Source: Labrys monachus (GTDB lineage Bacteria > Pseudomonadota > Alphaproteobacteria > Rhizobiales > Labraceae). Taken from it: a stretch of DNA of 64,000 nucleotides. Within the stretch, counting starts at the first letter, position 1; each line of letters starts with the position of its first letter. The notes beneath the pieces are model-generated. The model made no database searches and was not told where the DNA came from. It saw only the letters and a program-made list of their open reading frames with translations. A program made the position numbers and the translations under genes. The stretch covers positions 5,401,001-5,465,000 of the forward strand of contig NZ_JAUSVK010000001.1 of the NCBI RefSeq assembly GCF_030814655.1, read 5' to 3'. Below, one piece after another: positions 1 through 64,000 of this stretch.

Positions 1-3
1 CGC

Positions 4-1137
4 TCAGCTGAACAGCGCCGCCCTCTTCTTGAAGGGCATGGCTTCGATTTCGGCGACCGTCATCCGGGGCGCCGTGGGAAGACGCGACCAGGATGACGAA
101 CGGACCAGCGCCTGAGGTTCGGCCTCTTTGGCCGGCGGTTCCTCGGGCTCCAGCCTGAGCGGCGCCGAGAAGACCGATTCCGCGTTCTCGGCCGGCTCTT
201 CGTCGACGAAGGTCACCAGCCCGCTGCGAACCTGCTTCGGCGGTGCCTCGCGGGGCACGGCCAGCAGCGTCGCCATATCGAGCCGGCTGCGCCGTGACGC
301 AGCCAGGTGATTGACGGGCAGCTTCAATTCCGGGCGCTGCGCATCGCGTGCCAGAAGCGCGTCGGCAGCCTCTTCGTCCAGTTCGAGGATCGGAAAAGGC
401 TCCGAGGCGCTGCTTGTCGCAGGCGCCGCGCCCTCGGCGTCCGCGCCGGCTTCGACCGGTGCCGGCGCGCCCCGCACCGGAGGCTCAGACTCGGCCGGCG
501 GTTCCTCGCTCGGGCCGGACGCGACATCCGGATCCGGCTGAGCCGCGGCAACGGCTTCCGGCTGCGTGGCCGCTACGGGTTCGGCCCCCGCTTCCGCGAC
601 TGCATCCTGCTGCGCCTCGGCGACCGGCTCGTCCGCAACGGGTTCCGCCTGCGCCTGTGCGGCGATGGCCGGCGGCTCTGCGCCAATCTCGGTGTCGGAT
701 TGAGCTGCGGGAGCCGGCTCGGGCAATCCTGCGGCAACCGTCTCGGCCGGCTGCCCGGCGACCGGCTCTTCGGCGGGCCCCGGTTCGCGCGGTTCGATAT
801 CCGCCTCGATGCGGATGGCCTGGGAAGCCGACGCCGACATGCGCCGGATCGCCGCACCCGCGGTATCGGCCGAAAGCGGTATTTCCGCCTCGGCGATTGC
901 CCGGGCGATATTCGCCATTCCCTTGGCGACCTCGCTGCGGGCATCCGTCGAAGCGGCGCTTTCGACCAGACGCTCCAGTCGGTGTATGGCGGCAAGCACC
1001 GCCGCCGTGTCGGCATTGCGATTCCGGCGGGCATATTCGGCCAGGAACCAGCGACCGCGCGCCGTTTCCATGACTGCCGCCTCGATGGCACCATAATCCT
1101 CTTCGCTCAGGAGAGGCTGCGGCGGAACCGGTTGCAT
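4..1137 (-). CDS. Ala/Pro/Glu-rich protein of unknown function
   Basis: 377 residues from the ATG at 1137; a TTG lies one codon upstream. Residues 1-100 look folded and helical and include the stretch RGRWFLAEYARRNRNADT, which I recall from Hyphomicrobiales hypothetical proteins. Residues about 110-250 are a low-complexity Ala/Pro/Glu linker, probably disordered. The C-terminus ends in a short helical segment (TVAEIEAMPFKKRAALFS). There is no signal peptide or membrane helix, so it is probably cytoplasmic. No strong Shine-Dalgarno sequence is visible. It lies downstream of dgcA in the same direction after a 204-bp gap. The function is unknown; a scaffold or adaptor role is only a guess from the linker architecture. 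Confidence 0.7.
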   Translation of the reverse strand: MQPVPPQPLLSEEDYGAIEAAVMETARGRWFLAEYARRNRNADTAAVLAAIHRLERLVESAASTDARSEVAKGMANIARAIAEAEIPLSADTAGAAIRRMSASASQAIRIEADIEPREPGPAEEPVAGQPAETVAAGLPEPAPAAQSDTEIGAEPPAIAAQAQAEPVADEPVAEAQQDAVAEAGAEPVAATQPEAVAAAQPDPDVASGPSEEPPAESEPPVRGAPAPVEAGADAEGAAPATSSASEPFPILELDEEAADALLARDAQRPELKLPVNHLAASRRSRLDMATLLAVPREAPPKQVRSGLVTFVDEEPAENAESVFSAPLRLEPEEPPAKEAEPQALVRSSSWSRLPTAPRMTVAEIEAMPFKKRAALFS

Positions 1138-1341
1138 CAAATGGCGCTCGTCAATTTAAGAACACGGGCATGAAAATATTAACGAATCACTCGAAGGCGA
1201 GTGTTACCTCTCTATAAGGCATACGGCCGGGGAGAGCTAACGCCCCGCCGAGTTTTCCCCGATGCCGTTGTTTCGTTCAAGGACCGCACCGGCCGCGACG
1301 CCCGTCCGTCGCCGCGCCCTGCCGAACCGCCGTCTCCGGGG

Positions 1342-2325
1342 TCAGCCCCAGAGGGCAGGATCGGGCGGATGGACAGTGCTGCCTTCATAGAGCAGGCCGG
1401 CTTGGCGGTCCTTCGCCAGCAGGAGCGGCCCGTCGAGGTCGACGACACGGGCCTGGCCGGCCAGGAGCAGCGCCGGCGCCATCGCCAGCGAGGTTCCGAC
1501 CATGCATCCGATCATCAGGTCGAAGCCGAGAGCGGAGGCGTCGCGGGCCAGCGCGATCGCTTCGGTCAGGCCGCCGGCCTTGTCGAGCTTGATGTTGATC
1601 GCGTCGTAACGCCCCGCCAGTCCGGGTAGGGAGGCCCGGTCATGCAGCGATTCGTCGGCGCAGACCGGGACGATGCGCTCGATTTCGGCAAGGGCGGCGT
1701 CCTCCGAGGCCGGCAGGGGCTGCTCGATCAGCACGACGCCGGCCTGTGCGCAGGCGGCGAAGTTGCGGGCGAGGTCGTCCGCCCGCCATCCCTCATTGGC
1801 ATCGACGATCAGGCTCGAATGCGGTGCGTTGCGCCGCACCGCCGCGATGCGCGCGGCATCGTCGGGCCTGCCGAGCTTCACCTTCAGCAGGGGCCGGTGC
1901 GCCGCGGCGGCGGCCGCCTCGCCCATGGCGTCGGCATCTCCGAGGGAGAGCGTATAGGCCGTCGTCACCGGGCGAGGCTGCGGCAGCCCGGCCAACTGCC
2001 AGACCGGCCGGCCGGCGATCTTCGCCTCAAGGTCCCACAGCGCGCAATCGACCGCATTGCGTGCGGCGCCCGGGGGCATCGAGCGCTGCAGCGCGTCCCG
2101 GCTTGCCTCCGCCTCGATGGCGGCCCGCTGCGCTTCGATGGCCTCGGCAATACCCTCCACCGTCTCGCCATAGCGGGCATAAGGCACGCATTCGCCCCGC
2201 CCGACATGATCGCCGCACGAGATTTCCACCACCACCACGACCGCTTCGGTGCGCGAGCCCCGCGCGATCGTGAAGACGGCTGCCAGCGGCCAGCGCTCCA
2301 CGGCGATGGAAAGGCGCCGGCTCAT
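1342..2325 (-). CDS. dgcA: N-acetyl-D-glutamate racemase DgcA / dipeptide-epimerase type enolase-superfamily enzyme
   Basis: 327 residues, muconate-lactonizing/enolase superfamily. The KxK motif (LLKVKLG), metal ligands in the IVDANEGW, LIEQPL and CADES segments, and the opposite catalytic Lys (INIKLDKAGG) are all present, so the enzyme should be active. Family members epimerise L-Ala-D/L-Glu dipeptides or racemise N-acetyl-D-glutamate; sequence alone does not separate these. The ATG at 2325 overlaps the ferredoxin stop codon (ATGA), which fixes the start and implies translational coupling. The usual partner dgcN is not adjacent. The in-frame extension to 2526 is the ferredoxin gene read in another frame. 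Confidence 0.8.
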   Translation of the reverse strand: MSRRLSIAVERWPLAAVFTIARGSRTEAVVVVVEISCGDHVGRGECVPYARYGETVEGIAEAIEAQRAAIEAEASRDALQRSMPPGAARNAVDCALWDLEAKIAGRPVWQLAGLPQPRPVTTAYTLSLGDADAMGEAAAAAAHRPLLKVKLGRPDDAARIAAVRRNAPHSSLIVDANEGWRADDLARNFAACAQAGVVLIEQPLPASEDAALAEIERIVPVCADESLHDRASLPGLAGRYDAINIKLDKAGGLTEAIALARDASALGFDLMIGCMVGTSLAMAPALLLAGQARVVDLDGPLLLAKDRQAGLLYEGSTVHPPDPALWG

Positions 2326-2642
2326 GCCTGCTTCTCGGGCGTGGTGACGGTGAGGCCGTCGAGATTGTCGCGCACGCGGATCTGGCAGGACAGGCGAGAT
2401 GTCGGCCGGACATCGAAGGCGAAGTCCAGCATGTCCTCCTCCATCGGCTCGGGCTCCCCGACCAGCGGCATGAAGGCCTCGTCGACATAGACATGGCAGG
2501 TCGCGCAAGCGCAGGCGCCTCCGCATTCGGCCAGAATGCCCGGAATGCCGTTACGGATGGCTGCTTCCATCACAGTCGAGCCGGCTTCGGCCTCGACCTC
2601 TCGAATCTGTCCCTTGTGATCGCGGAAATTGATTCTTACCAT
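2322..2642 (-). CDS. 2Fe-2S ferredoxin, adrenodoxin/FdxB-like
   Basis: 106 residues. Cys40, Cys46, Cys49 and Cys86 give the C-x5-C-x2-C-x36-C spacing of vertebrate-type [2Fe-2S] ferredoxins; there is an additional Cys44. The protein is acidic, as expected for an electron carrier to a ferredoxin reductase, P450 or other oxygenase. It is first in a two-gene unit and its stop overlaps the dgcA start by 4 bp. No reductase or P450 gene lies nearby, so its redox partner must be encoded elsewhere. Confidence 0.88.
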   Translation of the reverse strand: MVRINFRDHKGQIREVEAEAGSTVMEAAIRNGIPGILAECGGACACATCHVYVDEAFMPLVGEPEPMEEDMLDFAFDVRPTSRLSCQIRVRDNLDGLTVTTPEKQA

Positions 2643-3043
2643 GGTGGGTCCCGGCTTTCGATAGAGGTTCTATACAGACCCGTCCGGCACGGTTCCAGTG
2701 TGGAGGGGCCCCGATTTCCGTCGGCAGAATCGCCGGAAAATCCAGGCCGGGCGCGCGAGGGCTGCGCTTATCCTGCTTGAATCAGGGGAAACTCCGAAAT
2801 TAGACGGTTTTTTCGCGCTTCAAGAGTGGTAAAAAAGTCGTTAACGATGCTGTATGAAAGCTGCCGGCGGCGGTTTTAATTCGGGATCGCGCAGGATAGG
2901 ATTTTAGTACGGCACCTGCGTCCTCGTTTCGGGGACCATGTGGCATCGCTTCATCCGAAGCGATGTGGAGACTGATGCCTCTGGTCGCGTGGATGATTTC
3001 GGGTTCACGCGGGCGGCGGCGATTAAGTGGCGTGAGGCACGTT
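2643..3043. other. Divergent intergenic region
   Basis: 401 bp between the ferredoxin gene (leftward) and the giant coiled-coil gene (rightward). It should hold both promoters. I see no convincing palindrome or consensus promoter. The Shine-Dalgarno GAGG at 3034-3037 sits 6 bp before the ATG at 3044 and decides that start over the upstream in-frame ATG codons from 2963. Confidence 0.4.
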
Positions 3044-6000
3044 ATGTCGAAGAAGTCGAAGGTGCAGGATCCGGCCGACGCCGCCCTGTCTGCGATCGAG
3101 GAAGCGCTCAACATGAGCAAATCCGGCGCCGACGCGACAGACGGTGAGCGTGCTCAATTGCCCAAGGTCGACGACGGCTTCAATTTCGATATCGAGCCGG
3201 AGCCGAAGGCGCGGCCTTCCGTGTCGCGCGCTCAGGAAAAGCCCGCTGCGGTACGGGCGCCGGAGAAGGCCTTTGCCAGGGAGCGCCGCGCCCCGGCCAA
3301 TGACGACCGGGCGAGCGTGGGGCAGTTGCTCCAGGCCCTGCAGCGCCGCCCGTCGCTGATGCCCTATTATATTGCTGTCGCCTTGAGCGCGCTGTGGTTC
3401 GCCGGCGGCATCTTCCTGTTGCGGGTGACGGGGAATATCCAGGTCGGCGCCCTCTTCAATCCGGCGACCTACCAGGCCAGCCCCGGCCTCGCGCTCGGCG
3501 TCCTCTCCATCCTGCTTCCGCCCGTCTTCTTCTTCGCCATGGCGGCGCTATTCTGGCGCGCCCAGGAGATGCGCTATGTGACGCGGTCCATGACCCAGGT
3601 CGCCCTGCGTCTGGCCGAGCCCGAAGGCGCGGCATCCGAATCCGTCACCTCGGTGGGCCAGGCGATCCGGCGCGAGGTCGCGGCCATGGGCGACGGCATC
3701 GACCGCGCCCTCGCCCGCGCGAGCGAGCTCGAGATCATGGTCCACAACGAGGTCTCCATGCTCGAGCGCTCCTATTCGGAGAGCGAGCAGCGCATCCGTT
3801 CGCTGGTCGAGGACCTGTCGGCGCAGCGCGAGGCCATCGTCGGCAATGCCGACCGCGTCCGCTCGGCCATCGTTGTCGCCCATGACGACCTGACCCTCGC
3901 CTTGGGATCGGTCGCCGGCCGCATCTCCTCGGAAGTCTCCGAAGCCGGCCTGCAGGTGATGCGCTCGTTCGGCGATCGCGGCAGCCAGATCACCTCCGAG
4001 CTCGCCAAGGTCGGCGACCACATGGTCGACGCCATGGCCAACCGCGGCACGACCCTGATCGACCGCATGGCCGTCACGGCCGAGGAGGTCAACCGCGCTC
4101 TGACGAGTTCCTCCGAACTCGTCACGGACCATCTCAACCAGCGCGCCGCCGAGATCACGGAGACGCTGACCTCCACCTCCAACCAGATCAACGAGACCTT
4201 TGCGTCGAGGGCGAACGAGATCTGCGAGACCCTGTCTTCACGGGCGACGCTGCTGAACGAAACGCTCACGCGCAACAGCGAGAACATCGTCAGCGACATC
4301 GTCGAGCGCGGTACGGCGGTCAACGATACGCTGGTGCGCACCGGCGCGAGCCTGAGCAACGCCTTCGCCGAGGGCACGGATGTCGTCGTTCGGTCGATTC
4401 GCGACACCGGCTCCAAGATGGTCGAGCAGATCGTCGGCAGCGTCGCAGAAGTGAACAACACCCTGCGCAGCACCGGCGATGCGATCCTCTCCGATCTGCA
4501 GAACCGCGGCATGGACGTCGCCGACAAGCTCGAGACGAGCGCCACGCATATCGCAGAGATCATCACCACCCGCGGCGGCGACCTCGCCGAGCGCCTGAGC
4601 AGCACCGGCGAGCGCATCCACGAATCGATCGTCGTCGGCGGCGGCGATATCGATCGCCGTCTGGCCGCCACCGGGCAGACCATCGTCAACGCCATCGAGA
4701 AGCGCAGCACCGAGGCACAGGCCGCCGTCTCGGCCGCAGCCCACAGCCTGCAGGCCGCGCTGGAGGAGGAAGGCACCCAGCTTTCCACCCGTATCAGCGT
4801 CGCCGCCCGCGAGGCTTCCGGCATTCTCGGCATCAGCGGCGACACCCTCACCCGCGTGATCGGCGAGCGCAGCAATGCGGCCGTGGCACAGATCAACTTC
4901 GGCGTGTCCCGCCTCGAGAGCACGGTGGAGGCGCAGACCAAGGCCTTCAGCAAGACGCTGGTCGAACGCCTGCAGCAGCACGAGAAGCGCAGCCTCGAAA
5001 TCGCCGACCAGCTGCATTCGCGCCTCGACGAACGCCTGTCGGCGCTCGAAACCCGCAGCCTCAGCCATGCCCAGCAGGTGCATGCGACGCTGGACGACAC
5101 CCTGTCGGGCTTCGATACGCGCTTCGCCGACAGCGCCTCGACCATCCACGGCAGCCTCGAAAGCCGCATGACCGAATTCGAGCACCGCTTCCAGTCGCTC
5201 TCGACCCTCGCCCATGCCGACCTCGATCGCCGCCTCAGCGATTTCGAGGTGCGCTTCGCCGCGAATATCCAGAACAACCGCAACGGCCTGGACGAGACCC
5301 TGAACGCCTTCGAGCAGCACTTCAACGTCAGCGCCGAGGGCGCCCATCAGGCCCTGGACAAGCGTCTGAACGAGTTCGAAAGCCGCTTCGCGGCCAACGC
5401 CTATCGGGCGCATGGCGACATCGACCGCCGCCTGGGCGATTTCGAGAATCGCTTCACCGCCGTCGTGCAGGAAAACCGCAGCGGACTGGGCGAGATGCTG
5501 AAGTCCTTCGAGGAAAGCTTCAGCACCGTCTCGGATGGCACTCACCAGGCCCTCGACCGGCGCCTCACCGAATTCGAGTTCCGGTTCAACGGCACGGCCC
5601 ACAACACGCGGAACGTCATCGAGCGCCGTCTCAGCGATTTCGAGCAGTTCTTCAGCGGCGCGGCGGAAAACACCCACACCACCCTCGATCAGCGCCTTTC
5701 CGAATTCGAACAACGTTTCGTCGGCAATGCCGGCAACGCGCATGCCATGCTCGATGCCCGCATGAAGGATTTCGAGGACCGGTTCCATACGCTGACGACC
5801 GCCGCCACCGCCAGCATCGCCAACCGCATCTCCAGCTTCGAAACCAACTTCAGCACCGGCCTCCGCGACAGCCAGCTCGACATCGAGGGCCGCCTGGCGG
5901 ATTTCCAATCCCGTTTCGACTCCGGCGTGCAGAACACCCAGGCCAGCCTCGACGAAAGCCTCGCCGCCTTCGAAGCGCGCTTCACCAACAACACGGCGAC

Positions 6001-9000
6001 GGTCCGTTCCTCGCTCGATCAGCGCTTCGGCACGTTCGAGACGCATTTCCTCAACGGCTCCACGGCCCTGCAGGAGGCGCTCGACCAGCGTCTGGCCACG
6101 CTGCAGGCACAGATTGCCGCGAACACCGACGTGGTTCACGACACCCTCGCCGAGAAGCTGGGCAACTTCGAAAACCGCTTCCAGTCGGATGCGACCGCGG
6201 TCAATGCCACGCTCGACGCGCATCTGCGTGATTTCGAATCGACCCTCGAAAAGCGTCTGGTCGATGCGACGCAGGCGATCGAAGGCCAGATCGGCGCGCT
6301 CGATGCCGTCATCACCGGCCGGGGCGGCGTGCTCGCCAGCCGCATCAGCGAGGATTCGCGTGCGCTCAGCAACGACATCGCGCAGAAGCTGCTCGGCTTC
6401 GAGAGCGCGATGCAGCGGCATGGCTCGCGCCTGACCGACCATGTCGAGGAGCACACCAATACGGCGGTGTCCCTCCTCGGCGGCAAGCTCGAGGCCTTCG
6501 AGACGCGCTTCGGCTCCCATACCGTCAGCGTCGCGCAGACCCTGGACGAAAGGCTCATCGCCCTCGACGAGAAGCTGTCCGTCCTGGACGAACGCTTCGC
6601 CGACAAGGCAAGCAATTTCGCCCAGACGCTCGATGGCCGCTTCGCCCGCATCGATCAGGGCCTGGACAACCGTGCCCGCGCCCTCAACGAGACCCTTGCC
6701 ACACGCACGCTCGAACTCGCCCGGCTCCTGGGCGAGGGCGGCCAGAACGTGACCGCCTCGATCGACGGCAAGGCAAAGGAGATCGTCGATCTCATCGACG
6801 GCCGCACCTCGATCATCGCCGATCTCCTGGCGCGCCGGGCCGACGAGATCTCCATGCTGCTCGGCGTCAAGGGCCATGACATCACCGAGTCCATCAATGC
6901 CCGGGTCCAGGAACTGACCGACCACCTCGGCAGCCGCAGCCTCGCCGTGACGGACGATTTGTCTTCGAAGGCGTCCGAGATCGCCGATCTCTTCGACGGC
7001 AAGGCCTCGATCATCGCCGGCACGCTCACCACCAAGGTCGGCGACGTTCATGCCGCCCTCGACGAACGCGTCGGCGAAATCGCCCAGTCGCTCGATACGC
7101 GCATCACGCGCTTCGAGCGGGATGTGGTCGATCGTCTGCGCGACCTGTCCAGCGCGCTCGACGAGCGCAGCCTGCATATTGCCAGCGCGCTCAACGAGAA
7201 GGTGCAGAGCGTCTCCGACAATCTCGTGCAGAACGCCGCCACCGTGGGTGCCACGCTCAGCCGCCTTTCGGACGATGTCGGCGCCAAGCTGGCCGACCGC
7301 GCCGCGGTGATCAACACGCTGCTGAGCAGCCATTCCGATGCGATGGCCAACCTTCTCGACGAGCGCGGGCAGGCGCTGGTCGGCACGCTTGCGGCCCGCA
7401 GCGCCGCGATGACGGCGGAACTCGGCGACATCTCGCAGGGCGTGAGCAAGGCGATCGACCAGCGCAGCCTGGCGCTGGTGGGCGCCCTGACGGCCAGCAG
7501 CGAAGCCGCGACCCTGGAACTCGGCGCCCTCGCCGACAGCGTGGCGAAGGTGCTGGACGAGCGCGGCCAGGCCCTGGTCGGCACGCTGACGATGCGCGGC
7601 GATGCCATGGCCGCCAGGCTGAGCGACGCGGCGCAGGGCCTTGCCAGGTCGATCGACGACCGGAGCGATGCCCTGGTCGGCACTCTCGGCGATCGCGGCG
7701 CTGCGATGAACGCCCAGCTGGGTGAGTTCACGCAGAGCCTGACGAAGGCCATCGACGAGCGCGGCGAAACCCTCGTGGGCAGGCTGGCCGAGCGCAGCGA
7801 CGCCATGACGGCCGAGCTCGGCGTCCTCGCCAACACGCTTGCCGACCGCGGCCAGGCCCTGGTCGACATCCTGACCGTACGCGGCCAGACGATGACCGCC
7901 GAGCTCGGCGATCTCGCCCAGACCGCCGCGAACGTGCTGGACGAACGCAGCCAGGCCCTGGCCGGCACGCTCGTCCAACACAGCGAATCGGTCACGACGG
8001 AGCTCAGTGTGCTCGCGTCCAGCGTGGCCTCGATGCTCGACGAACGCGGCCAGGCCCTGGTCGGCAACCTCACCACCCGCGGCGAGGCGATGACCACGGA
8101 ACTGGTCAACCTCACCGATCACGTCCAGACGACGTTGGACGAGCGCAGCCGCGCCTTGACCGGCGTCGTCATGGGCCGCACGGAAACGGTATCCACGGAG
8201 CTGCACGCCCTCGCCGAGAGCGTGGCGAGGATCCTCGACGAGCGTGGCCAGGCCCTGATCGGCACCCTGACCGAGCGCAGCGATTCCGTGGCGAGCGAGC
8301 TGAGCGTGCTCACCGAGGGGGTGGCCAGGGTGCTCGACGAGCGCGGCCAGGCTCTGGTGGGAACGCTGACCGGCCGCAGCGAATCGGTTGCGACGGAGCT
8401 TGCGCTCCTGGCCGACCGGGTCGCGAAGGTCCTCTCCGAGCGCGGGCAGTCGCTGGTCAGCATGCTGACCGAGCGCAGCGCCACCGTCACGACCGAACTC
8501 GGCGTGCTCGCTTCGAGCGTGACGACGACGCTCGACGAGCGCAGCCAGGCCTTGATCGCCACGCTGACCGAGCGCAGCGCCGCCGTCACCAACGAACTCG
8601 GCGTCGTCGCCTCCGGCATCACCACGGCTCTCGACGAGCGCGGCCAGGCCCTGGTCGGCACGTTCGGCGAGCATGGCGATGCCCTGGTCGGTCTGCTCGG
8701 CCAGCGCAGCAAGGCCATGAGCTCGGAGCTGGACGATCTCGTGCGCACCATGTCGAACACGCTCGACGAACGGAGCAAGGCGCTCGTCCTGACCTTGGCC
8801 GAACGCAGCGAGGCGATGACGGCTGAGCTCGGTTCCCTCGCCGGCACCGTGGCCACGACGCTCGATGAGCGGGGCAAGATCCTCGTCGGCACGCTCACGG
8901 CACGCAGCGAAGCGATGTCCACGGAACTCGGCGATCTCGCCCACACCGTTGCCAACACGCTCGACGAGCGCAGCCAGATCCTCGTCAACACGCTGGTCGA

Positions 9001-11044
9001 ACGCAGCGACACCATGACGAGGGAGCTCGGCGATCTCGCCAACAGCGTCGCCAACACGCTCGACGAGCGCAGCCAGGCGATGGTGACCTCGCTCATCGAT
9101 CGCAGCGAAGCGGTGACGACCGAACTCGGCGTCCTCGCCAACAGCGTCGCCAGCATGCTCGACGAGCGCGGCGAGGCGCTGGTCACCACGCTGAGCAACC
9201 GCGGCGAAGCGATGACGGCGGAACTCGGCGGCCTCGCCCACAGCGTCGCCAACACGCTCGACGAGCGCGGCGAAGCTCTGGTCGGAACGCTCAGCGCCCG
9301 CGGCGAAGCGATGACGGCGGAACTCGGCGGTCTCGCCCACAGCGTCGCCAACACCCTCGAGGAGCGCGCCAACCATATCGCCGAGATCATCGGCCAGAAG
9401 GGCGGCGATCTCGTCGAGGCCCTCGGCGACAAGCGCACGGAACTCAGCCGGACGCTCGAAAGCTCGTCCGATGCCCTCGCATCGGCGATCGAAACGCGCG
9501 CCACCCGGGCCATCGACAGTCTGAGTTCGCTGCATCAGCAGCTGCGCGAGGAAATCTCCGCCTTGCTGGAGCGTGTCTCCGGCACCAGCTCCACGCTGAA
9601 CGAGACGCTCGGCCAGTCGAGCAAGACGCTGGATTCGGTCGAGGCCGGTCTGGCCGAGCGGCTGCGCGAGTTCCAGTCGAGCATGATCGGCCTGACGGAA
9701 CAGACCAACGGCGCCACCGGCCGCGTCAGCGAGCAGGTCGCGGCGCTGCGCGATCTCTCCGCCGTGCTGATCCGGGACGTCGCCGCCATGGCCACGCGCC
9801 TCGAGCAGCAGAGCGAAAATCTGACCAAGACGGCATCCGTGCTCGGCGATACGCAGGGCCAGGTCGACCAGGCGCTGGACGAAAGGCGCGCCACGCTCGA
9901 TGCGCTGGTGGCCCTCTCGAGCACCAAGGTCGAGGCGATGGAAGCGCTGATGCAGACCTTCGCCGGCGTGATCCAGGAAAAGCTTGCCGACGCCGAAGCC
10001 AAGGCGCGCGAAACCAGCAGCCTGCTGGCGGAAAACGCCAACACGACGGCGCAGGCGATCGCGGACCAGTTCGAGCTCATCCGCGCCGCTACCGGCAAGG
10101 AGCGCGAGCGCACGTCGACCGCCCTGCAGTCGACCTACGATCAGGCCGTGTCGGAGATTTCGACCCTGTTCGGCAACGCCACCCAGCGCTTCGCCGAAGT
10201 GGCCCAGGAAATGCGCAGCATGACCACGACGGTCCAGCAGGAGCTCGAAGCCACCCGCTCCGAACTCAAGCGCGGCCTGCTCGAAATTCCGAAGGAGACC
10301 TCGGAATCGACAGCCACCATGCGCAGGGTCGTCGCCGAGCAGATCCAGGCCCTGAACGATCTCTCCGACATCGTGACGCGGTCCGGCCGCTCTCTCGACG
10401 TCCTCGACGTGCCCTCCTCCGGGCGCCCCGAGGCCGGCCCGTCCCGGCTGAAGGAGGGGACGATCACGATGTCGCCCGTGTCTTCGGCTGATGCGGCCGA
10501 GATGCCCCGTGCCGCCCAACTCTCCGTTCCCGCGGGGAACGAGGCACAGTCGGGCCGCCAGCTGCCGGCGACCCATCCCACCCCCTCCCCGGCTCGCAGC
10601 GGCGAACGCCGCGGCACCGGATGGCTGTCGGCCGTGCTGGCCCGTGCTTCGCGCGACGAGACGTCGGGCAATGTCTTGGAGGAGACGGGCGCACCGACGC
10701 TGACGGCCCCCTCGCTCGACACGCTCTCGGTGGATATCGCCAAGATGATCGAGCACGATGCCGCCGTCGACATCTGGGACCGGTACCGGCGGGGCGAGCG
10801 CAACGTCTTCACGCGCCGTCTCTATACGGCGCAGGGACAGCAGGCCTTCGAGGAGATCCGCCGACGCTATCGGCGCGACGCGGACTTCACCGCCACGGTG
10901 GATCGCTACATCCAGGAGTTCGAGCAGCTCATCGCAGAAGTCGATCACGAGGATCGTACCGGCAACATGGCCAAGACCTATCTGACGGCTGATTCCGGCA
11001 AGGTCTATACGATCCTGGCTCATGCCGCCGGCAAGCTCGCCTGA
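3044..11044 (+). CDS. gpr: Giant polar coiled-coil protein, growth pole ring (GPR/RgsE)-like
   Basis: 2666 residues. Residues 1-105 are a charged cytoplasmic segment. Two membrane helices (about 107-127 and 147-170) follow, and the rest is helical and rich in Ala, Ser, Glu and Arg. Residues 661-1078 are nineteen 22-residue units (consensus LDxRLxxFExRF) and 1438-2104 are twenty units, mostly 33 residues (LDERxQALVGTLxxRSxAMTxEL). Both are multiples of 11, the apolipoprotein-like hendecad. A compact conserved-looking C-terminal domain covers about 2560-2666. This architecture matches the GPR protein of Agrobacterium and RgsE of Sinorhizobium, inner-membrane proteins at the growing pole needed for unipolar growth. 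Orthology is inferred from architecture. It is longer than the Agrobacterium protein (about 2100 residues). The gene stands alone and ends at a terminator. Confidence 0.75.
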   Translation: MSKKSKVQDPADAALSAIEEALNMSKSGADATDGERAQLPKVDDGFNFDIEPEPKARPSVSRAQEKPAAVRAPEKAFARERRAPANDDRASVGQLLQALQRRPSLMPYYIAVALSALWFAGGIFLLRVTGNIQVGALFNPATYQASPGLALGVLSILLPPVFFFAMAALFWRAQEMRYVTRSMTQVALRLAEPEGAASESVTSVGQAIRREVAAMGDGIDRALARASELEIMVHNEVSMLERSYSESEQRIRSLVEDLSAQREAIVGNADRVRSAIVVAHDDLTLALGSVAGRISSEVSEAGLQVMRSFGDRGSQITSELAKVGDHMVDAMANRGTTLIDRMAVTAEEVNRALTSSSELVTDHLNQRAAEITETLTSTSNQINETFASRANEICETLSSRATLLNETLTRNSENIVSDIVERGTAVNDTLVRTGASLSNAFAEGTDVVVRSIRDTGSKMVEQIVGSVAEVNNTLRSTGDAILSDLQNRGMDVADKLETSATHIAEIITTRGGDLAERLSSTGERIHESIVVGGGDIDRRLAATGQTIVNAIEKRSTEAQAAVSAAAHSLQAALEEEGTQLSTRISVAAREASGILGISGDTLTRVIGERSNAAVAQINFGVSRLESTVEAQTKAFSKTLVERLQQHEKRSLEIADQLHSRLDERLSALETRSLSHAQQVHATLDDTLSGFDTRFADSASTIHGSLESRMTEFEHRFQSLSTLAHADLDRRLSDFEVRFAANIQNNRNGLDETLNAFEQHFNVSAEGAHQALDKRLNEFESRFAANAYRAHGDIDRRLGDFENRFTAVVQENRSGLGEMLKSFEESFSTVSDGTHQALDRRLTEFEFRFNGTAHNTRNVIERRLSDFEQFFSGAAENTHTTLDQRLSEFEQRFVGNAGNAHAMLDARMKDFEDRFHTLTTAATASIANRISSFETNFSTGLRDSQLDIEGRLADFQSRFDSGVQNTQASLDESLAAFEARFTNNTATVRSSLDQRFGTFETHFLNGSTALQEALDQRLATLQAQIAANTDVVHDTLAEKLGNFENRFQSDATAVNATLDAHLRDFESTLEKRLVDATQAIEGQIGALDAVITGRGGVLASRISEDSRALSNDIAQKLLGFESAMQRHGSRLTDHVEEHTNTAVSLLGGKLEAFETRFGSHTVSVAQTLDERLIALDEKLSVLDERFADKASNFAQTLDGRFARIDQGLDNRARALNETLATRTLELARLLGEGGQNVTASIDGKAKEIVDLIDGRTSIIADLLARRADEISMLLGVKGHDITESINARVQELTDHLGSRSLAVTDDLSSKASEIADLFDGKASIIAGTLTTKVGDVHAALDERVGEIAQSLDTRITRFERDVVDRLRDLSSALDERSLHIASALNEKVQSVSDNLVQNAATVGATLSRLSDDVGAKLADRAAVINTLLSSHSDAMANLLDERGQALVGTLAARSAAMTAELGDISQGVSKAIDQRSLALVGALTASSEAATLELGALADSVAKVLDERGQALVGTLTMRGDAMAARLSDAAQGLARSIDDRSDALVGTLGDRGAAMNAQLGEFTQSLTKAIDERGETLVGRLAERSDAMTAELGVLANTLADRGQALVDILTVRGQTMTAELGDLAQTAANVLDERSQALAGTLVQHSESVTTELSVLASSVASMLDERGQALVGNLTTRGEAMTTELVNLTDHVQTTLDERSRALTGVVMGRTETVSTELHALAESVARILDERGQALIGTLTERSDSVASELSVLTEGVARVLDERGQALVGTLTGRSESVATELALLADRVAKVLSERGQSLVSMLTERSATVTTELGVLASSVTTTLDERSQALIATLTERSAAVTNELGVVASGITTALDERGQALVGTFGEHGDALVGLLGQRSKAMSSELDDLVRTMSNTLDERSKALVLTLAERSEAMTAELGSLAGTVATTLDERGKILVGTLTARSEAMSTELGDLAHTVANTLDERSQILVNTLVERSDTMTRELGDLANSVANTLDERSQAMVTSLIDRSEAVTTELGVLANSVASMLDERGEALVTTLSNRGEAMTAELGGLAHSVANTLDERGEALVGTLSARGEAMTAELGGLAHSVANTLEERANHIAEIIGQKGGDLVEALGDKRTELSRTLESSSDALASAIETRATRAIDSLSSLHQQLREEISALLERVSGTSSTLNETLGQSSKTLDSVEAGLAERLREFQSSMIGLTEQTNGATGRVSEQVAALRDLSAVLIRDVAAMATRLEQQSENLTKTASVLGDTQGQVDQALDERRATLDALVALSSTKVEAMEALMQTFAGVIQEKLADAEAKARETSSLLAENANTTAQAIADQFELIRAATGKERERTSTALQSTYDQAVSEISTLFGNATQRFAEVAQEMRSMTTTVQQELEATRSELKRGLLEIPKETSESTATMRRVVAEQIQALNDLSDIVTRSGRSLDVLDVPSSGRPEAGPSRLKEGTITMSPVSSADAAEMPRAAQLSVPAGNEAQSGRQLPATHPTPSPARSGERRGTGWLSAVLARASRDETSGNVLEETGAPTLTAPSLDTLSVDIAKMIEHDAAVDIWDRYRRGERNVFTRRLYTAQGQQAFEEIRRRYRRDADFTATVDRYIQEFEQLIAEVDHEDRTGNMAKTYLTADSGKVYTILAHAAGKLA
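5024..6277 (+). repeat. Nineteen tandem 66-bp (22-residue) coding repeats
   Basis: Inside the giant gene. The unit LDxRLxxFExRFxxNxxxxxxx recurs with no length change: the first unit begins at 5024 and the last at 6212, exactly 18 x 66 bp apart. At DNA level the copies are diverged. Twenty-two residues are two hendecads, as in apolipoprotein amphipathic helices. Confidence 0.85.
7355..9355 (+). repeat. Twenty tandem ~99-bp (33-residue) coding repeats
   Basis: Inside the giant gene. Twenty units span 2001 bp: eighteen of 33 residues, one of 29 (unit before the LADRGQALVD stretch near 7838) and one of 44 (near 8632, with an extra 11 residues). Late copies are almost identical: the segments at about 9200-9262 and 9299-9361 differ at only two positions over 63 bp, pointing to recent duplication. 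Confidence 0.85.
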
Positions 11045-11067
11045 GCTGCAGCGAAACAGAAGATGAA

Positions 11068-11091
11068 AAAGGGCCCGGAAGTGGGCCCTTT
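11068..11091 (+). terminator. Terminator of the giant coiled-coil gene
   Basis: Perfect 9-bp stem AAAGGGCCC / GGGCCCTTT with a 6-base loop, 24 bp after the stop codon. The A and T ends let it work in either direction. Confidence 0.75.
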
Positions 11092-11310
11092 CTCATATCC
11101 AAGCTGCGCTCCGGCATTCCTGCCGGATCAGGCTCTTCCATGGTTTGCCGCGCTTCGGGCGCTCCCTGCCCGGCCCTGTCCTTCATCGGAGGCGGAGCGC
11201 CATGGCCGCCAGATTTGCGGCAGATGGCGCATTTCATTTGTTCCCGGCGCAAGCAGGCAGGACGGCGGGGGGATCGGGCGCATCCACCGGATGATGTCGG
11301 GTCAGGCCTG

Positions 11311-11518
11311 CATAGGCGCTAACATATGGGCAAGACCCGCCTTCTCCCGGTTCGGGAGAAGGTCCCGGCAGGGGGATGAGGGTCTAAACGTCAACGCAGA
11401 TAGCTCAATAGTCGCGCTGGAATTGCAGAAGTCCAGACCCTCATCCGGCGCTTCGCGCCACCTTCTCCCGCATGGGAGAAGGAAAATCGCGCTATTGTCG
11501 GCAAAGTTAGCGCCTATG
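11311..11518. mobile_element. MITE-like palindromic element at the agt stop codon
   Basis: 208 bp with perfect 13-bp terminal inverted repeats (CATAGGCGCTAAC at 11311-11323, complement at 11506-11518), flanked by an 11-bp direct repeat GGTCAGGCCTG (11300-11310 and 11519-11529) that looks like a target duplication. The interior has two inverted subunits, each with a CCTTCTCCC...GGGAGAAGG hairpin (11340-11362, 11461-11482) and an inverted GGATGAGGGTCT pair (11374-11385, 11435-11446). It has no coding capacity. The right target copy contains the agt stop codon. Confidence 0.7.
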
Positions 11519-11520
11519 GG

Positions 11521-12600
11521 TCAGGCCTGTGCAGCCATTCGCGCTGTTTCTCCGTCCGACGGAGAAGGGAACCGCGGCTCCGGCCTGCTGCCGGTCGAGG
11601 TCCCGCTCGCCTGCATCACATTGCCGATGAACTGGCGCGCCGACGCCTCCCAGGAATAGTTCAACGCTTCCTCCCGACATGCGGCGGGATCGAGGGACAG
11701 GCAGGCGATCGCCGCTTTGCCGAGGTCATGATCGAGAACCCCGGCTCGGGTGCCGCCGATCACATCGATGGGGCCGGTCACCGGAAAGGCCGCGACCGGC
11801 AGCCCGCTCGCCATGGCCTCCAGCAACACGATGCCGAACGTATCGGTCAGGCTGGGGAAGACGAACACATCGGCCGAGGCATAGGCCTGCGCCAGGTCCT
11901 CGCCGCTTTTCACGCCGGCGAACAGCACCCGGGGATAGCGGGCGCGCAGCATGTCGAGCGCCGGCCCGGTGCCGACCACCACTTTCGAACCCGGCAGGTC
12001 CAGATCGAGGAAGGCCTCGATGTTCTTTTCCACCGAGACGCGGCCGACATAGAGGAAGATCGGGCCGGGAAGATCGAAGATGCGCTGCTGGCGCGGGCGG
12101 AACAGCGCTGCATCGACCCCGCGCGACCAGCGCATGAGGCGCTTGAAGCCGCGCTCCGCCAGTTCCCGTTCCAACGCCGGCGTCGATACCATCACCCCGA
12201 TGCCGGCATTGTGGAAATTGCGGATCCAGCGATAGCTCCAATCGAGCGGCACCGGCACGCGGGCGGCGAGATATTCCGGAAAGCGGGTATGGTAGCTCGT
12301 CGTGAACGGCCGGCCACGCCTGAGACAGGCCCGGCGTGTGAGGTGGCCGATCGGCCCCTCGGTGGCGATATGGATGAAATCCGGCGCCTCGGCGTTGATA
12401 TACTTCTCGATGGAGCCGGGCCCCGGCATGGCCAGCCGGATTTCCGGATAGGACGGCATGGGGACCGAGAGGAAGCGGTCGGGCGCCAGGAAGCGGAACT
12501 CGACGCCGAGACGGGCGGCGGCGGCGGCAGTCTGCTCGAGCGAGCGAACGACGCCGTTCACCTGGGGTCGCCATGCATCGGTGGCGATGAGGATCTTCAT
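11521..12600 (-). CDS. agt: GT4-family glycosyltransferase, Agt-like (glycolipid synthesis)
   Basis: 359 residues. It has the GT-B fold signature: an N-terminal Gly-rich start (ATDAWRPQVNGV), a middle FLYVGRVSVEKN segment, and a C-terminal nucleotide-sugar region ending in FPSLTDTFGIVLLEAMASGLPV. Its start overlaps the stop of the upstream phosphoesterase by 4 bp. In alphaproteobacteria this pair corresponds to Agt, which glycosylates diacylglycerol, and PlcP, which produces it when phosphate is scarce. The last ~28 residues are Ser/Pro/Ala-rich and unlike the family core. The stop codon lies in the target duplication of a MITE-like element. Glycosyltransferase is certain; the lipid acceptor is inferred from the neighbour. 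Confidence 0.8.
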   Translation of the reverse strand: MKILIATDAWRPQVNGVVRSLEQTAAAAARLGVEFRFLAPDRFLSVPMPSYPEIRLAMPGPGSIEKYINAEAPDFIHIATEGPIGHLTRRACLRRGRPFTTSYHTRFPEYLAARVPVPLDWSYRWIRNFHNAGIGVMVSTPALERELAERGFKRLMRWSRGVDAALFRPRQQRIFDLPGPIFLYVGRVSVEKNIEAFLDLDLPGSKVVVGTGPALDMLRARYPRVLFAGVKSGEDLAQAYASADVFVFPSLTDTFGIVLLEAMASGLPVAAFPVTGPIDVIGGTRAGVLDHDLGKAAIACLSLDPAACREEALNYSWEASARQFIGNVMQASGTSTGSRPEPRFPSPSDGETARMAAQA

Positions 12601-13412
12601 GCCGCCTGCTGCGGAACCAATGTCTTCGGCTTGTCGGCGTCGAGCCTGGCAGCCTCGCGCGCCAGGTCGCTCCAGCGGACGATCTCGAACCGCCCGTCGA
12701 AATGCTCGATGATGGCGGTGCAGCTTTCGACCCAGTCGCCGGAATTGATGTAGGTCACGCCGTGCAGGTCATGCAGCGAAGCATGATGGATATGGCCGCA
12801 GATCACGCCGTCGCAGTCCAGGCGCTTGGCTTCCTTGGCCAGCGTCTCCTCGAAATGCCCGATGAAGCTGACGGCGTTCTTGACCTTGAGCTTGGCCCAG
12901 GCCGAGAGCGACCAATAGGACAGGCCGAGACGCCGCCGGATCGCGTTGACCCAGGTGTTGACGCCGAGGGCCGTCACATAGGCCCAGTCGCCGAGGAACG
13001 CCAGCCACTTGGCATGGCGCACCACCACGTCGAAGGCATCGCCATGCATCACCAGATAGCGCTTGCCGTCCGCCGCGACATGCACCGTCTGCTCGATCAC
13101 CTCGATGCCCCCGAAATGATGCCCGGGAAAGCCGCGGAGGAATTCGTCATGGTTGCCCGGCACATAGACCATGCGGGCGCCCTTGCGCGCCTTGCGCAGC
13201 AGCTTCTGCACCACGTCGTTGTGGCTCTGCGGCCAGTACCAGCCGCTTTTCAGCTGCCACCCGTCGACGATATCGCCGACGAGGTAGATCGTCTCCGCAT
13301 CATAGGAGCGCAGGAAATCGAGCAGCATGCCCGCCTGGCACCCGCGCGTGCCCAGATGAACGTCCGAAATAAAGAGCGCCCTATAGCGCGTGCCTTCGCT
13401 ATCGCTGTTCAC
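12597..13412 (-). CDS. plcP: Metallophosphoesterase, PlcP-type phospholipase C (alternatively LpxH-like)
   Basis: 271 residues. The calcineurin-like metal motifs are intact: SDVHLG, VGDIVDGW, PGNHDEFL, VMHGDAFD and ICGHIHHA. The family includes UDP-2,3-diacylglucosamine pyrophosphatase (LpxH) and PlcP, which removes the headgroup of phosphatidylcholine or phosphatidylethanolamine during phosphate limitation. Coupling to an Agt-like glycosyltransferase favours PlcP: it would release diacylglycerol and phosphate, and the partner would make phosphorus-free glycolipids. It is leaderless of any signal peptide, so it acts on the cytoplasmic side of the membrane. A PHO-box-like half site lies upstream. 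Confidence 0.72.
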   Translation of the reverse strand: MNSDSEGTRYRALFISDVHLGTRGCQAGMLLDFLRSYDAETIYLVGDIVDGWQLKSGWYWPQSHNDVVQKLLRKARKGARMVYVPGNHDEFLRGFPGHHFGGIEVIEQTVHVAADGKRYLVMHGDAFDVVVRHAKWLAFLGDWAYVTALGVNTWVNAIRRRLGLSYWSLSAWAKLKVKNAVSFIGHFEETLAKEAKRLDCDGVICGHIHHASLHDLHGVTYINSGDWVESCTAIIEHFDGRFEIVRWSDLAREAARLDADKPKTLVPQQAA

Positions 13413-13442
13413 GGCACTGTCCTCGCGCTTTCAACAACGACC

Positions 13443-13479
13443 GTCACAAACACGATTCCGACCACTCTTTTGTGACAGT
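13443..13479 (-). promoter_or_regulatory. PHO-box-like half site and inverted repeat upstream of plcP
   Basis: On the minus strand 13479-13469 reads CTGTCACAAAA or a close match, i.e. one good PhoB half site; the following half is degenerate. The motif GTCACAAA (13443-13450) and its complement (13469-13476) form an inverted repeat with an 18-bp spacer, 31 to 64 bp upstream of the start codon. Confidence 0.4.
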
Positions 13480-13652
13480 TCGGCCGTCAGCGGTATTTTC
13501 AGCCCATGGCGGGGCGCCGGGCCGCCCAAGGCCTGCTCGCAGTATCGGGATACCTGGCAAAGATGAAATTGGACATGCCCCTCTTTCCACCTCTTGAAGC
13601 CGGGATTTGCCATTCCCAATTGCAATCCTGCTGGGACTAACGCAAGGAGAGG

Positions 13653-14084
13653 ATGATGACATCCTGTTCGACGAGGGGCCCTTGGCACCCGCTGCATATC
13701 GCAGCAGTGGTGGCCGGGTTCTTGATCTGGTGGCCGCTCGGCCTCGCGGCTTTGATCTATTTCATCTGGGCCGGCCGCTTCCCGGGTGAGAGGCTGCGCG
13801 ACGGCTTCGAGCGCGCCAGGGATCGCGCCCGTCACGAATTCGGTGGCTTTGCGCGCGACCGGAACGGGGCCGGCGGTTGGTCGGGCACAGGCAATGCGGC
13901 CTTCGACGATTATCGCCGCGAGACGCTGCGCCGCCTCGAGGAAGAGCGCCGGCGTCTCGATGAAGAGAGCCGGGCCTTCGCCGAATTCGTCGCCAATCTG
14001 CGCCGCGCTCGCGACAAGGAAGAATTCGATCGCTTCATGGCCGATCGAAACGCTGCCCGCGGTACGGAGGGCTTCCCCTCCTGA
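13653..14084 (+). CDS. DUF2852 membrane protein
   Basis: 143 residues. One hydrophobic stretch at about residues 14-40 (two short helices around WWPLGLAALIYFIWAGRFPG), then a charged helical tail with many Arg and Glu, probably coiled coil. The match to DUF2852, common in Hyphomicrobiales and of unknown function, rests on the HPLHIAAVVAGF...WWPLGLA pattern. AAGGAGAGG (13644-13652) directly abuts the first ATG, so the second ATG at 13656 has the better spacing. A strong terminator follows. Confidence 0.75.
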   Translation: MMTSCSTRGPWHPLHIAAVVAGFLIWWPLGLAALIYFIWAGRFPGERLRDGFERARDRARHEFGGFARDRNGAGGWSGTGNAAFDDYRRETLRRLEEERRRLDEESRAFAEFVANLRRARDKEEFDRFMADRNAARGTEGFPS

Positions 14085-14111
14085 CCGCGACGGCTTGGCG
14101 GACACCGGTCC

Positions 14112-14143
14112 CCCGCGCAACGTCGGTTGCGCGGGTTTTTCTT
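14112..14143 (+). terminator. Rho-independent terminator after the DUF2852 gene
   Basis: Stem CCCGCGCAAC / GTTGCGCGGG (14112-14121, 14126-14135), 4-base loop, then TTTTTCTTT. Confidence 0.9.
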
Positions 14144-14372
14144 TGCCCGGAGCCGAAAACCGGCACCGGACGCCTCCGCGCCAAGCATCGAGCGGCGGGA
14201 GGATCGGCGAGATTCATCAGACATGTCTTGCGGCGCCGCCCTTCCATCGGCATGATCCGCCGGCCTCGACACCGAAGCCTTGCGCGCGACGCAGCCTCGG
14301 TTCCCTGGCTGTTTCTCAACCTGTTCTAAGAACGGCCCTGCAAGGGCCGCGTCTGGCCCAAAGGACCCTGTT

Positions 14373-15221
14373 ATGAAGCTGGTACGCTACGGCACGCCTG
14401 GCTCGGAAAAGCCCGGCCTCATCGATGCGGATGGCAAGATTCGCGACTTGTCGGCCCATATCGCCGATCTCGAGGGCGAAGCCCTGTCCCCTGAATCGCT
14501 GGCTCGGATCGCGGCGCTTTCGCCTGCCTCGCTTCCCGAAGTCGCCGGCAATCCGCGCCTCGGCTCCTGCGTGGCCCAGCCCGGCAACTTCATCGCCGTC
14601 GGCCTGAATTATGCCGACCACGCGGCGGAAAGCAACCTGCCGGTCCCCAAGGAGCCGGTGCTGTTCAACAAGGCGCCCTCCTGCGTCGTCGGGCCGAATG
14701 ACGACGTCGTCATTCCCCGCGGGTCGCTCAAGACCGACTGGGAGGTCGAACTCGCCATCGTCATCGGCAAGCGTGCCTCCTATGTCGAGGAAAAGGATGC
14801 CCTTTCCTATGTCGCCGGCTACGCCGTGTGCAACGACGTATCCGAGCGCGCCTACCAGACGGAAGGCACGGGCCAGTGGATGAAGGGCAAGGGTTGCCCG
14901 ACCTTCGGCCCGCTCGGTCCGTGGCTGGTGACGACGGACGAAGTCGACGACGTACAGGACCTCGACATGTGGCTGGACGTCAACGGCGAGCGCATGCAGA
15001 CCGGCTCGACCAAGACCATGATCTTCGGCGTCGCCCACATCGTGCATTATATCTCGCAGTTCATGATCCTCGAACCGGGCGATGTCATCACCACCGGCAC
15101 GCCGCCGGGTGTCGGCATGGGCAAGAAGCCACCGCGCTATCTCAAGCCGGGCGAGGTCATCACGCTCGGGATCGAAAAGCTCGGTACCCAGAAGCAGACC
15201 ACCGTGGCCTGGAGCGCCTGA
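14373..15221 (+). CDS. Fumarylacetoacetate hydrolase family protein
   Basis: 282 residues, the usual length for FAHD1/ureidoglycolate-lyase type members. The C-terminal FAH domain (about 70-280) shows GLNYADHA, PVLFNKAPS, DWEVELAIVIG, GYAVCNDVSERA and the GDVITTGTPPGVGMG signature with the acidic metal ligands. Substrates of this family include ureidoglycolate, acylpyruvates, oxaloacetate and 2,4-diketo-3-deoxy sugar acids; the exact one cannot be read from sequence. The start is the ATG at 14373, where homology begins; an upstream in-frame start at 14280 would add 31 unsupported residues. It is followed by a strong hairpin. Confidence 0.85.
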   Translation: MKLVRYGTPGSEKPGLIDADGKIRDLSAHIADLEGEALSPESLARIAALSPASLPEVAGNPRLGSCVAQPGNFIAVGLNYADHAAESNLPVPKEPVLFNKAPSCVVGPNDDVVIPRGSLKTDWEVELAIVIGKRASYVEEKDALSYVAGYAVCNDVSERAYQTEGTGQWMKGKGCPTFGPLGPWLVTTDEVDDVQDLDMWLDVNGERMQTGSTKTMIFGVAHIVHYISQFMILEPGDVITTGTPPGVGMGKKPPRYLKPGEVITLGIEKLGTQKQTTVAWSA

Positions 15222-15234
15222 CGCTCCGCCCGGT

Positions 15235-15266
15235 CGATCATCGGGCCGGCCCCGGCCCGATGATCG
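15235..15266. terminator. Perfect 15-bp hairpin after the FAH gene
   Basis: CGATCATCGGGCCGG (15235-15249) and its exact complement (15252-15266) separated by 2 bases, 13 bp after the stop. There is no T-run, so it may be an mRNA 3'-end stabiliser or a two-way transcription barrier. Confidence 0.6.
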
Positions 15267-15365
15267 CCAAACGGGGCGCGGCCATTCCTATGCGCTCGGA
15301 CGGCACCGAGCCCGATGGCGGATGGCAGGCGAGGACGGCTGCAGCCAAGGTCGGCGAGCCGCCTC

Positions 15366-15977
15366 CTACTCCATCAGCGCCGCCTTCATGAAGCAGACCA
15401 TGGTGGCGTGCGCGGGCTTGCCGCCGACGACGCGGATGGCGTGGGGCCTGTCGCAGCGATAGCGCAATGTCTCCCCCGGCCCGGCCCTCTCGATCGCATC
15501 GGCGACCTTGACCTCGACTTCGCCTTCCAGGACCGACAGGCATTCGACCGAGCCGCGCTGATGCGCCTCGCTTTCGAGGACGCCGTCGGGTTCGGCCTGG
15601 AAATCATACCATTGCAGCCATTCGACCGTCTTCAGCCAGCCGACCACGGCGAGCCGGCACTTGCCGTCTTCGGAGAAGATCACGGGCGTGTCGACGCGGG
15701 TTGTCTTTTCGATGAAGGGTTCATCGTCGGCACTGGCGAGAACGCGCTCGATGGAGACGTCGAGGGCCTGTGAAAGGCGCCAGATCGTCGCCAGGGTCGG
15801 ATTGGTCTCGTTGCGTTCGATCTGGCTGATGATGGACTTGGCGACGCCCGACTGCTCGGCCAGTTCCGATAGCGACAGGTTATAGGCCTTGCGCAGCCGC
15901 TGGATCGTCTTGCCGAGCTGGCCTGACAGCGCTACCGCGCCGGCATCGACTTCACTCCGCCTGTCAGCCCCGCTCAT
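15366..15977 (-). CDS. XRE-family transcriptional regulator with C-terminal cupin
   Basis: 203 residues. An HTH_3 domain (about 20-75; LSLSELAEQSGVAKSIISQIERNETNPTL in parts) is followed by a cupin barrel (about 125-195; SVECLSVLEGEVEV, GETLRYRCDRPHAI). This HTH-cupin layout is typical of regulators that sense small ligands in amino-acid, polyamine or aldehyde metabolism. It is transcribed in the same direction as, and downstream of, the molybdenum hydroxylase gene, separated by a long hairpin, and lies tail to tail with the FAH gene. A perfect palindrome AACGATCGTT at 16002-16011 lies 25 bp upstream and could be its own operator. Confidence 0.85.
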   Translation of the reverse strand: MSGADRRSEVDAGAVALSGQLGKTIQRLRKAYNLSLSELAEQSGVAKSIISQIERNETNPTLATIWRLSQALDVSIERVLASADDEPFIEKTTRVDTPVIFSEDGKCRLAVVGWLKTVEWLQWYDFQAEPDGVLESEAHQRGSVECLSVLEGEVEVKVADAIERAGPGETLRYRCDRPHAIRVVGGKPAHATMVCFMKAALME

Positions 15978-16032
15978 GCCCTACCTTCGTTTTTTATGAC
16001 GAACGATCGTTTGATAGGACGGACAATACAAG

Positions 16033-16070
16033 ATGACCGGCCAAAACGGAAATCCGTTTTGGCCGGTCAT
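16033..16070. terminator. Perfect 18-bp hairpin between the molybdenum hydroxylase and XRE genes
   Basis: The arm at 16033-16050 and its exact complement at 16053-16070 are separated by AA. The core AAAACGGAAATCCGTTTT is AT-flanked and the base is GC-rich (ATGACCGG). It lies 20 bp after the stop of the upstream gene (minus strand) and 55 bp before the XRE start, so it probably ends or stabilises the large transcript. Confidence 0.65.
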
Positions 16071-16090
16071 GGATCCCTCGCGTCGCTGCG

Positions 16091-18406
16091 TTATTCTGCC
16101 GCGATCTTGCGGCTCGTCGCGTCCTGGATCGTACGCCACACCACTTCCGGGGTTGCGGGCATATCGATCCTGGTCACGCCGACGCTGCGGCGCAGCGCAT
16201 CGATGAGAGCATTCATCACGGCGGGACAGGCGCCGATCGTCCCGGCCTCGCCGGCTCCCTTCACGCCGATGGGATTGGTCTTGCTCGGCACGTTGCGCGT
16301 CTCGAAGTGGAAGCTCGGCACGTCGTCGGCACGCGGCAGGGCATAGTCGGTGAGGGAGGCGGTCAGCAACTGGCCGTCCTCGGCATAGACGGTGCGCTCG
16401 AGCAGCGCCTGGCCGATTCCCTGCACCACGCCGCCATGCACCTGCCCTTCGAGCAGAAGCGGATTCACGACCCTGCCGAAATCGTCGACGATCGTATAGG
16501 CCAGGATATGGGTGACGCCGGTCTCCGGATCGATCTCCAATTCGCAGATATGGGTGCCGTTCGGATAGGTCGCCTCGTTGGGCTGGTAGTCCTCCACGGC
16601 CGTCAGGAGATCGGGCGTCGCCTTGGGCAGGCGGGCGAGCGCGACGAAATCGATCGCCCGGTCCGTGCCGACCACGCGGACGCGCCCATCGACGATCTCG
16701 AGATCGCCGATGCCCGCTTCAAGCTCGTCGGCCGCCAGTGCCTTCAGCCGCTCCGCCAGCGTCTGGCTCGCACGGGCGACCGAGGCGCCGCCGACGGGGA
16801 TGGAGCGCGAGCCGCCCGTGCCGCCGCCAGTCTTGATCCGGTCCGAATCGCCCTGCACCACATTGATGCGCTCGAGCGGCAGATCGAGATATTGCGAGAC
16901 GAACTGGGCATAGGCGGTGATATGCCCCTGCCCGTTGGTCTGGGTCCCGATCAGCACCGTGGCCGTACCGTCCGGCTCGAGCGAGACGGTGGCATCTTCC
17001 TTCTGGCCGTCGGCGCAGGCCTCGATATAGGTCGACATGCCGATGCCGCGATATTTGCCGGCCTTCTGGGCGGCCTGCCGGCGGGTCTCGAAATCGCTCC
17101 AGCCGGCCACCTGCATCGCCTGGCGCATATGGCCTTCGAATTCGCCGGAATCATAGACGCGCCCGGTCGGCGCCTTGAACGGCATCTGCTCCGGCTTGAC
17201 GAAATTGCGGGCGCGGACGGTGTCCACCCCGAGGCCCGTCTCGAAGGCGATGGCGTCCATCAGCCTTTCGATCAGATAGGCCGCCTCCGGCCGGCCGGCG
17301 CCGCGATAGGCGTCCACCGGCAGCGTATTGGTGAACACGCCGCGGACGCGGACATCCATCGCGCCGACGGCATAGGCACCGGTCGCCATCAGCGCGCCCA
17401 GCCAGGGAATGAAGGGCGCGAACTGCGACAGATAGGCGCCGAGGTCACCGATGATGTCGATCTTCACGGCCAGGACCTTGGCATCGGCATCGAGAGCCGC
17501 GTCGATGCGGCTGACATTGTCGCGGCCCTGGGTATCGGCCAGGAAGTGCTCGCTGCGGTCCGCCGCCCATTTGACCGGCAGGCCCAGCTGGCGAGCCGCT
17601 TCCATCGCGAGCGGATATTCGCGGTAGAGGAAGGCCTTGGTGCCAAAGCCGCCGCCGACATCGCCCGTCTTCACATGGATGTCGGCCGGAGGAAGCTTGA
17701 AGATCGATTCGGCGAGCGCATCGCGGATGCTGTGGACGCCCTGGCTGCCCAAGGTCAGCGTGAACCGCGCCCCGTCCCATTCGGCAAGGCAGCCGCGCGG
17801 CTCCATATAGTTGGCGACGAGCCGGTTGTTGACGATTTCGAGCGAAACGACACGAGCGGCCTCGTCGAAGGCCTTGGCCACCGCCGCCCGGTCGCCGATC
17901 TGGGCATCGAAAGCGAGGTTCGAGCCGTTTTCCGGCCAGACCAGCGGCGCATCCGGTGCGAGCGCGGCAACCGAGCCGATGATGGCTTCCAGCGGCTCGT
18001 AATCGATCGCGATGGTTTCGGCGGCATCCCTCGCCTGATCGAGCGAATCAGCGACCACGAAGGCGACGGCATCGCCGACATGCCGGACGACGTCGCGGGC
18101 GAGCAACGGATAGGGTTGCTGATCCTGTTCGCTGCCGTCGGCATTGGTCATCAGGGCCTGGCACGGCATGTCGCCGAGATCGCCGAGGTCCGAAGCGGTG
18201 AGAATCAGGCGCACGCCCGGCATCGCGGCGGCCTCGGCCGTACTCCCGATGGTGAAGCGCGCATGGGCATGCGGAGAACGCAGCACATAGGCCCGCAGAA
18301 TGCCGGCCCGCGTCTCGTCGTCCACATAATTGCCCGCTCCGGTAATGAAGGCTTGGTCTTCCTTGCGGCGAACGGGTTGACCGACGCCAAATCTGGTGGG
18401 CGGCAT
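16091..18406 (-). CDS. Xanthine dehydrogenase/CoxL-family molybdopterin-binding large subunit
   Basis: 771 residues. Domains: small N-terminal Ald_Xan_dh_C-like domain (about 20-130), then the molybdenum-cofactor-binding domain. The Mo-site loop reads AYRGAGRPE, the form II signature; true CO dehydrogenase form I has AYxCSFR, so CO oxidation is unlikely to be the main role. The catalytic Glu lies in GVKGAGEAGTIG near the C-terminus, and GDVGGGFGTK is present. The start at 18406 has GGAGG 7 bp upstream; the in-frame extension to 18583 is not supported and would run to the tRNA. The FeS small subunit and FAD medium subunit that normally accompany it are absent here, so partners must be encoded elsewhere. 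Confidence 0.85.
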   Translation of the reverse strand: MPPTRFGVGQPVRRKEDQAFITGAGNYVDDETRAGILRAYVLRSPHAHARFTIGSTAEAAAMPGVRLILTASDLGDLGDMPCQALMTNADGSEQDQQPYPLLARDVVRHVGDAVAFVVADSLDQARDAAETIAIDYEPLEAIIGSVAALAPDAPLVWPENGSNLAFDAQIGDRAAVAKAFDEAARVVSLEIVNNRLVANYMEPRGCLAEWDGARFTLTLGSQGVHSIRDALAESIFKLPPADIHVKTGDVGGGFGTKAFLYREYPLAMEAARQLGLPVKWAADRSEHFLADTQGRDNVSRIDAALDADAKVLAVKIDIIGDLGAYLSQFAPFIPWLGALMATGAYAVGAMDVRVRGVFTNTLPVDAYRGAGRPEAAYLIERLMDAIAFETGLGVDTVRARNFVKPEQMPFKAPTGRVYDSGEFEGHMRQAMQVAGWSDFETRRQAAQKAGKYRGIGMSTYIEACADGQKEDATVSLEPDGTATVLIGTQTNGQGHITAYAQFVSQYLDLPLERINVVQGDSDRIKTGGGTGGSRSIPVGGASVARASQTLAERLKALAADELEAGIGDLEIVDGRVRVVGTDRAIDFVALARLPKATPDLLTAVEDYQPNEATYPNGTHICELEIDPETGVTHILAYTIVDDFGRVVNPLLLEGQVHGGVVQGIGQALLERTVYAEDGQLLTASLTDYALPRADDVPSFHFETRNVPSKTNPIGVKGAGEAGTIGACPAVMNALIDALRRSVGVTRIDMPATPEVVWRTIQDATSRKIAAE

Positions 18407-18575
18407 AACGAACCTCCGGCAATGACTGGAACAGTATCCGCACTGGGATAGCACGCCTGAATGAGTTTGCAAAAATCCGCAGAAATCCGACATTGACCGC
18501 TGGACAGGGCCGGCGGGCTTTGCTAAATCGCCGTCATCGAGCGCGGCAACTCTCCGCGCTCTGATTTTTTCCGAT

Positions 18576-18660
<85 letters not shown>

Positions 18661-18731
18661 TCAATTCCTTCAAGGGGTTGGCGAGAAAATCGAAGCAGCA
18701 GGTTATGCCGCTCCGAAGCTCGTCTTTCTAC

Positions 18732-18760
18732 GGGTAACGCCGGGGTATCAAACGTTACCC
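18732..18760. promoter_or_regulatory. Candidate left arm-type integrase sites
   Basis: GGGTAAC (18732-18738) and its complement GTTACCC (18754-18760) form an inverted pair 72 bp inside attL. The same heptamer occurs four times beside attR upstream of the integrase. Confidence 0.5.
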
Positions 18761-18911
18761 GCCGCAGACCCTCCCCTTGGGTTGGCAAGCGCCCCGATCA
18801 ACCGAATTCCGGCGACTGGCATCGAAGTGCCGCTTGAAGCGCAAGGCGAGAGCCTGGATGCGTTCGGTCGCGATGGCCGCGCCGTTGGCGTAGGACGAGC
18901 CGCGAGGGGCC

Positions 18912-19118
18912 TCAAGCGCGTCGCAGGCACTTGCGGGCATTCACAGCATCATCGCCCGCCAGCGCCTCGCAGACGGCGCGTAGTGCGACGACAAGCGGAC
19001 CGGCGCCGGCGGCATGGATGGGGCCTTCGTGTGGAAAGTCGATGAGGCGCCGAAAGGCTTCGCGGATCGTGGCCGTCTCCCTGCCCGCGGTCGCGCTCAT
19101 GATCTCTTGGTAGAGCAT
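18912..19118 (-). CDS. Small unknown protein, last gene of left operon
   Basis: 68 residues, possibly 62 from the inner Met (MSATAGRE). No recognisable domain; moderately hydrophobic Ala-rich C-terminal half (LVVALRAVCEALAGDDAV). It follows the 91-residue gene after 66 bp in the same direction. Support is limited to coding-like composition and operon position. Confidence 0.4.
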   Translation of the reverse strand: MLYQEIMSATAGRETATIREAFRRLIDFPHEGPIHAAGAGPLVVALRAVCEALAGDDAVNARKCLRRA

Positions 19119-19184
19119 GGTGATATCCTGATTTCGGATGAAGGAACGAGGCCCGGCCGGCGCTGCGCCGGCCGGGCGGGATCT

Positions 19185-19460
19185 TCAAATCGGCACTGCT
19201 GCCGCCAAGCTGCGAAGGCACATGCCGACCGTCTCGGACCCGATGAAGGCATCGTTCGCCAAGAGGAGGACCTCGACCATCTTCTCAGCGCCGGCGCGGG
19301 TTGCGGGAACGGTCTTGGCAAGTGCCTCTTCCTGTTCGGAAAGAAGGGCTTGCAAGGGTGTCCAGGCCGCTTCATCGAGGTCCTGATCTTCGACAGCTTT
19401 CCGTATCGTCATGTATCTGTCGACGGCAGCAATCGCCGGATCGATCGAGGCGGCTTTCAT
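19185..19460 (-). CDS. Small helical protein of unknown function
   Basis: 91 residues from the ATG at 19460, which overlaps the stop of the Tat-signal gene (ATGA). Begins MKAASIDPAIAAVDRY and is predicted almost all helical and acidic in the middle (QDLDEAAWTPLQALLSEQEEAL). I know this type as a conserved hypothetical of alphaproteobacterial mobile elements and prophages; no function is assigned. Confidence 0.6.
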   Translation of the reverse strand: MKAASIDPAIAAVDRYMTIRKAVEDQDLDEAAWTPLQALLSEQEEALAKTVPATRAGAEKMVEVLLLANDAFIGSETVGMCLRSLAAAVPI

Positions 19461-19807
19461 GTCTGCCTCCAGTCGCAACCGACCGTGCTCAACACGATGG
19501 AGGCCCGACCGATCGGGCCGGATGTCGTGTCGCCGAGATGCCACCTAGGCCATTCCTCGCCATGGAAGCGCGCGCCCTCATTGCAGAGGGGAACGGCGCT
19601 TTCCACGACATCGAGATGGGTCGGATTCAACGTCGCGCAGAGAAGACGCCGCTCATAGAAGAGCCACGCATTGTAACTGTCGAGAAGATCCCGCGTTACC
19701 GGCGCTGCGGAGGCTGTGGGCCGACCTATGAGGGTGACGGCGCCTCCGATGAGCGGGAGAGCGGCAAGGCCACTCAGCAGGCGCCTGCGGTCAAGGATCG
19801 CGGTCAT
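19457..19807 (-). CDS. Unknown protein with twin-arginine (Tat) signal
   Basis: 116 residues. The N-terminus DRRRLLSGLAALPLIGGAV is a Tat-type signal (RRRLL) with a hydrophobic core and a probable cleavage after about residue 34 (ASA-AP). The mature part is about 80 residues with two Cys. Start overlaps the previous stop (19804-19807, ATGA) and the stop overlaps the next start. Exported, function unknown. Confidence 0.65.
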   Translation of the reverse strand: MTAILDRRRLLSGLAALPLIGGAVTLIGRPTASAAPVTRDLLDSYNAWLFYERRLLCATLNPTHLDVVESAVPLCNEGARFHGEEWPRWHLGDTTSGPIGRASIVLSTVGCDWRQT

Positions 19808-20370
19808 ATCGCGTGCTCCTCTTCGGCGTCGGCTTCTTGTTCGAGGTCGGCCTCACCCCAACAGGGCGCGCCGATCTCGCCGCTCTCGGTCCAGCCGAGC
19901 GAGGGCTCGCGGTCGGACTGATCTTCCTCGCGATCGGCGCCGTCCTCGTCGTGCTCATCTTCAAGCTCGCGATCGGTCGTGTCGACGCGGCAGCGGCGCG
20001 CATGCAGCCATTCGGTACCCGAGCTTCTGTCCTCGAAATGCGTTGTCGCGAGGAATGGCTCGGCGTCGCCGCCCTCTTCAAGATCCGGGTCGATATCGAG
20101 CGCATCGAGCAGTCGGATCATTTCCTCGACAGCATTGCCCACGGCCCGGCGGAGGACGCAGGCATCGTCGCTGCCGCGCAGGCGGGCAAGGGCGCGCACG
20201 GCCTCGCGGATGCCGTCCTGCAGGGTATGTACCTCGCCTTGCGAGACGGTGAGCGCGAGGGCGTGGACATTGGTGCGCACGCGGGCTTGCAAAGCGCGGG
20301 CGCCAGCCGGCATCGGTGGCGCGGCTTGGGACGAAATAGGCACAAGTGTGCTATTGCTGCGAACAGCCAT
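19804..20370 (-). CDS. Acidic protein of unknown function, first gene of left operon
   Basis: 188 residues from ATG at 20370, chosen because GGAG lies 8 bp upstream; the longer in-frame start at 20466 lies in the divergent promoter. N-terminal half is helical (RALQARVRTNVHALALTV); the C-terminal half is extremely acidic and Asp/Glu-rich with the element-typical EPSLGWTESGE motif. Similar proteins occur widely as hypotheticals in alphaproteobacterial elements. Together with the next three genes it forms an overlapping leftward operon driven by the promoter at 20458-20485. Confidence 0.65.
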   Translation of the reverse strand: MAVRSNSTLVPISSQAAPPMPAGARALQARVRTNVHALALTVSQGEVHTLQDGIREAVRALARLRGSDDACVLRRAVGNAVEEMIRLLDALDIDPDLEEGGDAEPFLATTHFEDRSSGTEWLHARRCRVDTTDRELEDEHDEDGADREEDQSDREPSLGWTESGEIGAPCWGEADLEQEADAEEEHAI

Positions 20371-20433
20371 TGCCAATCTCCAGGGTTGGTTTTGGTTAGG
20401 GGCCTTTCGGTGCGCCAACACCGTCTGGCCCCG

Positions 20434-20485
20434 TTGCATTTGTATGCAACTGAATGTATAATACACTCATTGAATTGCATGTCAA
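20434..20485. promoter_or_regulatory. Face-to-face overlapping promoters with palindromic operator
   Basis: Rightward: -35 TTGCAT (20434-20439), 17 bp, -10 TATAAT (20457-20462). Leftward: -35 TTGACA (minus strand, 20485-20480), 16 bp, -10 TATTAT (20463-20458). The two -10 boxes share five positions, so the promoters should exclude each other. The palindrome TTGCAT-TTGT-ATGCAA (20434-20449) covers the rightward -35; a looser TGCA-N7-TGCA pair flanks the leftward -35. Confidence 0.7.
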
Positions 20486-20494
20486 CTGCACACA

Positions 20495-20656
20495 ATGGCA
20501 CTCATGGCAAAGACCTCAGCGCTCTCCGTTCGTGTTTCCGATGACGTCAAGGCCGCAGTGGAGAAGGCCGCCGCCGATGATAGTCGGTCTGCAGCATCCC
20601 TGGTCGAGAAGGTGCTTGTTCAGTGGCTTCGTGACAAAGGCTACCTAGCCAAATGA
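20495..20656 (+). CDS. Small ribbon-helix-helix protein, likely regulator
   Basis: 53 residues (50 if the second ATG at 20504 is used). Sequence begins MALMAKTSALSVRVSDDVKA: a short beta strand (ALSVRVS) and two helices (DDVKAAVEKAAADD, SAASLVEKVLVQWLRDKG), the MetJ/Arc-type DNA-binding fold. Its promoter overlaps the leftward operon promoter and a palindrome sits on its own -35, so autoregulation and control of the left operon are likely. No Shine-Dalgarno is evident. The stop overlaps the next start (ATGA). Confidence 0.75.
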   Translation: MALMAKTSALSVRVSDDVKAAVEKAAADDSRSAASLVEKVLVQWLRDKGYLAK

Positions 20657-20928
20657 GCAATGACGATCCACTCAAGCCGTGGCGAGACATGATGGCCTCA
20701 GGAAAGGTAGTTATGTCTCATGTTATTGATATGCCTATAAAATTGTCATTATCTGAAGCGGGAGTCCTTCAAATTGATTCCCCTTTCGCTGTGGTCGGTA
20801 TTGAGCAAGCGGGCCTTCAGCGGATGTATATAATGGCGACATTAGAAACGCTTCTGGTGGCTCTGCAAGAGCTCGCAGATCATCCCGATAGGACCATCGA
20901 AATTAAAGCGGGGCGAGCCGCGAACTGA
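20653..20928 (+). CDS. Unknown protein coupled to the RHH gene
   Basis: 91 residues; start overlaps the RHH stop by 4 bp. Soluble, with a beta-rich middle (LSLSEAGVLQIDSPFAVVGIEQ). The DNA is clearly more AT-rich than the surrounding chromosome. Tight coupling suggests it works with the RHH protein, perhaps as a partner or toxin, but no family is recognised. Confidence 0.6.
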   Translation: MSNDDPLKPWRDMMASGKVVMSHVIDMPIKLSLSEAGVLQIDSPFAVVGIEQAGLQRMYIMATLETLLVALQELADHPDRTIEIKAGRAAN

Positions 20929-21040
20929 TTTTTTTCATCCTCTCAAATCCCGTCCTATTCGCCGCCTGATCGAGAAAGTTCTCAAGCACGATTGACTCCA
21001 ATCTTTTCACCTTCGAAGATGCAGGAAAGGGGAGGCGCCG

Positions 21041-21394
21041 ATGAAGTTCATTCTTGTTGCAGTTACTGCTATTTTTCTCCCCAATGCGGTATTGGCGGCT
21101 GATGATCAGCCCGCAACCGTCGCCAATATGCGAGACCTTTGCGAAACGCAAAGACCTGACGCTTTATTTGATGATTGTGGGCGCTTTCTAAATCAGATGA
21201 TGGATGGTCTCATCGAACTAAAACAGGAAGGGAAGCCCGTTATATGCCTTCCAGAGGGGCGTCCAAGCACCGAAAATCTGAAGGCTCTTTTCATGCGCTT
21301 TGCTGAAGGTAGTAACGGAAAACTCGATAATATGTCTGCCATGACAATGTTGGCATCGGCGATCGATATCCAGAACGGATGCCCAATGCCGTAA
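21041..21394 (+). CDS. Secreted Rap1a/Tai-like protein
   Basis: 117 residues. Signal peptide of about 19 residues (MKFILVAVTAIFLPNAVLAA), then a small helical domain with four Cys (LCETQ, DDCGRF, ICLPEG, NGCPMP) spaced as in the Rap1a/Tai immunity family, plus the CLPEGRP-like turn. Such proteins act in the periplasm, often as immunity proteins against T6SS amidases. No effector gene is adjacent, so an orphan or other periplasmic role is possible. GGGGAGG 6 bp upstream fixes the start. AT-rich DNA suggests acquired cargo. Confidence 0.55.
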   Translation: MKFILVAVTAIFLPNAVLAADDQPATVANMRDLCETQRPDALFDDCGRFLNQMMDGLIELKQEGKPVICLPEGRPSTENLKALFMRFAEGSNGKLDNMSAMTMLASAIDIQNGCPMP

Positions 21395-21448
21395 GATCAT
21401 TCGCCTCCACGATTACGGCGGCAGGGCGTTCGCCTTCCTCGGCGCGCT

Positions 21449-21760
21449 GTGGCGCGCTGGATCGAGATTCAGAAACTGCGTCGGGCTGACGCAGTTTCCG
21501 GAGGCCGTGGCAACGAAGGTGGAACGCGCGCGGCAGCAAGGGAGCTGAATATTTCCGAGCCAGATGCGCGTCGGGCCGAGAAGGTTGCATCCCTTTCCTC
21601 AGAAGCCAAAGCCGCAGCCGTTGAGGCTGGCCTCGACGATAATCGCACGGCTCTCCTCGAAGCCGCCCGCAAGCCCACGGTCGCCGAACAGGTCGCCAGC
21701 TTTCACGTTCGTCGGCATGTGCCTACCGGCTTTTTGAGAGTGCCAAAGCGCCTGGCGTAA
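21449..21760 (+). pseudogene. ParB-like C-terminal fragment
   Basis: The frame from the GTG at 21449 reads RWIEIQKLRR, then GGRGNEGGTRAAARELNISEPDARRAEKVASL (given here in overlapping parts), EAKAAAVEAGLDDNRTALLEAA, which matches the part of phage/plasmid ParB-type proteins after the HTH. The N-terminal ParB domain is missing: upstream in-frame codons run into the stop of the previous gene without homology. The 3' end overlaps the HTH gene on the other strand. A remnant is more likely than a working gene. Confidence 0.5.
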
Positions 21761-21989
21761 GCGTCAGGATAATAGGCTCGTCGGGTGGCAGGCTCGCGGG
21801 GCGGCTGACAGCCGCCTGTGTCGTGTTTTTCTCTTCAAATTGCTTGACCGCATCAACTGGAATTCTGAGAAGACGCGGTCCGATACGAAAGGCACAAAGC
21901 TCGCCGCGCTTGATCAGAGCTCGAACGTGGTTCGGCGTGCACCCCCAGCGCTCCGCAAGGGTTTCAGGTGTGTAAGGTCTTGGGTCCAT
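21723..21989 (-). CDS. MerR/HTH_17-type DNA-binding protein, possible excisionase
   Basis: 88 residues. Winged-helix HTH at 5-50 (TPETLAERWGCTPNHVRALI, then KRGELCAFRIGPRLLRIP), the excisionase/HTH_17 pattern, followed by a short basic tail. In integrative elements such proteins are excisionases or regulators. It is far from the integrase, so a regulatory role is equally possible. Confidence 0.7.
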   Translation of the reverse strand: MDPRPYTPETLAERWGCTPNHVRALIKRGELCAFRIGPRLLRIPVDAVKQFEEKNTTQAAVSRPASLPPDEPIILTLTPGALALSKSR

Positions 21990-22070
21990 CGGTCTGATCC
22001 TCGGGCCGAGATCGTGCCCTATGGGCTAGCGGCTTTCAAGAGGCCGCCGCCGCGCGCGCTTGTGCCAGGC

Positions 22071-22412
22071 TCAGCCGACTTTTTCGAGCCAATCCTTCAA
22101 CACGGCATTCGCCTTGACCTGCCAGCCGTCGCCCAGGGCACGCATGCGATCGATGACGTCGCCGTCCAGGCGCATCGTCACCTGGCGTTTCGGGTTCGGC
22201 ACACGCGGCCGGCCGCGGCGCCGAGCTTCCTGATAGGTGACGAGATTTGCGTCGTCCGGGAGGGGTGGCGCGTCCGGATCGGCGAGCGCCGCGGCGTGCA
22301 GCTTCGCGTCTTCCTCGTCGGTCAGCCCTTCGCCATAGGCCCCTGCCTTTGCGAGGGCCTTCGCCCACTTTTCCTTTTCAGAGACCGAAAGTTTTGCGAA
22401 TGTGGTCTTCAT
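22071..22412 (-). CDS. brnA: BrnA-family antitoxin
   Basis: 113 residues from ATG at 22412. Long acidic N-terminus, then a C-terminal ribbon-helix-helix (RQVTMRLDGDVIDRMRALG, WQVKANAVLKDWLEK) as in BrnA, which binds DNA and neutralises BrnT. It overlaps the 3' end of brnT by 35 bp, the usual toxin-first order. Confidence 0.85.
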   Translation of the reverse strand: MKTTFAKLSVSEKEKWAKALAKAGAYGEGLTDEEDAKLHAAALADPDAPPLPDDANLVTYQEARRRGRPRVPNPKRQVTMRLDGDVIDRMRALGDGWQVKANAVLKDWLEKVG

Positions 22413-22701
22413 AGCGCTTCTTGTCCTTCCTGTCGGCGGCGCGGAGGCTGATCGCATGATCCTCCTCGCCGCGGAGCGTGTAGACGTAGAAGAACAGGCG
22501 AGGGCCGATGAAGCCGATAGCGCGCTCACGCTGTTCGCCATGGGCCTCGCCGCGGTCCTCCGCGATCAGCGCCGTTTCCCACTCGAACCCTTCAGCCGCC
22601 GCAAGCTCGATGCCGTGCTTGACGAGATTGCTGCGGTTCTTGGCGGGATCGAAAGTGGTCAAGATCGGCGCTCTCTGTTCGATAATTATTTGTAGCGCCA
22701 T
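22378..22701 (-). CDS. brnT: BrnT-family ribonuclease toxin
   Basis: 107 residues. Recognised by FDPAKNRSNLVKHGIEL, the FEW segment, ERAIGFIGPRLFFYVYTLRGE and the ISLRAADRKDKKRYE C-terminus typical of BrnT (RelE-like RNase fold). The operon is probably autoregulated by the BrnA-BrnT complex; GGCGT-N11-ACGCC at 22710-22730 just upstream could be the operator. Likely stabilises the element. Confidence 0.88.
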   Translation of the reverse strand: MALQIIIEQRAPILTTFDPAKNRSNLVKHGIELAAAEGFEWETALIAEDRGEAHGEQRERAIGFIGPRLFFYVYTLRGEEDHAISLRAADRKDKKRYEDHIRKTFGL

Positions 22702-22847
22702 TTAATTGCGGCGTCAATTGTTGTAACGCCGAAAAATTGATTTGTTGCGAGAAATGCCGGCAGGGCATGCGGTGCATCAGCATAGCGAAACGTCATGATA
22801 CGAGCAGGCGAATGCTCGATCGTCTGCGTACGGGCGCCAGAAGCGGC

Positions 22848-23708
22848 CTATGGTGTCGTGGGGCCTATCGGATAAGCGATGATCGTCATGAACCAACTTC
22901 CGCCGGGCATCTGGGATTCGAGATCATATTCAATCAATTTCACGATCCATTTGCCATTGGCTGGCGTCAGATCGCTTTTAACCTCGATATCCCCCCCATA
23001 TCTCACGGCCGGATTGTACAGCGCGCGAAGGATGATTTCGGTTTCGTTGAAGGCTGGGTATCCAACTAAGCCCGTCTCTTTGGAGATGAGCGGGGTGCTG
23101 CCCTGCCGCGGCTTGCCGGGCATCGATATGGCGAGTGTGCCCTTGTCGACGATCCACTCGATGCCGGCATGCTCGGCGATCTGCATCGCCTGCATCCAGG
23201 CCGAGCCGTAGTAGTAGGGGTTAGCGAGCTTGACGTTGACGCCGTTGCCCTCGAAGGCCAACCCCATTTGCTTCGCGAGGTTCGACATCATGCCGGCGAC
23301 GTCGGCGCTGCCTTTGATGCTGGTCGGCTTGACGGGCTTGACCTGGTCATAGATATTCGGTTTGGCGGAAATGCGAAAGCAGACCTGCGGCATCGACATC
23401 GCGTCGACGAAGGCGGAGAAGATTTGCCCTTCATAGACGGTGTCCATGCCGGAACTGTCGCCTGCTCGGATCACGACGGTATTCAAAAAGTCCCTGTTGT
23501 ATTGGGTGCCGACATTGCTGAGCTGGTTCATCAAATCGAGCGGCAGGCCAAAGATAGCAGCCGTGGCATCACTCTGATCGGCGCCCCCCTTATTTACGAT
23601 ATGGCAAGAGCACCTTAGCCCCTCTATCGTCGCCGTGTTGCCGCCGCCATGGAACTGGCCATTGGCAAGTTGCAACTGGATGGAGATCCGCTTTTGCGAG
23701 AAGGCCAT
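22848..23708 (-). CDS. Phage baseplate-hub-like tail protein
   Basis: 286 residues. Mixed beta protein without signal or membrane segment. Motifs such as GMDTVYEGQIFSAFVDA, NPYYYGSAWMQAMQIAEHAGI, GTLAISMPG and LVGYPAFNETEIILRALYNP are those of a tail/baseplate hub family (gp27-like) of contractile-tailed phages. Full-length, so recently functional. It is the most downstream member of the leftward packaging/tail block; the adjoining baseplate, sheath and tube genes are missing. Confidence 0.6.
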   Translation of the reverse strand: MAFSQKRISIQLQLANGQFHGGGNTATIEGLRCSCHIVNKGGADQSDATAAIFGLPLDLMNQLSNVGTQYNRDFLNTVVIRAGDSSGMDTVYEGQIFSAFVDAMSMPQVCFRISAKPNIYDQVKPVKPTSIKGSADVAGMMSNLAKQMGLAFEGNGVNVKLANPYYYGSAWMQAMQIAEHAGIEWIVDKGTLAISMPGKPRQGSTPLISKETGLVGYPAFNETEIILRALYNPAVRYGGDIEVKSDLTPANGKWIVKLIEYDLESQMPGGSWFMTIIAYPIGPTTP

Positions 23709-23725
23709 GTGAAAAATCCGATCTA

Positions 23726-23965
23726 TTAGGTCTTGTCGGCCTCGACGAGGTGCCGCTGAATTGCAGCTTTCCGCCGCTTGGCGCTGTCCAGAACTTCGGC
23801 CAGCGTTTCCGCGCTTCCAACGGCGATGGCGATAGCCTTCTCATCACCGGCTTGCCGCGCTGCGTCGATTGCCGCTGTTGCCTCCGCCAAGCTACCCGAG
23901 AGCGATCCGATTTGGTTATCGATCCCTGATAGGGTTGCGGCCACGTGCTCTCTGATCTGAGACAT
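23726..23965 (-). CDS. Small helical phage protein, unknown
   Basis: 79 residues, almost all helix with Ala-rich heptads (SLAEATAAIDAARQAGDEKAIAIAVGS in two parts). 17 bp upstream of the hub gene and 42 bp from the tail-fibre-like gene, same strand. No domain recognised. Confidence 0.55.
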   Translation of the reverse strand: MSQIREHVAATLSGIDNQIGSLSGSLAEATAAIDAARQAGDEKAIAIAVGSAETLAEVLDSAKRRKAAIQRHLVEADKT

Positions 23966-24007
23966 CCGAAATTTCCTGTTTGGTCGTCGAAATAGTGGGT
24001 CTTTGTG

Positions 24008-24235
24008 TCAGGGGAACTCGAGAACGAGAACCATCCCATCGGCGCCGGCAGCGCCCGCAAGGCTTGTCGAGGCGACCGTCTGCGCACCGCCCGCGCCTGA
24101 TCCGGGCGCCATGCCGGCATTGGCCGTTCCCCGGCCGCCGGGCTGCGATGCCTGCGGGATCGCATTGATGTAGACGCCGCCGGCATTTCCGGCGAAAGGG
24201 ATCTGAAACTTTACCGGTATTTGGCTGTATTGCAT
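24008..24235 (-). CDS. Tail-fibre N-terminal-like protein, truncated
   Basis: 75 residues. The N-terminus MQYSQIPVKFQIPFAGNAGG and YINAIPQASQ resembles the IPVKFPIPxxxxAxxxYIRxIPxASQ start of phage tail-fibre or collar proteins that normally run several hundred residues. Here a Gly/Ala-rich stretch ends the frame early, so the distal fibre is absent: a shortened protein or remnant. Confidence 0.45.
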   Translation of the reverse strand: MQYSQIPVKFQIPFAGNAGGVYINAIPQASQPGGRGTANAGMAPGSGAGGAQTVASTSLAGAAGADGMVLVLEFP

Positions 24236-24434
24236 GGTGCTTCGCCCATCGGGCTATCCTGTTCGGAATGAAAAAGAGGGGAATGGCCGCCCCCGAGAAA
24301 AGGACTACTCGTGACGGCCTGCTGGCTGTTGTTGCGGACACCTGCCGGCTGGTCCGCCCCGCGGCTGACATGGCTGCAAAGCGCGGGGTGTGTGCGAACA
24401 TCCCTGAGCAGCGGCGGACATTCGCGCATTTCGC

Positions 24435-24650
24435 TCAACTTTCCGGTGTTACGCCGATCGCGATAACGCGAGCGGATTGGATCACCTGCGGCGATTGGAG
24501 CGGCTCGCCATCGGAGTTCACGACATAGACGTTGGCGGTCCCGATCGACTGTCCGATGGCCGCGGCTGCGGCATCGATCAATAGGGTGTTGAGTTCGGCC
24601 GCGCTGAAGATGACGCGGGTGTTGCCCTGGATGGGGGTGATATTCGGCAT
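24435..24650 (-). CDS. Small phage protein, unknown
   Basis: 71 residues (MPNITPIQGNTRVIFSAAEL...); beta-rich, ends near VIAIGVTPES. Its start is 4 bp after the stop of the 218-residue gene. The 199 bp between it and the fibre-like gene contain no convincing frame. Confidence 0.5.
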   Translation of the reverse strand: MPNITPIQGNTRVIFSAAELNTLLIDAAAAAIGQSIGTANVYVVNSDGEPLQSPQVIQSARVIAIGVTPES

Positions 24651-24653
24651 CGC

Positions 24654-25310
24654 TCAAGCCTCCGGAAGCGGCGCATTGGCGTCGTTCGAAAGCGCCTCGA
24701 AAGCGGCCCGCCACGTCGCACCGATCGATCCTTGCGCCTTGGGATCGCGGCTGAGTTGCTCTTTCAGGTCGGCAGGAACGGCATTCCTTCCGAACAGGAA
24801 GGCCACGGCTTCATGCAGGTCTGCCTCTTCCTGCCGGGCCCGGATCGTCCGCTCGCAAATGCTGCGGACCGCTTTGGATTCGGCCAGCACTTCAGGCACG
24901 GCGCTCGCCATCGCCATGTTGATGAAGGGGATTTCCCGTTCCATGGTGGCGATTTCGTCGAGCGCCTGGCGCCGGGCGTTGGCGAGCATCTCGACGGCTT
25001 CCTCCGCCTCGCCGAGTGCGTCCGCCGCTTCACGAATCGTCATCTTCGGCGCCGGGTTCGCCGGGTCGATCACATGCGCGGTTCGTTCGACCTTCGTCGT
25101 ATCGAGCTGGACGCGGGCCGCCTCGACGGCCTCCTCCGCGCGCCATTTCCTTTCCATGAGATCTTCGGCACGGGCACGATAGGAAGCGATCTTTTCGTGA
25201 ACGCCCTTCTTCCTGCCGATGGTCTCGGCGAGCTTCTGGCGCGCGTCACTCGAACCCGGTTCCTTGCCCTTGCCGCCGGCTGCCAGCTTGAGATAGCTCC
25301 CGATTGCCAT
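24654..25310 (-). CDS. Coiled-coil phage protein, unknown
   Basis: 218 residues, long helices rich in Ala, Glu and Arg (KIASYRARAEDLMERKWRAE, ADALGEAEEAVEMLANARRQ). No signal peptide. Location downstream of terminase suggests a scaffold or structural role, but this is inference from position only. Confidence 0.6.
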   Translation of the reverse strand: MAIGSYLKLAAGGKGKEPGSSDARQKLAETIGRKKGVHEKIASYRARAEDLMERKWRAEEAVEAARVQLDTTKVERTAHVIDPANPAPKMTIREAADALGEAEEAVEMLANARRQALDEIATMEREIPFINMAMASAVPEVLAESKAVRSICERTIRARQEEADLHEAVAFLFGRNAVPADLKEQLSRDPKAQGSIGATWRAAFEALSNDANAPLPEA

Positions 25311-25321
25311 GAGTGCCTCCC

Positions 25322-25909
25322 TCAGCCGCGCTTGATCCGGGAAGCGCCCGGAAACATCGCATTGAAGCTGTCGACTCCGGCCTGCGTCGGAGCCGGCGGG
25401 CGCTTGGGCTGCTGCCCGTAGGTGTCGACGGATCGAACCTTGCCGGCATTCGGGAACATCGCATCGAAGGCCAGGCGCCGGGCGCTGTCCATCGCTTCGA
25501 CCCGCGGCTTCTGCGTGGCGTTCTCCGGCATGTCATCATCGGCCTGGTCCGGATCTTCCTCGCCGCCGGCGCCGCGCAACATCCCGTGCAGGTCCGCCCA
25601 TTCTTCCGGGGTGCACTTCTTCGCCAGGGCACGCATGATCGCCATGGGGTTGCGCGCCGGCTTGGCTTCGGGCGCCTCGTCTCGCGCCATCCTGCCGCGC
25701 AGGTAGTCGTGACGACCGCCGGGAGCGAGATCGGAGAGAGCGGGCGACTGCCGAGTTCCAGGCCGCAGGCGAAGGGCGCCGTCCATGGCGCCGACAGGCT
25801 GCCGCTCGACATTCCTGTCGAGCCAAGCATGCCAGTTGCCGAGCTGGTAGTTCGTCAGCAGCTTTTCGGGATGGCCGTTGAGATAGGGGTTGTGGGCAGA
25901 GGTTTTCAC
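25322..25909 (-). CDS. Phage protein with paired FNAMFP/FDAMFP motifs
   Basis: 195 residues, charged and Pro-rich. N-terminus HNPYLNGHPEKLLTNYQLGNW; C-terminal half has two similar short motifs, AFDAMFPNAGKVRSVDTY and SFNAMFPGASRIKRG, suggesting two binding peptides. Between terminase and the coiled-coil gene, where portal genes usually lie, but it has no portal features. Confidence 0.6.
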   Translation of the reverse strand: MKTSAHNPYLNGHPEKLLTNYQLGNWHAWLDRNVERQPVGAMDGALRLRPGTRQSPALSDLAPGGRHDYLRGRMARDEAPEAKPARNPMAIMRALAKKCTPEEWADLHGMLRGAGGEEDPDQADDDMPENATQKPRVEAMDSARRLAFDAMFPNAGKVRSVDTYGQQPKRPPAPTQAGVDSFNAMFPGASRIKRG

Positions 25910-25936
25910 TTGTCGTTCCTTTCTGGGTGATTGTTT

Positions 25937-27268
25937 TCAGCCGGCGGCTCGCCGCCATGCGGGGGGCATCCGGGACAGTTCGAGGAGTTTGTCGGAAATG
26001 ATCATTGGGCCGTGTCCGCCGAACATGAGTTCGGTGAGTGCCCAGACGAGTGCGTCCATGCGGTTCGGTGAGCCGGGGCCTTGGTATCCGCTCGTATTCG
26101 TGAGGCGCATTTCCTCTTCGAGATCGGCGAGGGGATTATCGAAGCTCCCGATGGGCACGACGTGATGCACCTTGCCCTGTTCGTAGAGAGCGGCCACGGG
26201 TTCGGCCCGGACAGCCTTGCCTCTCGTCGCCGTTATGAGCTTGATCGGCGCGCTCTTGCGGGCGGTCTGGATGACGTGCTGGCACATCTCGCCGCCGTAG
26301 TTCTTCTCGACGACGATCTTGTCGGCCTTGTACTGGTCGAAGGCCGCGATTACGGCCTTGCCCCAACCGTCCGGCGACAGTTTCACGGTGCGGTCGGCCA
26401 GGATGTAGGCTTTTCCATCGTCACCCTTGCCGGCTACCACGATGCCCTGCGCATCTCCCCCGTCTTCACCGTTGGAGCCGCTCGGGTCGACGGCCACCAC
26501 AACCCGAATAAGCTGCGGCGTCTTGTCGACCCGGCAGCGCTCCAGCACTTCGAACGGCCATAGACAGTTCGGCACGTCGTCCAGCAACTCGCCATCGAGT
26601 TCCTGCCGTCCAAGGCGAGTTCCTGCATACCGATCGGTAATGACCTTCATGAAGCCGGCGGCGAGGTTCGCCGCATTGTCCCGCGTCTTGCCCCGCGTGA
26701 TCACGACATCTTCGCCCGCCCGCTTCATCAGTTCGCGAAGCAGACGGTTCGGTTTCGGCGTCGTCGTCACCACGGCCCGAGGCCGGTCTCCCAAACGCAA
26801 GCCGAACTGAAGCATGTCCCAGGCCGCGAGGTATCGCCAGGATCCAACCTCGTCGCACCATGCCGCATCGAACTGCGGCCCGCGGAGCCGTTCCGGCTCG
26901 TCTGCCGAGTAGGTCGTCGCAATGACGCCGTTCGGCCATGTCAGGCGGCGACGGGAAGGCTCGTATTCGGGACGCATGCCCTTCGGAGCGATGGCGAGCA
27001 GCCCGCTTTCGCCTTCGACCATGACGTCGCGGGCATCGGCTGCCGTGGGGGCGACAAGCGCTATGCGGGTCGCGGCGCCCATCAGCACTTGCTCTTGCAC
27101 CCACTCGGCGCCGGTCCTGGTTTTGCCGAACCCGCGGCCGGCGACAAGCGCCCATACGGCCCAATCGCCAGGGGGCGCAATCTGCTCCGGCCGGGCTTTC
27201 ATGCGCCAGGAGTTGCCGAGCACATCGGCCAGCCTGCCGAAGAGCGCGCCATCACGCTGCGTCTGCAT
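25937..27268 (-). CDS. Phage terminase large subunit
   Basis: 443 residues from ATG at 27268. ATPase domain with Walker A AGRGFGKTRTG (about 50-60), Walker B region AAWCDEVGSW, and the coupling TTTPKPN motif; C-terminal RNase-H-like nuclease with VVAVDPSGSNGE, KNYGGEM and SPNRMDALVWALTEL. All catalytic acidic positions are visible, so it should be active in DNA packaging. It overlaps the small-subunit gene by 17 bp. Confidence 0.92.
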   Translation of the reverse strand: MQTQRDGALFGRLADVLGNSWRMKARPEQIAPPGDWAVWALVAGRGFGKTRTGAEWVQEQVLMGAATRIALVAPTAADARDVMVEGESGLLAIAPKGMRPEYEPSRRRLTWPNGVIATTYSADEPERLRGPQFDAAWCDEVGSWRYLAAWDMLQFGLRLGDRPRAVVTTTPKPNRLLRELMKRAGEDVVITRGKTRDNAANLAAGFMKVITDRYAGTRLGRQELDGELLDDVPNCLWPFEVLERCRVDKTPQLIRVVVAVDPSGSNGEDGGDAQGIVVAGKGDDGKAYILADRTVKLSPDGWGKAVIAAFDQYKADKIVVEKNYGGEMCQHVIQTARKSAPIKLITATRGKAVRAEPVAALYEQGKVHHVVPIGSFDNPLADLEEEMRLTNTSGYQGPGSPNRMDALVWALTELMFGGHGPMIISDKLLELSRMPPAWRRAAG

Positions 27269-27896
27269 GATAGGCCTCCGCTGCCGGGAGGGCGATGCCA
27301 TCAATCTGCGGAACGGGAATATCCTGAAGCTTCATCAGGCCTGCCACGACGGCGCGCATGGCTTCCGGATAGGGTGCCAGTTCGCGCATGAGCATGGTTT
27401 CAAGTTGGCCGAAGAGCGGCGACGCCATCAGCGTGACGGCGTTCTGCGTCACGTTGTTGTTGATCGTCGTAATAGAGCGGGCGCTCTCCATCAGTTCGCC
27501 GGTGAGCTTGCCTATCTCGCGCAGCACCTCCGTCGCCCGGCCGGCAAGGTTCGCTGTGGCGTTGCGGTCGTTGCAGGCTGCCGCAGCGAGCATCTGCGAT
27601 ATCAGAGTGCTCCGGATGATGGCGAGATAGTCGAGCAGCCCCACGCCCTCCGCAGCGGCCTTCTCGACGAGATCCTGCATGGGCACGTCTGCGATCAGCA
27701 TGGCGCGCCGGTCCGGCGGCAGATGCTCCATGTGTCGCCACACGGCATCACGGCCAATGCTGTACTTCGCGGCGATGTTATCGAGACTCACGCCGCTGAT
27801 GCGCGCCATCTCGATCAGCACGCGATCCGGATGCGCACAGACGGTGCACCGGGCCTTGTTGGCTGTCAGACGGGGGTGGGGAAGCTTCTTCGGCAT
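27252..27896 (-). CDS. Phage terminase small-subunit-like HTH protein
   Basis: 214 residues from ATG at 27896 (a TTG at 27935 would add 13). An N-terminal zinc-finger-like CTVCAHPDR and HTH (VSLDNIAAKYSIGRDAVWRH) for DNA recognition, then a helical middle and NNNVTQNAVTLMASPLFGQL. Overlap with the large terminase gene and gene order support the small-subunit call. Confidence 0.75.
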   Translation of the reverse strand: MPKKLPHPRLTANKARCTVCAHPDRVLIEMARISGVSLDNIAAKYSIGRDAVWRHMEHLPPDRRAMLIADVPMQDLVEKAAAEGVGLLDYLAIIRSTLISQMLAAAACNDRNATANLAGRATEVLREIGKLTGELMESARSITTINNNVTQNAVTLMASPLFGQLETMLMRELAPYPEAMRAVVAGLMKLQDIPVPQIDGIALPAAEAYHADAA

Positions 27897-27996
27897 TGCG
27901 CGACTTATCTGCGTGGAGATGAGCCCGCGCGCCAAAGCGCCTACGGCAAGCCATTGTGAAGTGGCACTTAATAGTTACGCGATAATTCGTCGCGAT

Positions 27997-28680
27997 TCAA
28001 GAGGCTGTCTTAACAGTCTTTCGAAGAAGCAGGTTGCGCACCGTGGTTGCGTGCCAAGCACCGCCCCGGCGAGTGTGAACGCCGCGCGTGTTGAGCACCG
28101 CGGCGATGCCTTCAAAGCTCGTAACGCCCGATGCCTGGATACCCTGGATCATGGGCAGCATCTCGTCTGCAAAGGCGTTTGCATCGGCGCTGAGGCTTGC
28201 TCGGGCGGCTGCTGCCGTCTCTGCGCTACCATGAGTGCCCAGGCGCTTGCCCTGCGCCTTGCGGGCTGCCAGGGCCGCCTTGGTGCGTTCCGAGATCATG
28301 GCGCGCTCTTTCTGTGCCAGGGCGGCATAGAGATGCAGCATGAAGGGATCGGCATCGGCGCCCAGTTCGGCCACGATAAAGGGCGTTTTCTGCGCCATCA
28401 GACCAGCGATAAAGGCGACGTCGCGGGACAGGCGATCCAGCTTCGCGACGATGATGGGGCACTTCGATCGCTTGGCAGCGGCGAGCGCGGCGGCGAGTTG
28501 CGGCCGGCGATCGAGCGCGTCCGTTCCCTTGCCGCTCTCAACCTCCATATGCTCGCCGATGATAGCGATTCCCTCAGCCTCGGCGAAGCGGCGGATTGCG
28601 TCCCGCTGCGCCTCGATGCCGAGCCCACTCTTGCCCTGCCGGCCCGTGGAAACGCGGAGATATGCGACGGCGATGTTCAT
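27997..28680 (-). CDS. Serine recombinase, resolvase/invertase family
   Basis: 227 residues from ATG at 28680. Catalytic Ser in [16 protein letters not shown], the KLDRLSRD motif and [19 protein letters not shown] show an intact resolvase domain; a short C-terminal recombinase HTH region ([20 protein letters not shown]) follows. Small resolvases act on short sites for cointegrate resolution or inversion. It has its own promoter. Its target in this element is not known. Confidence 0.88.
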
Positions 28681-28708
28681 GCGGATGCCCTTCAACCTGA
28701 CATCTGCA

Positions 28709-28737
28709 AATCTAGTACGTCGGTTCGTATTTTGCAA
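28709..28737 (-). promoter_or_regulatory. Promoter of the serine recombinase gene
   Basis: Minus strand: -35 TTGCAA (28737-28732), 17-bp spacer, -10 TAGATT (28714-28709), 29 bp before the start codon. Confidence 0.6.
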
Positions 28738-28918
28738 GTGCTTGTTTTCACTCATGTTCGCGACGCCTGTTCAGCCGCCATCGCTTGCGTGTTTTCGATG
28801 CGACGTCTTTTCTCAATCCCTACCGGACATGCAGCCCGGTTCCTGCCGACATCCTGGCATCGGCCCCGCCGACTTCATGGTCTTCTGCACGCCGTTTCGC
28901 TCCATCGTTCCACCCTCT

Positions 28919-29103
28919 GTTCGCACCTTCCCCTTTCCAAGGGGGGGGAAGGGTGCGAACGCGAAACAGAATGGGCATTTGTTCGCATCTCTGTTCGCAT
29001 GCGAACGCAAATGTTTTCAATGACTTACCGCCGTCTCGTTCGCACCTGTCGTTCGCTGCGAACGGTGCGAACAAAAAGGGCGGTTTGTTCGCAGGGTGCG
29101 AAC
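28919..29103. repeat. Cluster of ten GTTCGCA heptamers: candidate iterons/origin
   Basis: GTTCGCA or its complement begins at 28919, 28954, 28981, 28993, 29000, 29038, 29057, 29066, 29087 and 29097, with a one-base variant at 29051. They form palindromes: GTTCGCATGCGAAC (28993-29006), GTTCGC-T-GCGAAC (29051-29063) and GTTCGCA-GGG-TGCGAAC (29087-29103). The first two lie in the arms of a hairpin with a CCTTCCCC/GGGGAAGGG stem. Immediately downstream (3 bp) of the RecA-like ATPase gene. Best read as replication-initiator or repressor sites. Confidence 0.75.
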
Positions 29104-29106
29104 GCC

Positions 29107-30228
29107 TCATTTTGCCTCTACCAAGGCGCCTTTTCCCTTGGCGGTAATGGTCCATTTTCCCAAGGTGGACTCGACGAGCTTCTGCCTTTGCAGCGTTTGG
29201 AGCTTTCGGTTGACGATGGATTTCGTCCGGCCGATCGCGGCGCCCCACGCGGCTTGTGTCCCGGCTGGCTCGGCAAGCATGGCCTTCAGCAAAGCGATAC
29301 TGATGTCGATCTCGGCGGCCTGTCTCTCTTCGGCGAACTCTTCGGCACTGGGGCGCATGGTGGGTAGCTGCACCTGCCGGCCCTTGGCGTCGAGCACGTC
29401 GGGGCTGCCGGTAATTTCGAAGCGAAAGAAGGCAGGCTTGAACTCGAGACCGCGGAGCTTTCCTTGCCAATGCAGGGTGACAAGACCGCTTTCGGGCTGT
29501 TTGGCGAGGCAGAGATTGCCGTCGACTTCGTTGAGGATGGCGCCACCACCATAGGGGACAAGATTGTCTTCGGCGGCGTTTTTGACAGGGTGAGCGGCGA
29601 CGACAACGGACGGGAGGCCATCGATGCGAGTGAGGGGACGCACGCGGCGCATGAACTCGCCCCCCTGCACGTTGTCGTTGATATTGTCGCCGTCGAAAAA
29701 GGCCGCGAGCGTGTCGACCAAGACAAGCGAGAACGGCCGCTGTTTCGCCATGGCGTTGAGCTTCGTGACAACCTCTTCCGGCTTCACGCGCATATCGAGG
29801 ATGACGAGATCGTCGCTCAACTCGTCGATATCGATATTCAACAGAAAGGCGGCGACTTTGAACCGCATCCTGGCGTCGTCGGGGTTCTCGAATGCGAGGT
29901 AGGCGACGCGACCCCGGTTGACATCGAGGCCGAGAATGTCCGGTCGCCCGGTCGCGATTGCCAGGGCAGCGACGACAAGGAACGCAGTCTTGCCCGCCCC
30001 GGTCTTGGCTGTGAGCGTGTATAGCGAGGATGAGCGCACGATCGGCTCTATCGCATAGGAGAGCGGCGTATACTCCGCGCAGAACGCTGCCGCCGATTTG
30101 AATTCGACGGCAGGCTTTGCCGAGACGGGTTTCTGCCCGGGCGCCGGCGATGGGGGCTGTTCCTCGCGCCACATCCCATTATCCGGCATGGCGCGTGGTC
30201 TGCCCATTTTGCTGCTTCTCTCGTTCAC
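29107..30228 (-). CDS. RecA-like/AAA_25 ATPase, RepA-type
   Basis: 373 residues from the GTG at 30228, which overlaps the previous stop (GTGA) and has GGGAG upstream; an ATG at 30207 is the alternative. Walker A TLTAKTGAGKTAFLV (about 80-95), Walker B SLVLVDTLAAFFDG, and sensor-like VVVAAHPVKNA. The C-terminus contains a winged-helix-like region (GRTKSIVNRKLQTLQRQKLV). Such hexameric RepA-type ATPases act as replicative helicases in plasmids and phages. Last gene of the seven-gene operon, next to the heptamer array. Confidence 0.82.
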   Translation of the reverse strand: MNERSSKMGRPRAMPDNGMWREEQPPSPAPGQKPVSAKPAVEFKSAAAFCAEYTPLSYAIEPIVRSSSLYTLTAKTGAGKTAFLVVAALAIATGRPDILGLDVNRGRVAYLAFENPDDARMRFKVAAFLLNIDIDELSDDLVILDMRVKPEEVVTKLNAMAKQRPFSLVLVDTLAAFFDGDNINDNVQGGEFMRRVRPLTRIDGLPSVVVAAHPVKNAAEDNLVPYGGGAILNEVDGNLCLAKQPESGLVTLHWQGKLRGLEFKPAFFRFEITGSPDVLDAKGRQVQLPTMRPSAEEFAEERQAAEIDISIALLKAMLAEPAGTQAAWGAAIGRTKSIVNRKLQTLQRQKLVESTLGKWTITAKGKGALVEAK

Positions 30229-30773
30229 GCAGCCGCTCCCGCCTTGGCCTGCCAAGTGATTCGCGGGCTCGGCGTAGTGAGCATGCAGCGCAGTTCGGCG
30301 GCGTGGACCGCGTCTTCGGCCTGCATGGCGATGCCGGCAAGCTTGCCGCGGGCTTTCCTGGCATCGACGACGACAATCCCCCGGCGGTCGTTGCGGAGCC
30401 ACCACAGCGGATCACGATAGACGGGTAACGGTGCACCAAGCCGCGGTCGCAGAATTTCGTCTTCGCCGGGCCCGACCACGGCACCGAGCCAAAGAGCCAG
30501 CCGGTCCGTGCGTGGATTCCAGGCCGTGATGTCGGCGGCGACGCCCGATGTGTCGTAGCACAGGAAAAGGAGGGCTCTGGCGCCCTCCTCCTCATTGGTC
30601 ACGATGTCGAAAGTCCCGGCCCTGTCGAATGCGACACGGGCCGTAAGGACGGGGTCCGGTTCGATCAATGCTTGCGTCGCGACTCCGCGAACGCGGAGCC
30701 AGTTGAGTTGACGCTGATCGAGGCGGTCGGACTGGTAGAACAATTCCACGAGTTCGGAATGGGAGACGATCAC
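30225..30773 (-). CDS. Phage/plasmid protein of unknown function
   Basis: 182 residues. Contains ARVAFDRAGTFDIV, GARALLFLCYDTSGVAADIT and PLPVYRDPLWWLRNDRRGIV; the C-terminus is helical (KLAGIAMQAEDAVHAAELRC). The LLFLCYD-GVAADITAWN pattern recalls conserved hypotheticals beside primases/helicases in alphaproteobacterial prophages and could be a Toprim-like fold, but key acidic residues are not clear. Overlaps both neighbours by 4 bp. Confidence 0.65.
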   Translation of the reverse strand: MIVSHSELVELFYQSDRLDQRQLNWLRVRGVATQALIEPDPVLTARVAFDRAGTFDIVTNEEEGARALLFLCYDTSGVAADITAWNPRTDRLALWLGAVVGPGEDEILRPRLGAPLPVYRDPLWWLRNDRRGIVVVDARKARGKLAGIAMQAEDAVHAAELRCMLTTPSPRITWQAKAGAAA

Positions 30774-31132
30774 AAAGGCCCCCTCGTCCCCCGAGGAGAC
30801 CCGGCTTTTTTCCCATTCTCAGCTGCGGCGCCGATCGCGAGCGCCAAGCGCAGCGGAACGATAACGAGGGGCTCGCGCCGATCCGCCTTGACGACGAGCA
30901 TGTCGCGCCCCTCCAGCCAGCGATAAAGCTCGCGGAAGCCATCAGCGCGTGCCTTGGCCTCGACGGTGCGGTCGACGCCGAGAAGCGGCACGGTGATGTC
31001 GCCGATATACGATCCACCGGCCGAACCAGAGAGCGGGACACGCTCCGCGGCAAAGCCGGCTTCCTGGAGTTGCCGGACGAGGGCGCGTTCGACACGATTG
31101 CCCTTGTCGCGAGATGCGCGGCCGCCGCTCAT
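30770..31132 (-). CDS. PD-(D/E)XK nuclease, Holliday-junction-resolvase-like
   Basis: 120 residues. N-terminal KGNRVERALVRQLQEAGFAAE, then SGSAGGSYIGDITVP with the catalytic Asp and VEAKAR with Glu-x-Lys: the E...GD...ExK arrangement of archaeal-type/RecU-like junction resolvases. Probably resolves replication or recombination intermediates of the element. Overlaps neighbours by 4 bp on each side. Confidence 0.75.
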   Translation of the reverse strand: MSGGRASRDKGNRVERALVRQLQEAGFAAERVPLSGSAGGSYIGDITVPLLGVDRTVEAKARADGFRELYRWLEGRDMLVVKADRREPLVIVPLRLALAIGAAAENGKKAGSPRGTRGPL

Positions 31133-31455
31133 AGCGGAGCCCTCACGCCCAAGAAGCGGGTGGCGAGATAGCGGACGGCCTCCTCGTAAGCCTGCTCGCC
31201 TTGCTCCATCGTCCAGCGGATGACGTCGCCCTGCTTCAGCGTCACCGTGCAGATATAGAACCGGTGCTCATCCGAGATGAAAAGGCTGTCCTGCCCGGAA
31301 AAGGGGGAAGCGCCGCGCCATTCATGACCCTGCTGGCGCAACTGCACCGCCCGGCTGATCACGTCCGAGGGCTTGACGGTTTCGACGATCTTCCGGGCCA
31401 GGAACTTCACATGGCTTTCGGCGTCGGCCGGCTCGTCGTGGAACTTGTCAGGCAT
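31129..31455 (-). CDS. DnaG CHC2-like protein lacking zinc ligands
   Basis: 108 residues from ATG at 31455 (116 with the upstream start). The segment VISRAVQLRQQGHEWRGASPF followed by LFISDEHRFYICTV mirrors the CHC2 finger of DnaG (KLRKxGxxYxGxCPFH...SFxVxPxKxxYxCFGC), but the first Cys is Ser and the last pair is largely lost, leaving one Cys. It may keep the fold without zinc. Position between PC4-like and nuclease genes fits a priming or ssDNA role. Confidence 0.6.
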   Translation of the reverse strand: MPDKFHDEPADAESHVKFLARKIVETVKPSDVISRAVQLRQQGHEWRGASPFSGQDSLFISDEHRFYICTVTLKQGDVIRWTMEQGEQAYEEAVRYLATRFLGVRAPL

Positions 31456-31693
31456 TGATGAGGCCCTCCGCGACGGCAAGCGCCTCAGCCTGGCGCAGCC
31501 CCTCGATCACCTTGCCGAGAAGCTCAGGCTTGATCGTGATGCCGGTCTTCGTTGCGATCTGCTCATGGTCACCATTCTCGGTGAACAAGCGCAGGTCGAT
31601 GAAATCGGCACCTTTGAAGTGCCGCATCATGATGCAGATGAAATCGCGACTGTTCTTCTGGACGCGGGCGACGACGCGATCGGGACTATCCAT
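31448..31693 (-). CDS. PC4/p15-like ssDNA-binding protein
   Basis: 81 residues. RVVARVQKNSRDFICIMMRHF, DFIDLRLFTENGD and TKTGITIKPELLGKVIEGL match the strand-strand-strand-helix of the PC4 transcriptional coactivator family, with the KxGITI turn. Bacterial/phage members bind single-stranded DNA as dimers. Overlaps both neighbouring genes by 8 bp. Confidence 0.7.
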   Translation of the reverse strand: MDSPDRVVARVQKNSRDFICIMMRHFKGADFIDLRLFTENGDHEQIATKTGITIKPELLGKVIEGLRQAEALAVAEGLINA

Positions 31694-31895
31694 GGAATGC
31701 CCCTCCCGCGTTGACCATCAGGTGAACCATGATGATGCTGATGGGGATCGAGCAACGCGCCGCAATCTTGCGCGCTGCGGCATCGATCCGGTTGATTTCG
31801 GAGTGGTGGGCTGGTACTGAAGAGTTGCTGAACTTTTCGACTACCAGCCCGGCGGAGGCGGCAACCTCGCGCCGGGTTTCGTTTGTGGTGTGCAT
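31686..31895 (-). CDS. Small unknown protein in replication operon
   Basis: 69 residues from ATG at 31895, 1 bp after the HTH gene stop; the longer frame to 32102 is a shadow of that HTH gene. Helical, with AARKIAARCSIPISIIMVHLMVNAGG as a moderately hydrophobic end (written as one family-like segment of mixed character). No domain recognised. Confidence 0.5.
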   Translation of the reverse strand: MHTTNETRREVAASAGLVVEKFSNSSVPAHHSEINRIDAAARKIAARCSIPISIIMVHLMVNAGGAFHG

Positions 31896-31896
31896 G

Positions 31897-32127
31897 CTAC
31901 GCCGCCTCCGCTTTCGCGGCTTCGGCGGGGACCGCCCTAGCCAGTTCCCATCGGCGCAAGGTGGCAAGGCGCCAAAACCGGCGACCATTGACCTGCATAT
32001 CAGGCGCGGGAAATCCCAGTTCGGAATTCGAGAGCCACCGATCGATACTACGAACATGACGATGATAACGCTTGGCGACCTGACCGGTCGGCAAGAGCAC
32101 ATCGTCGTCAGATGCTTGGAAACTCAT
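31897..32127 (-). CDS. AlpA/HTH_17-like DNA-binding protein
   Basis: 76 residues. LPTGQVAKRYHRHVRSIDRW and FPAPDMQVNGRRFWRLATLR form the winged HTH of AlpA-type regulators. AAGGAG 6 bp upstream. First gene of the seven-gene operon, so likely its regulator; AlpA-like proteins also control integrase or excision in P4-type satellites. Confidence 0.75.
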   Translation of the reverse strand: MSFQASDDDVLLPTGQVAKRYHRHVRSIDRWLSNSELGFPAPDMQVNGRRFWRLATLRRWELARAVPAEAAKAEAA

Positions 32128-32249
32128 TTTTTGCTCCTTGACAGCGGCGAATGCTGCTGTTCACGGAGCAAACATGCACAAATGATCTGGGCACCGGGAC
32201 TGGCGGTAGTAAAAATACTTATTGCCAGGTCTGGTAGTTAGAAAATTTC

Positions 32250-32963
32250 TTAGTCCCGGCCCTCGCCTCGCGGCCGGATACTGCCTCGAATCCATCCTCT
32301 TACGGTGTCTACCTCGACGCTGGTTTCACAGCATATCGAAACAATAGTCGCGAGTTGTCCCATATAGGATGAGCCATAGATAGCTCTGGTGAATCTATTA
32401 AGGGAGAGAACTTTAACCCGTATCCCATCCTCAGCTTGAGATTTTCCGCTTCTATCAATGTAATAAGGGTTAGAATACTGATGCTCCTCGACTTCAGTTG
32501 CCAAATTATCGAAATATTCACTTACCATGACCAGGGCATCTCTCAGTTTTTCGTTGCTTAGGCCGCCCATAGGATCGTTGGCTGCCCAAGTGCATTGAAG
32601 AGCGGCCTCTCGCCATTGCCCTGTAGATTTCCGAATGAGATTTCCCATCACCGGTTGATTGTTGATCTGCGTTTCGAGCGATGCGGCCAAGAAAATGGAT
32701 CCACAGGCAATTTCCGCGAGGTCACAGTCATGCGTTTCCACCTCCAGCATTGCCGGGCGATAGAGATCGTCCAGCGCATCCAGGCGCGTCTGAAAGGCCC
32801 TTGCATCCTCTCGCACCTGGAGGTCGCCTTGTCCCTTCAGATAGCTCCAGACTTTTGTCATTTTTGGATGTTCAATGAGACGCTGAGCTGTCTTGTTTGC
32901 CTGAAGTTGTTGGGTTTCCGCGAGTTGCTTTAAAAGCTGCGGAGCGCCGAGCCTATTGAGCAT
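32250..32963 (-). CDS. Unknown protein coupled to the integrase gene
   Basis: 237 residues; its start overlaps the integrase stop by 11 bp. Mostly helical, soluble, with KMTKVWSYLKGQGDLQVRED near residue 34 and SLNRFTRAIYGSSYMGQLAT near 190. Base composition is noticeably more AT-rich than the neighbours, which suggests separately acquired cargo. I recognise no family. Position next to the integrase is where many elements keep defence or fitness cargo, but nothing in the sequence shows such a function. Confidence 0.65.
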   Translation of the reverse strand: MLNRLGAPQLLKQLAETQQLQANKTAQRLIEHPKMTKVWSYLKGQGDLQVREDARAFQTRLDALDDLYRPAMLEVETHDCDLAEIACGSIFLAASLETQINNQPVMGNLIRKSTGQWREAALQCTWAANDPMGGLSNEKLRDALVMVSEYFDNLATEVEEHQYSNPYYIDRSGKSQAEDGIRVKVLSLNRFTRAIYGSSYMGQLATIVSICCETSVEVDTVRGWIRGSIRPRGEGRD

Positions 32964-34278
32964 GATGCGCCACCCTTATCGGCACCACATTGGCCGTCGG
33001 CGTGTCGGCCACCAGTTGCGCAACGAACCGCCCCCAGGTCTCTAGCGCCGCCCGCTTCTCATCCGAAAACGAATGCCGCTGATAAACCCCTACGATTCCC
33101 CCGAACGAACCGGAGACGTGGTTGAGGATTTTTTCGATCACAGGGAGGTTTATGCCCAGTCGAGCCATGCCGGATGCCATCGTCCTGCGAAGGTCGTGGA
33201 AGGTCCAGCGCTCCGGCTCGCCGATCTTGTCAGCATTTCCCCCGGCATCGGCCGCGGACCTGCGGAGCGCCTCCAGGATGGATTTGTCCAGCGAGCGCTT
33301 CGCCTTCGCGTAGCCGGAGACGGGCGTCTCCCCCGTGGTCGTGAAGACGTAAACGGCGCCTTTCTTGCCTGAGATTTTCGGCAGCTTCCGTAAGATCTCT
33401 ACGGCCGGCGCTGACAGTGGCACCTCGTGAGCAACGCCGTTCTTGGCTCGCTCTTTCGGAATGGTCCACAGCGCCTTGTCCAAGTCGACCTCGGACCATT
33501 GCATTCCCGCGACTTCCTCGCGGCGCTGACCGGTCAAGAGCAGCAACTGCGCAAGAGGTCCGAAGGGCCAGCCCTGCCCCTCCGCGGCGTTCCAGACAAG
33601 GCGGAGTTCGATATCGGACAGCACGCGGTCACGGCTGGTTTCGCCGGTGGGCGCCTTGAGCCCCGCGCAAGGCGAGATCTGCAAAATGCCGCGCTCCACG
33701 CACCAGTTGAAAAGCTTACGAACCACGGCCAGGACGCGGTTGGCCTGAACCGGTGCGCCACGATCAACGATCCCATCGAGCAGATCGATGACGTCACGCT
33801 TCGCAATGTCCTGGACGCTGCGCTTCTTCCAAAGCGGCACAACCTCCCGATTGAGGATCCGCTCATATTCACGCCAACTCGATTCCCGCGTATTCGGCTT
33901 CGCGTATCGGTCGATGAATGACGAAGCGATCTTCTCGACGGTGTCCCTTTCCGCCCGCCCTGCTTCCTCGGCAGCCTTCCGGGTCTCTTTCTTCTCCGAC
34001 GCTGGATCGACGCCATCCGCCACCTGGGCGCGCAGGCGCTCGGCCTTCTTTCTCGCCTCGGCGAGGCCAAGCCCGTCGCCCAGGTAGGGACCGATCGTGA
34101 ACTTCGCCGGCTTGCCGTTGATTCTATAGCGGAATGCCCAGCTGAGGCGCCGCTCGCCATCGGGCCGGGCGGGCTGAACGACCAGATAGAGCCCCCTCAC
34201 CTTTCCGTCCGGTATCTCGCGACGAGCGGGGCCTGGACGAAGATTGTCGATAGCCACCTGCGTGAGGTTGTTACCCAT
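32953..34278 (-). CDS. int: P4-type tyrosine integrase
   Basis: 441 residues from ATG at 34278; the in-frame extension to 34362 reads through the GTTACCC arm sites. N-terminal DUF4102 arm-binding domain (1-90), SAM-like core-binding domain (about 110-200), catalytic domain with Arg in LTGQRREEVAGMQW, His-x-x-Arg in FHDLRRTMASGMARLG and the nucleophile Tyr in IVGVYQRHSF. All catalytic residues are present, so the element could still move. It reads toward the element interior, 178 bp from attR. Confidence 0.95.
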   Translation of the reverse strand: MGNNLTQVAIDNLRPGPARREIPDGKVRGLYLVVQPARPDGERRLSWAFRYRINGKPAKFTIGPYLGDGLGLAEARKKAERLRAQVADGVDPASEKKETRKAAEEAGRAERDTVEKIASSFIDRYAKPNTRESSWREYERILNREVVPLWKKRSVQDIAKRDVIDLLDGIVDRGAPVQANRVLAVVRKLFNWCVERGILQISPCAGLKAPTGETSRDRVLSDIELRLVWNAAEGQGWPFGPLAQLLLLTGQRREEVAGMQWSEVDLDKALWTIPKERAKNGVAHEVPLSAPAVEILRKLPKISGKKGAVYVFTTTGETPVSGYAKAKRSLDKSILEALRRSAADAGGNADKIGEPERWTFHDLRRTMASGMARLGINLPVIEKILNHVSGSFGGIVGVYQRHSFSDEKRAALETWGRFVAQLVADTPTANVVPIRVAHHAQ

Positions 34279-34348
34279 GGCTCGGACCGTCCGTTGACAT
34301 ACGGGTAACACGAGGGTAACGGAATATCCGTGTCTTCTGGTGTTACCC
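34270..34348. promoter_or_regulatory. Candidate right arm-type integrase sites
   Basis: Four heptamers: GTTACCC at 34270-34276 and 34342-34348, GGGTAAC at 34303-34309 and 34314-34320. They overlap the int start and its promoter region, so integrase could repress its own gene. Same heptamer as at the left end. Confidence 0.55.
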
Positions 34349-34455
34349 AATGTCGACGACATTAGCAGACATCACCCGACATAACAATGAGATATATAGG
34401 GTTTTTGTGCTCAGGATGTCCTGTTGTGTCTGTGTGTGTCGCCTCCAAATCGGCA

Positions 34456-34510
34456 ACTCTTAATCAGCGGGTCCCAGGTTCGAGCCCTGGTGCGCCCACC
34501 ATCGGAAAGC
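34456..34510. repeat. attR, right copy of 55-bp direct repeat
   Basis: Identical to 18606-18660. It contains only the 3' part of tRNA-Lys, so it is the displaced half of the original gene and not a functional tRNA. Confidence 0.95.
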
Positions 34511-34905
34511 CCGGGGCTGAGGGCGGTATCTGCCCAGCCCTGCGGGGCGATCTCATTGAATATCGATTTTGGAGCGGATGATCGCAGCTGCTCGGTTTGT
34601 TGCCGTTTGAGCTGCCCTGGCGACAGGTTGGCAGCTGTCGCTCCAAACAGCTCAAAGTTCCAGCGCGGCCCTTCCCCACGGTTCATCACACGCCATCACG
34701 GGCCGCTTCTTGCCGACACGCGTTCGGTACAAGTGAATCGGGCGAAAACCATCCAGCGGCACTGTCCTGACCTCGGCGTTTCTCGTCCATCGGCGATCTC
34801 CACGCTCAATGCCGATTTTTTGATTGGCTCTGCCGGTAATATCTTACAATACGACTTTGACGGGCGTAGATTGTCCCTATTCGCGAATCATCAGCGAGCG
34901 GCACT
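34511..34905. other. Non-coding stretch after attR
   Basis: 395 bp of chromosomal flank between attR and the first RHH gene. I see no convincing gene or structured element; frames here have no recognisable homology. Confidence 0.4.
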
Positions 34906-35121
34906 TTGCGAAGCAAAATAGTCAAACGGTCTGTTGTGATCTCCGGCCACAATACGAGCGTCACCCTCGAAGAAGGCTTCTGGGAAGCTTTGAAAGAGAT
35001 TGCCGATGACCGGGGCACCACGCCCACCCAGCTCATCGCCGCCATCGACCGGGACCGAAGCTTGAACAATCTTTCGTCGGCGATCCGGGTTTTCGTGTTG
35101 GAAAACATCCGCAAGGAATAG
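34906..35121 (+). CDS. Ribbon-helix-helix (RHH_4-like) protein 1
   Basis: 71 residues from a TTG at 34906, the only start in frame. KRSVVISGHNTSVTLEEGFW forms the strand and first helix; ALKEIADDRGTTPTQLIAAI the second; the C-terminus SSAIRVFVLENIRK is the conserved end of this compact arc-like family in alphaproteobacteria. Followed by a paralogue. Probably a transcriptional regulator. Confidence 0.75.
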   Translation: MRSKIVKRSVVISGHNTSVTLEEGFWEALKEIADDRGTTPTQLIAAIDRDRSLNNLSSAIRVFVLENIRKE

Positions 35122-35207
35122 TCGGCAGCCGGTTGTGTCATTCAGCACAGCGTTCTCTCAAGTATTTCAATAGCTGTCATGGAGAGATCGATGCGCAGGA
35201 CACCGCC

Positions 35208-35444
35208 GTGAAAAGTAACATTATCAAACGATCAGTGAAGATCGATGGACGCAGCACAAGCATCTCCCTTGAGAATGCGTTCTGGGAAGAGCTCAAGAGG
35301 ATTGCGGCCGAGAAGAACATTACTACTTACCGGCTGGTCACCGACATAAGCGTCGACAGTCCGCATTTCAATTTGTCGTCCGCCATCCGGCTCTTCGTGC
35401 TGGAACACGCCCGCCGCAACCGGCGCGCCAAAGCGGAAACCTGA
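35208..35444 (+). CDS. Ribbon-helix-helix (RHH_4-like) protein 2
   Basis: 78 residues from GTG at 35208 with CAGGA 7 bp upstream; a TTG at 35133 would add 25 residues without homology. IIKRSVKIDGRSTSISLENAF, ELKRIAAEKNITTYRLVTDI and LSSAIRLFVLEHARR align with the gene just upstream, so the pair is a tandem duplication with about half the residues kept. Confidence 0.75.
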   Translation: MKSNIIKRSVKIDGRSTSISLENAFWEELKRIAAEKNITTYRLVTDISVDSPHFNLSSAIRLFVLEHARRNRRAKAET

Positions 35445-35537
35445 CCGAGGGGGGCCCGGCCCCCGCCCTCGCCCCCTATTCGTCATGCCGGCGGGGCGAA
35501 GATACCCCCGAAGCATTCGGGAATGCGGCGCAATGCC

Positions 35538-35696
35538 TCAGCCGTGACGCGCAAGGTCCGGAATGTCGGACCGGCAAAAGCCGATCTCGGCGAGATCCTT
35601 GTCGGTCAGCATCTGGTAGGCGTCGAGGCGAGCCCGGTAGGCACTGTAGGCCCTGTAGCGGGCACGAAGATTGGCGATGAGCCCCGCGAAGATCAT
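35538..35696 (-). CDS. DUF1127 small protein
   Basis: 52 residues, MIFAGLIANLRARYRAYSAY...; ends CRSDIPDLARHG. The pattern LxANLRARxRAYxAYRxxxDAYQMLTDKDLAEIGFCRSDI is the DUF1127 domain. Short Arg-rich proteins of this kind in Agrobacterium and relatives affect phosphate and carbon metabolism through RNA binding. AAAGGA lies 7 bp upstream of the ATG. Confidence 0.82.
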   Translation of the reverse strand: MIFAGLIANLRARYRAYSAYRARLDAYQMLTDKDLAEIGFCRSDIPDLARHG

Positions 35697-36322
35697 GATG
35701 GAATTCCTTTCTTGCTGCAGCGCAATATAGGAAGCCTCGCTCGGCCGGGTAGCATCGAATATGCATGCCTATCATGCGGCGCCTGCCTTCCGCCCGGCTG
35801 GGTCCGTGCGGGGAAGCCCGGCGGCCACGCTTCGCATTCCTGTTTCCCCCGGCTGTTTTCGAACGGCCGGCATGCCGCCCTCCGCCCCGCGCCCCGCTTC
35901 TCGAAATAGCCGCTAATGTTCTCTAAATGTTCACACGACGAAATCGAACCTCTCCTCACCGTCGAACGTTGATCTTCAGTCCGCAATCCAGGGCAGATCG
36001 CCATGATGTTGCCGCCGGCGGCGCACATACAGAACGGAAGGGGAACGACATCACTCCCCTTGCAAAATATACTCCTGAAATAGGAACTAATTCCTCTATA
36101 TTCGATATTAACACTGATAATTCCGGCACTATACAAGCCGATCGCAAAGACAATATCCTGTCCCTGGGCAAAAAGTTGCGCTTTTTTCTTTGGCCGATTC
36201 GGACTATCAGTGGAGAGCGCTGCGCCCTCGTCGCAATCCCGCCTGCAAGAAGGGATAGGCTTGCCGAGGCGCTGTTGCGGGGCAGCGACGGGCGCATCCG
36301 TCGAAATAGAGGGAGTAGACAC
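35697..36322. other. Long intergenic region, AT-rich in part
   Basis: 626 bp between divergent genes (DUF1127 leftward, secreted protein rightward). About 36055-36190 is AT-rich and may hold promoters. I see no gene I can support. Confidence 0.4.
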
Positions 36323-36814
36323 ATGCTTCGTTCCGTTATTCTTTGTGCCGGATTTCTGGTTGCGGGGGCCGTTGCCTTCTCGGCGCCGGCACAGGCGCTC
36401 ACCATGAAGGAGTGTGGTGAGAAGTACCAAGCCGCGAAGACGGCAAACACATTGAACGGCCAGACCTGGAGCGAATTCCGCAAGGTTCAATGCGGCGCGG
36501 AGACGGCGCCGTCCGCTCCCTCGGCACCGGCAAGCACGACGGCTCCGGCGACCACGAGCACCACCGCACCGGCCAATGCCGCTTCGACCACGCCGGCGAA
36601 GCCCGCGGCGCCCGCCGCCGTCGATTCGGCCAACGTCGTGTTCCCCACAGCGATCGCGCCGGAGTTCTCGACACTGACGCCCGCCAAGGGGCGCATCAAG
36701 ACCTGTGCCAAGCAATGGCATGCGAACAAGACCTCGGGCGGCAACGGCAACTTGAAGTGGATCCAGAAGGGCGGCGGCTATTGGAGCGAGTGCAACAAGC
36801 ACCTGAAGGGTTGA
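36323..36814 (+). CDS. Secreted Cys-motif protein of unknown function
   Basis: 163 residues from ATG at 36323 (GGGAG 7 bp upstream). Signal peptide about 1-25 (ILCAGFLVAGAVAFSAPAQA). Two short Cys modules, TMKECGEKYQAAKTANTL with FRKVQCG, and RIKTCAKQWHANKTSG with WSECNKHLKG, are joined by a Ser/Thr/Ala/Pro-rich linker (about 58-100). This two-module layout is familiar from Hyphomicrobiales hypotheticals. Periplasmic or extracellular; function unknown. Confidence 0.75.
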   Translation: MLRSVILCAGFLVAGAVAFSAPAQALTMKECGEKYQAAKTANTLNGQTWSEFRKVQCGAETAPSAPSAPASTTAPATTSTTAPANAASTTPAKPAAPAAVDSANVVFPTAIAPEFSTLTPAKGRIKTCAKQWHANKTSGGNGNLKWIQKGGGYWSECNKHLKG

Positions 36815-37535
36815 TCGACCTCGGCTGCATGCCTTGCGTTGGATGACGTGAACAGACGCTCCGGGCGCGGCGCCAAATACCGTGCCCGGGACGTGGGGGG
36901 GCGCCCGCGGAAGCCTCGCATAGGCGCTGATGAGCCAAAGCGACGCATTCAGCCTGCACATAGCGGCTATGTGCGATCATTGTGCATCGCAGCATGATTT
37001 TACTGTATGTTGCAGCGCAGCAAATCGGCTTGCGCGCGATCGCCGCGCCTGTCCCGGAAGCGTTCGACCGCACCTCGGTTCGCGTGAAGCTCGGTGGCGT
37101 GACACCTGGCGGCATGAGACCGAACGAGACGCGGTCGCTCGAGGCCGGCAGCCAAGGGAACGACCGCCATGCTTTTTACCGGCTTCATCGCTTCGCTCAT
37201 CATGCGGCTCTACACACACCAGGCCCATCGTCACGGCGAACGGCAATGGCCCTCTCTGCGCCGGCGCGACGACGAGGATGGCGGCGAGCAACGCCGGGCG
37301 TTGTAGCCTTCGGCTGCCGGAAGCCTCGCGACGCCGGCGTGTTTCGTCGTCCGGTTCGGCGGCGAATCGATGCCGACAAAACCTGTTTCACCCGCTTCTT
37401 TCTTGTTCTAACGTCACAGGTTGACGCTCTGTCGAAGCTCGGGAGGCGGACGCGGAGCCCGCCGGCTCGCTCCGGCGACAAGGCTGTGACGGGGAGAAGG
37501 GGCGGGCCTGTTCCCGTCGGCAACGGGGCGCCGCC
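36815..37535. other. Long intergenic region with palindrome and one small frame
   Basis: 721 bp before the RpiR-type regulator. It contains the 19-bp palindrome GCACATAGCGGCTATGTGC (36956-36974), a possible operator, and the small frame listed at 37169-37306. Otherwise I see nothing I can support. Confidence 0.4.
37169..37306 (+). CDS. Possible 45-residue small protein
   Basis: MLFTGFIASLIMRLYTHQAH... followed by a basic, then acidic tail ending EQRRAL. A short hydrophobic start and AAGGGA 9 bp upstream give modest support; the Arg/His-rich middle resembles DUF1127-like small proteins only loosely. Confidence 0.3.
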   Translation: MLFTGFIASLIMRLYTHQAHRHGERQWPSLRRRDDEDGGEQRRAL

Positions 37536-38363
37536 ATGACCGAGGACGACACGCGCGATTTTGCCGAATTCTCCGCGCGCCTCGCCGAACGGGCCGAACA
37601 ATTGCCCAAACGCCTGCGCCAGGTCGCCCAATTCGCACGGGACCATCCCGATGAGATCGCGCTGGGAACGGCGGCTTCCGTCGCCGAGAATGCCGGCGTG
37701 CAGGCTTCGACCCTCGTGCGCTTCGCCAAGACGCTCGGCTATGCCGGCTTCTCCGATCTCCAGCAGGTGTTCCTGGCGCGCCTGAAGAAGCGCTTTCCCG
37801 ACTACCGCCAGCGTGTTGCGCTGCTGCGTGCCGGCCCCGACGAAGGCTCCCTCTCCGGGCCGCTCCTCAACGGCTTCGCCGACGCCGCCGTCCTCTCGGT
37901 CGAACGCCTGCGCAACGCGATCGACCTCAGCCTGGTCGACGCGGCGATCGAACTTCTCGCCGGGGCAGACATCATCCACCTCGTCGCCGCCCGCCGCCTC
38001 TTCCCGGTGACGGCCTATCTCGCCTATGCCTTCGGAAATCTCGGCCAGCGCTGCGCGCTGCTCGATCATATCGGGCAACTCGGCCGCGAGCAGATGGCTC
38101 TGGCCGGGCCGAAGGACGTCGTCCTGGCCGTCAGCTATGCGCCCTACGCGCCTGCAACCATCGACCTCGCCACCATCGCTGCGCAGCGCGGCAATGCCAT
38201 CGTCGCCATCACCGACAGTCCGTCCAGCCCGCTCGCGCGCCTCGCCGCCGTGCGCCTCGACGTGGAGGAGGCCGACCACGGCGCCTTCCGCTCGCTGGCC
38301 GCCACCTTCGCTCTCGCCATGACCCTTGCGGTCGGCACCGCCGAACGCAAGGGGCGGGACTGA
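37536..38363 (+). CDS. iolR: MurR/RpiR-family regulator, probable inositol regulator
   Basis: 275 residues. N-terminal HTH_6 (about 20-85; LGTAASVAENAGVQASTLVR, FAKTLGYAGFSDLQQVF) and C-terminal SIS sugar-phosphate-binding domain (about 120-265; ADIIHLVAARRLFPV, DVVLAVSYAPYAPATIDLA). RpiR-type IolR represses inositol genes in Sinorhizobium. It lies beside idhA, which is transcribed toward it, supporting the same role. The inducer would be an inositol-pathway phosphate such as the IolC product. Confidence 0.8.
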   Translation: MTEDDTRDFAEFSARLAERAEQLPKRLRQVAQFARDHPDEIALGTAASVAENAGVQASTLVRFAKTLGYAGFSDLQQVFLARLKKRFPDYRQRVALLRAGPDEGSLSGPLLNGFADAAVLSVERLRNAIDLSLVDAAIELLAGADIIHLVAARRLFPVTAYLAYAFGNLGQRCALLDHIGQLGREQMALAGPKDVVLAVSYAPYAPATIDLATIAAQRGNAIVAITDSPSSPLARLAAVRLDVEEADHGAFRSLAATFALAMTLAVGTAERKGRD

Positions 38364-38526
38364 TTCGAGGCTGTCGGACGCGCATATGTGCCGTTGCTCG
38401 CAATCCGCCGCGGCGACGCCTCACCGGCGAAAAGGCGTGATCGCCGATCCTCCGTTTCGGAAACGCCGAGCGGGCCGGAAGGAAAAGGCGGTCGGCAGTC
38501 GCGCCCTCCCGGGGAACCCCGTCGTC

Positions 38527-39513
38527 CTATACCCGCACGGTCTGCCCCATCTGCGCCGATTCGGTTGCGGCGTCGGCGAGGATCTGCGCCTTCAAGCCGT
38601 CCTCTCCGGAGGGGCTCGGCATCGTTCCGGCGGCGATCGCATCGAGAAAGGCGGTCATTTCCAGGCGATAGGCTTCCGCATAGCGTTCGAGGAAGAAGTC
38701 CTGCACGGGATCGGCGAGGAAGCCGGCCTGCGTCGCCACCTCCACGGTGGTGCGCGGCACGTTATGGGCGCGGATCATGCCCTTGGAGCCGTGCACCTCG
38801 ATGCGCTGGTCGTAGCCATAGGTGGCCCGGCGCGAATTGGAGATCTGCGCGATCCGTCCCGATGCCGTCTTGAGGAGCACCGCGGCGGTGTCGACATCCC
38901 CCGCCCTGCCGATGGCCGGGTCCACCAGGGCCGATGCCACCGCATGGACTTCCACCGGGTCTTCGCCCAGCAGGAAGCGCGCGAGATCGAGGTCGTGGAT
39001 CATCATGTCGCGGAACAGGCCTCCCGAGGTCTCGATGTAGGAAATCGGCGGCGGCGCCGGGTCGCGCGAAATGACGGTGAGCAGCTCGATCTCACCGATC
39101 GCCCCCTCCCCGATCCGCCGCTTCAGATCGGCGAAATTCGGATCGAACCGCCGATTGAAACCGATCATCAGCGGCCTGCCGGTCTTGCCGACCACGTCCA
39201 GGCACGCCCGGATGCGCGCCGACGACAGGTCGACGGGCTTCTCGCAGAACACCGCCTTGCCCGCCCGTGCCGCTTTCTCGATGAGATCGGCATGGGTGGT
39301 GGTCGGCGTGCAGATCAGGACCGCGTCGACATCGGGCGCCGCGATCGCCTCCTCGATCGGACGTATGGCCGCCCCGGTTTCGGCCGCGAGCGCCTCGGCC
39401 GAAGGCAGGTGCGCGTCCGAAACCGACACCAGCCTGGCGCGCGGGTGCCGGGCTGCGTTGCGGCCATGGATCTTTCCGATGCGGCCGGCACCGAGAAGTG
39501 CGATCTGAATCAT
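38527..39513 (-). CDS. idhA: Inositol 2-dehydrogenase (IdhA/IolG)
   Basis: 328 residues from ATG at 39513; GGGGAGAGAA just upstream is the ribosome site, so the start four codons earlier is wrong. GFO/IDH/MocA family: Rossmann motif ALLGAGRIGKIHGRN, EKP motif in VFCEKPVDLS, and the active-site IHDLDLARFLLGE. Oxidises myo-inositol to 2-keto-myo-inositol with NAD+, the first step of the pathway run by the divergent iolCDEB genes. Confidence 0.92.
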   Translation of the reverse strand: MIQIALLGAGRIGKIHGRNAARHPRARLVSVSDAHLPSAEALAAETGAAIRPIEEAIAAPDVDAVLICTPTTTHADLIEKAARAGKAVFCEKPVDLSSARIRACLDVVGKTGRPLMIGFNRRFDPNFADLKRRIGEGAIGEIELLTVISRDPAPPPISYIETSGGLFRDMMIHDLDLARFLLGEDPVEVHAVASALVDPAIGRAGDVDTAAVLLKTASGRIAQISNSRRATYGYDQRIEVHGSKGMIRAHNVPRTTVEVATQAGFLADPVQDFFLERYAEAYRLEMTAFLDAIAAGTMPSPSGEDGLKAQILADAATESAQMGQTVRV

Positions 39514-39660
39514 TTCTCTCCCCATGATCCCGGCTTTGCCGGGCCGTCTGGTCTATGGATAGGACTGTCCGGCAAGGCCGGACGTCCTTCGCGCCGCGGG
39601 ACAGCCGGAGCGCGACCGCCAGCATAATAGGCTGATATCGAAGAAAATATGGCATTTTTG

Positions 39661-39684
39661 TTCTATATTGACAATTCAATAGAA
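39661..39684. promoter_or_regulatory. Divergent iol promoter region with palindrome
   Basis: AT-rich island in the 386-bp idhA-iolC spacer. TTCTAT-N12-ATAGAA (39661-39684) is a candidate IolR operator. It covers a TTGACA -35 box for iolC (39668-39673) and, on the other strand, TTGTCA with a CATATT -10 at 17 bp for idhA. The rest of the spacer (39690-39899) is GC-rich with no gene. Confidence 0.5.
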
Positions 39685-39899
39685 TATATGTTTCATTTTT
39701 CGGCGCGGAAGGGAAAGGGCGGCCTTGAAATCGGCACGGCTTTCCCGGTCTGTGCGCCGAGAAGAAGTGCGAAGGGCCTGATCCGGGCTTCGCAGCGAGG
39801 AACCGCACGAGCCGGCATCCCGTATCTCCGAGCGGCCTCCGCCACGCCGGAAGGGTCGCCTGCGAAGATGGGCGAGGCCGGGCTGCCTGGAGGTCGACG

Positions 39900-41858
39900 A
39901 TGAAGCCGCCCGCTCTCGATGTCATCACCATCGGCCGCTCGTCGGTCGATCTCTACGGCCAGCAGATCGGCGGCCGGCTGGAAGACATGGCGTCGTTCAC
40001 CAAGGCGGTCGGCGGATGCCCGACCAACATCGCCATCGGAACCGCCCGCCTCGGGCTCAAATCGGCGGTGATCACGCGCGTGGGCGACGAGGCGATGGGC
40101 CGCTTCATCCGCGAGCAGCTGCAGCGCGAGGGCGTGGAGACCGCGGGCGTCCACACCGACGAGGCGCGGCTGACGGCCCTGGTCATCCTGGGCGTGCGCG
40201 ACGACAAGCAGTTTCCGCTGATCTTCTATCGCGACAACTGCGCCGACATGGCTCTCGACGAGAGCGACATCGGGGAGGACTTCATCGCCTCGGCGGCGGC
40301 GATCGTCGTCACCGGCACCCATTTCGCCGCGCCCAATACGGACGCCGCCCAGCGCAAGGCGATCCGCATCGCGCGGGCGCACGGCCGCAAGGTCATCTTC
40401 GACGTCGACTATCGTCCCAATCTCTGGGGCCTGGCCGGCCATGGCGCCGGCGAGGAGCGCTATATCCGCGCCGAGCACGTCACCCGTCATCTCCAGTCGA
40501 TCCTGCCCGATTGCGACCTCGTCGTCGGCACCGAAGAGGAACTGCACATCGCGGGGGGCTCCGAGGACACGCTGGAAACGCTCCGGCGCATCCGGGCCGT
40601 CAGCGGGGCGACCATTGTGTGCAAGCGCGGCCCGATGGGATGCGTCGTCTTCCCCGGCGCCATCCCCGACAGCATCGAGGACGGCATCAAGGGTCCGGGC
40701 TTCCCGGTCGAGGTCTACAACGTGCTCGGCGCGGGCGACGCCTTTCTGTCGGGCTTCCTGCGGGGCTGGCTCCGCGGCGAACCGCTGGAGACGGCCTGCA
40801 CCTATGCCAATGCCTGCGGCGCCTTCGCGGTGTCGCGCCTGCTCTGCTCGCCCGAAAGCCCGACCTTCGCCGAACTCGCCTTCTTCCTCGATCACGGCAG
40901 CAGGGAACGGGCGCTGCGCAGGGACGAGGCGCTCAACCACATCCATTGGGCGACGACGCGCCGCCCCGCTCCCGACAGCCTGATGGCCTTCGCCATCGAC
41001 CATCGGTCCCAGATGGAAGCGATGGCGGACGAGGCCGGCGTCTCCCGCGACAGGATCGCGGCCTTCAAGGTGCTGGCCGTCCGCGCCGCCGCCCGGGTCG
41101 CCGGCGGCAGGCCGGGCTTCGGCATGCTGATCGACGGCGCCCATGGCCGCGAGGCGCTGTTCCGCGCCACCGACCATCCCTTCTGGATCGGCCGCCCGGT
41201 CGAGGTGCCGGGCTCGCGCCCGCTCGAATTCGAAGGATCCGGCGATATCGGTTCCAGCCTGATCGAATGGCCCGTCGGCCATACGATCAAATGCCTGTGC
41301 TTCTATCACCCGCACGATCCGCCGGCGCTCAAGGCCCGGCAGGAGCGCGAGCTGGTGCGCCTCCACGCCGCCGCGCGCACCGTCGGACGCGAACTGCTGG
41401 TGGAAATCATCGCCGGCAAGCACGGCCCGCTGGAGGACGACACGGTGTCGAGCGTCGTCGAGCGCCTCTACGCCATCGGCGTCAAGCCGGATTGGTGGAA
41501 GCTCGAGCCGCTGAAGACGGCCGCGGCCTGGCGGGCGGTCGGCGCGGCGATCGGCGACAACGATCCACTCTGCCGCGGTATCGTTCTGCTCGGGCTCGAA
41601 GCGCCGGAGCAGGATCTCGAGGCCGCCTTCGCCGTCGCCGTCGGGGAGCCGCGGGTCAAGGGCTTCGCGGTCGGCCGCACGATCTTCAACGATCCGGCGC
41701 GCGCCTGGCTGCGCGGCGCGCTCGACGATGATGGCGCCGTCGACGCCATGGCCGCGACATTCGGCCGGCTCGTCGCCGCGTGGCAGCGCGCAGCGGCCTC
41801 GCGATTGGGGTCGCAAGCGGCGGCCGCAAGCGCTATCCTGCGTCCGGCAGAAGGGTGA
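39900..41858 (+). CDS. iolC: 5-dehydro-2-deoxygluconokinase fused to DUF2090 aldolase domain
   Basis: 652 residues. Residues 1-330 are a PfkB kinase (GRSSVDLYGQQIGG, GGCPTNIAIGTARLG, catalytic NVLGAGDAFLSGFLRG) that phosphorylates 2-deoxy-5-keto-gluconate. Residues 345-645 are DUF2090 (MAFAIDHRSQMEAMADEAG, LLIDGAHGREALF, LLVEIIAGKHGP), the IolJ-type aldolase that cleaves the product to malonate semialdehyde and dihydroxyacetone phosphate. One protein thus runs two consecutive steps. GGAGG 6 bp upstream. First of iolC-D-E-B. Confidence 0.93.
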   Translation: MKPPALDVITIGRSSVDLYGQQIGGRLEDMASFTKAVGGCPTNIAIGTARLGLKSAVITRVGDEAMGRFIREQLQREGVETAGVHTDEARLTALVILGVRDDKQFPLIFYRDNCADMALDESDIGEDFIASAAAIVVTGTHFAAPNTDAAQRKAIRIARAHGRKVIFDVDYRPNLWGLAGHGAGEERYIRAEHVTRHLQSILPDCDLVVGTEEELHIAGGSEDTLETLRRIRAVSGATIVCKRGPMGCVVFPGAIPDSIEDGIKGPGFPVEVYNVLGAGDAFLSGFLRGWLRGEPLETACTYANACGAFAVSRLLCSPESPTFAELAFFLDHGSRERALRRDEALNHIHWATTRRPAPDSLMAFAIDHRSQMEAMADEAGVSRDRIAAFKVLAVRAAARVAGGRPGFGMLIDGAHGREALFRATDHPFWIGRPVEVPGSRPLEFEGSGDIGSSLIEWPVGHTIKCLCFYHPHDPPALKARQERELVRLHAAARTVGRELLVEIIAGKHGPLEDDTVSSVVERLYAIGVKPDWWKLEPLKTAAAWRAVGAAIGDNDPLCRGIVLLGLEAPEQDLEAAFAVAVGEPRVKGFAVGRTIFNDPARAWLRGALDDDGAVDAMAATFGRLVAAWQRAAASRLGSQAAAASAILRPAEG

Positions 41859-41960
41859 AACGAGGCGAAGGCCTTCGTATTCATCCCGCAACAACAATGC
41901 ATTGGAGCATGCGCCTCACCTGCTTTCGCAGCGATCGGGCAAGGCTCGGGGAGAGATGTC

Positions 41961-43808
41961 GTGGCAAGGATCCGCCTTACAATGGCCCAGGCGCTGGTGC
42001 GCTTTCTCACGATGCAGAAAACGGTGATCGACGGCGAGAAGCAGCCGATCTTCGCCGGCATGTTCGCCATCTTCGGGCACGGCAACGTCGCCGGCATGGG
42101 CGAGGCGCTCTATCAGGCCCGGGAGGCGCTGCCGACCTACCGCGCCCATAACGAGCAGTCGATGGCGCATGCCGCCACCGCCTATGCCAAGGCCATGCGC
42201 CGCCGCCGCTTCATGGCCTGCACCTCCTCGATCGGCCCGGGCGCGACCAACATGGTCACCGCGGCGGCCGTGGCGCATGTCAACCGCCTTCCCCTCCTGC
42301 TGCTGCCCGGCGACGTCTTCGCCAATCGCCGGCCCGACCCGGTGCTGCAGCAATTGGAGGATTTCGGCGACGGCACGCTGACGCCGAACGATGCTTTCCG
42401 GCCGGTCTCGCGCTATTTCGACCGCATCACCCGGCCCGAACAGATCATTCCCGCGCTCGCCCGCGCCATGACGGTGCTGACGGATCCCGCCGATTGCGGC
42501 CCGGTGACGCTGGCGCTGTGCCAGGACGTGCAGGCCGAGGCCTATGACTATCCCGCTTCCTTCTTCGAGGAACGGATCTGGCAGGCCCGCCGTCCCCGCC
42601 CGGACGAATCAGAACTCGAGGCGGCCGTCGCCGCCATCAAGGCGTCGAAGAAGCCGCTCATCGTCACCGGCGGCGGCACGCTCTACGCCCAGGCCGAGGC
42701 CTCGCTCGCGGCCTTTGCCGACAGGCATCGCATTCCCGTCGGCGAGACCCAGGCGGGCAAGAGCGCCATGGCGCACGACCACGCGCTCGGCATGGGTGCC
42801 GTCGGCGTCACCGGCACCGCTGCGGCCAACGACCTTGCGGCCGATGCCGACCTCGTGCTGGCGGTCGGCACGCGGCTGCAGGATTTCACCACCGGATCCT
42901 GGGCGCTGTTCAATGGCGAGGGGCACCGCCTGATCGGCCTCAACACGCAGCCCTTCGACGCCGCCAAGCATCGGGCCCTGCCACTCGTCTGCGACGCCCG
43001 GGTCGGCCTCGAACTCCTCTCCGCCGGCCTCGGCGACTGGAAGGCGCCGGCGGCATGGACCGACAGGGCGATCGCCGAACGAAGCGCCTGGCTGCAGACG
43101 GCCGCCCGCTATACCGATGGCGGCAATGCCGAATACCCCTCCGATGCGCAGGTGATCGGCGCGGTGCAGCGGGCAGGCCTGCCGTCCGACATCGTGGTCT
43201 GCGCCGCCGGCGGCCTGCCGGGCGAACTGCACAAGCTCTGGCAGCCCGGCGCGCCCGGCGGCTATCACCTCGAATACGGCTTTTCCTGCATGGGCTACGA
43301 GATCGCCGGCGCCATCGGCGTCAAGCTGGCCGAGCCGGGCCGCGAGGTCGTCGTCATGGTCGGCGACGGGTCCTATCTGATGGCCAATTCGGAAATCGCC
43401 ACCTCGATCATGCTGGGCGTCAAGCTCATCGTCGTGGTGCTCGACAACCGAGGCTTCGGCTGCATCAACCGGCTGCAGCGCGCCACCGGCGGCGAGAGCT
43501 TCAACAACCTGCTCAAGGATGCCCGCCACCAGGAATTGCCCGACATCGACTTCGCCGCCCATGCCGGCAGCCTCGGGGCGCATGCGGTGAAGGTGACAGG
43601 CCTCGCCGACCTGCAGGAGGCCGTCGCCCTCGCCCGCGGGCAGCCGCGGACCTCGGTGATCGTCATCGATACCGATCCCCTCGCCTCCACGGATGCCGGC
43701 GGCGCCTGGTGGGACGTGGCGGTGCCGGAAATATCGGTGCGGCCCGAGGTCGAGGCCGCCCATGCCGACTATGCCAGGGCGAAGGTCCTGCAGCACATCG
43801 GCGATTGA
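41961..43808 (+). CDS. iolD: 3D-(3,5/4)-trihydroxycyclohexane-1,2-dione hydrolase
   Basis: 615 residues from GTG at 41961 (GGGGAGAG upstream). ThDP-dependent acetolactate-synthase-like fold: catalytic Glu in the YRAHNEQSMAHAA segment (AHNEQ), and GDGSYLMANSEIATS...VLDNRGFG as the ThDP/Mg2+ motif. Opens the ring of trihydroxycyclohexanedione to 5-deoxy-glucuronate. 102 bp after iolC. Confidence 0.94.
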   Translation: MARIRLTMAQALVRFLTMQKTVIDGEKQPIFAGMFAIFGHGNVAGMGEALYQAREALPTYRAHNEQSMAHAATAYAKAMRRRRFMACTSSIGPGATNMVTAAAVAHVNRLPLLLLPGDVFANRRPDPVLQQLEDFGDGTLTPNDAFRPVSRYFDRITRPEQIIPALARAMTVLTDPADCGPVTLALCQDVQAEAYDYPASFFEERIWQARRPRPDESELEAAVAAIKASKKPLIVTGGGTLYAQAEASLAAFADRHRIPVGETQAGKSAMAHDHALGMGAVGVTGTAAANDLAADADLVLAVGTRLQDFTTGSWALFNGEGHRLIGLNTQPFDAAKHRALPLVCDARVGLELLSAGLGDWKAPAAWTDRAIAERSAWLQTAARYTDGGNAEYPSDAQVIGAVQRAGLPSDIVVCAAGGLPGELHKLWQPGAPGGYHLEYGFSCMGYEIAGAIGVKLAEPGREVVVMVGDGSYLMANSEIATSIMLGVKLIVVVLDNRGFGCINRLQRATGGESFNNLLKDARHQELPDIDFAAHAGSLGAHAVKVTGLADLQEAVALARGQPRTSVIVIDTDPLASTDAGGAWWDVAVPEISVRPEVEAAHADYARAKVLQHIGD

Positions 43809-43862
43809 CGCCTCCCTTCCTTCCAGACCTCTCCAACCCTCCATCCCTTCCCGGAGCCACCC

Positions 43863-44747
43863 ATGGCCATTCGCATCGGCGCCAACCCCATCGGCTGGTC
43901 GAACGACGACATGCTCGAACTCGGCGGCGAGACGCCGCTGGAAACCTGCCTCGCCGAAGCCCGCGGAGTCGGCTTCGAGGGCATGGAGCTCGGCAACAAG
44001 TTCCCCCGCGAGGCCGAGGCCTTGAAGGCGGCGCTGGCGCCCTTTGGTCTCGCCTGCATCGGCGGCTGGCATTCGATCGAGCTGCTGGAGCGGGATGCCG
44101 CGGCCGAATTCGCCGCCGCCCGCGCCCATATCGACCTGCTCAAGGCGATGGGCACCCCCGTCTTCATCGTGGCGGAGACGTCGAACGCCATCCACGGCGA
44201 TCGGTCCAAGGCCTTGTCGCAGCGGCCGGTGCTGACCTCGAACCAATGGACCGAGTACGGACGGCGCCTCACGACCTATGCGGAGGCTCTCCGGGCCGAG
44301 GGGATGCAGCTGGTCTATCACCACCACATGGGCACCATCGTCCAGTCCGAAGCCGATATCGACGCCCTGATGGCTGCGAGCGGCGAGGCCGTGAATCTCC
44401 TGCTCGACACCGGCCATGCGACCTGGGGCGGCGCCGATCCGGCGGCCCTCGCCCGCCGCTACAGACACCGCATCGGCCATGTCCACACCAAGGACGTACG
44501 GGCGGAGGTGCGCAAGCGCTCCGAATCAGGCGACTGGAGCTTTCTCGACAGCGTGATCGAGGGTGTCTACACGGTGCCGGGCGACGGCATGGTGGATTTC
44601 GCCGCCGTCTTCCGCGAGCTCGGCGGCTATTCGGGCTGGGTGGTGGTCGAGGCGGAGCAGGACCCGAAAAAGGCCAATCCGCTGCATTATGCCAAGATCG
44701 GCTATGCCCATCTGAGGAAGGTGCTGGCCGAGACGGGCCTGATCTAG
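43863..44747 (+). CDS. iolE: Inosose dehydratase
   Basis: 294 residues; TIM-barrel AP-endonuclease-2-like fold. GANPIGWSNDDMLELGGETP and GFEGMELGNKFPR are family signatures; metal-binding residues in YHHHMGT, LLDTGHATWGG and HVHTKDVR. Dehydrates 2-keto-myo-inositol. GGAG 6 bp before ATG, 54 bp after iolD. Confidence 0.93.
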   Translation: MAIRIGANPIGWSNDDMLELGGETPLETCLAEARGVGFEGMELGNKFPREAEALKAALAPFGLACIGGWHSIELLERDAAAEFAAARAHIDLLKAMGTPVFIVAETSNAIHGDRSKALSQRPVLTSNQWTEYGRRLTTYAEALRAEGMQLVYHHHMGTIVQSEADIDALMAASGEAVNLLLDTGHATWGGADPAALARRYRHRIGHVHTKDVRAEVRKRSESGDWSFLDSVIEGVYTVPGDGMVDFAAVFRELGGYSGWVVVEAEQDPKKANPLHYAKIGYAHLRKVLAETGLI

Positions 44748-44751
44748 CCCT

Positions 44752-44826
44752 GGAGCGCGGACATGCCTGTCCGCCTCTTTCCGCACTCTCGACGCTTCGA
44801 AGAGCGGACAGGGATGTCCGCGCTCC
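44752..44826. repeat. Long inverted repeat between iolE and iolB
   Basis: Arms of 23 bp (44752-44774 and 44804-44826) pair with a single mismatch, and each arm contains its own palindrome GCGGACA-N4-TGTCCGC. In mRNA this forms a strong stem or two hairpins, likely to stabilise or separate the two messages. REP-like. Confidence 0.8.
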
Positions 44827-44839
44827 CAGGAAGGGCTTC

Positions 44840-45634
44840 ATGTCCAAGCTGCTCATCAAGCCCGGCAAGGCCGGCGGCCTCATCCATCGCGTCACGCCGC
44901 ATTCGGCGGGATGGACCCATGTCGGCTTCGAGGTTCGCGATCTCCAGGCCGGCGACACCCTGAGCGCGGAAACCGGCGACCGCGAAGTCTGCCTCGTGCT
45001 GCTGGCAGGCCGGGCATCGGTCGAGGCGGGCGGCCGGGATTTCGGCGTTCTCGGCGAGCGCGGCAACGTCTTCGAGGGCGCGCCCTGGTCGGTCTATGTT
45101 CCCGCCGGATCGCGCTACAGCGTGACGGCCCGGACCTTGCTGGAAGTCGCCATCTGCTCCTCTCCCGCCACCGGAACCCTGCCGGCCCGCCTGATCGGTC
45201 CCGACCGCGTCGCGCAGGAGACGCGGGGCAAGGGCTCGAACACCCGCCATGTCCGCAACATCCTGCCCGAATGGGAACCGGCGGAAAGCCTGCTCGTCGT
45301 CGAGGTGATCACGCCCTCCGGCAATTGGTCGAGCTATCCGCCCCATAAGCACGACCGTGACGACCTTCCCGCCGAGAGCCTGCTCGAAGAGACCTATTAT
45401 CACCGCTTCTCGCCGCCGCAGGGCTATGGCGTGCAGCGGGTCTATACCGACGACCGCTCGCTCGACGAGACCATGACGGTCACCGACCGCGACGTCGTTC
45501 TGGTGCCCCGGGGCTATCATCCCGTCGGCGCCGCCCACGGCTACGACCTCTATTATCTCAACGTCATGGCCGGGCCGAAGCGGGTGTGGAAATTCCACAA
45601 CGACCCGGACCATGCCTGGCTGACGAAGGCCTGA
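44840..45634 (+). CDS. iolB: 5-deoxy-glucuronate isomerase
   Basis: 264 residues from ATG at 44840 (AGGAAGGG upstream). KduI/IolB bicupin: metal ligands in YPPHKHDRDD and EETYYHRF, and DRDVVLVPRGYHPVGAAHGYDLYYLNVMAG near the end (read in overlapping parts). Converts 5-deoxy-glucuronate to 2-deoxy-5-keto-gluconate, the IolC substrate. A much longer open frame upstream in this frame is a shadow of iolD/iolE. Confidence 0.93.
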   Translation: MSKLLIKPGKAGGLIHRVTPHSAGWTHVGFEVRDLQAGDTLSAETGDREVCLVLLAGRASVEAGGRDFGVLGERGNVFEGAPWSVYVPAGSRYSVTARTLLEVAICSSPATGTLPARLIGPDRVAQETRGKGSNTRHVRNILPEWEPAESLLVVEVITPSGNWSSYPPHKHDRDDLPAESLLEETYYHRFSPPQGYGVQRVYTDDRSLDETMTVTDRDVVLVPRGYHPVGAAHGYDLYYLNVMAGPKRVWKFHNDPDHAWLTKA

Positions 45635-45644
45635 GCGGTGGGGA

Positions 45645-46673
45645 TTATGAGCCGCGGCGCTCCTTCGGCGTGACGTCGAAGGAGCGCGCCTTGCCGTTGC
45701 GCAGCACGTCGAAGGTGGTGCTGCGCCCGATCCGGTCCTCGTCGAGCAGGCGGATCAGGGCATCCGCCCCTCCGACCCTGCGGCCGTCGACGGCGACGAT
45801 GACGTCGCCCATCAGGAGGCCGGCCGTATCGGCGGGGCCGCCGGCCTCGGCGGACGCGATCATCACGCCCATCGGCTGGTCGATGCCGGCGGCGATCTGC
45901 ACGCGGCGGGCGATCGGCGCCGGCTGCGCGGCGACGCCGATCGAGGCGCGGCGCACCCGTCCATGCCGGATCAGTTGCCCCATCACGAAGCTCGCCGTGT
46001 TGGACGCCACGGCGAAGCAGATGCCCTGCGCCCCCATGATCACCGCCGTGTTGATGCCGATGACCTCGCCCAGCGAGGAGACCAGCGGCCCGCCGGAATT
46101 GCCCGGATTGAGGGCGGCGTCGGTCTGGATCACATCGTCGATCAGGCGGCCGTTCTTGGCCCGCAGCGAGCGGCCGAGGGCGGAGACGACACCGGCGGTG
46201 ACCGTCGCCTCGAAGCCGAGCGGGTTGCCGATCGCGACCGCGACCTGCCCGCGCCGCAGCTGGCTCGAATTGCCGAGGCGTGCCGATGGCAGGTTGACCG
46301 ACTGCTCGATATGGACGAGCGCCAGGTCGGTATCCGGATCGTCGCCGATCAGGCGTGCATCGAAATGCCGCCCGTCCTGGGTCTGCATGCCGATGCGCGG
46401 CGTGCCCTGCGCGACATGGCTGTTGGTGAGGACGAGACCGTCAGGCGACAGGATCACGCCCGAACCCGAGCCGGCCGGCTTGCCGTTCTTGCGGATATCG
46501 AGCTTCACCACGGCGGGACCGACGACGTCGGCGACGCCCATGACGGCGTTGGAATAGGCGTCGAGCAAACGTCCATCGTCGATTGACGTAACGGAAGAAA
46601 CCTCCTGCGAGGCCACTTCGTCATCCAGTATGAAGGAGGGTGAGAAATCCAGCATGGCAATAACCAGGTCCAA
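45645..46673 (-). CDS. DegP-like S1C serine protease with one PDZ domain, no signal peptide
   Basis: 342 residues. Protease domain about 45-225 with the triad His (LTNSHVAQG), Asp (DPDTDLALVHI) and Ser (LNPGNSGGPLVS); a single PDZ domain about 235-330 (AGLLMGDVIVAVDGRRVGGA). Unlike DegP/DegS the N-terminus (MDLVIAMLDFSPSFILDDEV) has no signal or membrane anchor, so it may act in the cytoplasm unless the start is misplaced. Converges with iolB, 10 bp apart. Confidence 0.88.
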   Translation of the reverse strand: MDLVIAMLDFSPSFILDDEVASQEVSSVTSIDDGRLLDAYSNAVMGVADVVGPAVVKLDIRKNGKPAGSGSGVILSPDGLVLTNSHVAQGTPRIGMQTQDGRHFDARLIGDDPDTDLALVHIEQSVNLPSARLGNSSQLRRGQVAVAIGNPLGFEATVTAGVVSALGRSLRAKNGRLIDDVIQTDAALNPGNSGGPLVSSLGEVIGINTAVIMGAQGICFAVASNTASFVMGQLIRHGRVRRASIGVAAQPAPIARRVQIAAGIDQPMGVMIASAEAGGPADTAGLLMGDVIVAVDGRRVGGADALIRLLDEDRIGRSTTFDVLRNGKARSFDVTPKERRGS

Positions 46674-46909
46674 GGCAGTCCGGGAAGAAACGTCCCTTTA
46701 TTCGTCGACCTCATATGGGAACGTTCTTTCGTTATTGAAGAGGAAGACGACAGGCCGCCAGAGGGGGGCCGCGCCGGCTGGCCGCTCCGATCGACGCCCC
46801 TGATCGCTCCGATCAGAAATCATCATGGCCGAACAGCACCCGCCCTGTTGCGCTGCATGCGAATATCGTCTGTTGTGCGGCCTGGTTTCGCCCGAGCTCA
46901 AGAGCCGCA

Positions 46910-47758
46910 ATGAACATCCTGTCCATCCAGTCCTGGGTCGCCTACGGCCATGTCGGCAACGCCTCCGCGGTCTTCCCGATGCAACGCCTGGGATGCGAGG
47001 TGTGGGCCATCCACACCGTGCAATTCTCCAATCACACCGGCTATGGCGCGTGGAAGGGCCGCGTCTATGACGGCACCATGGTCGAGGAACTGGTGGACGG
47101 CATCGCAGAACGCGGCGTGCTCGGCCAGTGCGACGGGGTGATCTCGGGCTATATGGGCTCCTCCGACATCGGCAACGCCATCATGGCCGCGGTCGACAAG
47201 GTACGCGCCGCCAATCCCCACGCCACCTATTGCTGCGATCCGGTGATCGGCGATGTCGGGCGCGGGATCTTCGTGCGTCCCGGCATTCCTGAATTCATGC
47301 GCGACAAGGCGGTGCCGGCCGCCGACGTGATCACGCCGAACCAGTTCGAACTCGAATATCTCGCCGGGCGGGAAGTCACCACGCTCGAGACCGCCAAGGC
47401 GGCGATCGCGGCGATCCACCGCGTCGGCCCCAAGGTCATCCTCGTGACCTCCCTGGACACGCAGGAGACACCCGCCGACGCGGTGGATCTCGTCGCCTCC
47501 GATGCCAGCGGAACCTATCGGGTGCGCACGCCGCGGCTCGGCCTTTCCATCAACGGGGCCGGCGACGCCATCGCCGCCCTGTTCAACCTGCACTGGAAGC
47601 GCTCCGGATCGGCCGCGCAGGCGCTCGAACTCGCCAGCGCCTCGATCTACGGCCTGCTCAAGCGCACCGAGGAGGCCGGGTCCCGGGAAATTCTCACCGT
47701 CGCCGCGCAGGACGAATTCGTCACGCCCAGCCGGCGCTTTGCCGCCGAGAAGATCTGA
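46910..47758 (+). CDS. pdxY: Pyridoxal kinase
   Basis: 282 residues. Ribokinase-like Pdx[21 protein letters not shown] at the start, [16 protein letters not shown] and the catalytic [11 protein letters not shown] near 230. Phosphorylates pyridoxal in vitamin B6 salvage. 128 bp before phzF; they may be co-transcribed. Confidence 0.92.
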
Positions 47759-47886
47759 AGACGGGATGACCTCAACGCAAGCTCGAAAGCCGTAGATCCG
47801 ATACCGACCTGGCGGCGAGGAACGCCGGACCCGGCGGTTCGGCCTTCCCGCCCCGCACACCCCTTTCATCGACACAGGATGCCAGC

Positions 47887-48789
47887 ATGTCCCGCCGCTT
47901 CTTCACGCTCGACGTCTTTGCCGACCGGCCGCTGGCCGGCAATCCGCTCGCCGTCGTCCTCGACGCCGGAGGCCTCGACGGGGATGCGATGCAGAAGATC
48001 GCACGCGAGTTCAACCTGTCGGAAACCGTCTTCGTCCTGCCCCCCGAAGAAGCGCGCCATCGCGCGAGGATCCGCATCTTCACGCCGGGGCTCGAATTGC
48101 CGTTCGCGGGCCACCCGACGGTCGGTACCGCCGTGCTGCTCGCCAGCCTCGACCATGACCACCAGCCGGGCGACTATTTGTTCGGCCTGGAGGAGCAGAT
48201 CGGTGTGGTGCCCTGCGCGGTATCCCTCGCCGGGGGCGCACCCTATGCCCGCTTCGAAGTGCCGGTGCTGCCGACGGAGCGGGGCACGCCGGCCGACATC
48301 GCCCTGATCGCCGGGGCCCTCGGCCTCGCAGCGGACGATATCGGTTTCGAGAACCACAAGCCGACCCTTTTCGGCACCGGCTCCCCCTTCACCTTCGTGC
48401 CGCTGCGAAGCCTCGAAGCCGCTGCCCGTATCCGCATCAACACGGCGTTGTGGCAGGACGCCTTCGGGCAGGATGGGCTCGGCGCCGCCTATGTCTATAC
48501 GCGCCAGACCGCGCAGCCGACCTCGACCTTCCACGCCCGCATGTTCTCGCCGGGCGACGGCATTCCCGAGGATCCGGCCACCGGCTCGGCCGCGGCCTCG
48601 TTGTCGGGCGTGATCGCCCGTTTCGACGATCTCGCCGACGGCGTCCATCATTTCCGCATCGAGCAGGGCTTCGAGATGGGCCGGCCCTCGCTGATCGACC
48701 TGAACATGACCACCGAAGGCATGCGCCTGGCGGCGGCCTCGATCGGCGGCAATGCCGTCATCGTCAGCGAGGGAACCCTGAATGTCTGA
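47887..48789 (+). CDS. PhzF-family epimerase/isomerase
   Basis: 300 residues with the two-lobed diaminopimelate-epimerase fold: FFTLDVFADRPLAGNPLAVV, LPFAGHPTVGTA and the EDPATGSAAASLSG signature. A catalytic Glu (LSETVF) replaces one of the epimerase cysteines, as in PhzF. Substrate unknown outside phenazine producers; no phenazine genes are nearby. Overlaps the next gene by 8 bp. Confidence 0.88.
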   Translation: MSRRFFTLDVFADRPLAGNPLAVVLDAGGLDGDAMQKIAREFNLSETVFVLPPEEARHRARIRIFTPGLELPFAGHPTVGTAVLLASLDHDHQPGDYLFGLEEQIGVVPCAVSLAGGAPYARFEVPVLPTERGTPADIALIAGALGLAADDIGFENHKPTLFGTGSPFTFVPLRSLEAAARIRINTALWQDAFGQDGLGAAYVYTRQTAQPTSTFHARMFSPGDGIPEDPATGSAAASLSGVIARFDDLADGVHHFRIEQGFEMGRPSLIDLNMTTEGMRLAAASIGGNAVIVSEGTLNV

Positions 48790-49492
48790 GACGGCACCCC
48801 GTATCGTCGAGATCGAGGCGATCGATTGCCGCTTCGAGCCGGTGCCGTGGGCCTTCGCGCAGGACAATCGCGCAGCCATTGCCGAGCATTGGCAGGCGGT
48901 GGTCGCCCACAAGCCCGAGACCTTCAACGGCAAGGTCCTGCTCATGCACCGTTGGGAAATCGTCGGCGGGCTGTTCGTGGGGGCCTATCTGATGACGGAC
49001 TATGCGAGCTTCCTGGCCTGGCGCGATTTCGGCTTTCCGGACCGGGCGAAATGGAACTGCTTCTCGATGGCGGCGCTGCAATCGGCCGACGGCGCCTTCC
49101 TGCTCGGCGAGATGGCCGACCATACCAGCAATGCGGGCGCGATCTATTTCGCCGCGGGAACGCCCGACCCGTCCGACCTCGCCGGCGACACGGTGGACCT
49201 CGCCGCCAGCGTGATGCGCGAAATGGCGGAGGAAACCGGGCTATCGGCCGCCGAGGTGACGGTCGGTCCCGGATGGACCGCCGTCTTTCACGGCTCGCGC
49301 ATCGCCCTCATCCGCAACGTGCATTCCCCTCTGGGAGCCGCCGAGCTGAAGCGGCGGATCGAAGGCTTCCTGGCCGGCGATCCGAAGCCCGAACTCAGCC
49401 GCATGCATGTCGTGTCGCGGCGTGCCGATATTCTCGCCGAACGGATGCCGGCCTTCCAATGCGCCTATCTCGAACACCGGCTGGCCGGGTAG
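48782..49492 (+). CDS. NUDIX hydrolase
   Basis: 236 residues. The NUDIX helix is SVMREMAEETGLSAAEV (REMAEETGL core) at about 145; the preceding Gly is in SDLAGDTVDLAA. N-terminal half is a substrate lobe (RWEIVGGLFVGAYL). Hydrolyses a nucleoside-diphosphate-type substrate, which cannot be specified. Translationally coupled to the PhzF gene. Confidence 0.8.
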   Translation: MSETAPRIVEIEAIDCRFEPVPWAFAQDNRAAIAEHWQAVVAHKPETFNGKVLLMHRWEIVGGLFVGAYLMTDYASFLAWRDFGFPDRAKWNCFSMAALQSADGAFLLGEMADHTSNAGAIYFAAGTPDPSDLAGDTVDLAASVMREMAEETGLSAAEVTVGPGWTAVFHGSRIALIRNVHSPLGAAELKRRIEGFLAGDPKPELSRMHVVSRRADILAERMPAFQCAYLEHRLAG

Positions 49493-49532
49493 CCGGCCGG
49501 CCTTCCCGTCCGGCGAGGAGGCCGTTGCGGCG

Positions 49533-49805
49533 TCATTCCTCCGGCTGGCCGCGAACGGGGTAGCCGTGCCGCGCCTGCGTCGAGGAAATCAGCTTCTGCG
49601 CCGTGGCGTCGTCGCCGGCATCGCAGGCCTTGGTCGCCTGGTCGAGATCGGCGGTCATTGCGTCGTGGACCTTCTTGTCGACGAAGCCGATCTTGACGTC
49701 CTTGTCGATGACGCGGTGCACGAAGGCGATGCGCGTCGAGCAGGGCGCGGCGGCGGCAGGCGTGGCGGCGGCCGCCACCAGAACGGCACAAATCAGAAAA
49801 CGCAT
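49533..49805 (-). CDS. Small secreted protein
   Basis: 90 residues from ATG at 49805. Signal peptide RFLICAVLVAAAATPAAAA, then an 70-residue helical mature part (DLDQATKACDAGDDATAQKL) with two Cys. Familiar as a small Hyphomicrobiales hypothetical. Converges with the NUDIX gene. Confidence 0.65.
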   Translation of the reverse strand: MRFLICAVLVAAAATPAAAAPCSTRIAFVHRVIDKDVKIGFVDKKVHDAMTADLDQATKACDAGDDATAQKLISSTQARHGYPVRGQPEE

Positions 49806-50023
49806 CGCAATATCCCGGCGGTCGTTTGGCTCCCCGCGAAGAGAAGACGATTCTCGGCGATGAAACAAAGCATTTCCGTGTGAGAACGGCGGCAAATCGT
49901 GCCGCAGCGGAAGCCTTCGTCGATTCCTTTCCGCACCGCGACTCGCCCCTTGCCCGGGCCTTGCTATCGGGTTACAAGCGCGTCATCCGCGTGGCACCGG
50001 CCACGGCAAGACGAGGATCGCCC

Positions 50024-50122
50024 GTGGCGACATCCGCCGCCAATTCTGGAACGCTCGCGCATCTGGCGCCGGCGTTGGCGCTTGCCCTCCTCTCCGGCAA
50101 CCTCCTCCTTAGCCGCCCCTGA
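50024..50122 (+). CDS. Candidate Leu-rich leader peptide of leuA
   Basis: 32 codons from GTG at 50024 (GAGG 7 bp upstream) with 9 Leu, ending SGNLLLSRP and the stop at 50120-50122, 95 bp before leuA. The stop codon lies in the left arm of a hairpin. Fits transcription attenuation by charged tRNA-Leu. Confidence 0.5.
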   Translation: MATSAANSGTLAHLAPALALALLSGNLLLSRP

Positions 50123-50156
50123 GGGCCGGCCGGGCATCAGCCTGGGCGCTCAGGGG
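50116..50156 (+). promoter_or_regulatory. Hairpin at the end of the leuA leader
   Basis: CCCCTGAG (50116-50123) pairs with CTCAGGGG (50149-50156); the 25-base loop contains GGCCGGCC. No T-run follows, so a Rho-dependent or anti-Shine-Dalgarno mechanism would be needed. Confidence 0.45.
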
Positions 50157-50217
50157 TCTGGACGAGCCGCGGCAGACACATTCGCCGCTCCTTCCCTTCG
50201 GCTGACGAGATTTCATC

Positions 50218-51930
50218 ATGACTTATGCTGGCAAAGCCACGCAGTTCGCTGCCCCGTCCTTCGACATCGCCGCCAAATACAAACCCTGGCCGCCGATCGA
50301 TCTGCCGGACAGGCGCTGGCCCTCGAACACCATCACCCATGCGCCGATCTGGTGCGCGGTCGACCTGCGCGACGGCAACCAATCGCTGATCGAGCCGATG
50401 GGCCATGAGCGCAAGCTGCGCATGTGGGACACGCTGGTCGGCATGGGCTTCAAGGAGATCGAGGTCGGCTTCCCCTCGGCCTCCCAGACCGACTTCGACT
50501 TCGTCCGCTTCCTGATCGACAGCGGCCGCATCCCCGACGGCGTCGCCGTCCAGGTCCTCACCCAGGCGCGCGAGGAGTTGATCCGCCGCACCTTCGAGAG
50601 CCTGAAGGGCGTGAAGAACGCCATCGTCCACCTCTACAATTCCACTTCCGAATTGCAGCGCCGCATCGTCTTCCGGCAGGACCGCGCCGGCATTCGCGAC
50701 ATCGCCGTCAAGGGCGCGGAACTGATCATGCAGCTCACACGTGAGCTCGGCATGGAAAAGTCGATCCGGCACCAATATTCGCCCGAGAGCTTCATGGGCA
50801 CCGAGCTCGATTTCTCCAAGGAGATCTGCGAGGCGGTGATGGACGTCTATCGGCCGACGCCCGACAACAAGTTCATCCTGAACCTGCCGCTCACCGTCGA
50901 GATGGCGACCCCCAACGTCTATGCCGACCAGATCGAATGGATGTCGCGCAACGTCAAGGATCGCGACAGCGTCATCATCTCCGTGCATCCGCACAATGAC
51001 CGCGGCACCGGCGTCGCCGCCACCGAACTGGCGTTGATGGCCGGCGCGGACCGGGTGGAGGGCACGCTGTTCGGCAATGGCGAGCGCACCGGCAATGTCG
51101 ACCTGGTGACCCTGGCCGGCAATCTCATGATGTCCGGCATCGACCCGAAGATCGACATTTCCGACGTCAACGCGCTCGTCCGGGTGGCGGAATATTGCAA
51201 CCAGCTGCCGATCCATCCGCGCCACCCCTATGCGGGCGAACTGGTCTTCACCGCCTTTTCCGGATCGCACCAGGACGCCATCAACAAGGGCTTCAAGGCG
51301 ATGGAAACGGCGACATCGCCGGTGTGGGAGGTCCCCTATCTGCCGATCGATCCGAAGGATCTCGGCCGGTCCTATGAGGCGGTCATCCGCATCAACTCGC
51401 AGTCGGGCAAGGGCGGTATCGCCTTCATCCTCGAGAAGGAGCACGGCATCGAACTGCCCCGCCTGCTGCAGGTGGAGTTTTCCAAGCTCGTCCAGGGCAT
51501 CGCCGACGGCGAAGGCGTCGAACTCGGGGCGGACCGGCTCTGGCAGGCCTTCACCGGCGAATATCTCGACAATGGCCGCTACAGCTTCGTGTCGCATCAG
51601 ACGATGAGCGACGGCGGCGGCGAGGAACGCGCCTTGACCGCCCATATCCGCGACCAGGGCGCCGAGAAGGTCGTGCAAGGCCAGGGCAACGGGCCGATCG
51701 ACAGCTTCGTCGATGCGATGCGGCGTGAAAGCGGCCTCGATTTCGACGTCGCCAATTACCGCGAACACGCCATCGGCTCGGGCGCCAACGCCGCCGCCAT
51801 CTCCTATGTGGAATTGCGGCTCGCCGACGGCTCGACCCTGTTCGGCGTCGGCATCGACAAGGATATCGTGGTGTCCTCGCTGAAGGCGGTTCTCTCGGGC
51901 ATCAACCGGATCATCAAGCGCCGGGGCTGA
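50218..51930 (+). CDS. leuA: 2-isopropylmalate synthase
   Basis: 570 residues, the long LeuA form. HMGL-like barrel with WCAVDLRDGNQSL (catalytic Arg-Asp), metal-binding His in VHPHNDRGTGVAA, FGNGERTGNVDL, and a C-terminal LeuA allosteric domain (about 430-565). Condenses acetyl-CoA with 2-oxoisovalerate, the first leucine step, fed by IlvBNC encoded in the same window. Confidence 0.95.
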   Translation: MTYAGKATQFAAPSFDIAAKYKPWPPIDLPDRRWPSNTITHAPIWCAVDLRDGNQSLIEPMGHERKLRMWDTLVGMGFKEIEVGFPSASQTDFDFVRFLIDSGRIPDGVAVQVLTQAREELIRRTFESLKGVKNAIVHLYNSTSELQRRIVFRQDRAGIRDIAVKGAELIMQLTRELGMEKSIRHQYSPESFMGTELDFSKEICEAVMDVYRPTPDNKFILNLPLTVEMATPNVYADQIEWMSRNVKDRDSVIISVHPHNDRGTGVAATELALMAGADRVEGTLFGNGERTGNVDLVTLAGNLMMSGIDPKIDISDVNALVRVAEYCNQLPIHPRHPYAGELVFTAFSGSHQDAINKGFKAMETATSPVWEVPYLPIDPKDLGRSYEAVIRINSQSGKGGIAFILEKEHGIELPRLLQVEFSKLVQGIADGEGVELGADRLWQAFTGEYLDNGRYSFVSHQTMSDGGGEERALTAHIRDQGAEKVVQGQGNGPIDSFVDAMRRESGLDFDVANYREHAIGSGANAAAISYVELRLADGSTLFGVGIDKDIVVSSLKAVLSGINRIIKRRG

Positions 51931-52265
51931 GCCGCGTGCCAGCCTTCGGACCGGTTGCGCTGCCCCTGCCCTTCTCCCCGCATGCGGGGAGAAGGAAATG
52001 GCCGGCGGCTCGCCTTCGAGGGTACGCCGAGATGCGGGTTTTCCAGGTCCATCGCGACGGCGAAGTCCCCTCTGCCCGCATGCGGGGAGAGGATAGAGGT
52101 GAGGGGCCGCGCCCCATGCGCTGAGTCGGGGCGCCTTTGGCCTGTAACGGTCCAGGATTTACCTTGCCGGGCCGCCTGCACGAAGGCCGGATACCCGGGA
52201 CGAGAGCCCGGGTATGGACAAAATTGCCTCTTCCTCTCGTCGCAGCCGCGGCGCCGGCCGGTCCC
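51931..52265. repeat. Intergenic region with CCTTCTCC palindromes and terminator hairpin
   Basis: 335 bp between convergent leuA and the ABC permease. A perfect 26-bp palindrome at 51970-51995 (CCTTCTCCCCGC core) and a shorter relative at about 52069-52095 belong to the same family as the hairpins in the MITE at 11311-11518. A separate hairpin ATACCCGGG / CCCGGGTAT (52191-52199, 52207-52215) probably ends transcription from both sides. Confidence 0.7.
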
Positions 52266-53306
52266 TCAACCGGCGGTGGCGGTCTCGTCCTTCAGGCGCT
52301 GGGCGTAGACGTTGATGATCAGGGCGACGAGCAGGATGATGCCGCGGATCAGGATCTTCAGGAAGCTGTCGATCTCGACGTGATCGAGGCCGTTGTTGAG
52401 GACGCCGAGCACGCACAGGCCGACGATCGTGTTGCCGATGCTGCCGCGTCCGCCGAACAGGCTCGTGCCGCCGACCACGACCGCCGCGATGGCGTCGAGA
52501 AGATAGCCGGTGAACTCGTTCTGCTGCGCGCTGCCGAAATGGGCGACGCCGACCATGCCGGCGACGCCCGAGCAGACCGCACAGATCACCATCACCGCCG
52601 CGAGGATCATCTTGATGTTGATGCCGGAATATTCGGCCGCCTCACGGTTGCCGCCGACCATGTAGATATAGCGCCCGAAGCGCGTATAGGTCAGCACGAC
52701 ATGGCCGACCAGCAGGAAGGCGCCGAGCAGGATCACCAGCCAGGGCACGCTGCCGATGCTGTTGGCGCCGATCGTGGTGACGAGCGGCGGCACCGCATAG
52801 GCGATCTGTCCCCGCAGCAGCATGGCGCAGATGCCGTCCGCGATCTGCATCATCGCCAGCGTCATGATGAAGGAGGGGATGCCGATCTTGGTCAGGCCGA
52901 AGGCGTTGATCAGGCCGAGCAGCGTGCACACCGCCAGAGCCAGGAGGATGGCGATGGCGCCCGGCATGATGAAGGCCGTGTTGGCGATGTTCACATAGGA
53001 TTCCTGCGCCGTGAAGAAGGCGAGGGCGACGCCGGTGACGTTCGCCACCGAGGCGACCGACAGGTCGATCTCGCCGCAGAGGATCACGAAGGTGAGGCCG
53101 ACCGCGATGATGCCGGTCACCGAAATCTGGACGAGGATGTTGGCGACGTTGTCCATCGTCACGAAGGACGGGCTCGCCGCCGAAAAGAAGCCGAGCAGCA
53201 GCAGCAGCGTGACGAAGGGAGCTATGTTGCGCATCTGGTTGCGCAACAGGGCACCCAACCCCTGCCGAACGGCACTGCGTTGTCCGTCCTGAACCGGCAC
53301 GCTCAT
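52266..53306 (-). CDS. CUT2 sugar ABC transporter permease
   Basis: 346 residues with about 8-10 membrane helices (first at about 28-48, NIAPFVTLLLLLGFFSAASP). RbsC/BPD_transp_2 family: FVILCGEIDLSVASVANVTG, ALAVCTLLGLINAFGLTKIG and FGGRGSIGNTIVGLCVLGVL. Third gene of the transporter; 231 bp separate it from the ATPase gene, longer than usual. Confidence 0.93.
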   Translation of the reverse strand: MSVPVQDGQRSAVRQGLGALLRNQMRNIAPFVTLLLLLGFFSAASPSFVTMDNVANILVQISVTGIIAVGLTFVILCGEIDLSVASVANVTGVALAFFTAQESYVNIANTAFIMPGAIAILLALAVCTLLGLINAFGLTKIGIPSFIMTLAMMQIADGICAMLLRGQIAYAVPPLVTTIGANSIGSVPWLVILLGAFLLVGHVVLTYTRFGRYIYMVGGNREAAEYSGINIKMILAAVMVICAVCSGVAGMVGVAHFGSAQQNEFTGYLLDAIAAVVVGGTSLFGGRGSIGNTIVGLCVLGVLNNGLDHVEIDSFLKILIRGIILLVALIINVYAQRLKDETATAG

Positions 53307-53537
53307 ATCGTAACTCCCTGTGCGGAGCGGGACGCCCCTGGCGGATAGCGCTCCAAGTCTTTGTTCTTGTCGTTATGATCGCGGAGCGTGATTCCGATCG
53401 CCGGTGACCACGTTCCCGTTCCTGTCCCGGCGCGATGCCAACCGCGGCGGCGCGCCGAATGCGAGAGCATCTTCCAGAAAAGCCGACGGACTTTCGACTG
53501 AGAAAATGCGTTGAGCCAATAGGTTAGAGCAAGGCCT

Positions 53538-55058
53538 TCAGGCGGCTTCCAGGAGTTTGTCCTTCGATATCGTCTCGTTGACGAACTCCCTGACGATCCT
53601 GCCCTTCTTCATCACCACGACGCGATCGGCGAGGGACAGCACGGTCTCGGGCTCGGCCGAGACGACGATGACGGCCAGGCCCTTGTCGCGCAGGTCGCGG
53701 ACGATCTTCACCACGTCATCCTTGGCACCCACATCCATGCCGCGCGTCGGCTCGCTGAGGATGAGCACCTTCGGCATGTAGGTCAGCCACTTCGCCAAGG
53801 CGACCTTCTGCTGGTTGCCGCCCGACAGCGACCCGAGCGGCACGTTCACCAGCGGCGGCCGGATGTGGAGGGATTCGACATGTCCCCTCGCCGTGGCGCG
53901 CTCGGCGGCGGGCTTCAGCCAGAGGCGTGAGATCTTTTCCAGGATGCTGATCGAGATGTTCTTGTAGACCGGCTGGTGATGGAAAAGCATCGAGCGGCGG
54001 CTCTCGGGCACGAAGGCGATGCCGGCCTGCCGCGCCTGCGAGGTGTTGTGCAGGACATGGTTCCGCCCGGCGAGCATGATCGATCCGGCAGCAGGCCTGA
54101 GCTTGCCGAACAGCGTGCGGGCGAGTTCGAGCTGCCCGCAGCCCATGAAGCCGTAGACGCCGAGGATCTCGCCGGCATGGACCTCGAGGGACACGTCGCT
54201 GTAGGCGCGGCCGAACGACAGGCCCTGCGTCTGGAGCACGGGCGTGCCCTCGACCTTCGGCGACAGTGCGATCGAGCCGGAATAGCTCTCCTCCAGCCCC
54301 TCGTGGCCCCGGCCGATCATGTGCTCGATCACCCAGTTCTTGTCGATGCCCTCGGTCGAATGGGTGATCACATGCCGTCCGTTGCGGAAGACCGTGACCG
54401 TATCGGAGATGTTGAGGATGTCGTCGAGGAAATGAGAGATGAAGACGATGCTGCGGCCGTCCTTGCGCACGCGGCGAAGCACCTCGAACAGCCTCTGCAC
54501 CTCGGGCGGCGAGAGCGCCGAGGTCGGCTCGTCCAGAATGATGATGCGCGCGCCGGAGAACAGCACGCGGGCGAGTTCGATCAATTGCTGCAATCCGATC
54601 GGTAGCGAGCCGATGCGGGTGCGCGGATCGACGTCGATGCCGAGGCTCTTCAACTGCTCGCGGGCGCCCCTGATCATCGCCGACCAGTCGATCGTGCCGA
54701 TGGCGGTCACCGGCTGCTTGCCGAGATAGACATTCTCCGCGACCGTGAGGTCCGGCACGATGCTGAGTTCCTGGTGCACCATGCTGATGCCGGCGGCGAG
54801 CGAATCATGCGCCGAGCGGAAATGCACTTCCTTCCCGTCGATCTGCAGGCTGCCCTGATATTCGGTATGGACCCCGGCGATGATCTTCATCATCGTCGAT
54901 TTGCCGGCGCCGTTCTCCCCGACGAGGCCATGGATCTCGCCGGCCCGCAGCGTGAAATCGACGCCTCGCAAGGCGGTCACGCCCCCGAACGACTTGGCGA
55001 TGCCGGTCATCTGCAGGCGCGGCGGAGCGCCACCCTCTTGCTTGTCGTCGAGCGTCAT
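53538..55058 (-). CDS. CUT2 sugar ABC transporter ATPase
   Basis: 506 residues with two ABC domains. First: Walker A VGENGAGKSTMMK, Walker B IIILDEPTSAL. Second: degenerate Walker A (VYGFMGCGQLELART), signature LSGGNQQKVALAKWL, LILSEPTRGMDVG. This asymmetry is normal for RbsA/MglA/IatA-type ATPases. Lies 77 bp downstream of the binding-protein gene. Confidence 0.93.
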   Translation of the reverse strand: MTLDDKQEGGAPPRLQMTGIAKSFGGVTALRGVDFTLRAGEIHGLVGENGAGKSTMMKIIAGVHTEYQGSLQIDGKEVHFRSAHDSLAAGISMVHQELSIVPDLTVAENVYLGKQPVTAIGTIDWSAMIRGAREQLKSLGIDVDPRTRIGSLPIGLQQLIELARVLFSGARIIILDEPTSALSPPEVQRLFEVLRRVRKDGRSIVFISHFLDDILNISDTVTVFRNGRHVITHSTEGIDKNWVIEHMIGRGHEGLEESYSGSIALSPKVEGTPVLQTQGLSFGRAYSDVSLEVHAGEILGVYGFMGCGQLELARTLFGKLRPAAGSIMLAGRNHVLHNTSQARQAGIAFVPESRRSMLFHHQPVYKNISISILEKISRLWLKPAAERATARGHVESLHIRPPLVNVPLGSLSGGNQQKVALAKWLTYMPKVLILSEPTRGMDVGAKDDVVKIVRDLRDKGLAVIVVSAEPETVLSLADRVVVMKKGRIVREFVNETISKDKLLEAA

Positions 55059-55135
55059 CGCGCCTCACCAACTGCGGGAACGGAAGCCGGGCGCCGCACT
55101 GCGGCACCCGGTGGTCTTGCAGGCCGACCTTCCGG

Positions 55136-56170
55136 TCAGATCAGGAAGTGGTTTTCCATCCACAGCATGCCCGGGGCATTGTCCTTGGTGACGACGGGGC
55201 CGTCGACCACGACGCTCTTGGGAATACCCTCGCCCGTCTTCTCGCCCGACACGACCGCCGCCACGCCGGCGATGATCGCGCCGCCATGGATGCGGCAGGA
55301 GGGATTGCGCACCGTCGCGTACATGCGCCCGTCGGCCACCGCGGAGATCGCCGGAGGCATCGCATCGACGCCGCCGATGAGGATGTTGGTACGATTATGC
55401 GCCTTCATGATGTTGTAGGCGGCGAGCGCCATGTCGTCATTGTGGAAGAAGGCGGCGTCGATCTGCGGATATTTGGTGAGGTAGGTCTCCCACAGGCGGG
55501 CGGCCTTCGACACGTCCCAATCGGCAGGCTGAGTGTCGAGCACCTCGATGTCCGGAAACTGCTTGACGACGGACTGGAAGCCCCTCGCCCGCCCCTGGGC
55601 ACCGGTATGGCCGAGGGCGCCCTGGGTCATGATGATCTTGCCCTTGCCCTTGATGGCGGTGCACAGGGCCTGGGTGACGGCGGAACCCATGAATTCGTTG
55701 TTGGGCGCCAGGAGGGAATGGATATTGATCTGCTCCAGCGGCGCGATCAGCGTGTCCATGTCGATGACGGGAACGCCGGCGTCGATCATCTTCTGGACAG
55801 GCTGGGTCAGCGTGCCGATGCCGAAAGCCTGGATAGCGACGAAATCCCACTTCTGGGACGCCATGTTGTCGATGGCGGCGCGCTGCTTGACGGCATCGAG
55901 CTGCCCGTCGAACCAGGTCACTTCGACATTGAAGAGCTTACCCCAATATTCGGCGGCCTGCTTGCCCTGGGCGCACCAGGTGGCCTGGAGGCCGGCATTG
56001 GAGAAGGCCGCCTTCAGCGGCTTGTCGGACCGGCCGGCTGCGGCCGCCATCTCGGCGGCGAGCGTCGGGCTGATGCCGAAGCCGCCGAACATGGCGGCGG
56101 CGGCACCCGCCGACATCGAGGCGGTACGGATGAAGTCACGCCGGGAACGCGGCGTCGAGTCCTTGGTCAT
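55136..56170 (-). CDS. Sugar ABC transporter substrate-binding protein with Tat signal
   Basis: 344 residues from ATG at 56170, placed by GGAGG at 56176-56180. Signal SRRDFIRTASMSAGAAAAMF is a twin-arginine type. Periplasmic-binding-protein-4 fold: PLKAAFSNAGLQATWCAQGK, IDNMASQKWDFVAIQAF, VPVIDMDTLIAP, FFHNDDMALAAYNIMK, IGGVDAMPPAISAVADG. The ligand is a sugar or polyol; inositol is attractive given the iol cluster 10 kb away but unproven. Confidence 0.9.
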   Translation of the reverse strand: MTKDSTPRSRRDFIRTASMSAGAAAAMFGGFGISPTLAAEMAAAAGRSDKPLKAAFSNAGLQATWCAQGKQAAEYWGKLFNVEVTWFDGQLDAVKQRAAIDNMASQKWDFVAIQAFGIGTLTQPVQKMIDAGVPVIDMDTLIAPLEQINIHSLLAPNNEFMGSAVTQALCTAIKGKGKIIMTQGALGHTGAQGRARGFQSVVKQFPDIEVLDTQPADWDVSKAARLWETYLTKYPQIDAAFFHNDDMALAAYNIMKAHNRTNILIGGVDAMPPAISAVADGRMYATVRNPSCRIHGGAIIAGVAAVVSGEKTGEGIPKSVVVDGPVVTKDNAPGMLWMENHFLI

Positions 56171-56268
56171 CATTTCCTCCATAGCGACTTTTGCTTTCGA
56201 TGGGGGTCCATCGACGCGGCTCTTTGCGAACCTCACGCTGAACGGCAGAATCCGGTTGCGCTGTCGGT

Positions 56269-56296
56269 ATCTTATGTTTGTTCCGACAATTGACAA
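56269..56296 (-). promoter_or_regulatory. Promoter of the sugar ABC operon
   Basis: Minus strand: -35 TTGTCA (56296-56291), 16-bp spacer, -10 TAAGAT (56274-56269), in an AT-rich stretch about 100 bp before the binding-protein start. Confidence 0.55.
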
Positions 56297-56446
56297 CCCA
56301 TGATTTAATTATGCCCGGAAATGTATTCACGGCGGCGGCATGCACCCCCCGGAAACCGATGCCCGCACGCCAGGCCGGCCTCAGGGCAGCCCCTGAGCCG
56401 TCTCGTTCGACATTGCCCTATCCCGAGGCGATCCGCTCTCTCCGCT

Positions 56447-57751
56447 TCACGGCTGCCGATAGAGATCCTCGCGCGTTGGCGGCAGGCCCGAAGGCCCCTT
56501 GGCCTTCCTGGAGGCCAGCGTCTGGAAGATGCCGACGGCCGAGCGCTCGAAGGCCAGCGAGCAGCCGGCGAGATAGAGAAGCCAGATCCGCGTCTTGGCC
56601 TCGCCCACTTCGGCCGCCGCCACCTGGCGGGCGGCATAGAGGTTCTCGGTCCACGCCCGCGTCGTGCGGGCATAATGCTCGCGCCAGCCCTCGACGTCAT
56701 GCACTTCGAAGGCGTGCTTCTCCAGGCCGTTGACCGACATGCCGACGCTGTCGAGTTCGCCGCCCGGGAAGATATAACGCGTCAAAGCATCATATTCCGG
56801 CCTCTTGCGGCGGAAACTCTTCATGTCGCGCTTGGCCGGGCGCGCGATGGCGTGGTGCAGATACAGCCCGCGCGGCCGCAGCAGGCCGTGCATCTTGGTG
56901 AAATAGGCATCATGATTGTCGATGCCGACATGCTCGAACATGCCGATGGAAGCGATCTTGTCGAACGTGCCGGTCAGGTCACGATAATCCTTCAGCTCGA
57001 CCGTCACGAGATCCTGCAGGCCGAGCGCGGCGATCCGCGCCTGGGCGAAATCGAACTGCTCCTGGGCCAGCGTCACGCCATGGGCCTTGACGCCGTAGTG
57101 CTTCGCCGCGTGGCAGACGAGACCGGCCCAGCCGCAGCCGATATCGAGGAAGCGCTCTCCCGGCTGCAGCCGCAGCTTGCGGCAGATCATCTCGAACTTG
57201 GCGGTCTGCGCCTCGTCGAGCGTGGTCTCCGGCGTCGGCCAGTAGGCGCAGGTGTAGGCCATGGTCGGCCCGAGGAAAAGGCGGTAGAAATCGTTGGAGA
57301 GATCGTAGTGGAACTGCACGAGAGGCTTGTCGTCGCGACCGGCTTCCACTTTGTCGGCCACAGCCCCCTCGAAGGCGTGGCTCTTGACCTCCTTCTTCGG
57401 CAGCCGGCGCATCAGGAAGGGCAGCAGCCCACGGGCGAGCTGCAGCTTGCTCAGCCGCTTGAACAATCCCTTGGTGTTCATGCTGCCGCGCCGCTCCGCG
57501 ACGTCGAGCAGCGTGCCGCCCTCGATCGTCAGACTGCCATCGGCGAGGAGTTCGACCAGCCGGTCGAAGCGCGGGCGCCGCACGAGGCGGGTCAGCGCAT
57601 CGGCGTCGGCGATCTTGAGGCGCAGATCCGTCCGCGCCTTCGCACCGAGCGGCAGCACCTCGCCGTCCCATAATTCGACGGCGAAATCGGCCTGCAATTG
57701 GTCACCGAGGTGAGCGATGAGCCGCCTGGCGGCCTTGAGATGTCTGTCCAC
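56447..57751 (-). CDS. cfa: Cyclopropane-fatty-acyl-phospholipid synthase
   Basis: 434 residues. N-terminal lipid-binding helical domain, then a SAM methyltransferase domain: LDIGCGWAGLVCHAAKHYGV motif I, VTLAQEQ, IASIGMFEHVG and the bicarbonate-site region LHHAIARP with YIFPGGELDS. Adds methylene across lipid double bonds in the membrane, usually in stationary or acid stress. Confidence 0.93.
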   Translation of the reverse strand: MDRHLKAARRLIAHLGDQLQADFAVELWDGEVLPLGAKARTDLRLKIADADALTRLVRRPRFDRLVELLADGSLTIEGGTLLDVAERRGSMNTKGLFKRLSKLQLARGLLPFLMRRLPKKEVKSHAFEGAVADKVEAGRDDKPLVQFHYDLSNDFYRLFLGPTMAYTCAYWPTPETTLDEAQTAKFEMICRKLRLQPGERFLDIGCGWAGLVCHAAKHYGVKAHGVTLAQEQFDFAQARIAALGLQDLVTVELKDYRDLTGTFDKIASIGMFEHVGIDNHDAYFTKMHGLLRPRGLYLHHAIARPAKRDMKSFRRKRPEYDALTRYIFPGGELDSVGMSVNGLEKHAFEVHDVEGWREHYARTTRAWTENLYAARQVAAAEVGEAKTRIWLLYLAGCSLAFERSAVGIFQTLASRKAKGPSGLPPTREDLYRQP

Positions 57752-57879
57752 GCTGCCTCCGCACGATCGGAGGCGTTATAGCGCGATTTGCCGGCGGCGC
57801 CAGTAGCGAGCAGGCAGGCCAACCGCCTGCCGTACCGGAATCGAGGCCGTCCAGTCACCGAAACGGGAAATGACGGCCG

Positions 57880-58149
57880 TCAATGAAGATGAAATTCCTG
57901 GGTGACCGTCCGCAGTTCGCTGGGGCCGATCAGGCCGCTATGCGATACGGCAACGGAATGCAGGGTGCCGTCGAGCTTCTCGCGCCAGAAGGCCAGGAAT
58001 TTCTTCAATTCCGGAAAGAGCGGCGCCAGATCGTAATCCTGCCAGACATAGTTCTGCAGCAGGCTCGGATGATCTGGCAGACGGTAGAAGATGCTGGCGG
58101 TCGTAAGGCCGTATCCTTCCAGCTGGCGGCGGAACGCAACTGAAACCAT
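57880..58149 (-). CDS. usg: Usg family protein
   Basis: 89 residues from ATG at 58149; GGAG lies inside the alternative TTG-start extension, so that start is rejected. QLEGYGLTTASIFYRLPDHP, LQNYVWQDYDLAPLFPELKKF and HSGLIGPSELRTV are the Usg signature. Small alphaproteobacterial protein named for its place upstream of trp genes elsewhere; function unknown. Confidence 0.9.
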   Translation of the reverse strand: MVSVAFRRQLEGYGLTTASIFYRLPDHPSLLQNYVWQDYDLAPLFPELKKFLAFWREKLDGTLHSVAVSHSGLIGPSELRTVTQEFHLH

Positions 58150-58286
58150 GGGCGATTTCTCCAACGCATTGCCTCATCGCCATTGCAACGCAATATTCAC
58201 GGAATCGCAATCGAAATTTCACAATATCGTAGCAAAATCAATCTGTTAGCACTCATCGGAATCGGCTGCTGCAAGCGCCTTGCCGG

Positions 58287-59582
58287 TCAATCAATCTGCT
58301 GGCCCGTGCGGTCGCGCATCGTGGCCAGGGTGACGGCGCTGAGCACCGCCGCCGCCACGACGTAATAGGCGGGGGCGAGCTTGCTGCCCGTCGTCTCGAT
58401 CAGCAGGGTGACGATGACGGCAGCGAACCCGCCGAAGATCGTCACCGCGAAATTATAGGCGAGCGACAGTCCGGTGGACCGCAGGCCGGCCGGGAACTGC
58501 TCGGCCAGCAGGGCCGGCGCCGGACCGGTGAAGGCAGCGAGCAGCAGCCCCATGATCGCCTGCACCGTCACCAGCACGACCGGCCTCGGCACCGCGATGA
58601 GCCATGAAAACAGCGGCATGATCACCACGCCGATGGCGATGGCGGCCGCCAGCAGCAGCCTCTTGCGCCCGACCCTGTCGGAGAGCGCGCCGGCGAGAGG
58701 ACAGCCGAGCACCAGCACCACGCCGCAGGCGGTCGTCGCCATGAAGGCGTCGGCGAGGGGGATGCCGAGCTGCTTGACGGCAAAAGTGGTCATGTAGAAC
58801 ATCAGGACATAGGTGCAGACCGTCCACAGGATGGTGACGCCGAAGCCGGAAGCGATGCCGCGCGGATGCTCGCGCAGGGCGTCGCGGAGCGGCGAACGGC
58901 TCTTGCGCGTGCGGCTGTCGGCGAAGACCGGGGTCTCCGCCAGGCGCGCGCGGATATAGAAGCCGGCCGGCCCGATCAGGAGGCCGAGCAGGAAGGGAAA
59001 GCGCCAGCCCCAGCTGTCGATTGTGGCGGGATCGAGCGCCCTCGTCACGAACATGCCGCACAGGCCGCCGAGGAGGACCGCGAGCGCCTGGCTGGTCTGC
59101 TGCCAGCTGCCGTAGAAGCCGCGCCTGTCCGCCGGGGCATATTCGATCAGGAAGGCGGTGGCGCCGCCGATCTCGCCGCCGGCCGAAAAGCCCTGGATCA
59201 GCCGCGCCGCGACGATGACCAGCGGCCCGGCGATCCCCGCCTGGGCATAGGTCGGCGCGCAGCCGAGCAGCGCCGTGCCGGCGGCCATCAGCAGGATCGT
59301 CAGCGTCAGCGCCCGCTTGCGTCCGTGCCTGTCGGCATAGACGCCCAGCAGGATCGCGCCGACGGGCCGCACGACGAAGCCGACGCCATAGGTGCCGACG
59401 GTGAGCAGGATCGACGTCGTCTCGTCATGCGCGGGGAAGAACAGCCGTGCGATGATCGGCGTAAAGAAGCCGTAGACCGTGAAGTCGAACCATTCGAGGC
59501 CGTTGCCGATGGTGGCGGCCACGATGGCATGCCGTCGCTCGCCTTCGCCGACGATGTGGAGAGCGGAAGCCTGCGTCGCCAT
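58287..59582 (-). CDS. MHS-family metabolite:H+ symporter (MFS)
   Basis: 431 residues, 12 predicted membrane helices. N-terminal TIGNGLEWFDFTVYGFFTPI, GVYADRHGRKRALTLTI between helices 2 and 3, and RLIQGFSAGGEIGGATAFL identify the metabolite:H+ symporter branch (ProP/citrate/shikimate/alpha-ketoglutarate type). Probably a carboxylate or betaine importer. GGGGAGG 6 bp upstream. Confidence 0.9.
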   Translation of the reverse strand: MATQASALHIVGEGERRHAIVAATIGNGLEWFDFTVYGFFTPIIARLFFPAHDETTSILLTVGTYGVGFVVRPVGAILLGVYADRHGRKRALTLTILLMAAGTALLGCAPTYAQAGIAGPLVIVAARLIQGFSAGGEIGGATAFLIEYAPADRRGFYGSWQQTSQALAVLLGGLCGMFVTRALDPATIDSWGWRFPFLLGLLIGPAGFYIRARLAETPVFADSRTRKSRSPLRDALREHPRGIASGFGVTILWTVCTYVLMFYMTTFAVKQLGIPLADAFMATTACGVVLVLGCPLAGALSDRVGRKRLLLAAAIAIGVVIMPLFSWLIAVPRPVVLVTVQAIMGLLLAAFTGPAPALLAEQFPAGLRSTGLSLAYNFAVTIFGGFAAVIVTLLIETTGSKLAPAYYVVAAAVLSAVTLATMRDRTGQQID

Positions 59583-59702
59583 GGAGCGCCTCCCCGGGAC
59601 TCATGTCAGGAGCCGCCAGTTCACACCGGCGCCGAGGTGCTGTCCATGCCCGAATGCGGTGCCGCGGCGTTGGAGCGGCAGGATGCGGTCAGGGACTGGC
59701 AA

Positions 59703-59820
59703 CCCCGGTGGGCGGGTCCCCGACCCGCCTGCGTGTACGCCTCGTCCCGGCGGCGGCGACGCAGAAGGAAGTGCCGGTCAGGAGACCGGCACCCCCGGTG
59801 GGCGGGTCCCCCGACCCGCC
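59703..59820. repeat. REP-like cluster between ilvC and the MHS gene
   Basis: Two direct copies of CCCCGGTGGGCGGGTC plus CCC(C)GACCCGCC (59703-59729 and 59793-59820, one extra C), each able to form a GGCGGGTC/GACCCGCC hairpin. Between them is a 9-bp hairpin GTGCCGGTC-AGGA-GACCGGCAC (59771-59792). Possibly ends or protects the ilv transcript. Confidence 0.7.
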
Positions 59821-59876
59821 CTCTCCGCCTCGCGGTCCCACCGGGACCAGGGCGACATGCCGATTGCAGGATCGGC

Positions 59877-61040
<1,164 letters not shown>

Positions 61041-61577
61041 TTAAAGGGGGTTCGGTCCGCGTGCGATGGCGGCGATGCCCGTGCGGGAGACTTCGACGAG
61101 GCCGATCGGCCGCATCAGCTCGACGAACTGGTCGAGCTTCTCGCCCTTGCCGGTGATCTCGAACACGAAGCTTTCGACCGTCGCATCGATGACGCGGGCG
61201 CGGAAGGCCTCGGCGATGCGCAGCGCCTCGCTGCGATCGTCGCCCTTGCCGCGCACCTTGATCAGCATCAGCTCGCGCTCGAGGGCGCGGCCGGTTTCGG
61301 TCAGGTCCACCACCTTGTGCACGGGCACGAGGCGTTCGAGCTGCGCCTTGATCTGATCGATGATGTTCCGCGTGCCCGTGGTGACCACGGTGATGCGCGA
61401 GACATGCTCCGCATGCTGGGTCTCGGACACGGTGAGGCTCTCGATATTGTAGCCGCGGCCGGAGAAGAGGCCGACCACGCGCGCGAGCACGCCCGGCTCG
61501 TTGTCGACCTCGACCACCAGCGTATGGGTCTCGGTCACGCTCGACGCGGTGGACATGAAATAGGCAGATCCGGTCAT
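61041..61577 (-). CDS. ilvN: Acetolactate synthase small subunit
   Basis: 178 residues from ATG at 61577 (an inner Met at 61556 is possible). Two ACT-type domains: HTLVVEVDNEPGVLARVVGL with FSGRGYNIESLTVSETQ binds valine; the C-terminal ALS_ss_C domain starts at about 95. Regulates IlvB. 109 bp after ilvB. Confidence 0.94.
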   Translation of the reverse strand: MTGSAYFMSTASSVTETHTLVVEVDNEPGVLARVVGLFSGRGYNIESLTVSETQHAEHVSRITVVTTGTRNIIDQIKAQLERLVPVHKVVDLTETGRALERELMLIKVRGKGDDRSEALRIAEAFRARVIDATVESFVFEITGKGEKLDQFVELMRPIGLVEVSRTGIAAIARGPNPL

Positions 61578-61686
61578 GTTGGAATTCCGACTGTGGAAAT
61601 TCGGCAGCGCCCCTGGGGCGGCCGGCAGCGGGCCGGCCTCCTGAGCGCTGCGGGAGCCGGCTGGATGCCGGCGGCCGCGGGAAACG

Positions 61687-63450
61687 TCACACCAGCTGCT
61701 TGCCCCTGGCGTCGATGACGCTGCCGATATCGACGGCCGCATCGCCCAGGATCATCTCGTTGTGCGCCTTGCCCGACGGGATCATCGGAAAGCAGTTCTC
61801 CGACTTGTCGACATGGCAGTCGAAGATCACCGGATGCGGCGTGTCGATCATCTCCATGATCGCCGCATCGAGGTCGCCCGGCCTGGAGCAGCGCAGGCCG
61901 ACGCCGCCATAGGCTTCCGCCAGCTTGACGAAATCGGGCAGCGCCGCCGAATAGCTCTCCGAATAGCGGCCGCCATGCAGCAACTCCTGCCACTGGCGCA
62001 CCATCCCCATATATTCGTTGTTGAGGATGAAGATCTTCACCGGCAGGCGATACTGGACGGCCGTCGACATCTCCTGCAGCATCATCTGGATCGAGGCTTC
62101 CCCGGCGATGTCGATCACCAGGGCATCGGGATGGGCGAGCTGGACGCCGACCGCTGCGGGAAAGCCGTAGCCCATGGTTCCGAGGCCGCCCGACGTCATC
62201 CAGCGGTTCGGCTCGTCGAAATGGAAATGCTGGGCCGCCCACATCTGATGCTGGCCGACCTCGGTGGTGATGTAGACGTCGCGGCCTCTGGTCAGCTGAT
62301 ACAGCCGTTCGATCGCATATTGCGGCTTGATGATCGTGTCCGAGGCGCCGAACGCGAGCGACTTGCGCTGCCGCCAGCCGTCGATCTCGCCCCACCAGCT
62401 CTTCAGCGCCGCCTTGTCCACGGTCGGCTTCAGGGCGCGCCAGGCCGCGAGCATCTGCTCGAGCACATGCGCGCAATCGCCGACGATGCCGATGTCCACC
62501 TTGACGTTCTTGTTGATCGAGGAGGGATCGATATCGACGTGGATCCTGCGGCTGTGGGGCGAAAAGGCGTCGATGCGCCCGGTGATGCGGTCGTCGAAGC
62601 GGGCGCCGATATTGATCAGCACGTCGCAGTCGTGCATCGCCATATTGGCCTCGTAGGTCCCGTGCATGCCGAGCATGCCAAGCCATTGCGGATCGGCCGC
62701 CGGAAAGGCGCCCAGCCCCATCAGCGTCGAGGTCACGGGATAGCCGGTCACCTTGGCGAGTTCGCGCAGCAGCGCCGAGGCGCGCGGGCCGGCATTGATG
62801 ACGCCGCCGCCGGTGTAGAACACCGGCTTCTTGGCCCCGGCGATCAGCGCCACAGCGGCGGCGACCTTGTCGGGGTCGCCCTCGATGCGCGGACGATAGG
62901 TCTTATGGACGTTCTCGGTCGGCTTGTAATACTCGCCGGCCTTGAACTGGATGTCCTTGGGGATGTCGACCAGCACCGGACCGGGGCGGCCCGACGAGGC
63001 GATGAGGAAGGCCTCGTGCAGGATGCGCGGCAGGTCCTCGATGCGCTTCACCAGGTAATTGTGCTTGGTGCAGTGGCGCGTGATGCCGACGGTGTCCGCC
63101 TCCTGGAAGGCGTCCGAGCCGATGAGATGGGTCGGCACCTGCCCGGTGATGCACACCAGCGGGATCGAATCCATCAGGGCGTCGGTCAGCCCGGTCACGG
63201 CGTTGGTGGCGCCGGGGCCGGAGGTCACCAGCACGCAGCCCACCTTCCCGGTCGAGCGGGCATAGCCTTCGGCGGCGTGCACGGCGCCCTGCTCGTGCCG
63301 GACGAGGATGTGGCGAAGCTTGTCCTGATGGAAGATCGCATCATAGATCGGCAGAACCGCGCCGCCGGGATAGCCGAAGAGGGTGTCCACGCCCTGATCG
63401 ATCAGGGCCTGGACCACCATTTCCGCGCCGGTCATTTGCTTCGTCGACAT
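61687..63450 (-). CDS. ilvB: Acetolactate synthase large subunit
   Basis: 587 residues from ATG at 63450, where homology starts (TGAEMVVQALIDQGVDTLFG); an upstream in-frame start at 63489 would add 13. ThDP enzyme: catalytic Glu in HEQGAVHAAEGYA, FAD/quinone region in the middle, and the GEASIQMMLQEMSTAVQYRL ThDP motif followed by NNEYMGMVRQW. Makes acetolactate or acetohydroxybutyrate. Preceded by an attenuator. Confidence 0.95.
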   Translation of the reverse strand: MSTKQMTGAEMVVQALIDQGVDTLFGYPGGAVLPIYDAIFHQDKLRHILVRHEQGAVHAAEGYARSTGKVGCVLVTSGPGATNAVTGLTDALMDSIPLVCITGQVPTHLIGSDAFQEADTVGITRHCTKHNYLVKRIEDLPRILHEAFLIASSGRPGPVLVDIPKDIQFKAGEYYKPTENVHKTYRPRIEGDPDKVAAAVALIAGAKKPVFYTGGGVINAGPRASALLRELAKVTGYPVTSTLMGLGAFPAADPQWLGMLGMHGTYEANMAMHDCDVLINIGARFDDRITGRIDAFSPHSRRIHVDIDPSSINKNVKVDIGIVGDCAHVLEQMLAAWRALKPTVDKAALKSWWGEIDGWRQRKSLAFGASDTIIKPQYAIERLYQLTRGRDVYITTEVGQHQMWAAQHFHFDEPNRWMTSGGLGTMGYGFPAAVGVQLAHPDALVIDIAGEASIQMMLQEMSTAVQYRLPVKIFILNNEYMGMVRQWQELLHGGRYSESYSAALPDFVKLAEAYGGVGLRCSRPGDLDAAIMEMIDTPHPVIFDCHVDKSENCFPMIPSGKAHNEMILGDAAVDIGSVIDARGKQLV

Positions 63451-63506
63451 CGCCTTTTCCTCGGCTTTTTGGACTTGAGCTTCGTTCACTCGGAATTTCG
63501 GGCAAT

Positions 63507-63528
63507 AAAAAAGGCCCTCGAGGGGCCC
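63507..63528 (-). terminator. Attenuator terminator upstream of ilvB
   Basis: Minus strand: GGGCCCCTCGAGGGCC hairpin followed by six T, 57 bp before the ilvB ATG and 28 bp after the leader-peptide stop. A preceding hairpin CGGGC-ATAG-GCCCG (63564-63551) shares GGCCC, which could instead pair with the terminator arm as antiterminator. Confidence 0.8.
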
Positions 63529-63555
63529 ATGTGCGTCATCGTGGGAGTTTCGGGC

Positions 63556-63606
63556 CTATGCCCGCTCCACCGACGACGCCAAACCTACGATAAGGATGTT
63601 GCGCAA
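63556..63606 (-). CDS. ilvB leader peptide
   Basis: 16 residues, MRNILIVGLASSVERA, from a TTG start with AGGAG 7 bp upstream (63618-63614). It contains Ile-Leu-Ile-Val and a further Leu and Val, so ribosome stalling would report branched-chain aminoacyl-tRNA levels. It sits between the promoter and the terminator. Confidence 0.7.
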   Translation of the reverse strand: MRNILIVGLASSVERA

Positions 63607-63636
63607 GGAAGCGCTCCTATTTGCGAAAGTTACGGG

Positions 63637-63665
63637 GTTTTAGTGCTTCGACGTACACCGGTCAA
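63637..63665 (-). promoter_or_regulatory. ilvBNC promoter
   Basis: Minus strand: -35 TTGACC (63665-63660), 17-bp spacer, -10 TAAAAC (63642-63637); predicted start near 63630, 12 bp before the leader Shine-Dalgarno. Confidence 0.7.
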
Positions 63666-63721
63666 GCGCTGATTCCGCCGGCCGGCGAGAATCGGCGCAG
63701 GTTTCGCCATGCCCTCGTCGC

Positions 63722-64000
63722 CTATCGCCGCCTCTCCCACACCACGACCTCGAAGGCGGCATCGTCGCCTTCGCCGCGGGGATGGACGATGCGCGAGACC
63801 TCGCGCCACTCCTGATCGGAGACGGCCGGAAAAAACGCGTCGCCTTCGGCGTCGAGAGCCAGTTCCGTCAGGATGAGCCGGTCGGCCACGGGCATCGCCT
63901 GTCCGTAGACGGCCGCCCCCCCGGCGATGACGAGCGCGTCGGCGCCCATCTCCGCCGCGACCGCCCGGCCGCGCCGGAGGCCCTCTTCGAGGCTGGCCAC
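63722..64000 (-). CDS. folA: Dihydrofolate reductase, C-terminal part
   Basis: The last 92 residues or so; the gene continues past the window end. ALVIAGGAAVYGQAMPVADR is the Gly-Gly NADPH-binding motif (xxVIGGxxxYxxxxxxAD) and LILTELALDAEGDAFFP the following strand with the TExxxxxxGDxxFP signature. Reduces dihydrofolate to tetrahydrofolate. Its 3' end is 57 bp from the ilv promoter. Confidence 0.93.
   Translation of the reverse strand: MASLEEGLRRGRAVAAEMGADALVIAGGAAVYGQAMPVADRLILTELALDAEGDAFFPAVSDQEWREVSRIVHPRGEGDDAAFEVVVWERRR

What the first reader, a model, noticed from the sequence alone, without database searches (positions are those of the whole stretch)
28919..29103. Ten-copy GTTCGCA array beside a RepA-type ATPase: candidate replication origin
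Ten exact copies of a 7-mer (both orientations) in 185 bp; with equal base use about 0.02 would be expected. They form three palindromes and lie 3 bp after the stop of a RecA-like helicase-type ATPase that ends a replication-type operon. This looks like an iteron origin or a multi-site repressor region of an undescribed element.
Basis: partly seen in the sequence, partly recalled or inferred. Interest (0 to 1): 0.8.

Follow-up and report, generated by a model that had tools for sequence, protein, structure and literature searches.

The report
Phage replication origin with variable iterons
The cluster of short repeats beside the helicase gene is most likely the start-of-replication site of a small integrated phage-like element, and relatives of this helicase usually carry such a cluster in the same place but spelled with different letters, apparently matched to the protein's DNA-reading domain.

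Summary
In detail: ten exact GTTCGCA heptamers, each preceded by T or C, lie in 28919-29103, 3 bp past the stop of an AAA_25 ATPase. Elsewhere in the 6.92-Mb genome two copies within 30 bp occur at three places. The array sits in a 15.9-kb prophage-like element between 55-bp repeats at tRNA-Lys. The decisive evidence is comparative. Relatives of the ATPase carry such an array at the same place (57 of 72 loci, control tiles 19 of 963; second set 23 of 37, tiles 6 of 299), but the heptamer differs by lineage: 42 words in 73 non-redundant loci, mostly a fixed YGT plus variable bases. Protein positions that track the word concentrate in the ATPase's C-terminal winged helix, above all at its recognition helix, even with shuffling confined to close relatives. 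The ATPase models as a DnaB/RSF1010-RepA-type replicative helicase. Best reading: an iteron origin read by the helicase's own C-terminal domain, placed like the SaPI/PICI and P4 crr origins but with a RepA/DnaB-type helicase. Binding and origin activity are inferred, not shown; GC skew was inconclusive; this copy may be defective.

The parts
28919..29103 (.). Array of ten exact (Y)GTTCGCA heptamers in both orientations plus one 1-mismatch copy; proposed iteron origin
   Evidence: counterparts downstream of relatives' ATPases
28919..28960 (-). Long inverted repeat with an iteron in each arm, at the end of the array away from the ATPase; proposed stem-loop of the origin
   Evidence: DNA fold of 28915-28965: -16.3 kcal/mol, z -4.5, 0 of 200 shuffles as good; it lacks the TTAG/CTAG/TTAA centre seen in a minority of relatives
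28993..29006 (.). Perfect 14-bp palindrome of two abutting heptamers
29007..29037 (.). Most AT-rich stretch inside the array, with sites on both sides; candidate unwinding region
   Evidence: best 30-mer 63% AT against 38% for the locus, but 20% of same-length stretches elsewhere in the locus have an equally AT-rich 30-mer: weak for this copy
29051..29063 (.). Palindrome of an exact and a one-mismatch heptamer
29087..29103 (.). Palindrome of two heptamers with a 3-bp centre, nearest the ATPase stop
29107..30207 (-). AAA_25 ATPase, 366 aa from the in-frame ATG at 30207 (longer ORF to 30405): RepA/DnaB-type helicase domain plus C-terminal winged helix; proposed initiator helicase
29146..29343 (-). 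C-terminal winged-helix region (residues 289-354) of the ATPase; proposed reader of the heptamer
   Evidence: model elements H289-312, H318-325, H329-341, E345-348, E351-354; positions tracking the heptamer concentrate from residue 298 on
29185..29223 (-). Recognition helix (residues 329-341)
   Evidence: 5 of the 13 columns with z >= 3 under restricted shuffling lie here: 329, 330, 333, 336, 337
31129..31479 (-). CHC2 zinc-ribbon primase-like protein (no catalytic primase domain matched)
   Evidence: Pfam Zn_ribbon_DnaG E 2e-12
30770..31132 (-). Holliday-junction-resolvase-like nuclease
   Evidence: Pfam PDDEXK_15 / Hjc, PHROG 244
32953..34362 (-). Tyrosine integrase of the element
   Evidence: Pfam Phage_integrase E 5e-22
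18606..18660 (+). 55-bp direct repeat at the 3' part of tRNA-Lys; one attachment-site copy
34456..34510 (+). Second copy of the 55-bp repeat; other end of the element

Best explanation
The array is the replication origin (iteron cluster) of a small tRNA-Lys-integrated phage-like element, and its reader is the C-terminal winged helix of the ATPase encoded right beside it. Proposed course: several ATPase molecules bind the YGTTCGCA sites as pairs on palindromes; the RepA/DnaB-type helicase domain assembles on the array, the DNA opens in the AT-richer stretch between the two groups of sites, the helicase loads itself, and a primase (fused to the ATPase in many relatives, apparently separate here) primes, perhaps at the stem-loop that ends the array. 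Shown here: the array, its counterparts in relatives, the change of the word by lineage, the statistical link between word and recognition helix, the helicase fold. Inferred: binding, self-loading, opening, priming, origin activity, and that this particular copy still works.
Against: No binding or replication experiment. GC skew did not support it: combined p 0.15 over 10 phage contigs. 15 of 72 and 14 of 37 loci have no array of >= 5 copies in the tested place, and the only annotated phage matching the window protein (MW202475, 30.5% identity) has none. Loci counted are not de-replicated. The word also tracks the ATPase core weakly (partial r 0.077, p 0.048). Column tests treat columns as independent. 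For the window itself the AT-rich stretch is not unusual, no primase catalytic domain was found among the proteins scanned, and no head gene was found among 19 ORFs scanned, so this copy may be defective.
Confidence: 0.8

Rival explanations
1. The array is an operator: the ATPase or another element protein binds it to repress transcription of the replication operon or of the genes after it.
For: Multiple palindromic sites suit a repressor; iteron proteins often autoregulate (recalled). It lies between two genes.
Against: It lies at the 3' end of the ATPase gene, not at the operon's start; in relatives it sits there too although the neighbouring genes differ (none of the window's nine other tested proteins recurs in more than 7 of 56 loci, window included). 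In some relatives it overlaps the end of the coding sequence (e.g. L012, L034).
Confidence: 0.1
2. The array is the recombination or accessory site of the adjacent serine recombinase (27997-28755).
For: The recombinase gene is the next gene on that side; resolvases bind inverted sites (recalled).
Against: A relative of this recombinase is found in only 5 of 56 array-bearing loci, window included.
Confidence: 0.02
3. The array is a packaging (pac) or partition site.
For: A terminase gene lies about 1.6 kb further on (25937-27304); partition sites are often palindromic repeats (recalled).
Against: A relative of this terminase lies within the held flanks in only 3 of 56 loci (divergent terminases would be missed), while the word tracks the ATPase's recognition helix.
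Confidence: 0.04
4. The array is a neutral expansion or a generic repeat of the genome.
For: Short repeat clusters occur at about 2% of control tiles.
Against: 79% of tested relatives have one at this place (57 of 72); the genome holds no other cluster of the word.
Confidence: 0.01

Closest known systems
PICI / SaPI rep-ori replicons
   Same: Origin immediately 3' of the initiator gene, made of short iterons; in E. coli PICIs two sets of iterons flank an AT-rich region (PMC6092414, passages); SaPI Rep recognises the downstream iterons with its C-terminal domain (PMC7581432, passages).
   Different: The initiator here has a RepA/DnaB-type (RecA-fold) helicase domain; SaPI-type Rep helicases are of another class (recalled; the paper compares them with MCM-like and D5-like helicases). 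Here relatives include contigs with capsid and tail genes (e.g. L008, by reading its ORFs), so it is not confined to satellites.
Phage P4 alpha protein with crr/ori
   Same: The cis-required region crr lies directly downstream of the alpha gene and consists of 8-bp type 1 repeats; their commonest form TGTTCACC contains the heptamer of the relative L008. The same array test rings on P4.
   Different: No detectable sequence similarity between alpha and this ATPase profile (HMMER E 0.11, -2.4 bits; hhalign probability 0.1 for the C-terminal parts). P4 has a second origin region elsewhere; none was found in the window.
RSF1010-type replicon (RepA, RepB', RepC)
SCCmec Cch2 and pRN1 replication proteins
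   Same: Helicases whose C-terminal domain binds an origin downstream of their own gene (PMC7581432; PMC4234260; passages).
   Different: Other helicase families; pRN1's origin is a stem-loop without iterons.

Membership tests
Pfam AAA_25 / RepA-DnaB-type replicative helicase | Match above the curated cut-off | tested here: met
   68.9-69.1 bits against 27; all 70 aligned relatives match at E <= 0.01
Pfam AAA_25 / RepA-DnaB-type replicative helicase | Replicative-helicase fold | tested here: met
Pfam AAA_25 / RepA-DnaB-type replicative helicase | Unwinding activity | not testable with these tools
   no assay
Iteron origin next to a helicase-initiator (PICI/SaPI, P4 style) | Cluster of short iterons just downstream of the initiator gene, kept in relatives | tested here: met
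   positive control P4
[quoted passage not shown]
   54 of 56 loci have sites on both sides of the AT-richest 30-mer, unusually AT-rich in 34 of 56; in the window itself not unusual (0.2)
Iteron origin next to a helicase-initiator (PICI/SaPI, P4 style) | Initiator binds the iterons with a C-terminal domain | tested here: inconclusive
   Winged helix modelled and covarying with the word; binding itself not testable here
Iteron origin next to a helicase-initiator (PICI/SaPI, P4 style) | Supports autonomous replication | not testable with these tools
   needs a plasmid-maintenance test; GC skew inconclusive
P4 alpha family | Homology to alpha | tested here: not met
   no significant match of the A2 profile to alpha, E 0.11, -2.4 bits
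RSF1010 replicon | Separate iteron-binding RepC and primase RepB' | tested here: inconclusive
   No protein scanned matched a RepC or RepB' family, but no targeted search for them was made; the winged helix is part of the ATPase
PICI (phage-inducible chromosomal island) as an element | Satellite lifestyle: helper-dependent induction, exclusive att sites, PICI genes | not tested
   Integrase and att repeats present, but terminase large subunit and a baseplate hub protein too, which suits a reduced prophage as well

The most novel reading that the evidence does not exclude
A widespread, so far unnamed class of phage replicons in which a RepA/DnaB-type replicative helicase carries its own origin-reading winged helix and loads itself on an adjacent iteron array, with the iteron word under diversifying selection (42 words found in 73 loci around a fixed YGT) so that each lineage has a private replication address, as in plasmid incompatibility or replicon immunity; the natural pairs amount to a readable winged-helix recognition code.
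Probability: 0.5. Interest if true: 0.75.

Novelty: new variant of a known kind. Interest (0 to 1): 0.6.

Why it matters
If right, an origin and its reader can be located from sequence alone in many uncharacterised prophages and phage contigs, simply by finding the heptamer array behind this ATPase. The 42 natural word-protein pairs give a ready set for working out how a winged helix reads four or so variable bases after a fixed YGT. It would also show a RecA-fold replicative helicase doing the origin recognition that RSF1010 leaves to a separate RepC, and raises a testable question: why does the word change so fast between related phages.

Tried and rejected
GC-skew extremes near the array in ten phage contigs: inconclusive, combined p 0.15; close in L043 (140 bp) and L019 (832 bp), far in L037 and L056. 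In the same ten contigs the array is the top 7-mer cluster in 7 of 10.

Hairpin: a first unguided search for the best inverted repeat mostly returned pairs of iterons and gave no clear excess over shuffles. A guided pattern (perfect stem >= 6, TTAG/CTAG/CTAA/TTAA at the centre) was then found in 22 of 50 loci against 13 of 700 tiles and 19 of 1000 shuffles; I had chosen the pattern after looking at arrays, which showed many of those 50 loci, so this is not a blind test. The window lacks that pattern.

Serine-recombinase site and terminase site: disfavoured. Homology to P4 alpha: not found. Only the window protein's Pfam winged-helix matches are sub-threshold; among relatives winged-helix families match in minorities (HVO_A0261_N in 22 of 70, HTH_24 in 10, MarR_2 in 8). 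Structure search gave only the helicase domain (model 45-292); the winged helix was not searched on its own.

Searches for relatives: same family 1 of 5 genomes, own included; order 4 of 397, own included; class 1 of 385, own only; plasmids no match; annotated phages 1 record for the window protein, none for L011, 61 for L013 and 7 for L012 at low identity, which were not followed up except MW202475 (no array). L005 and L006 end before the array and could not be tested; L038 likewise.

Literature: I found no paper describing these arrays in searches, which see only openly licensed PMC papers; this is weak evidence of absence. From papers I saw only passages found by terms (PMC6092414, PMC7581432, PMC4234260, PMC7157519) and search listings.

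Dropped rows: L010, L016, L018 as duplicates of the window, L008 and L009; L006 and L038 (no stop); L068 (frameshift within the gene) and L078 (partial) from alignment A2; L032 (GC-rich word); loci with < 5 copies and near-duplicates from the covariation tests; L098 and L101 (stop inside).

Full report
What is there. Ten exact GTTCGCA heptamers in both orientations lie in 28919-29103, with an eleventh one-mismatch copy at 29051. All ten are preceded by T or C, so the unit is better written YGTTCGCA. The cluster is the densest of the window, is not approached by shuffles, and elsewhere in the 6.92-Mb genome two copies within 30 bp occur at three places, one for each of the three relative orientations. 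The array starts 3 bp after the stop of an AAA_25 ATPase gene on the minus strand.

The element. A 55-bp direct repeat occurs at 18606-18660, at the 3' part of a tRNA-Lys gene, and at 34456-34510, giving a 15.9-kb element. It carries a tyrosine integrase, a CHC2 zinc-ribbon protein, a Holliday-junction-resolvase-like protein, the ATPase, the array, a serine recombinase, a terminase large subunit, a baseplate-hub-like protein and a BrnT/BrnA toxin-antitoxin pair. No head gene was matched among the 19 ORFs scanned. It looks like a reduced prophage or a satellite; which of the two was not settled.

Relatives of the ATPase. Single-sequence searches gave few close relatives. The closest ones with sequence beyond the stop all have an array there: L007 (Methylocystis) 7 copies of the same heptamer, L008 8 copies of GTTCACC (listed as GGTGAAC), L009 7 copies of GTTTAC-type sites; more distant ones L011/L014, L012 and L013 have other words, L013 only 4 copies. 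An alignment of eight ATPases brought 67 phage-contig loci.

Test of position. For each locus the most frequent 7-mer (both strands) in a 250-bp window was sought within -100..+400 of the ATPase stop. Of 72 loci (window included; L006 and L038 excluded for want of a stop, L010, L016, L018 dropped as duplicates) 57 had >= 5 exact copies; of 963 500-bp tiles elsewhere in the same loci 19 had. Some of those 19 are displaced arrays: L037, L048, L069 and L075 have theirs in such tiles, and L052 has one at +876. Three further scans with clade alignments gave 37 loci on contigs not met before: 23 of 37 had an array, against 6 of 299 tiles. These loci are not de-replicated. Applied to phage P4, the test finds 5 copies just after the alpha gene, inside the annotated cis-required region. 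Applied to MW202475, a distant phage at 30.5% identity, it finds none.

The word changes. Among 56 non-redundant loci with >= 5 copies there are 34 different heptamers; with the second set 73 loci and 42 heptamers. Aligned to each other, 29 of 34 have GT at the same two positions and 28 of these show C or T before it; the bases that follow vary. Site consensus shows little conservation beyond the heptamer.

What reads it. Distances between words correlate with distances between the ATPases' C-terminal parts beyond what the ATPase core explains (partial r 0.173, 0 of 2000 permutations), the reverse being weak (0.077, p 0.048). Scanning each protein column for residual association with the word, without choosing a region first, gives 13 columns with z >= 3 of 312, 9 of them in the C-terminal part, which holds 68. 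In the enlarged set it is 9 of 12, and with words shuffled only within clusters of similar core 10 of 13 (68 of 308 columns in that part; Fisher 2.5e-5). The strongest are residues 306, 318, 319, 327, 329, 330, 333, 336, 337 of the window protein. AlphaFold2 (mean pLDDT 90.8) puts a winged helix there, with helix 318-325 and recognition helix 329-341. So the positions that follow the word are those expected to touch DNA; this was found before the structure was known. Outside this part residues 38, 89 and 293 also passed z >= 3 under restricted shuffling.

Architecture. In 54 of 56 loci there are sites on both sides of the AT-richest 30-mer of the array; in 34 of 56 that 30-mer is unusual for the locus, in the window it is not. 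A stem-loop with TTAG- or CTAG-like centre ends the array in 22 of 50 loci against about 2% in controls, with the caveat that the pattern was chosen after viewing arrays. The window has a different but stable inverted repeat, 28919-28960.

Mechanism. By position, multiplicity, conservation and reader, the array is best explained as an iteron origin on which the ATPase assembles through its winged helix and opens DNA with its helicase ring, with a primase fused or nearby. The steps after binding are inference by analogy with SaPI Rep (PMC7581432, passages), PICI origins (PMC6092414, passages), P4 and RSF1010 (PMC4234260, passages). GC skew gave no support.

Comparison. The arrangement (origin just behind a helicase-initiator gene, made of short iterons) is known from PICIs, SaPIs and P4. 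The P4 word TGTTCACC contains the heptamer of L008 although the proteins are not detectably related, which suggests convergence or chance. I therefore file it as a new variant of a known kind. Searches of openly licensed papers found no description of these arrays, which is weak evidence that they are undescribed.

Noticed in passing
22071-22541 and 22378-22701 (-): BrnA antitoxin-like and BrnT toxin-like ORFs inside the element.
   Followed up: no
22848-23708 (-): Baseplate-hub-like protein (E217 gp41 family) in an element where no head gene was matched among the ORFs scanned.
   Followed up: no
L008 array near 2741-2940 and P4 (L083) 4291-4590, 9310-9413: The relative's heptamer GTTCACC is contained in the P4 type 1 repeat TGTTCACC although the initiators are not detectably related.
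   Followed up: partly
L044 about +3.5 kb from the ATPase stop; L055 about -2.6 kb; L076 about +2.5 kb; L059-L061 about +1.1 kb: Other dense short-repeat clusters (7-11 copies of a 7-mer) away from the ATPase array.
   Followed up: no
L115, -2 bp from the ATPase stop onward: An array of 11 copies of an A-rich word (AAAAATC) that departs from the YGT theme.
   Followed up: no
L068 4001-5075: The ATPase reading frame is broken by a shift in this contig, yet 5 copies of its word remain downstream.
   Followed up: no
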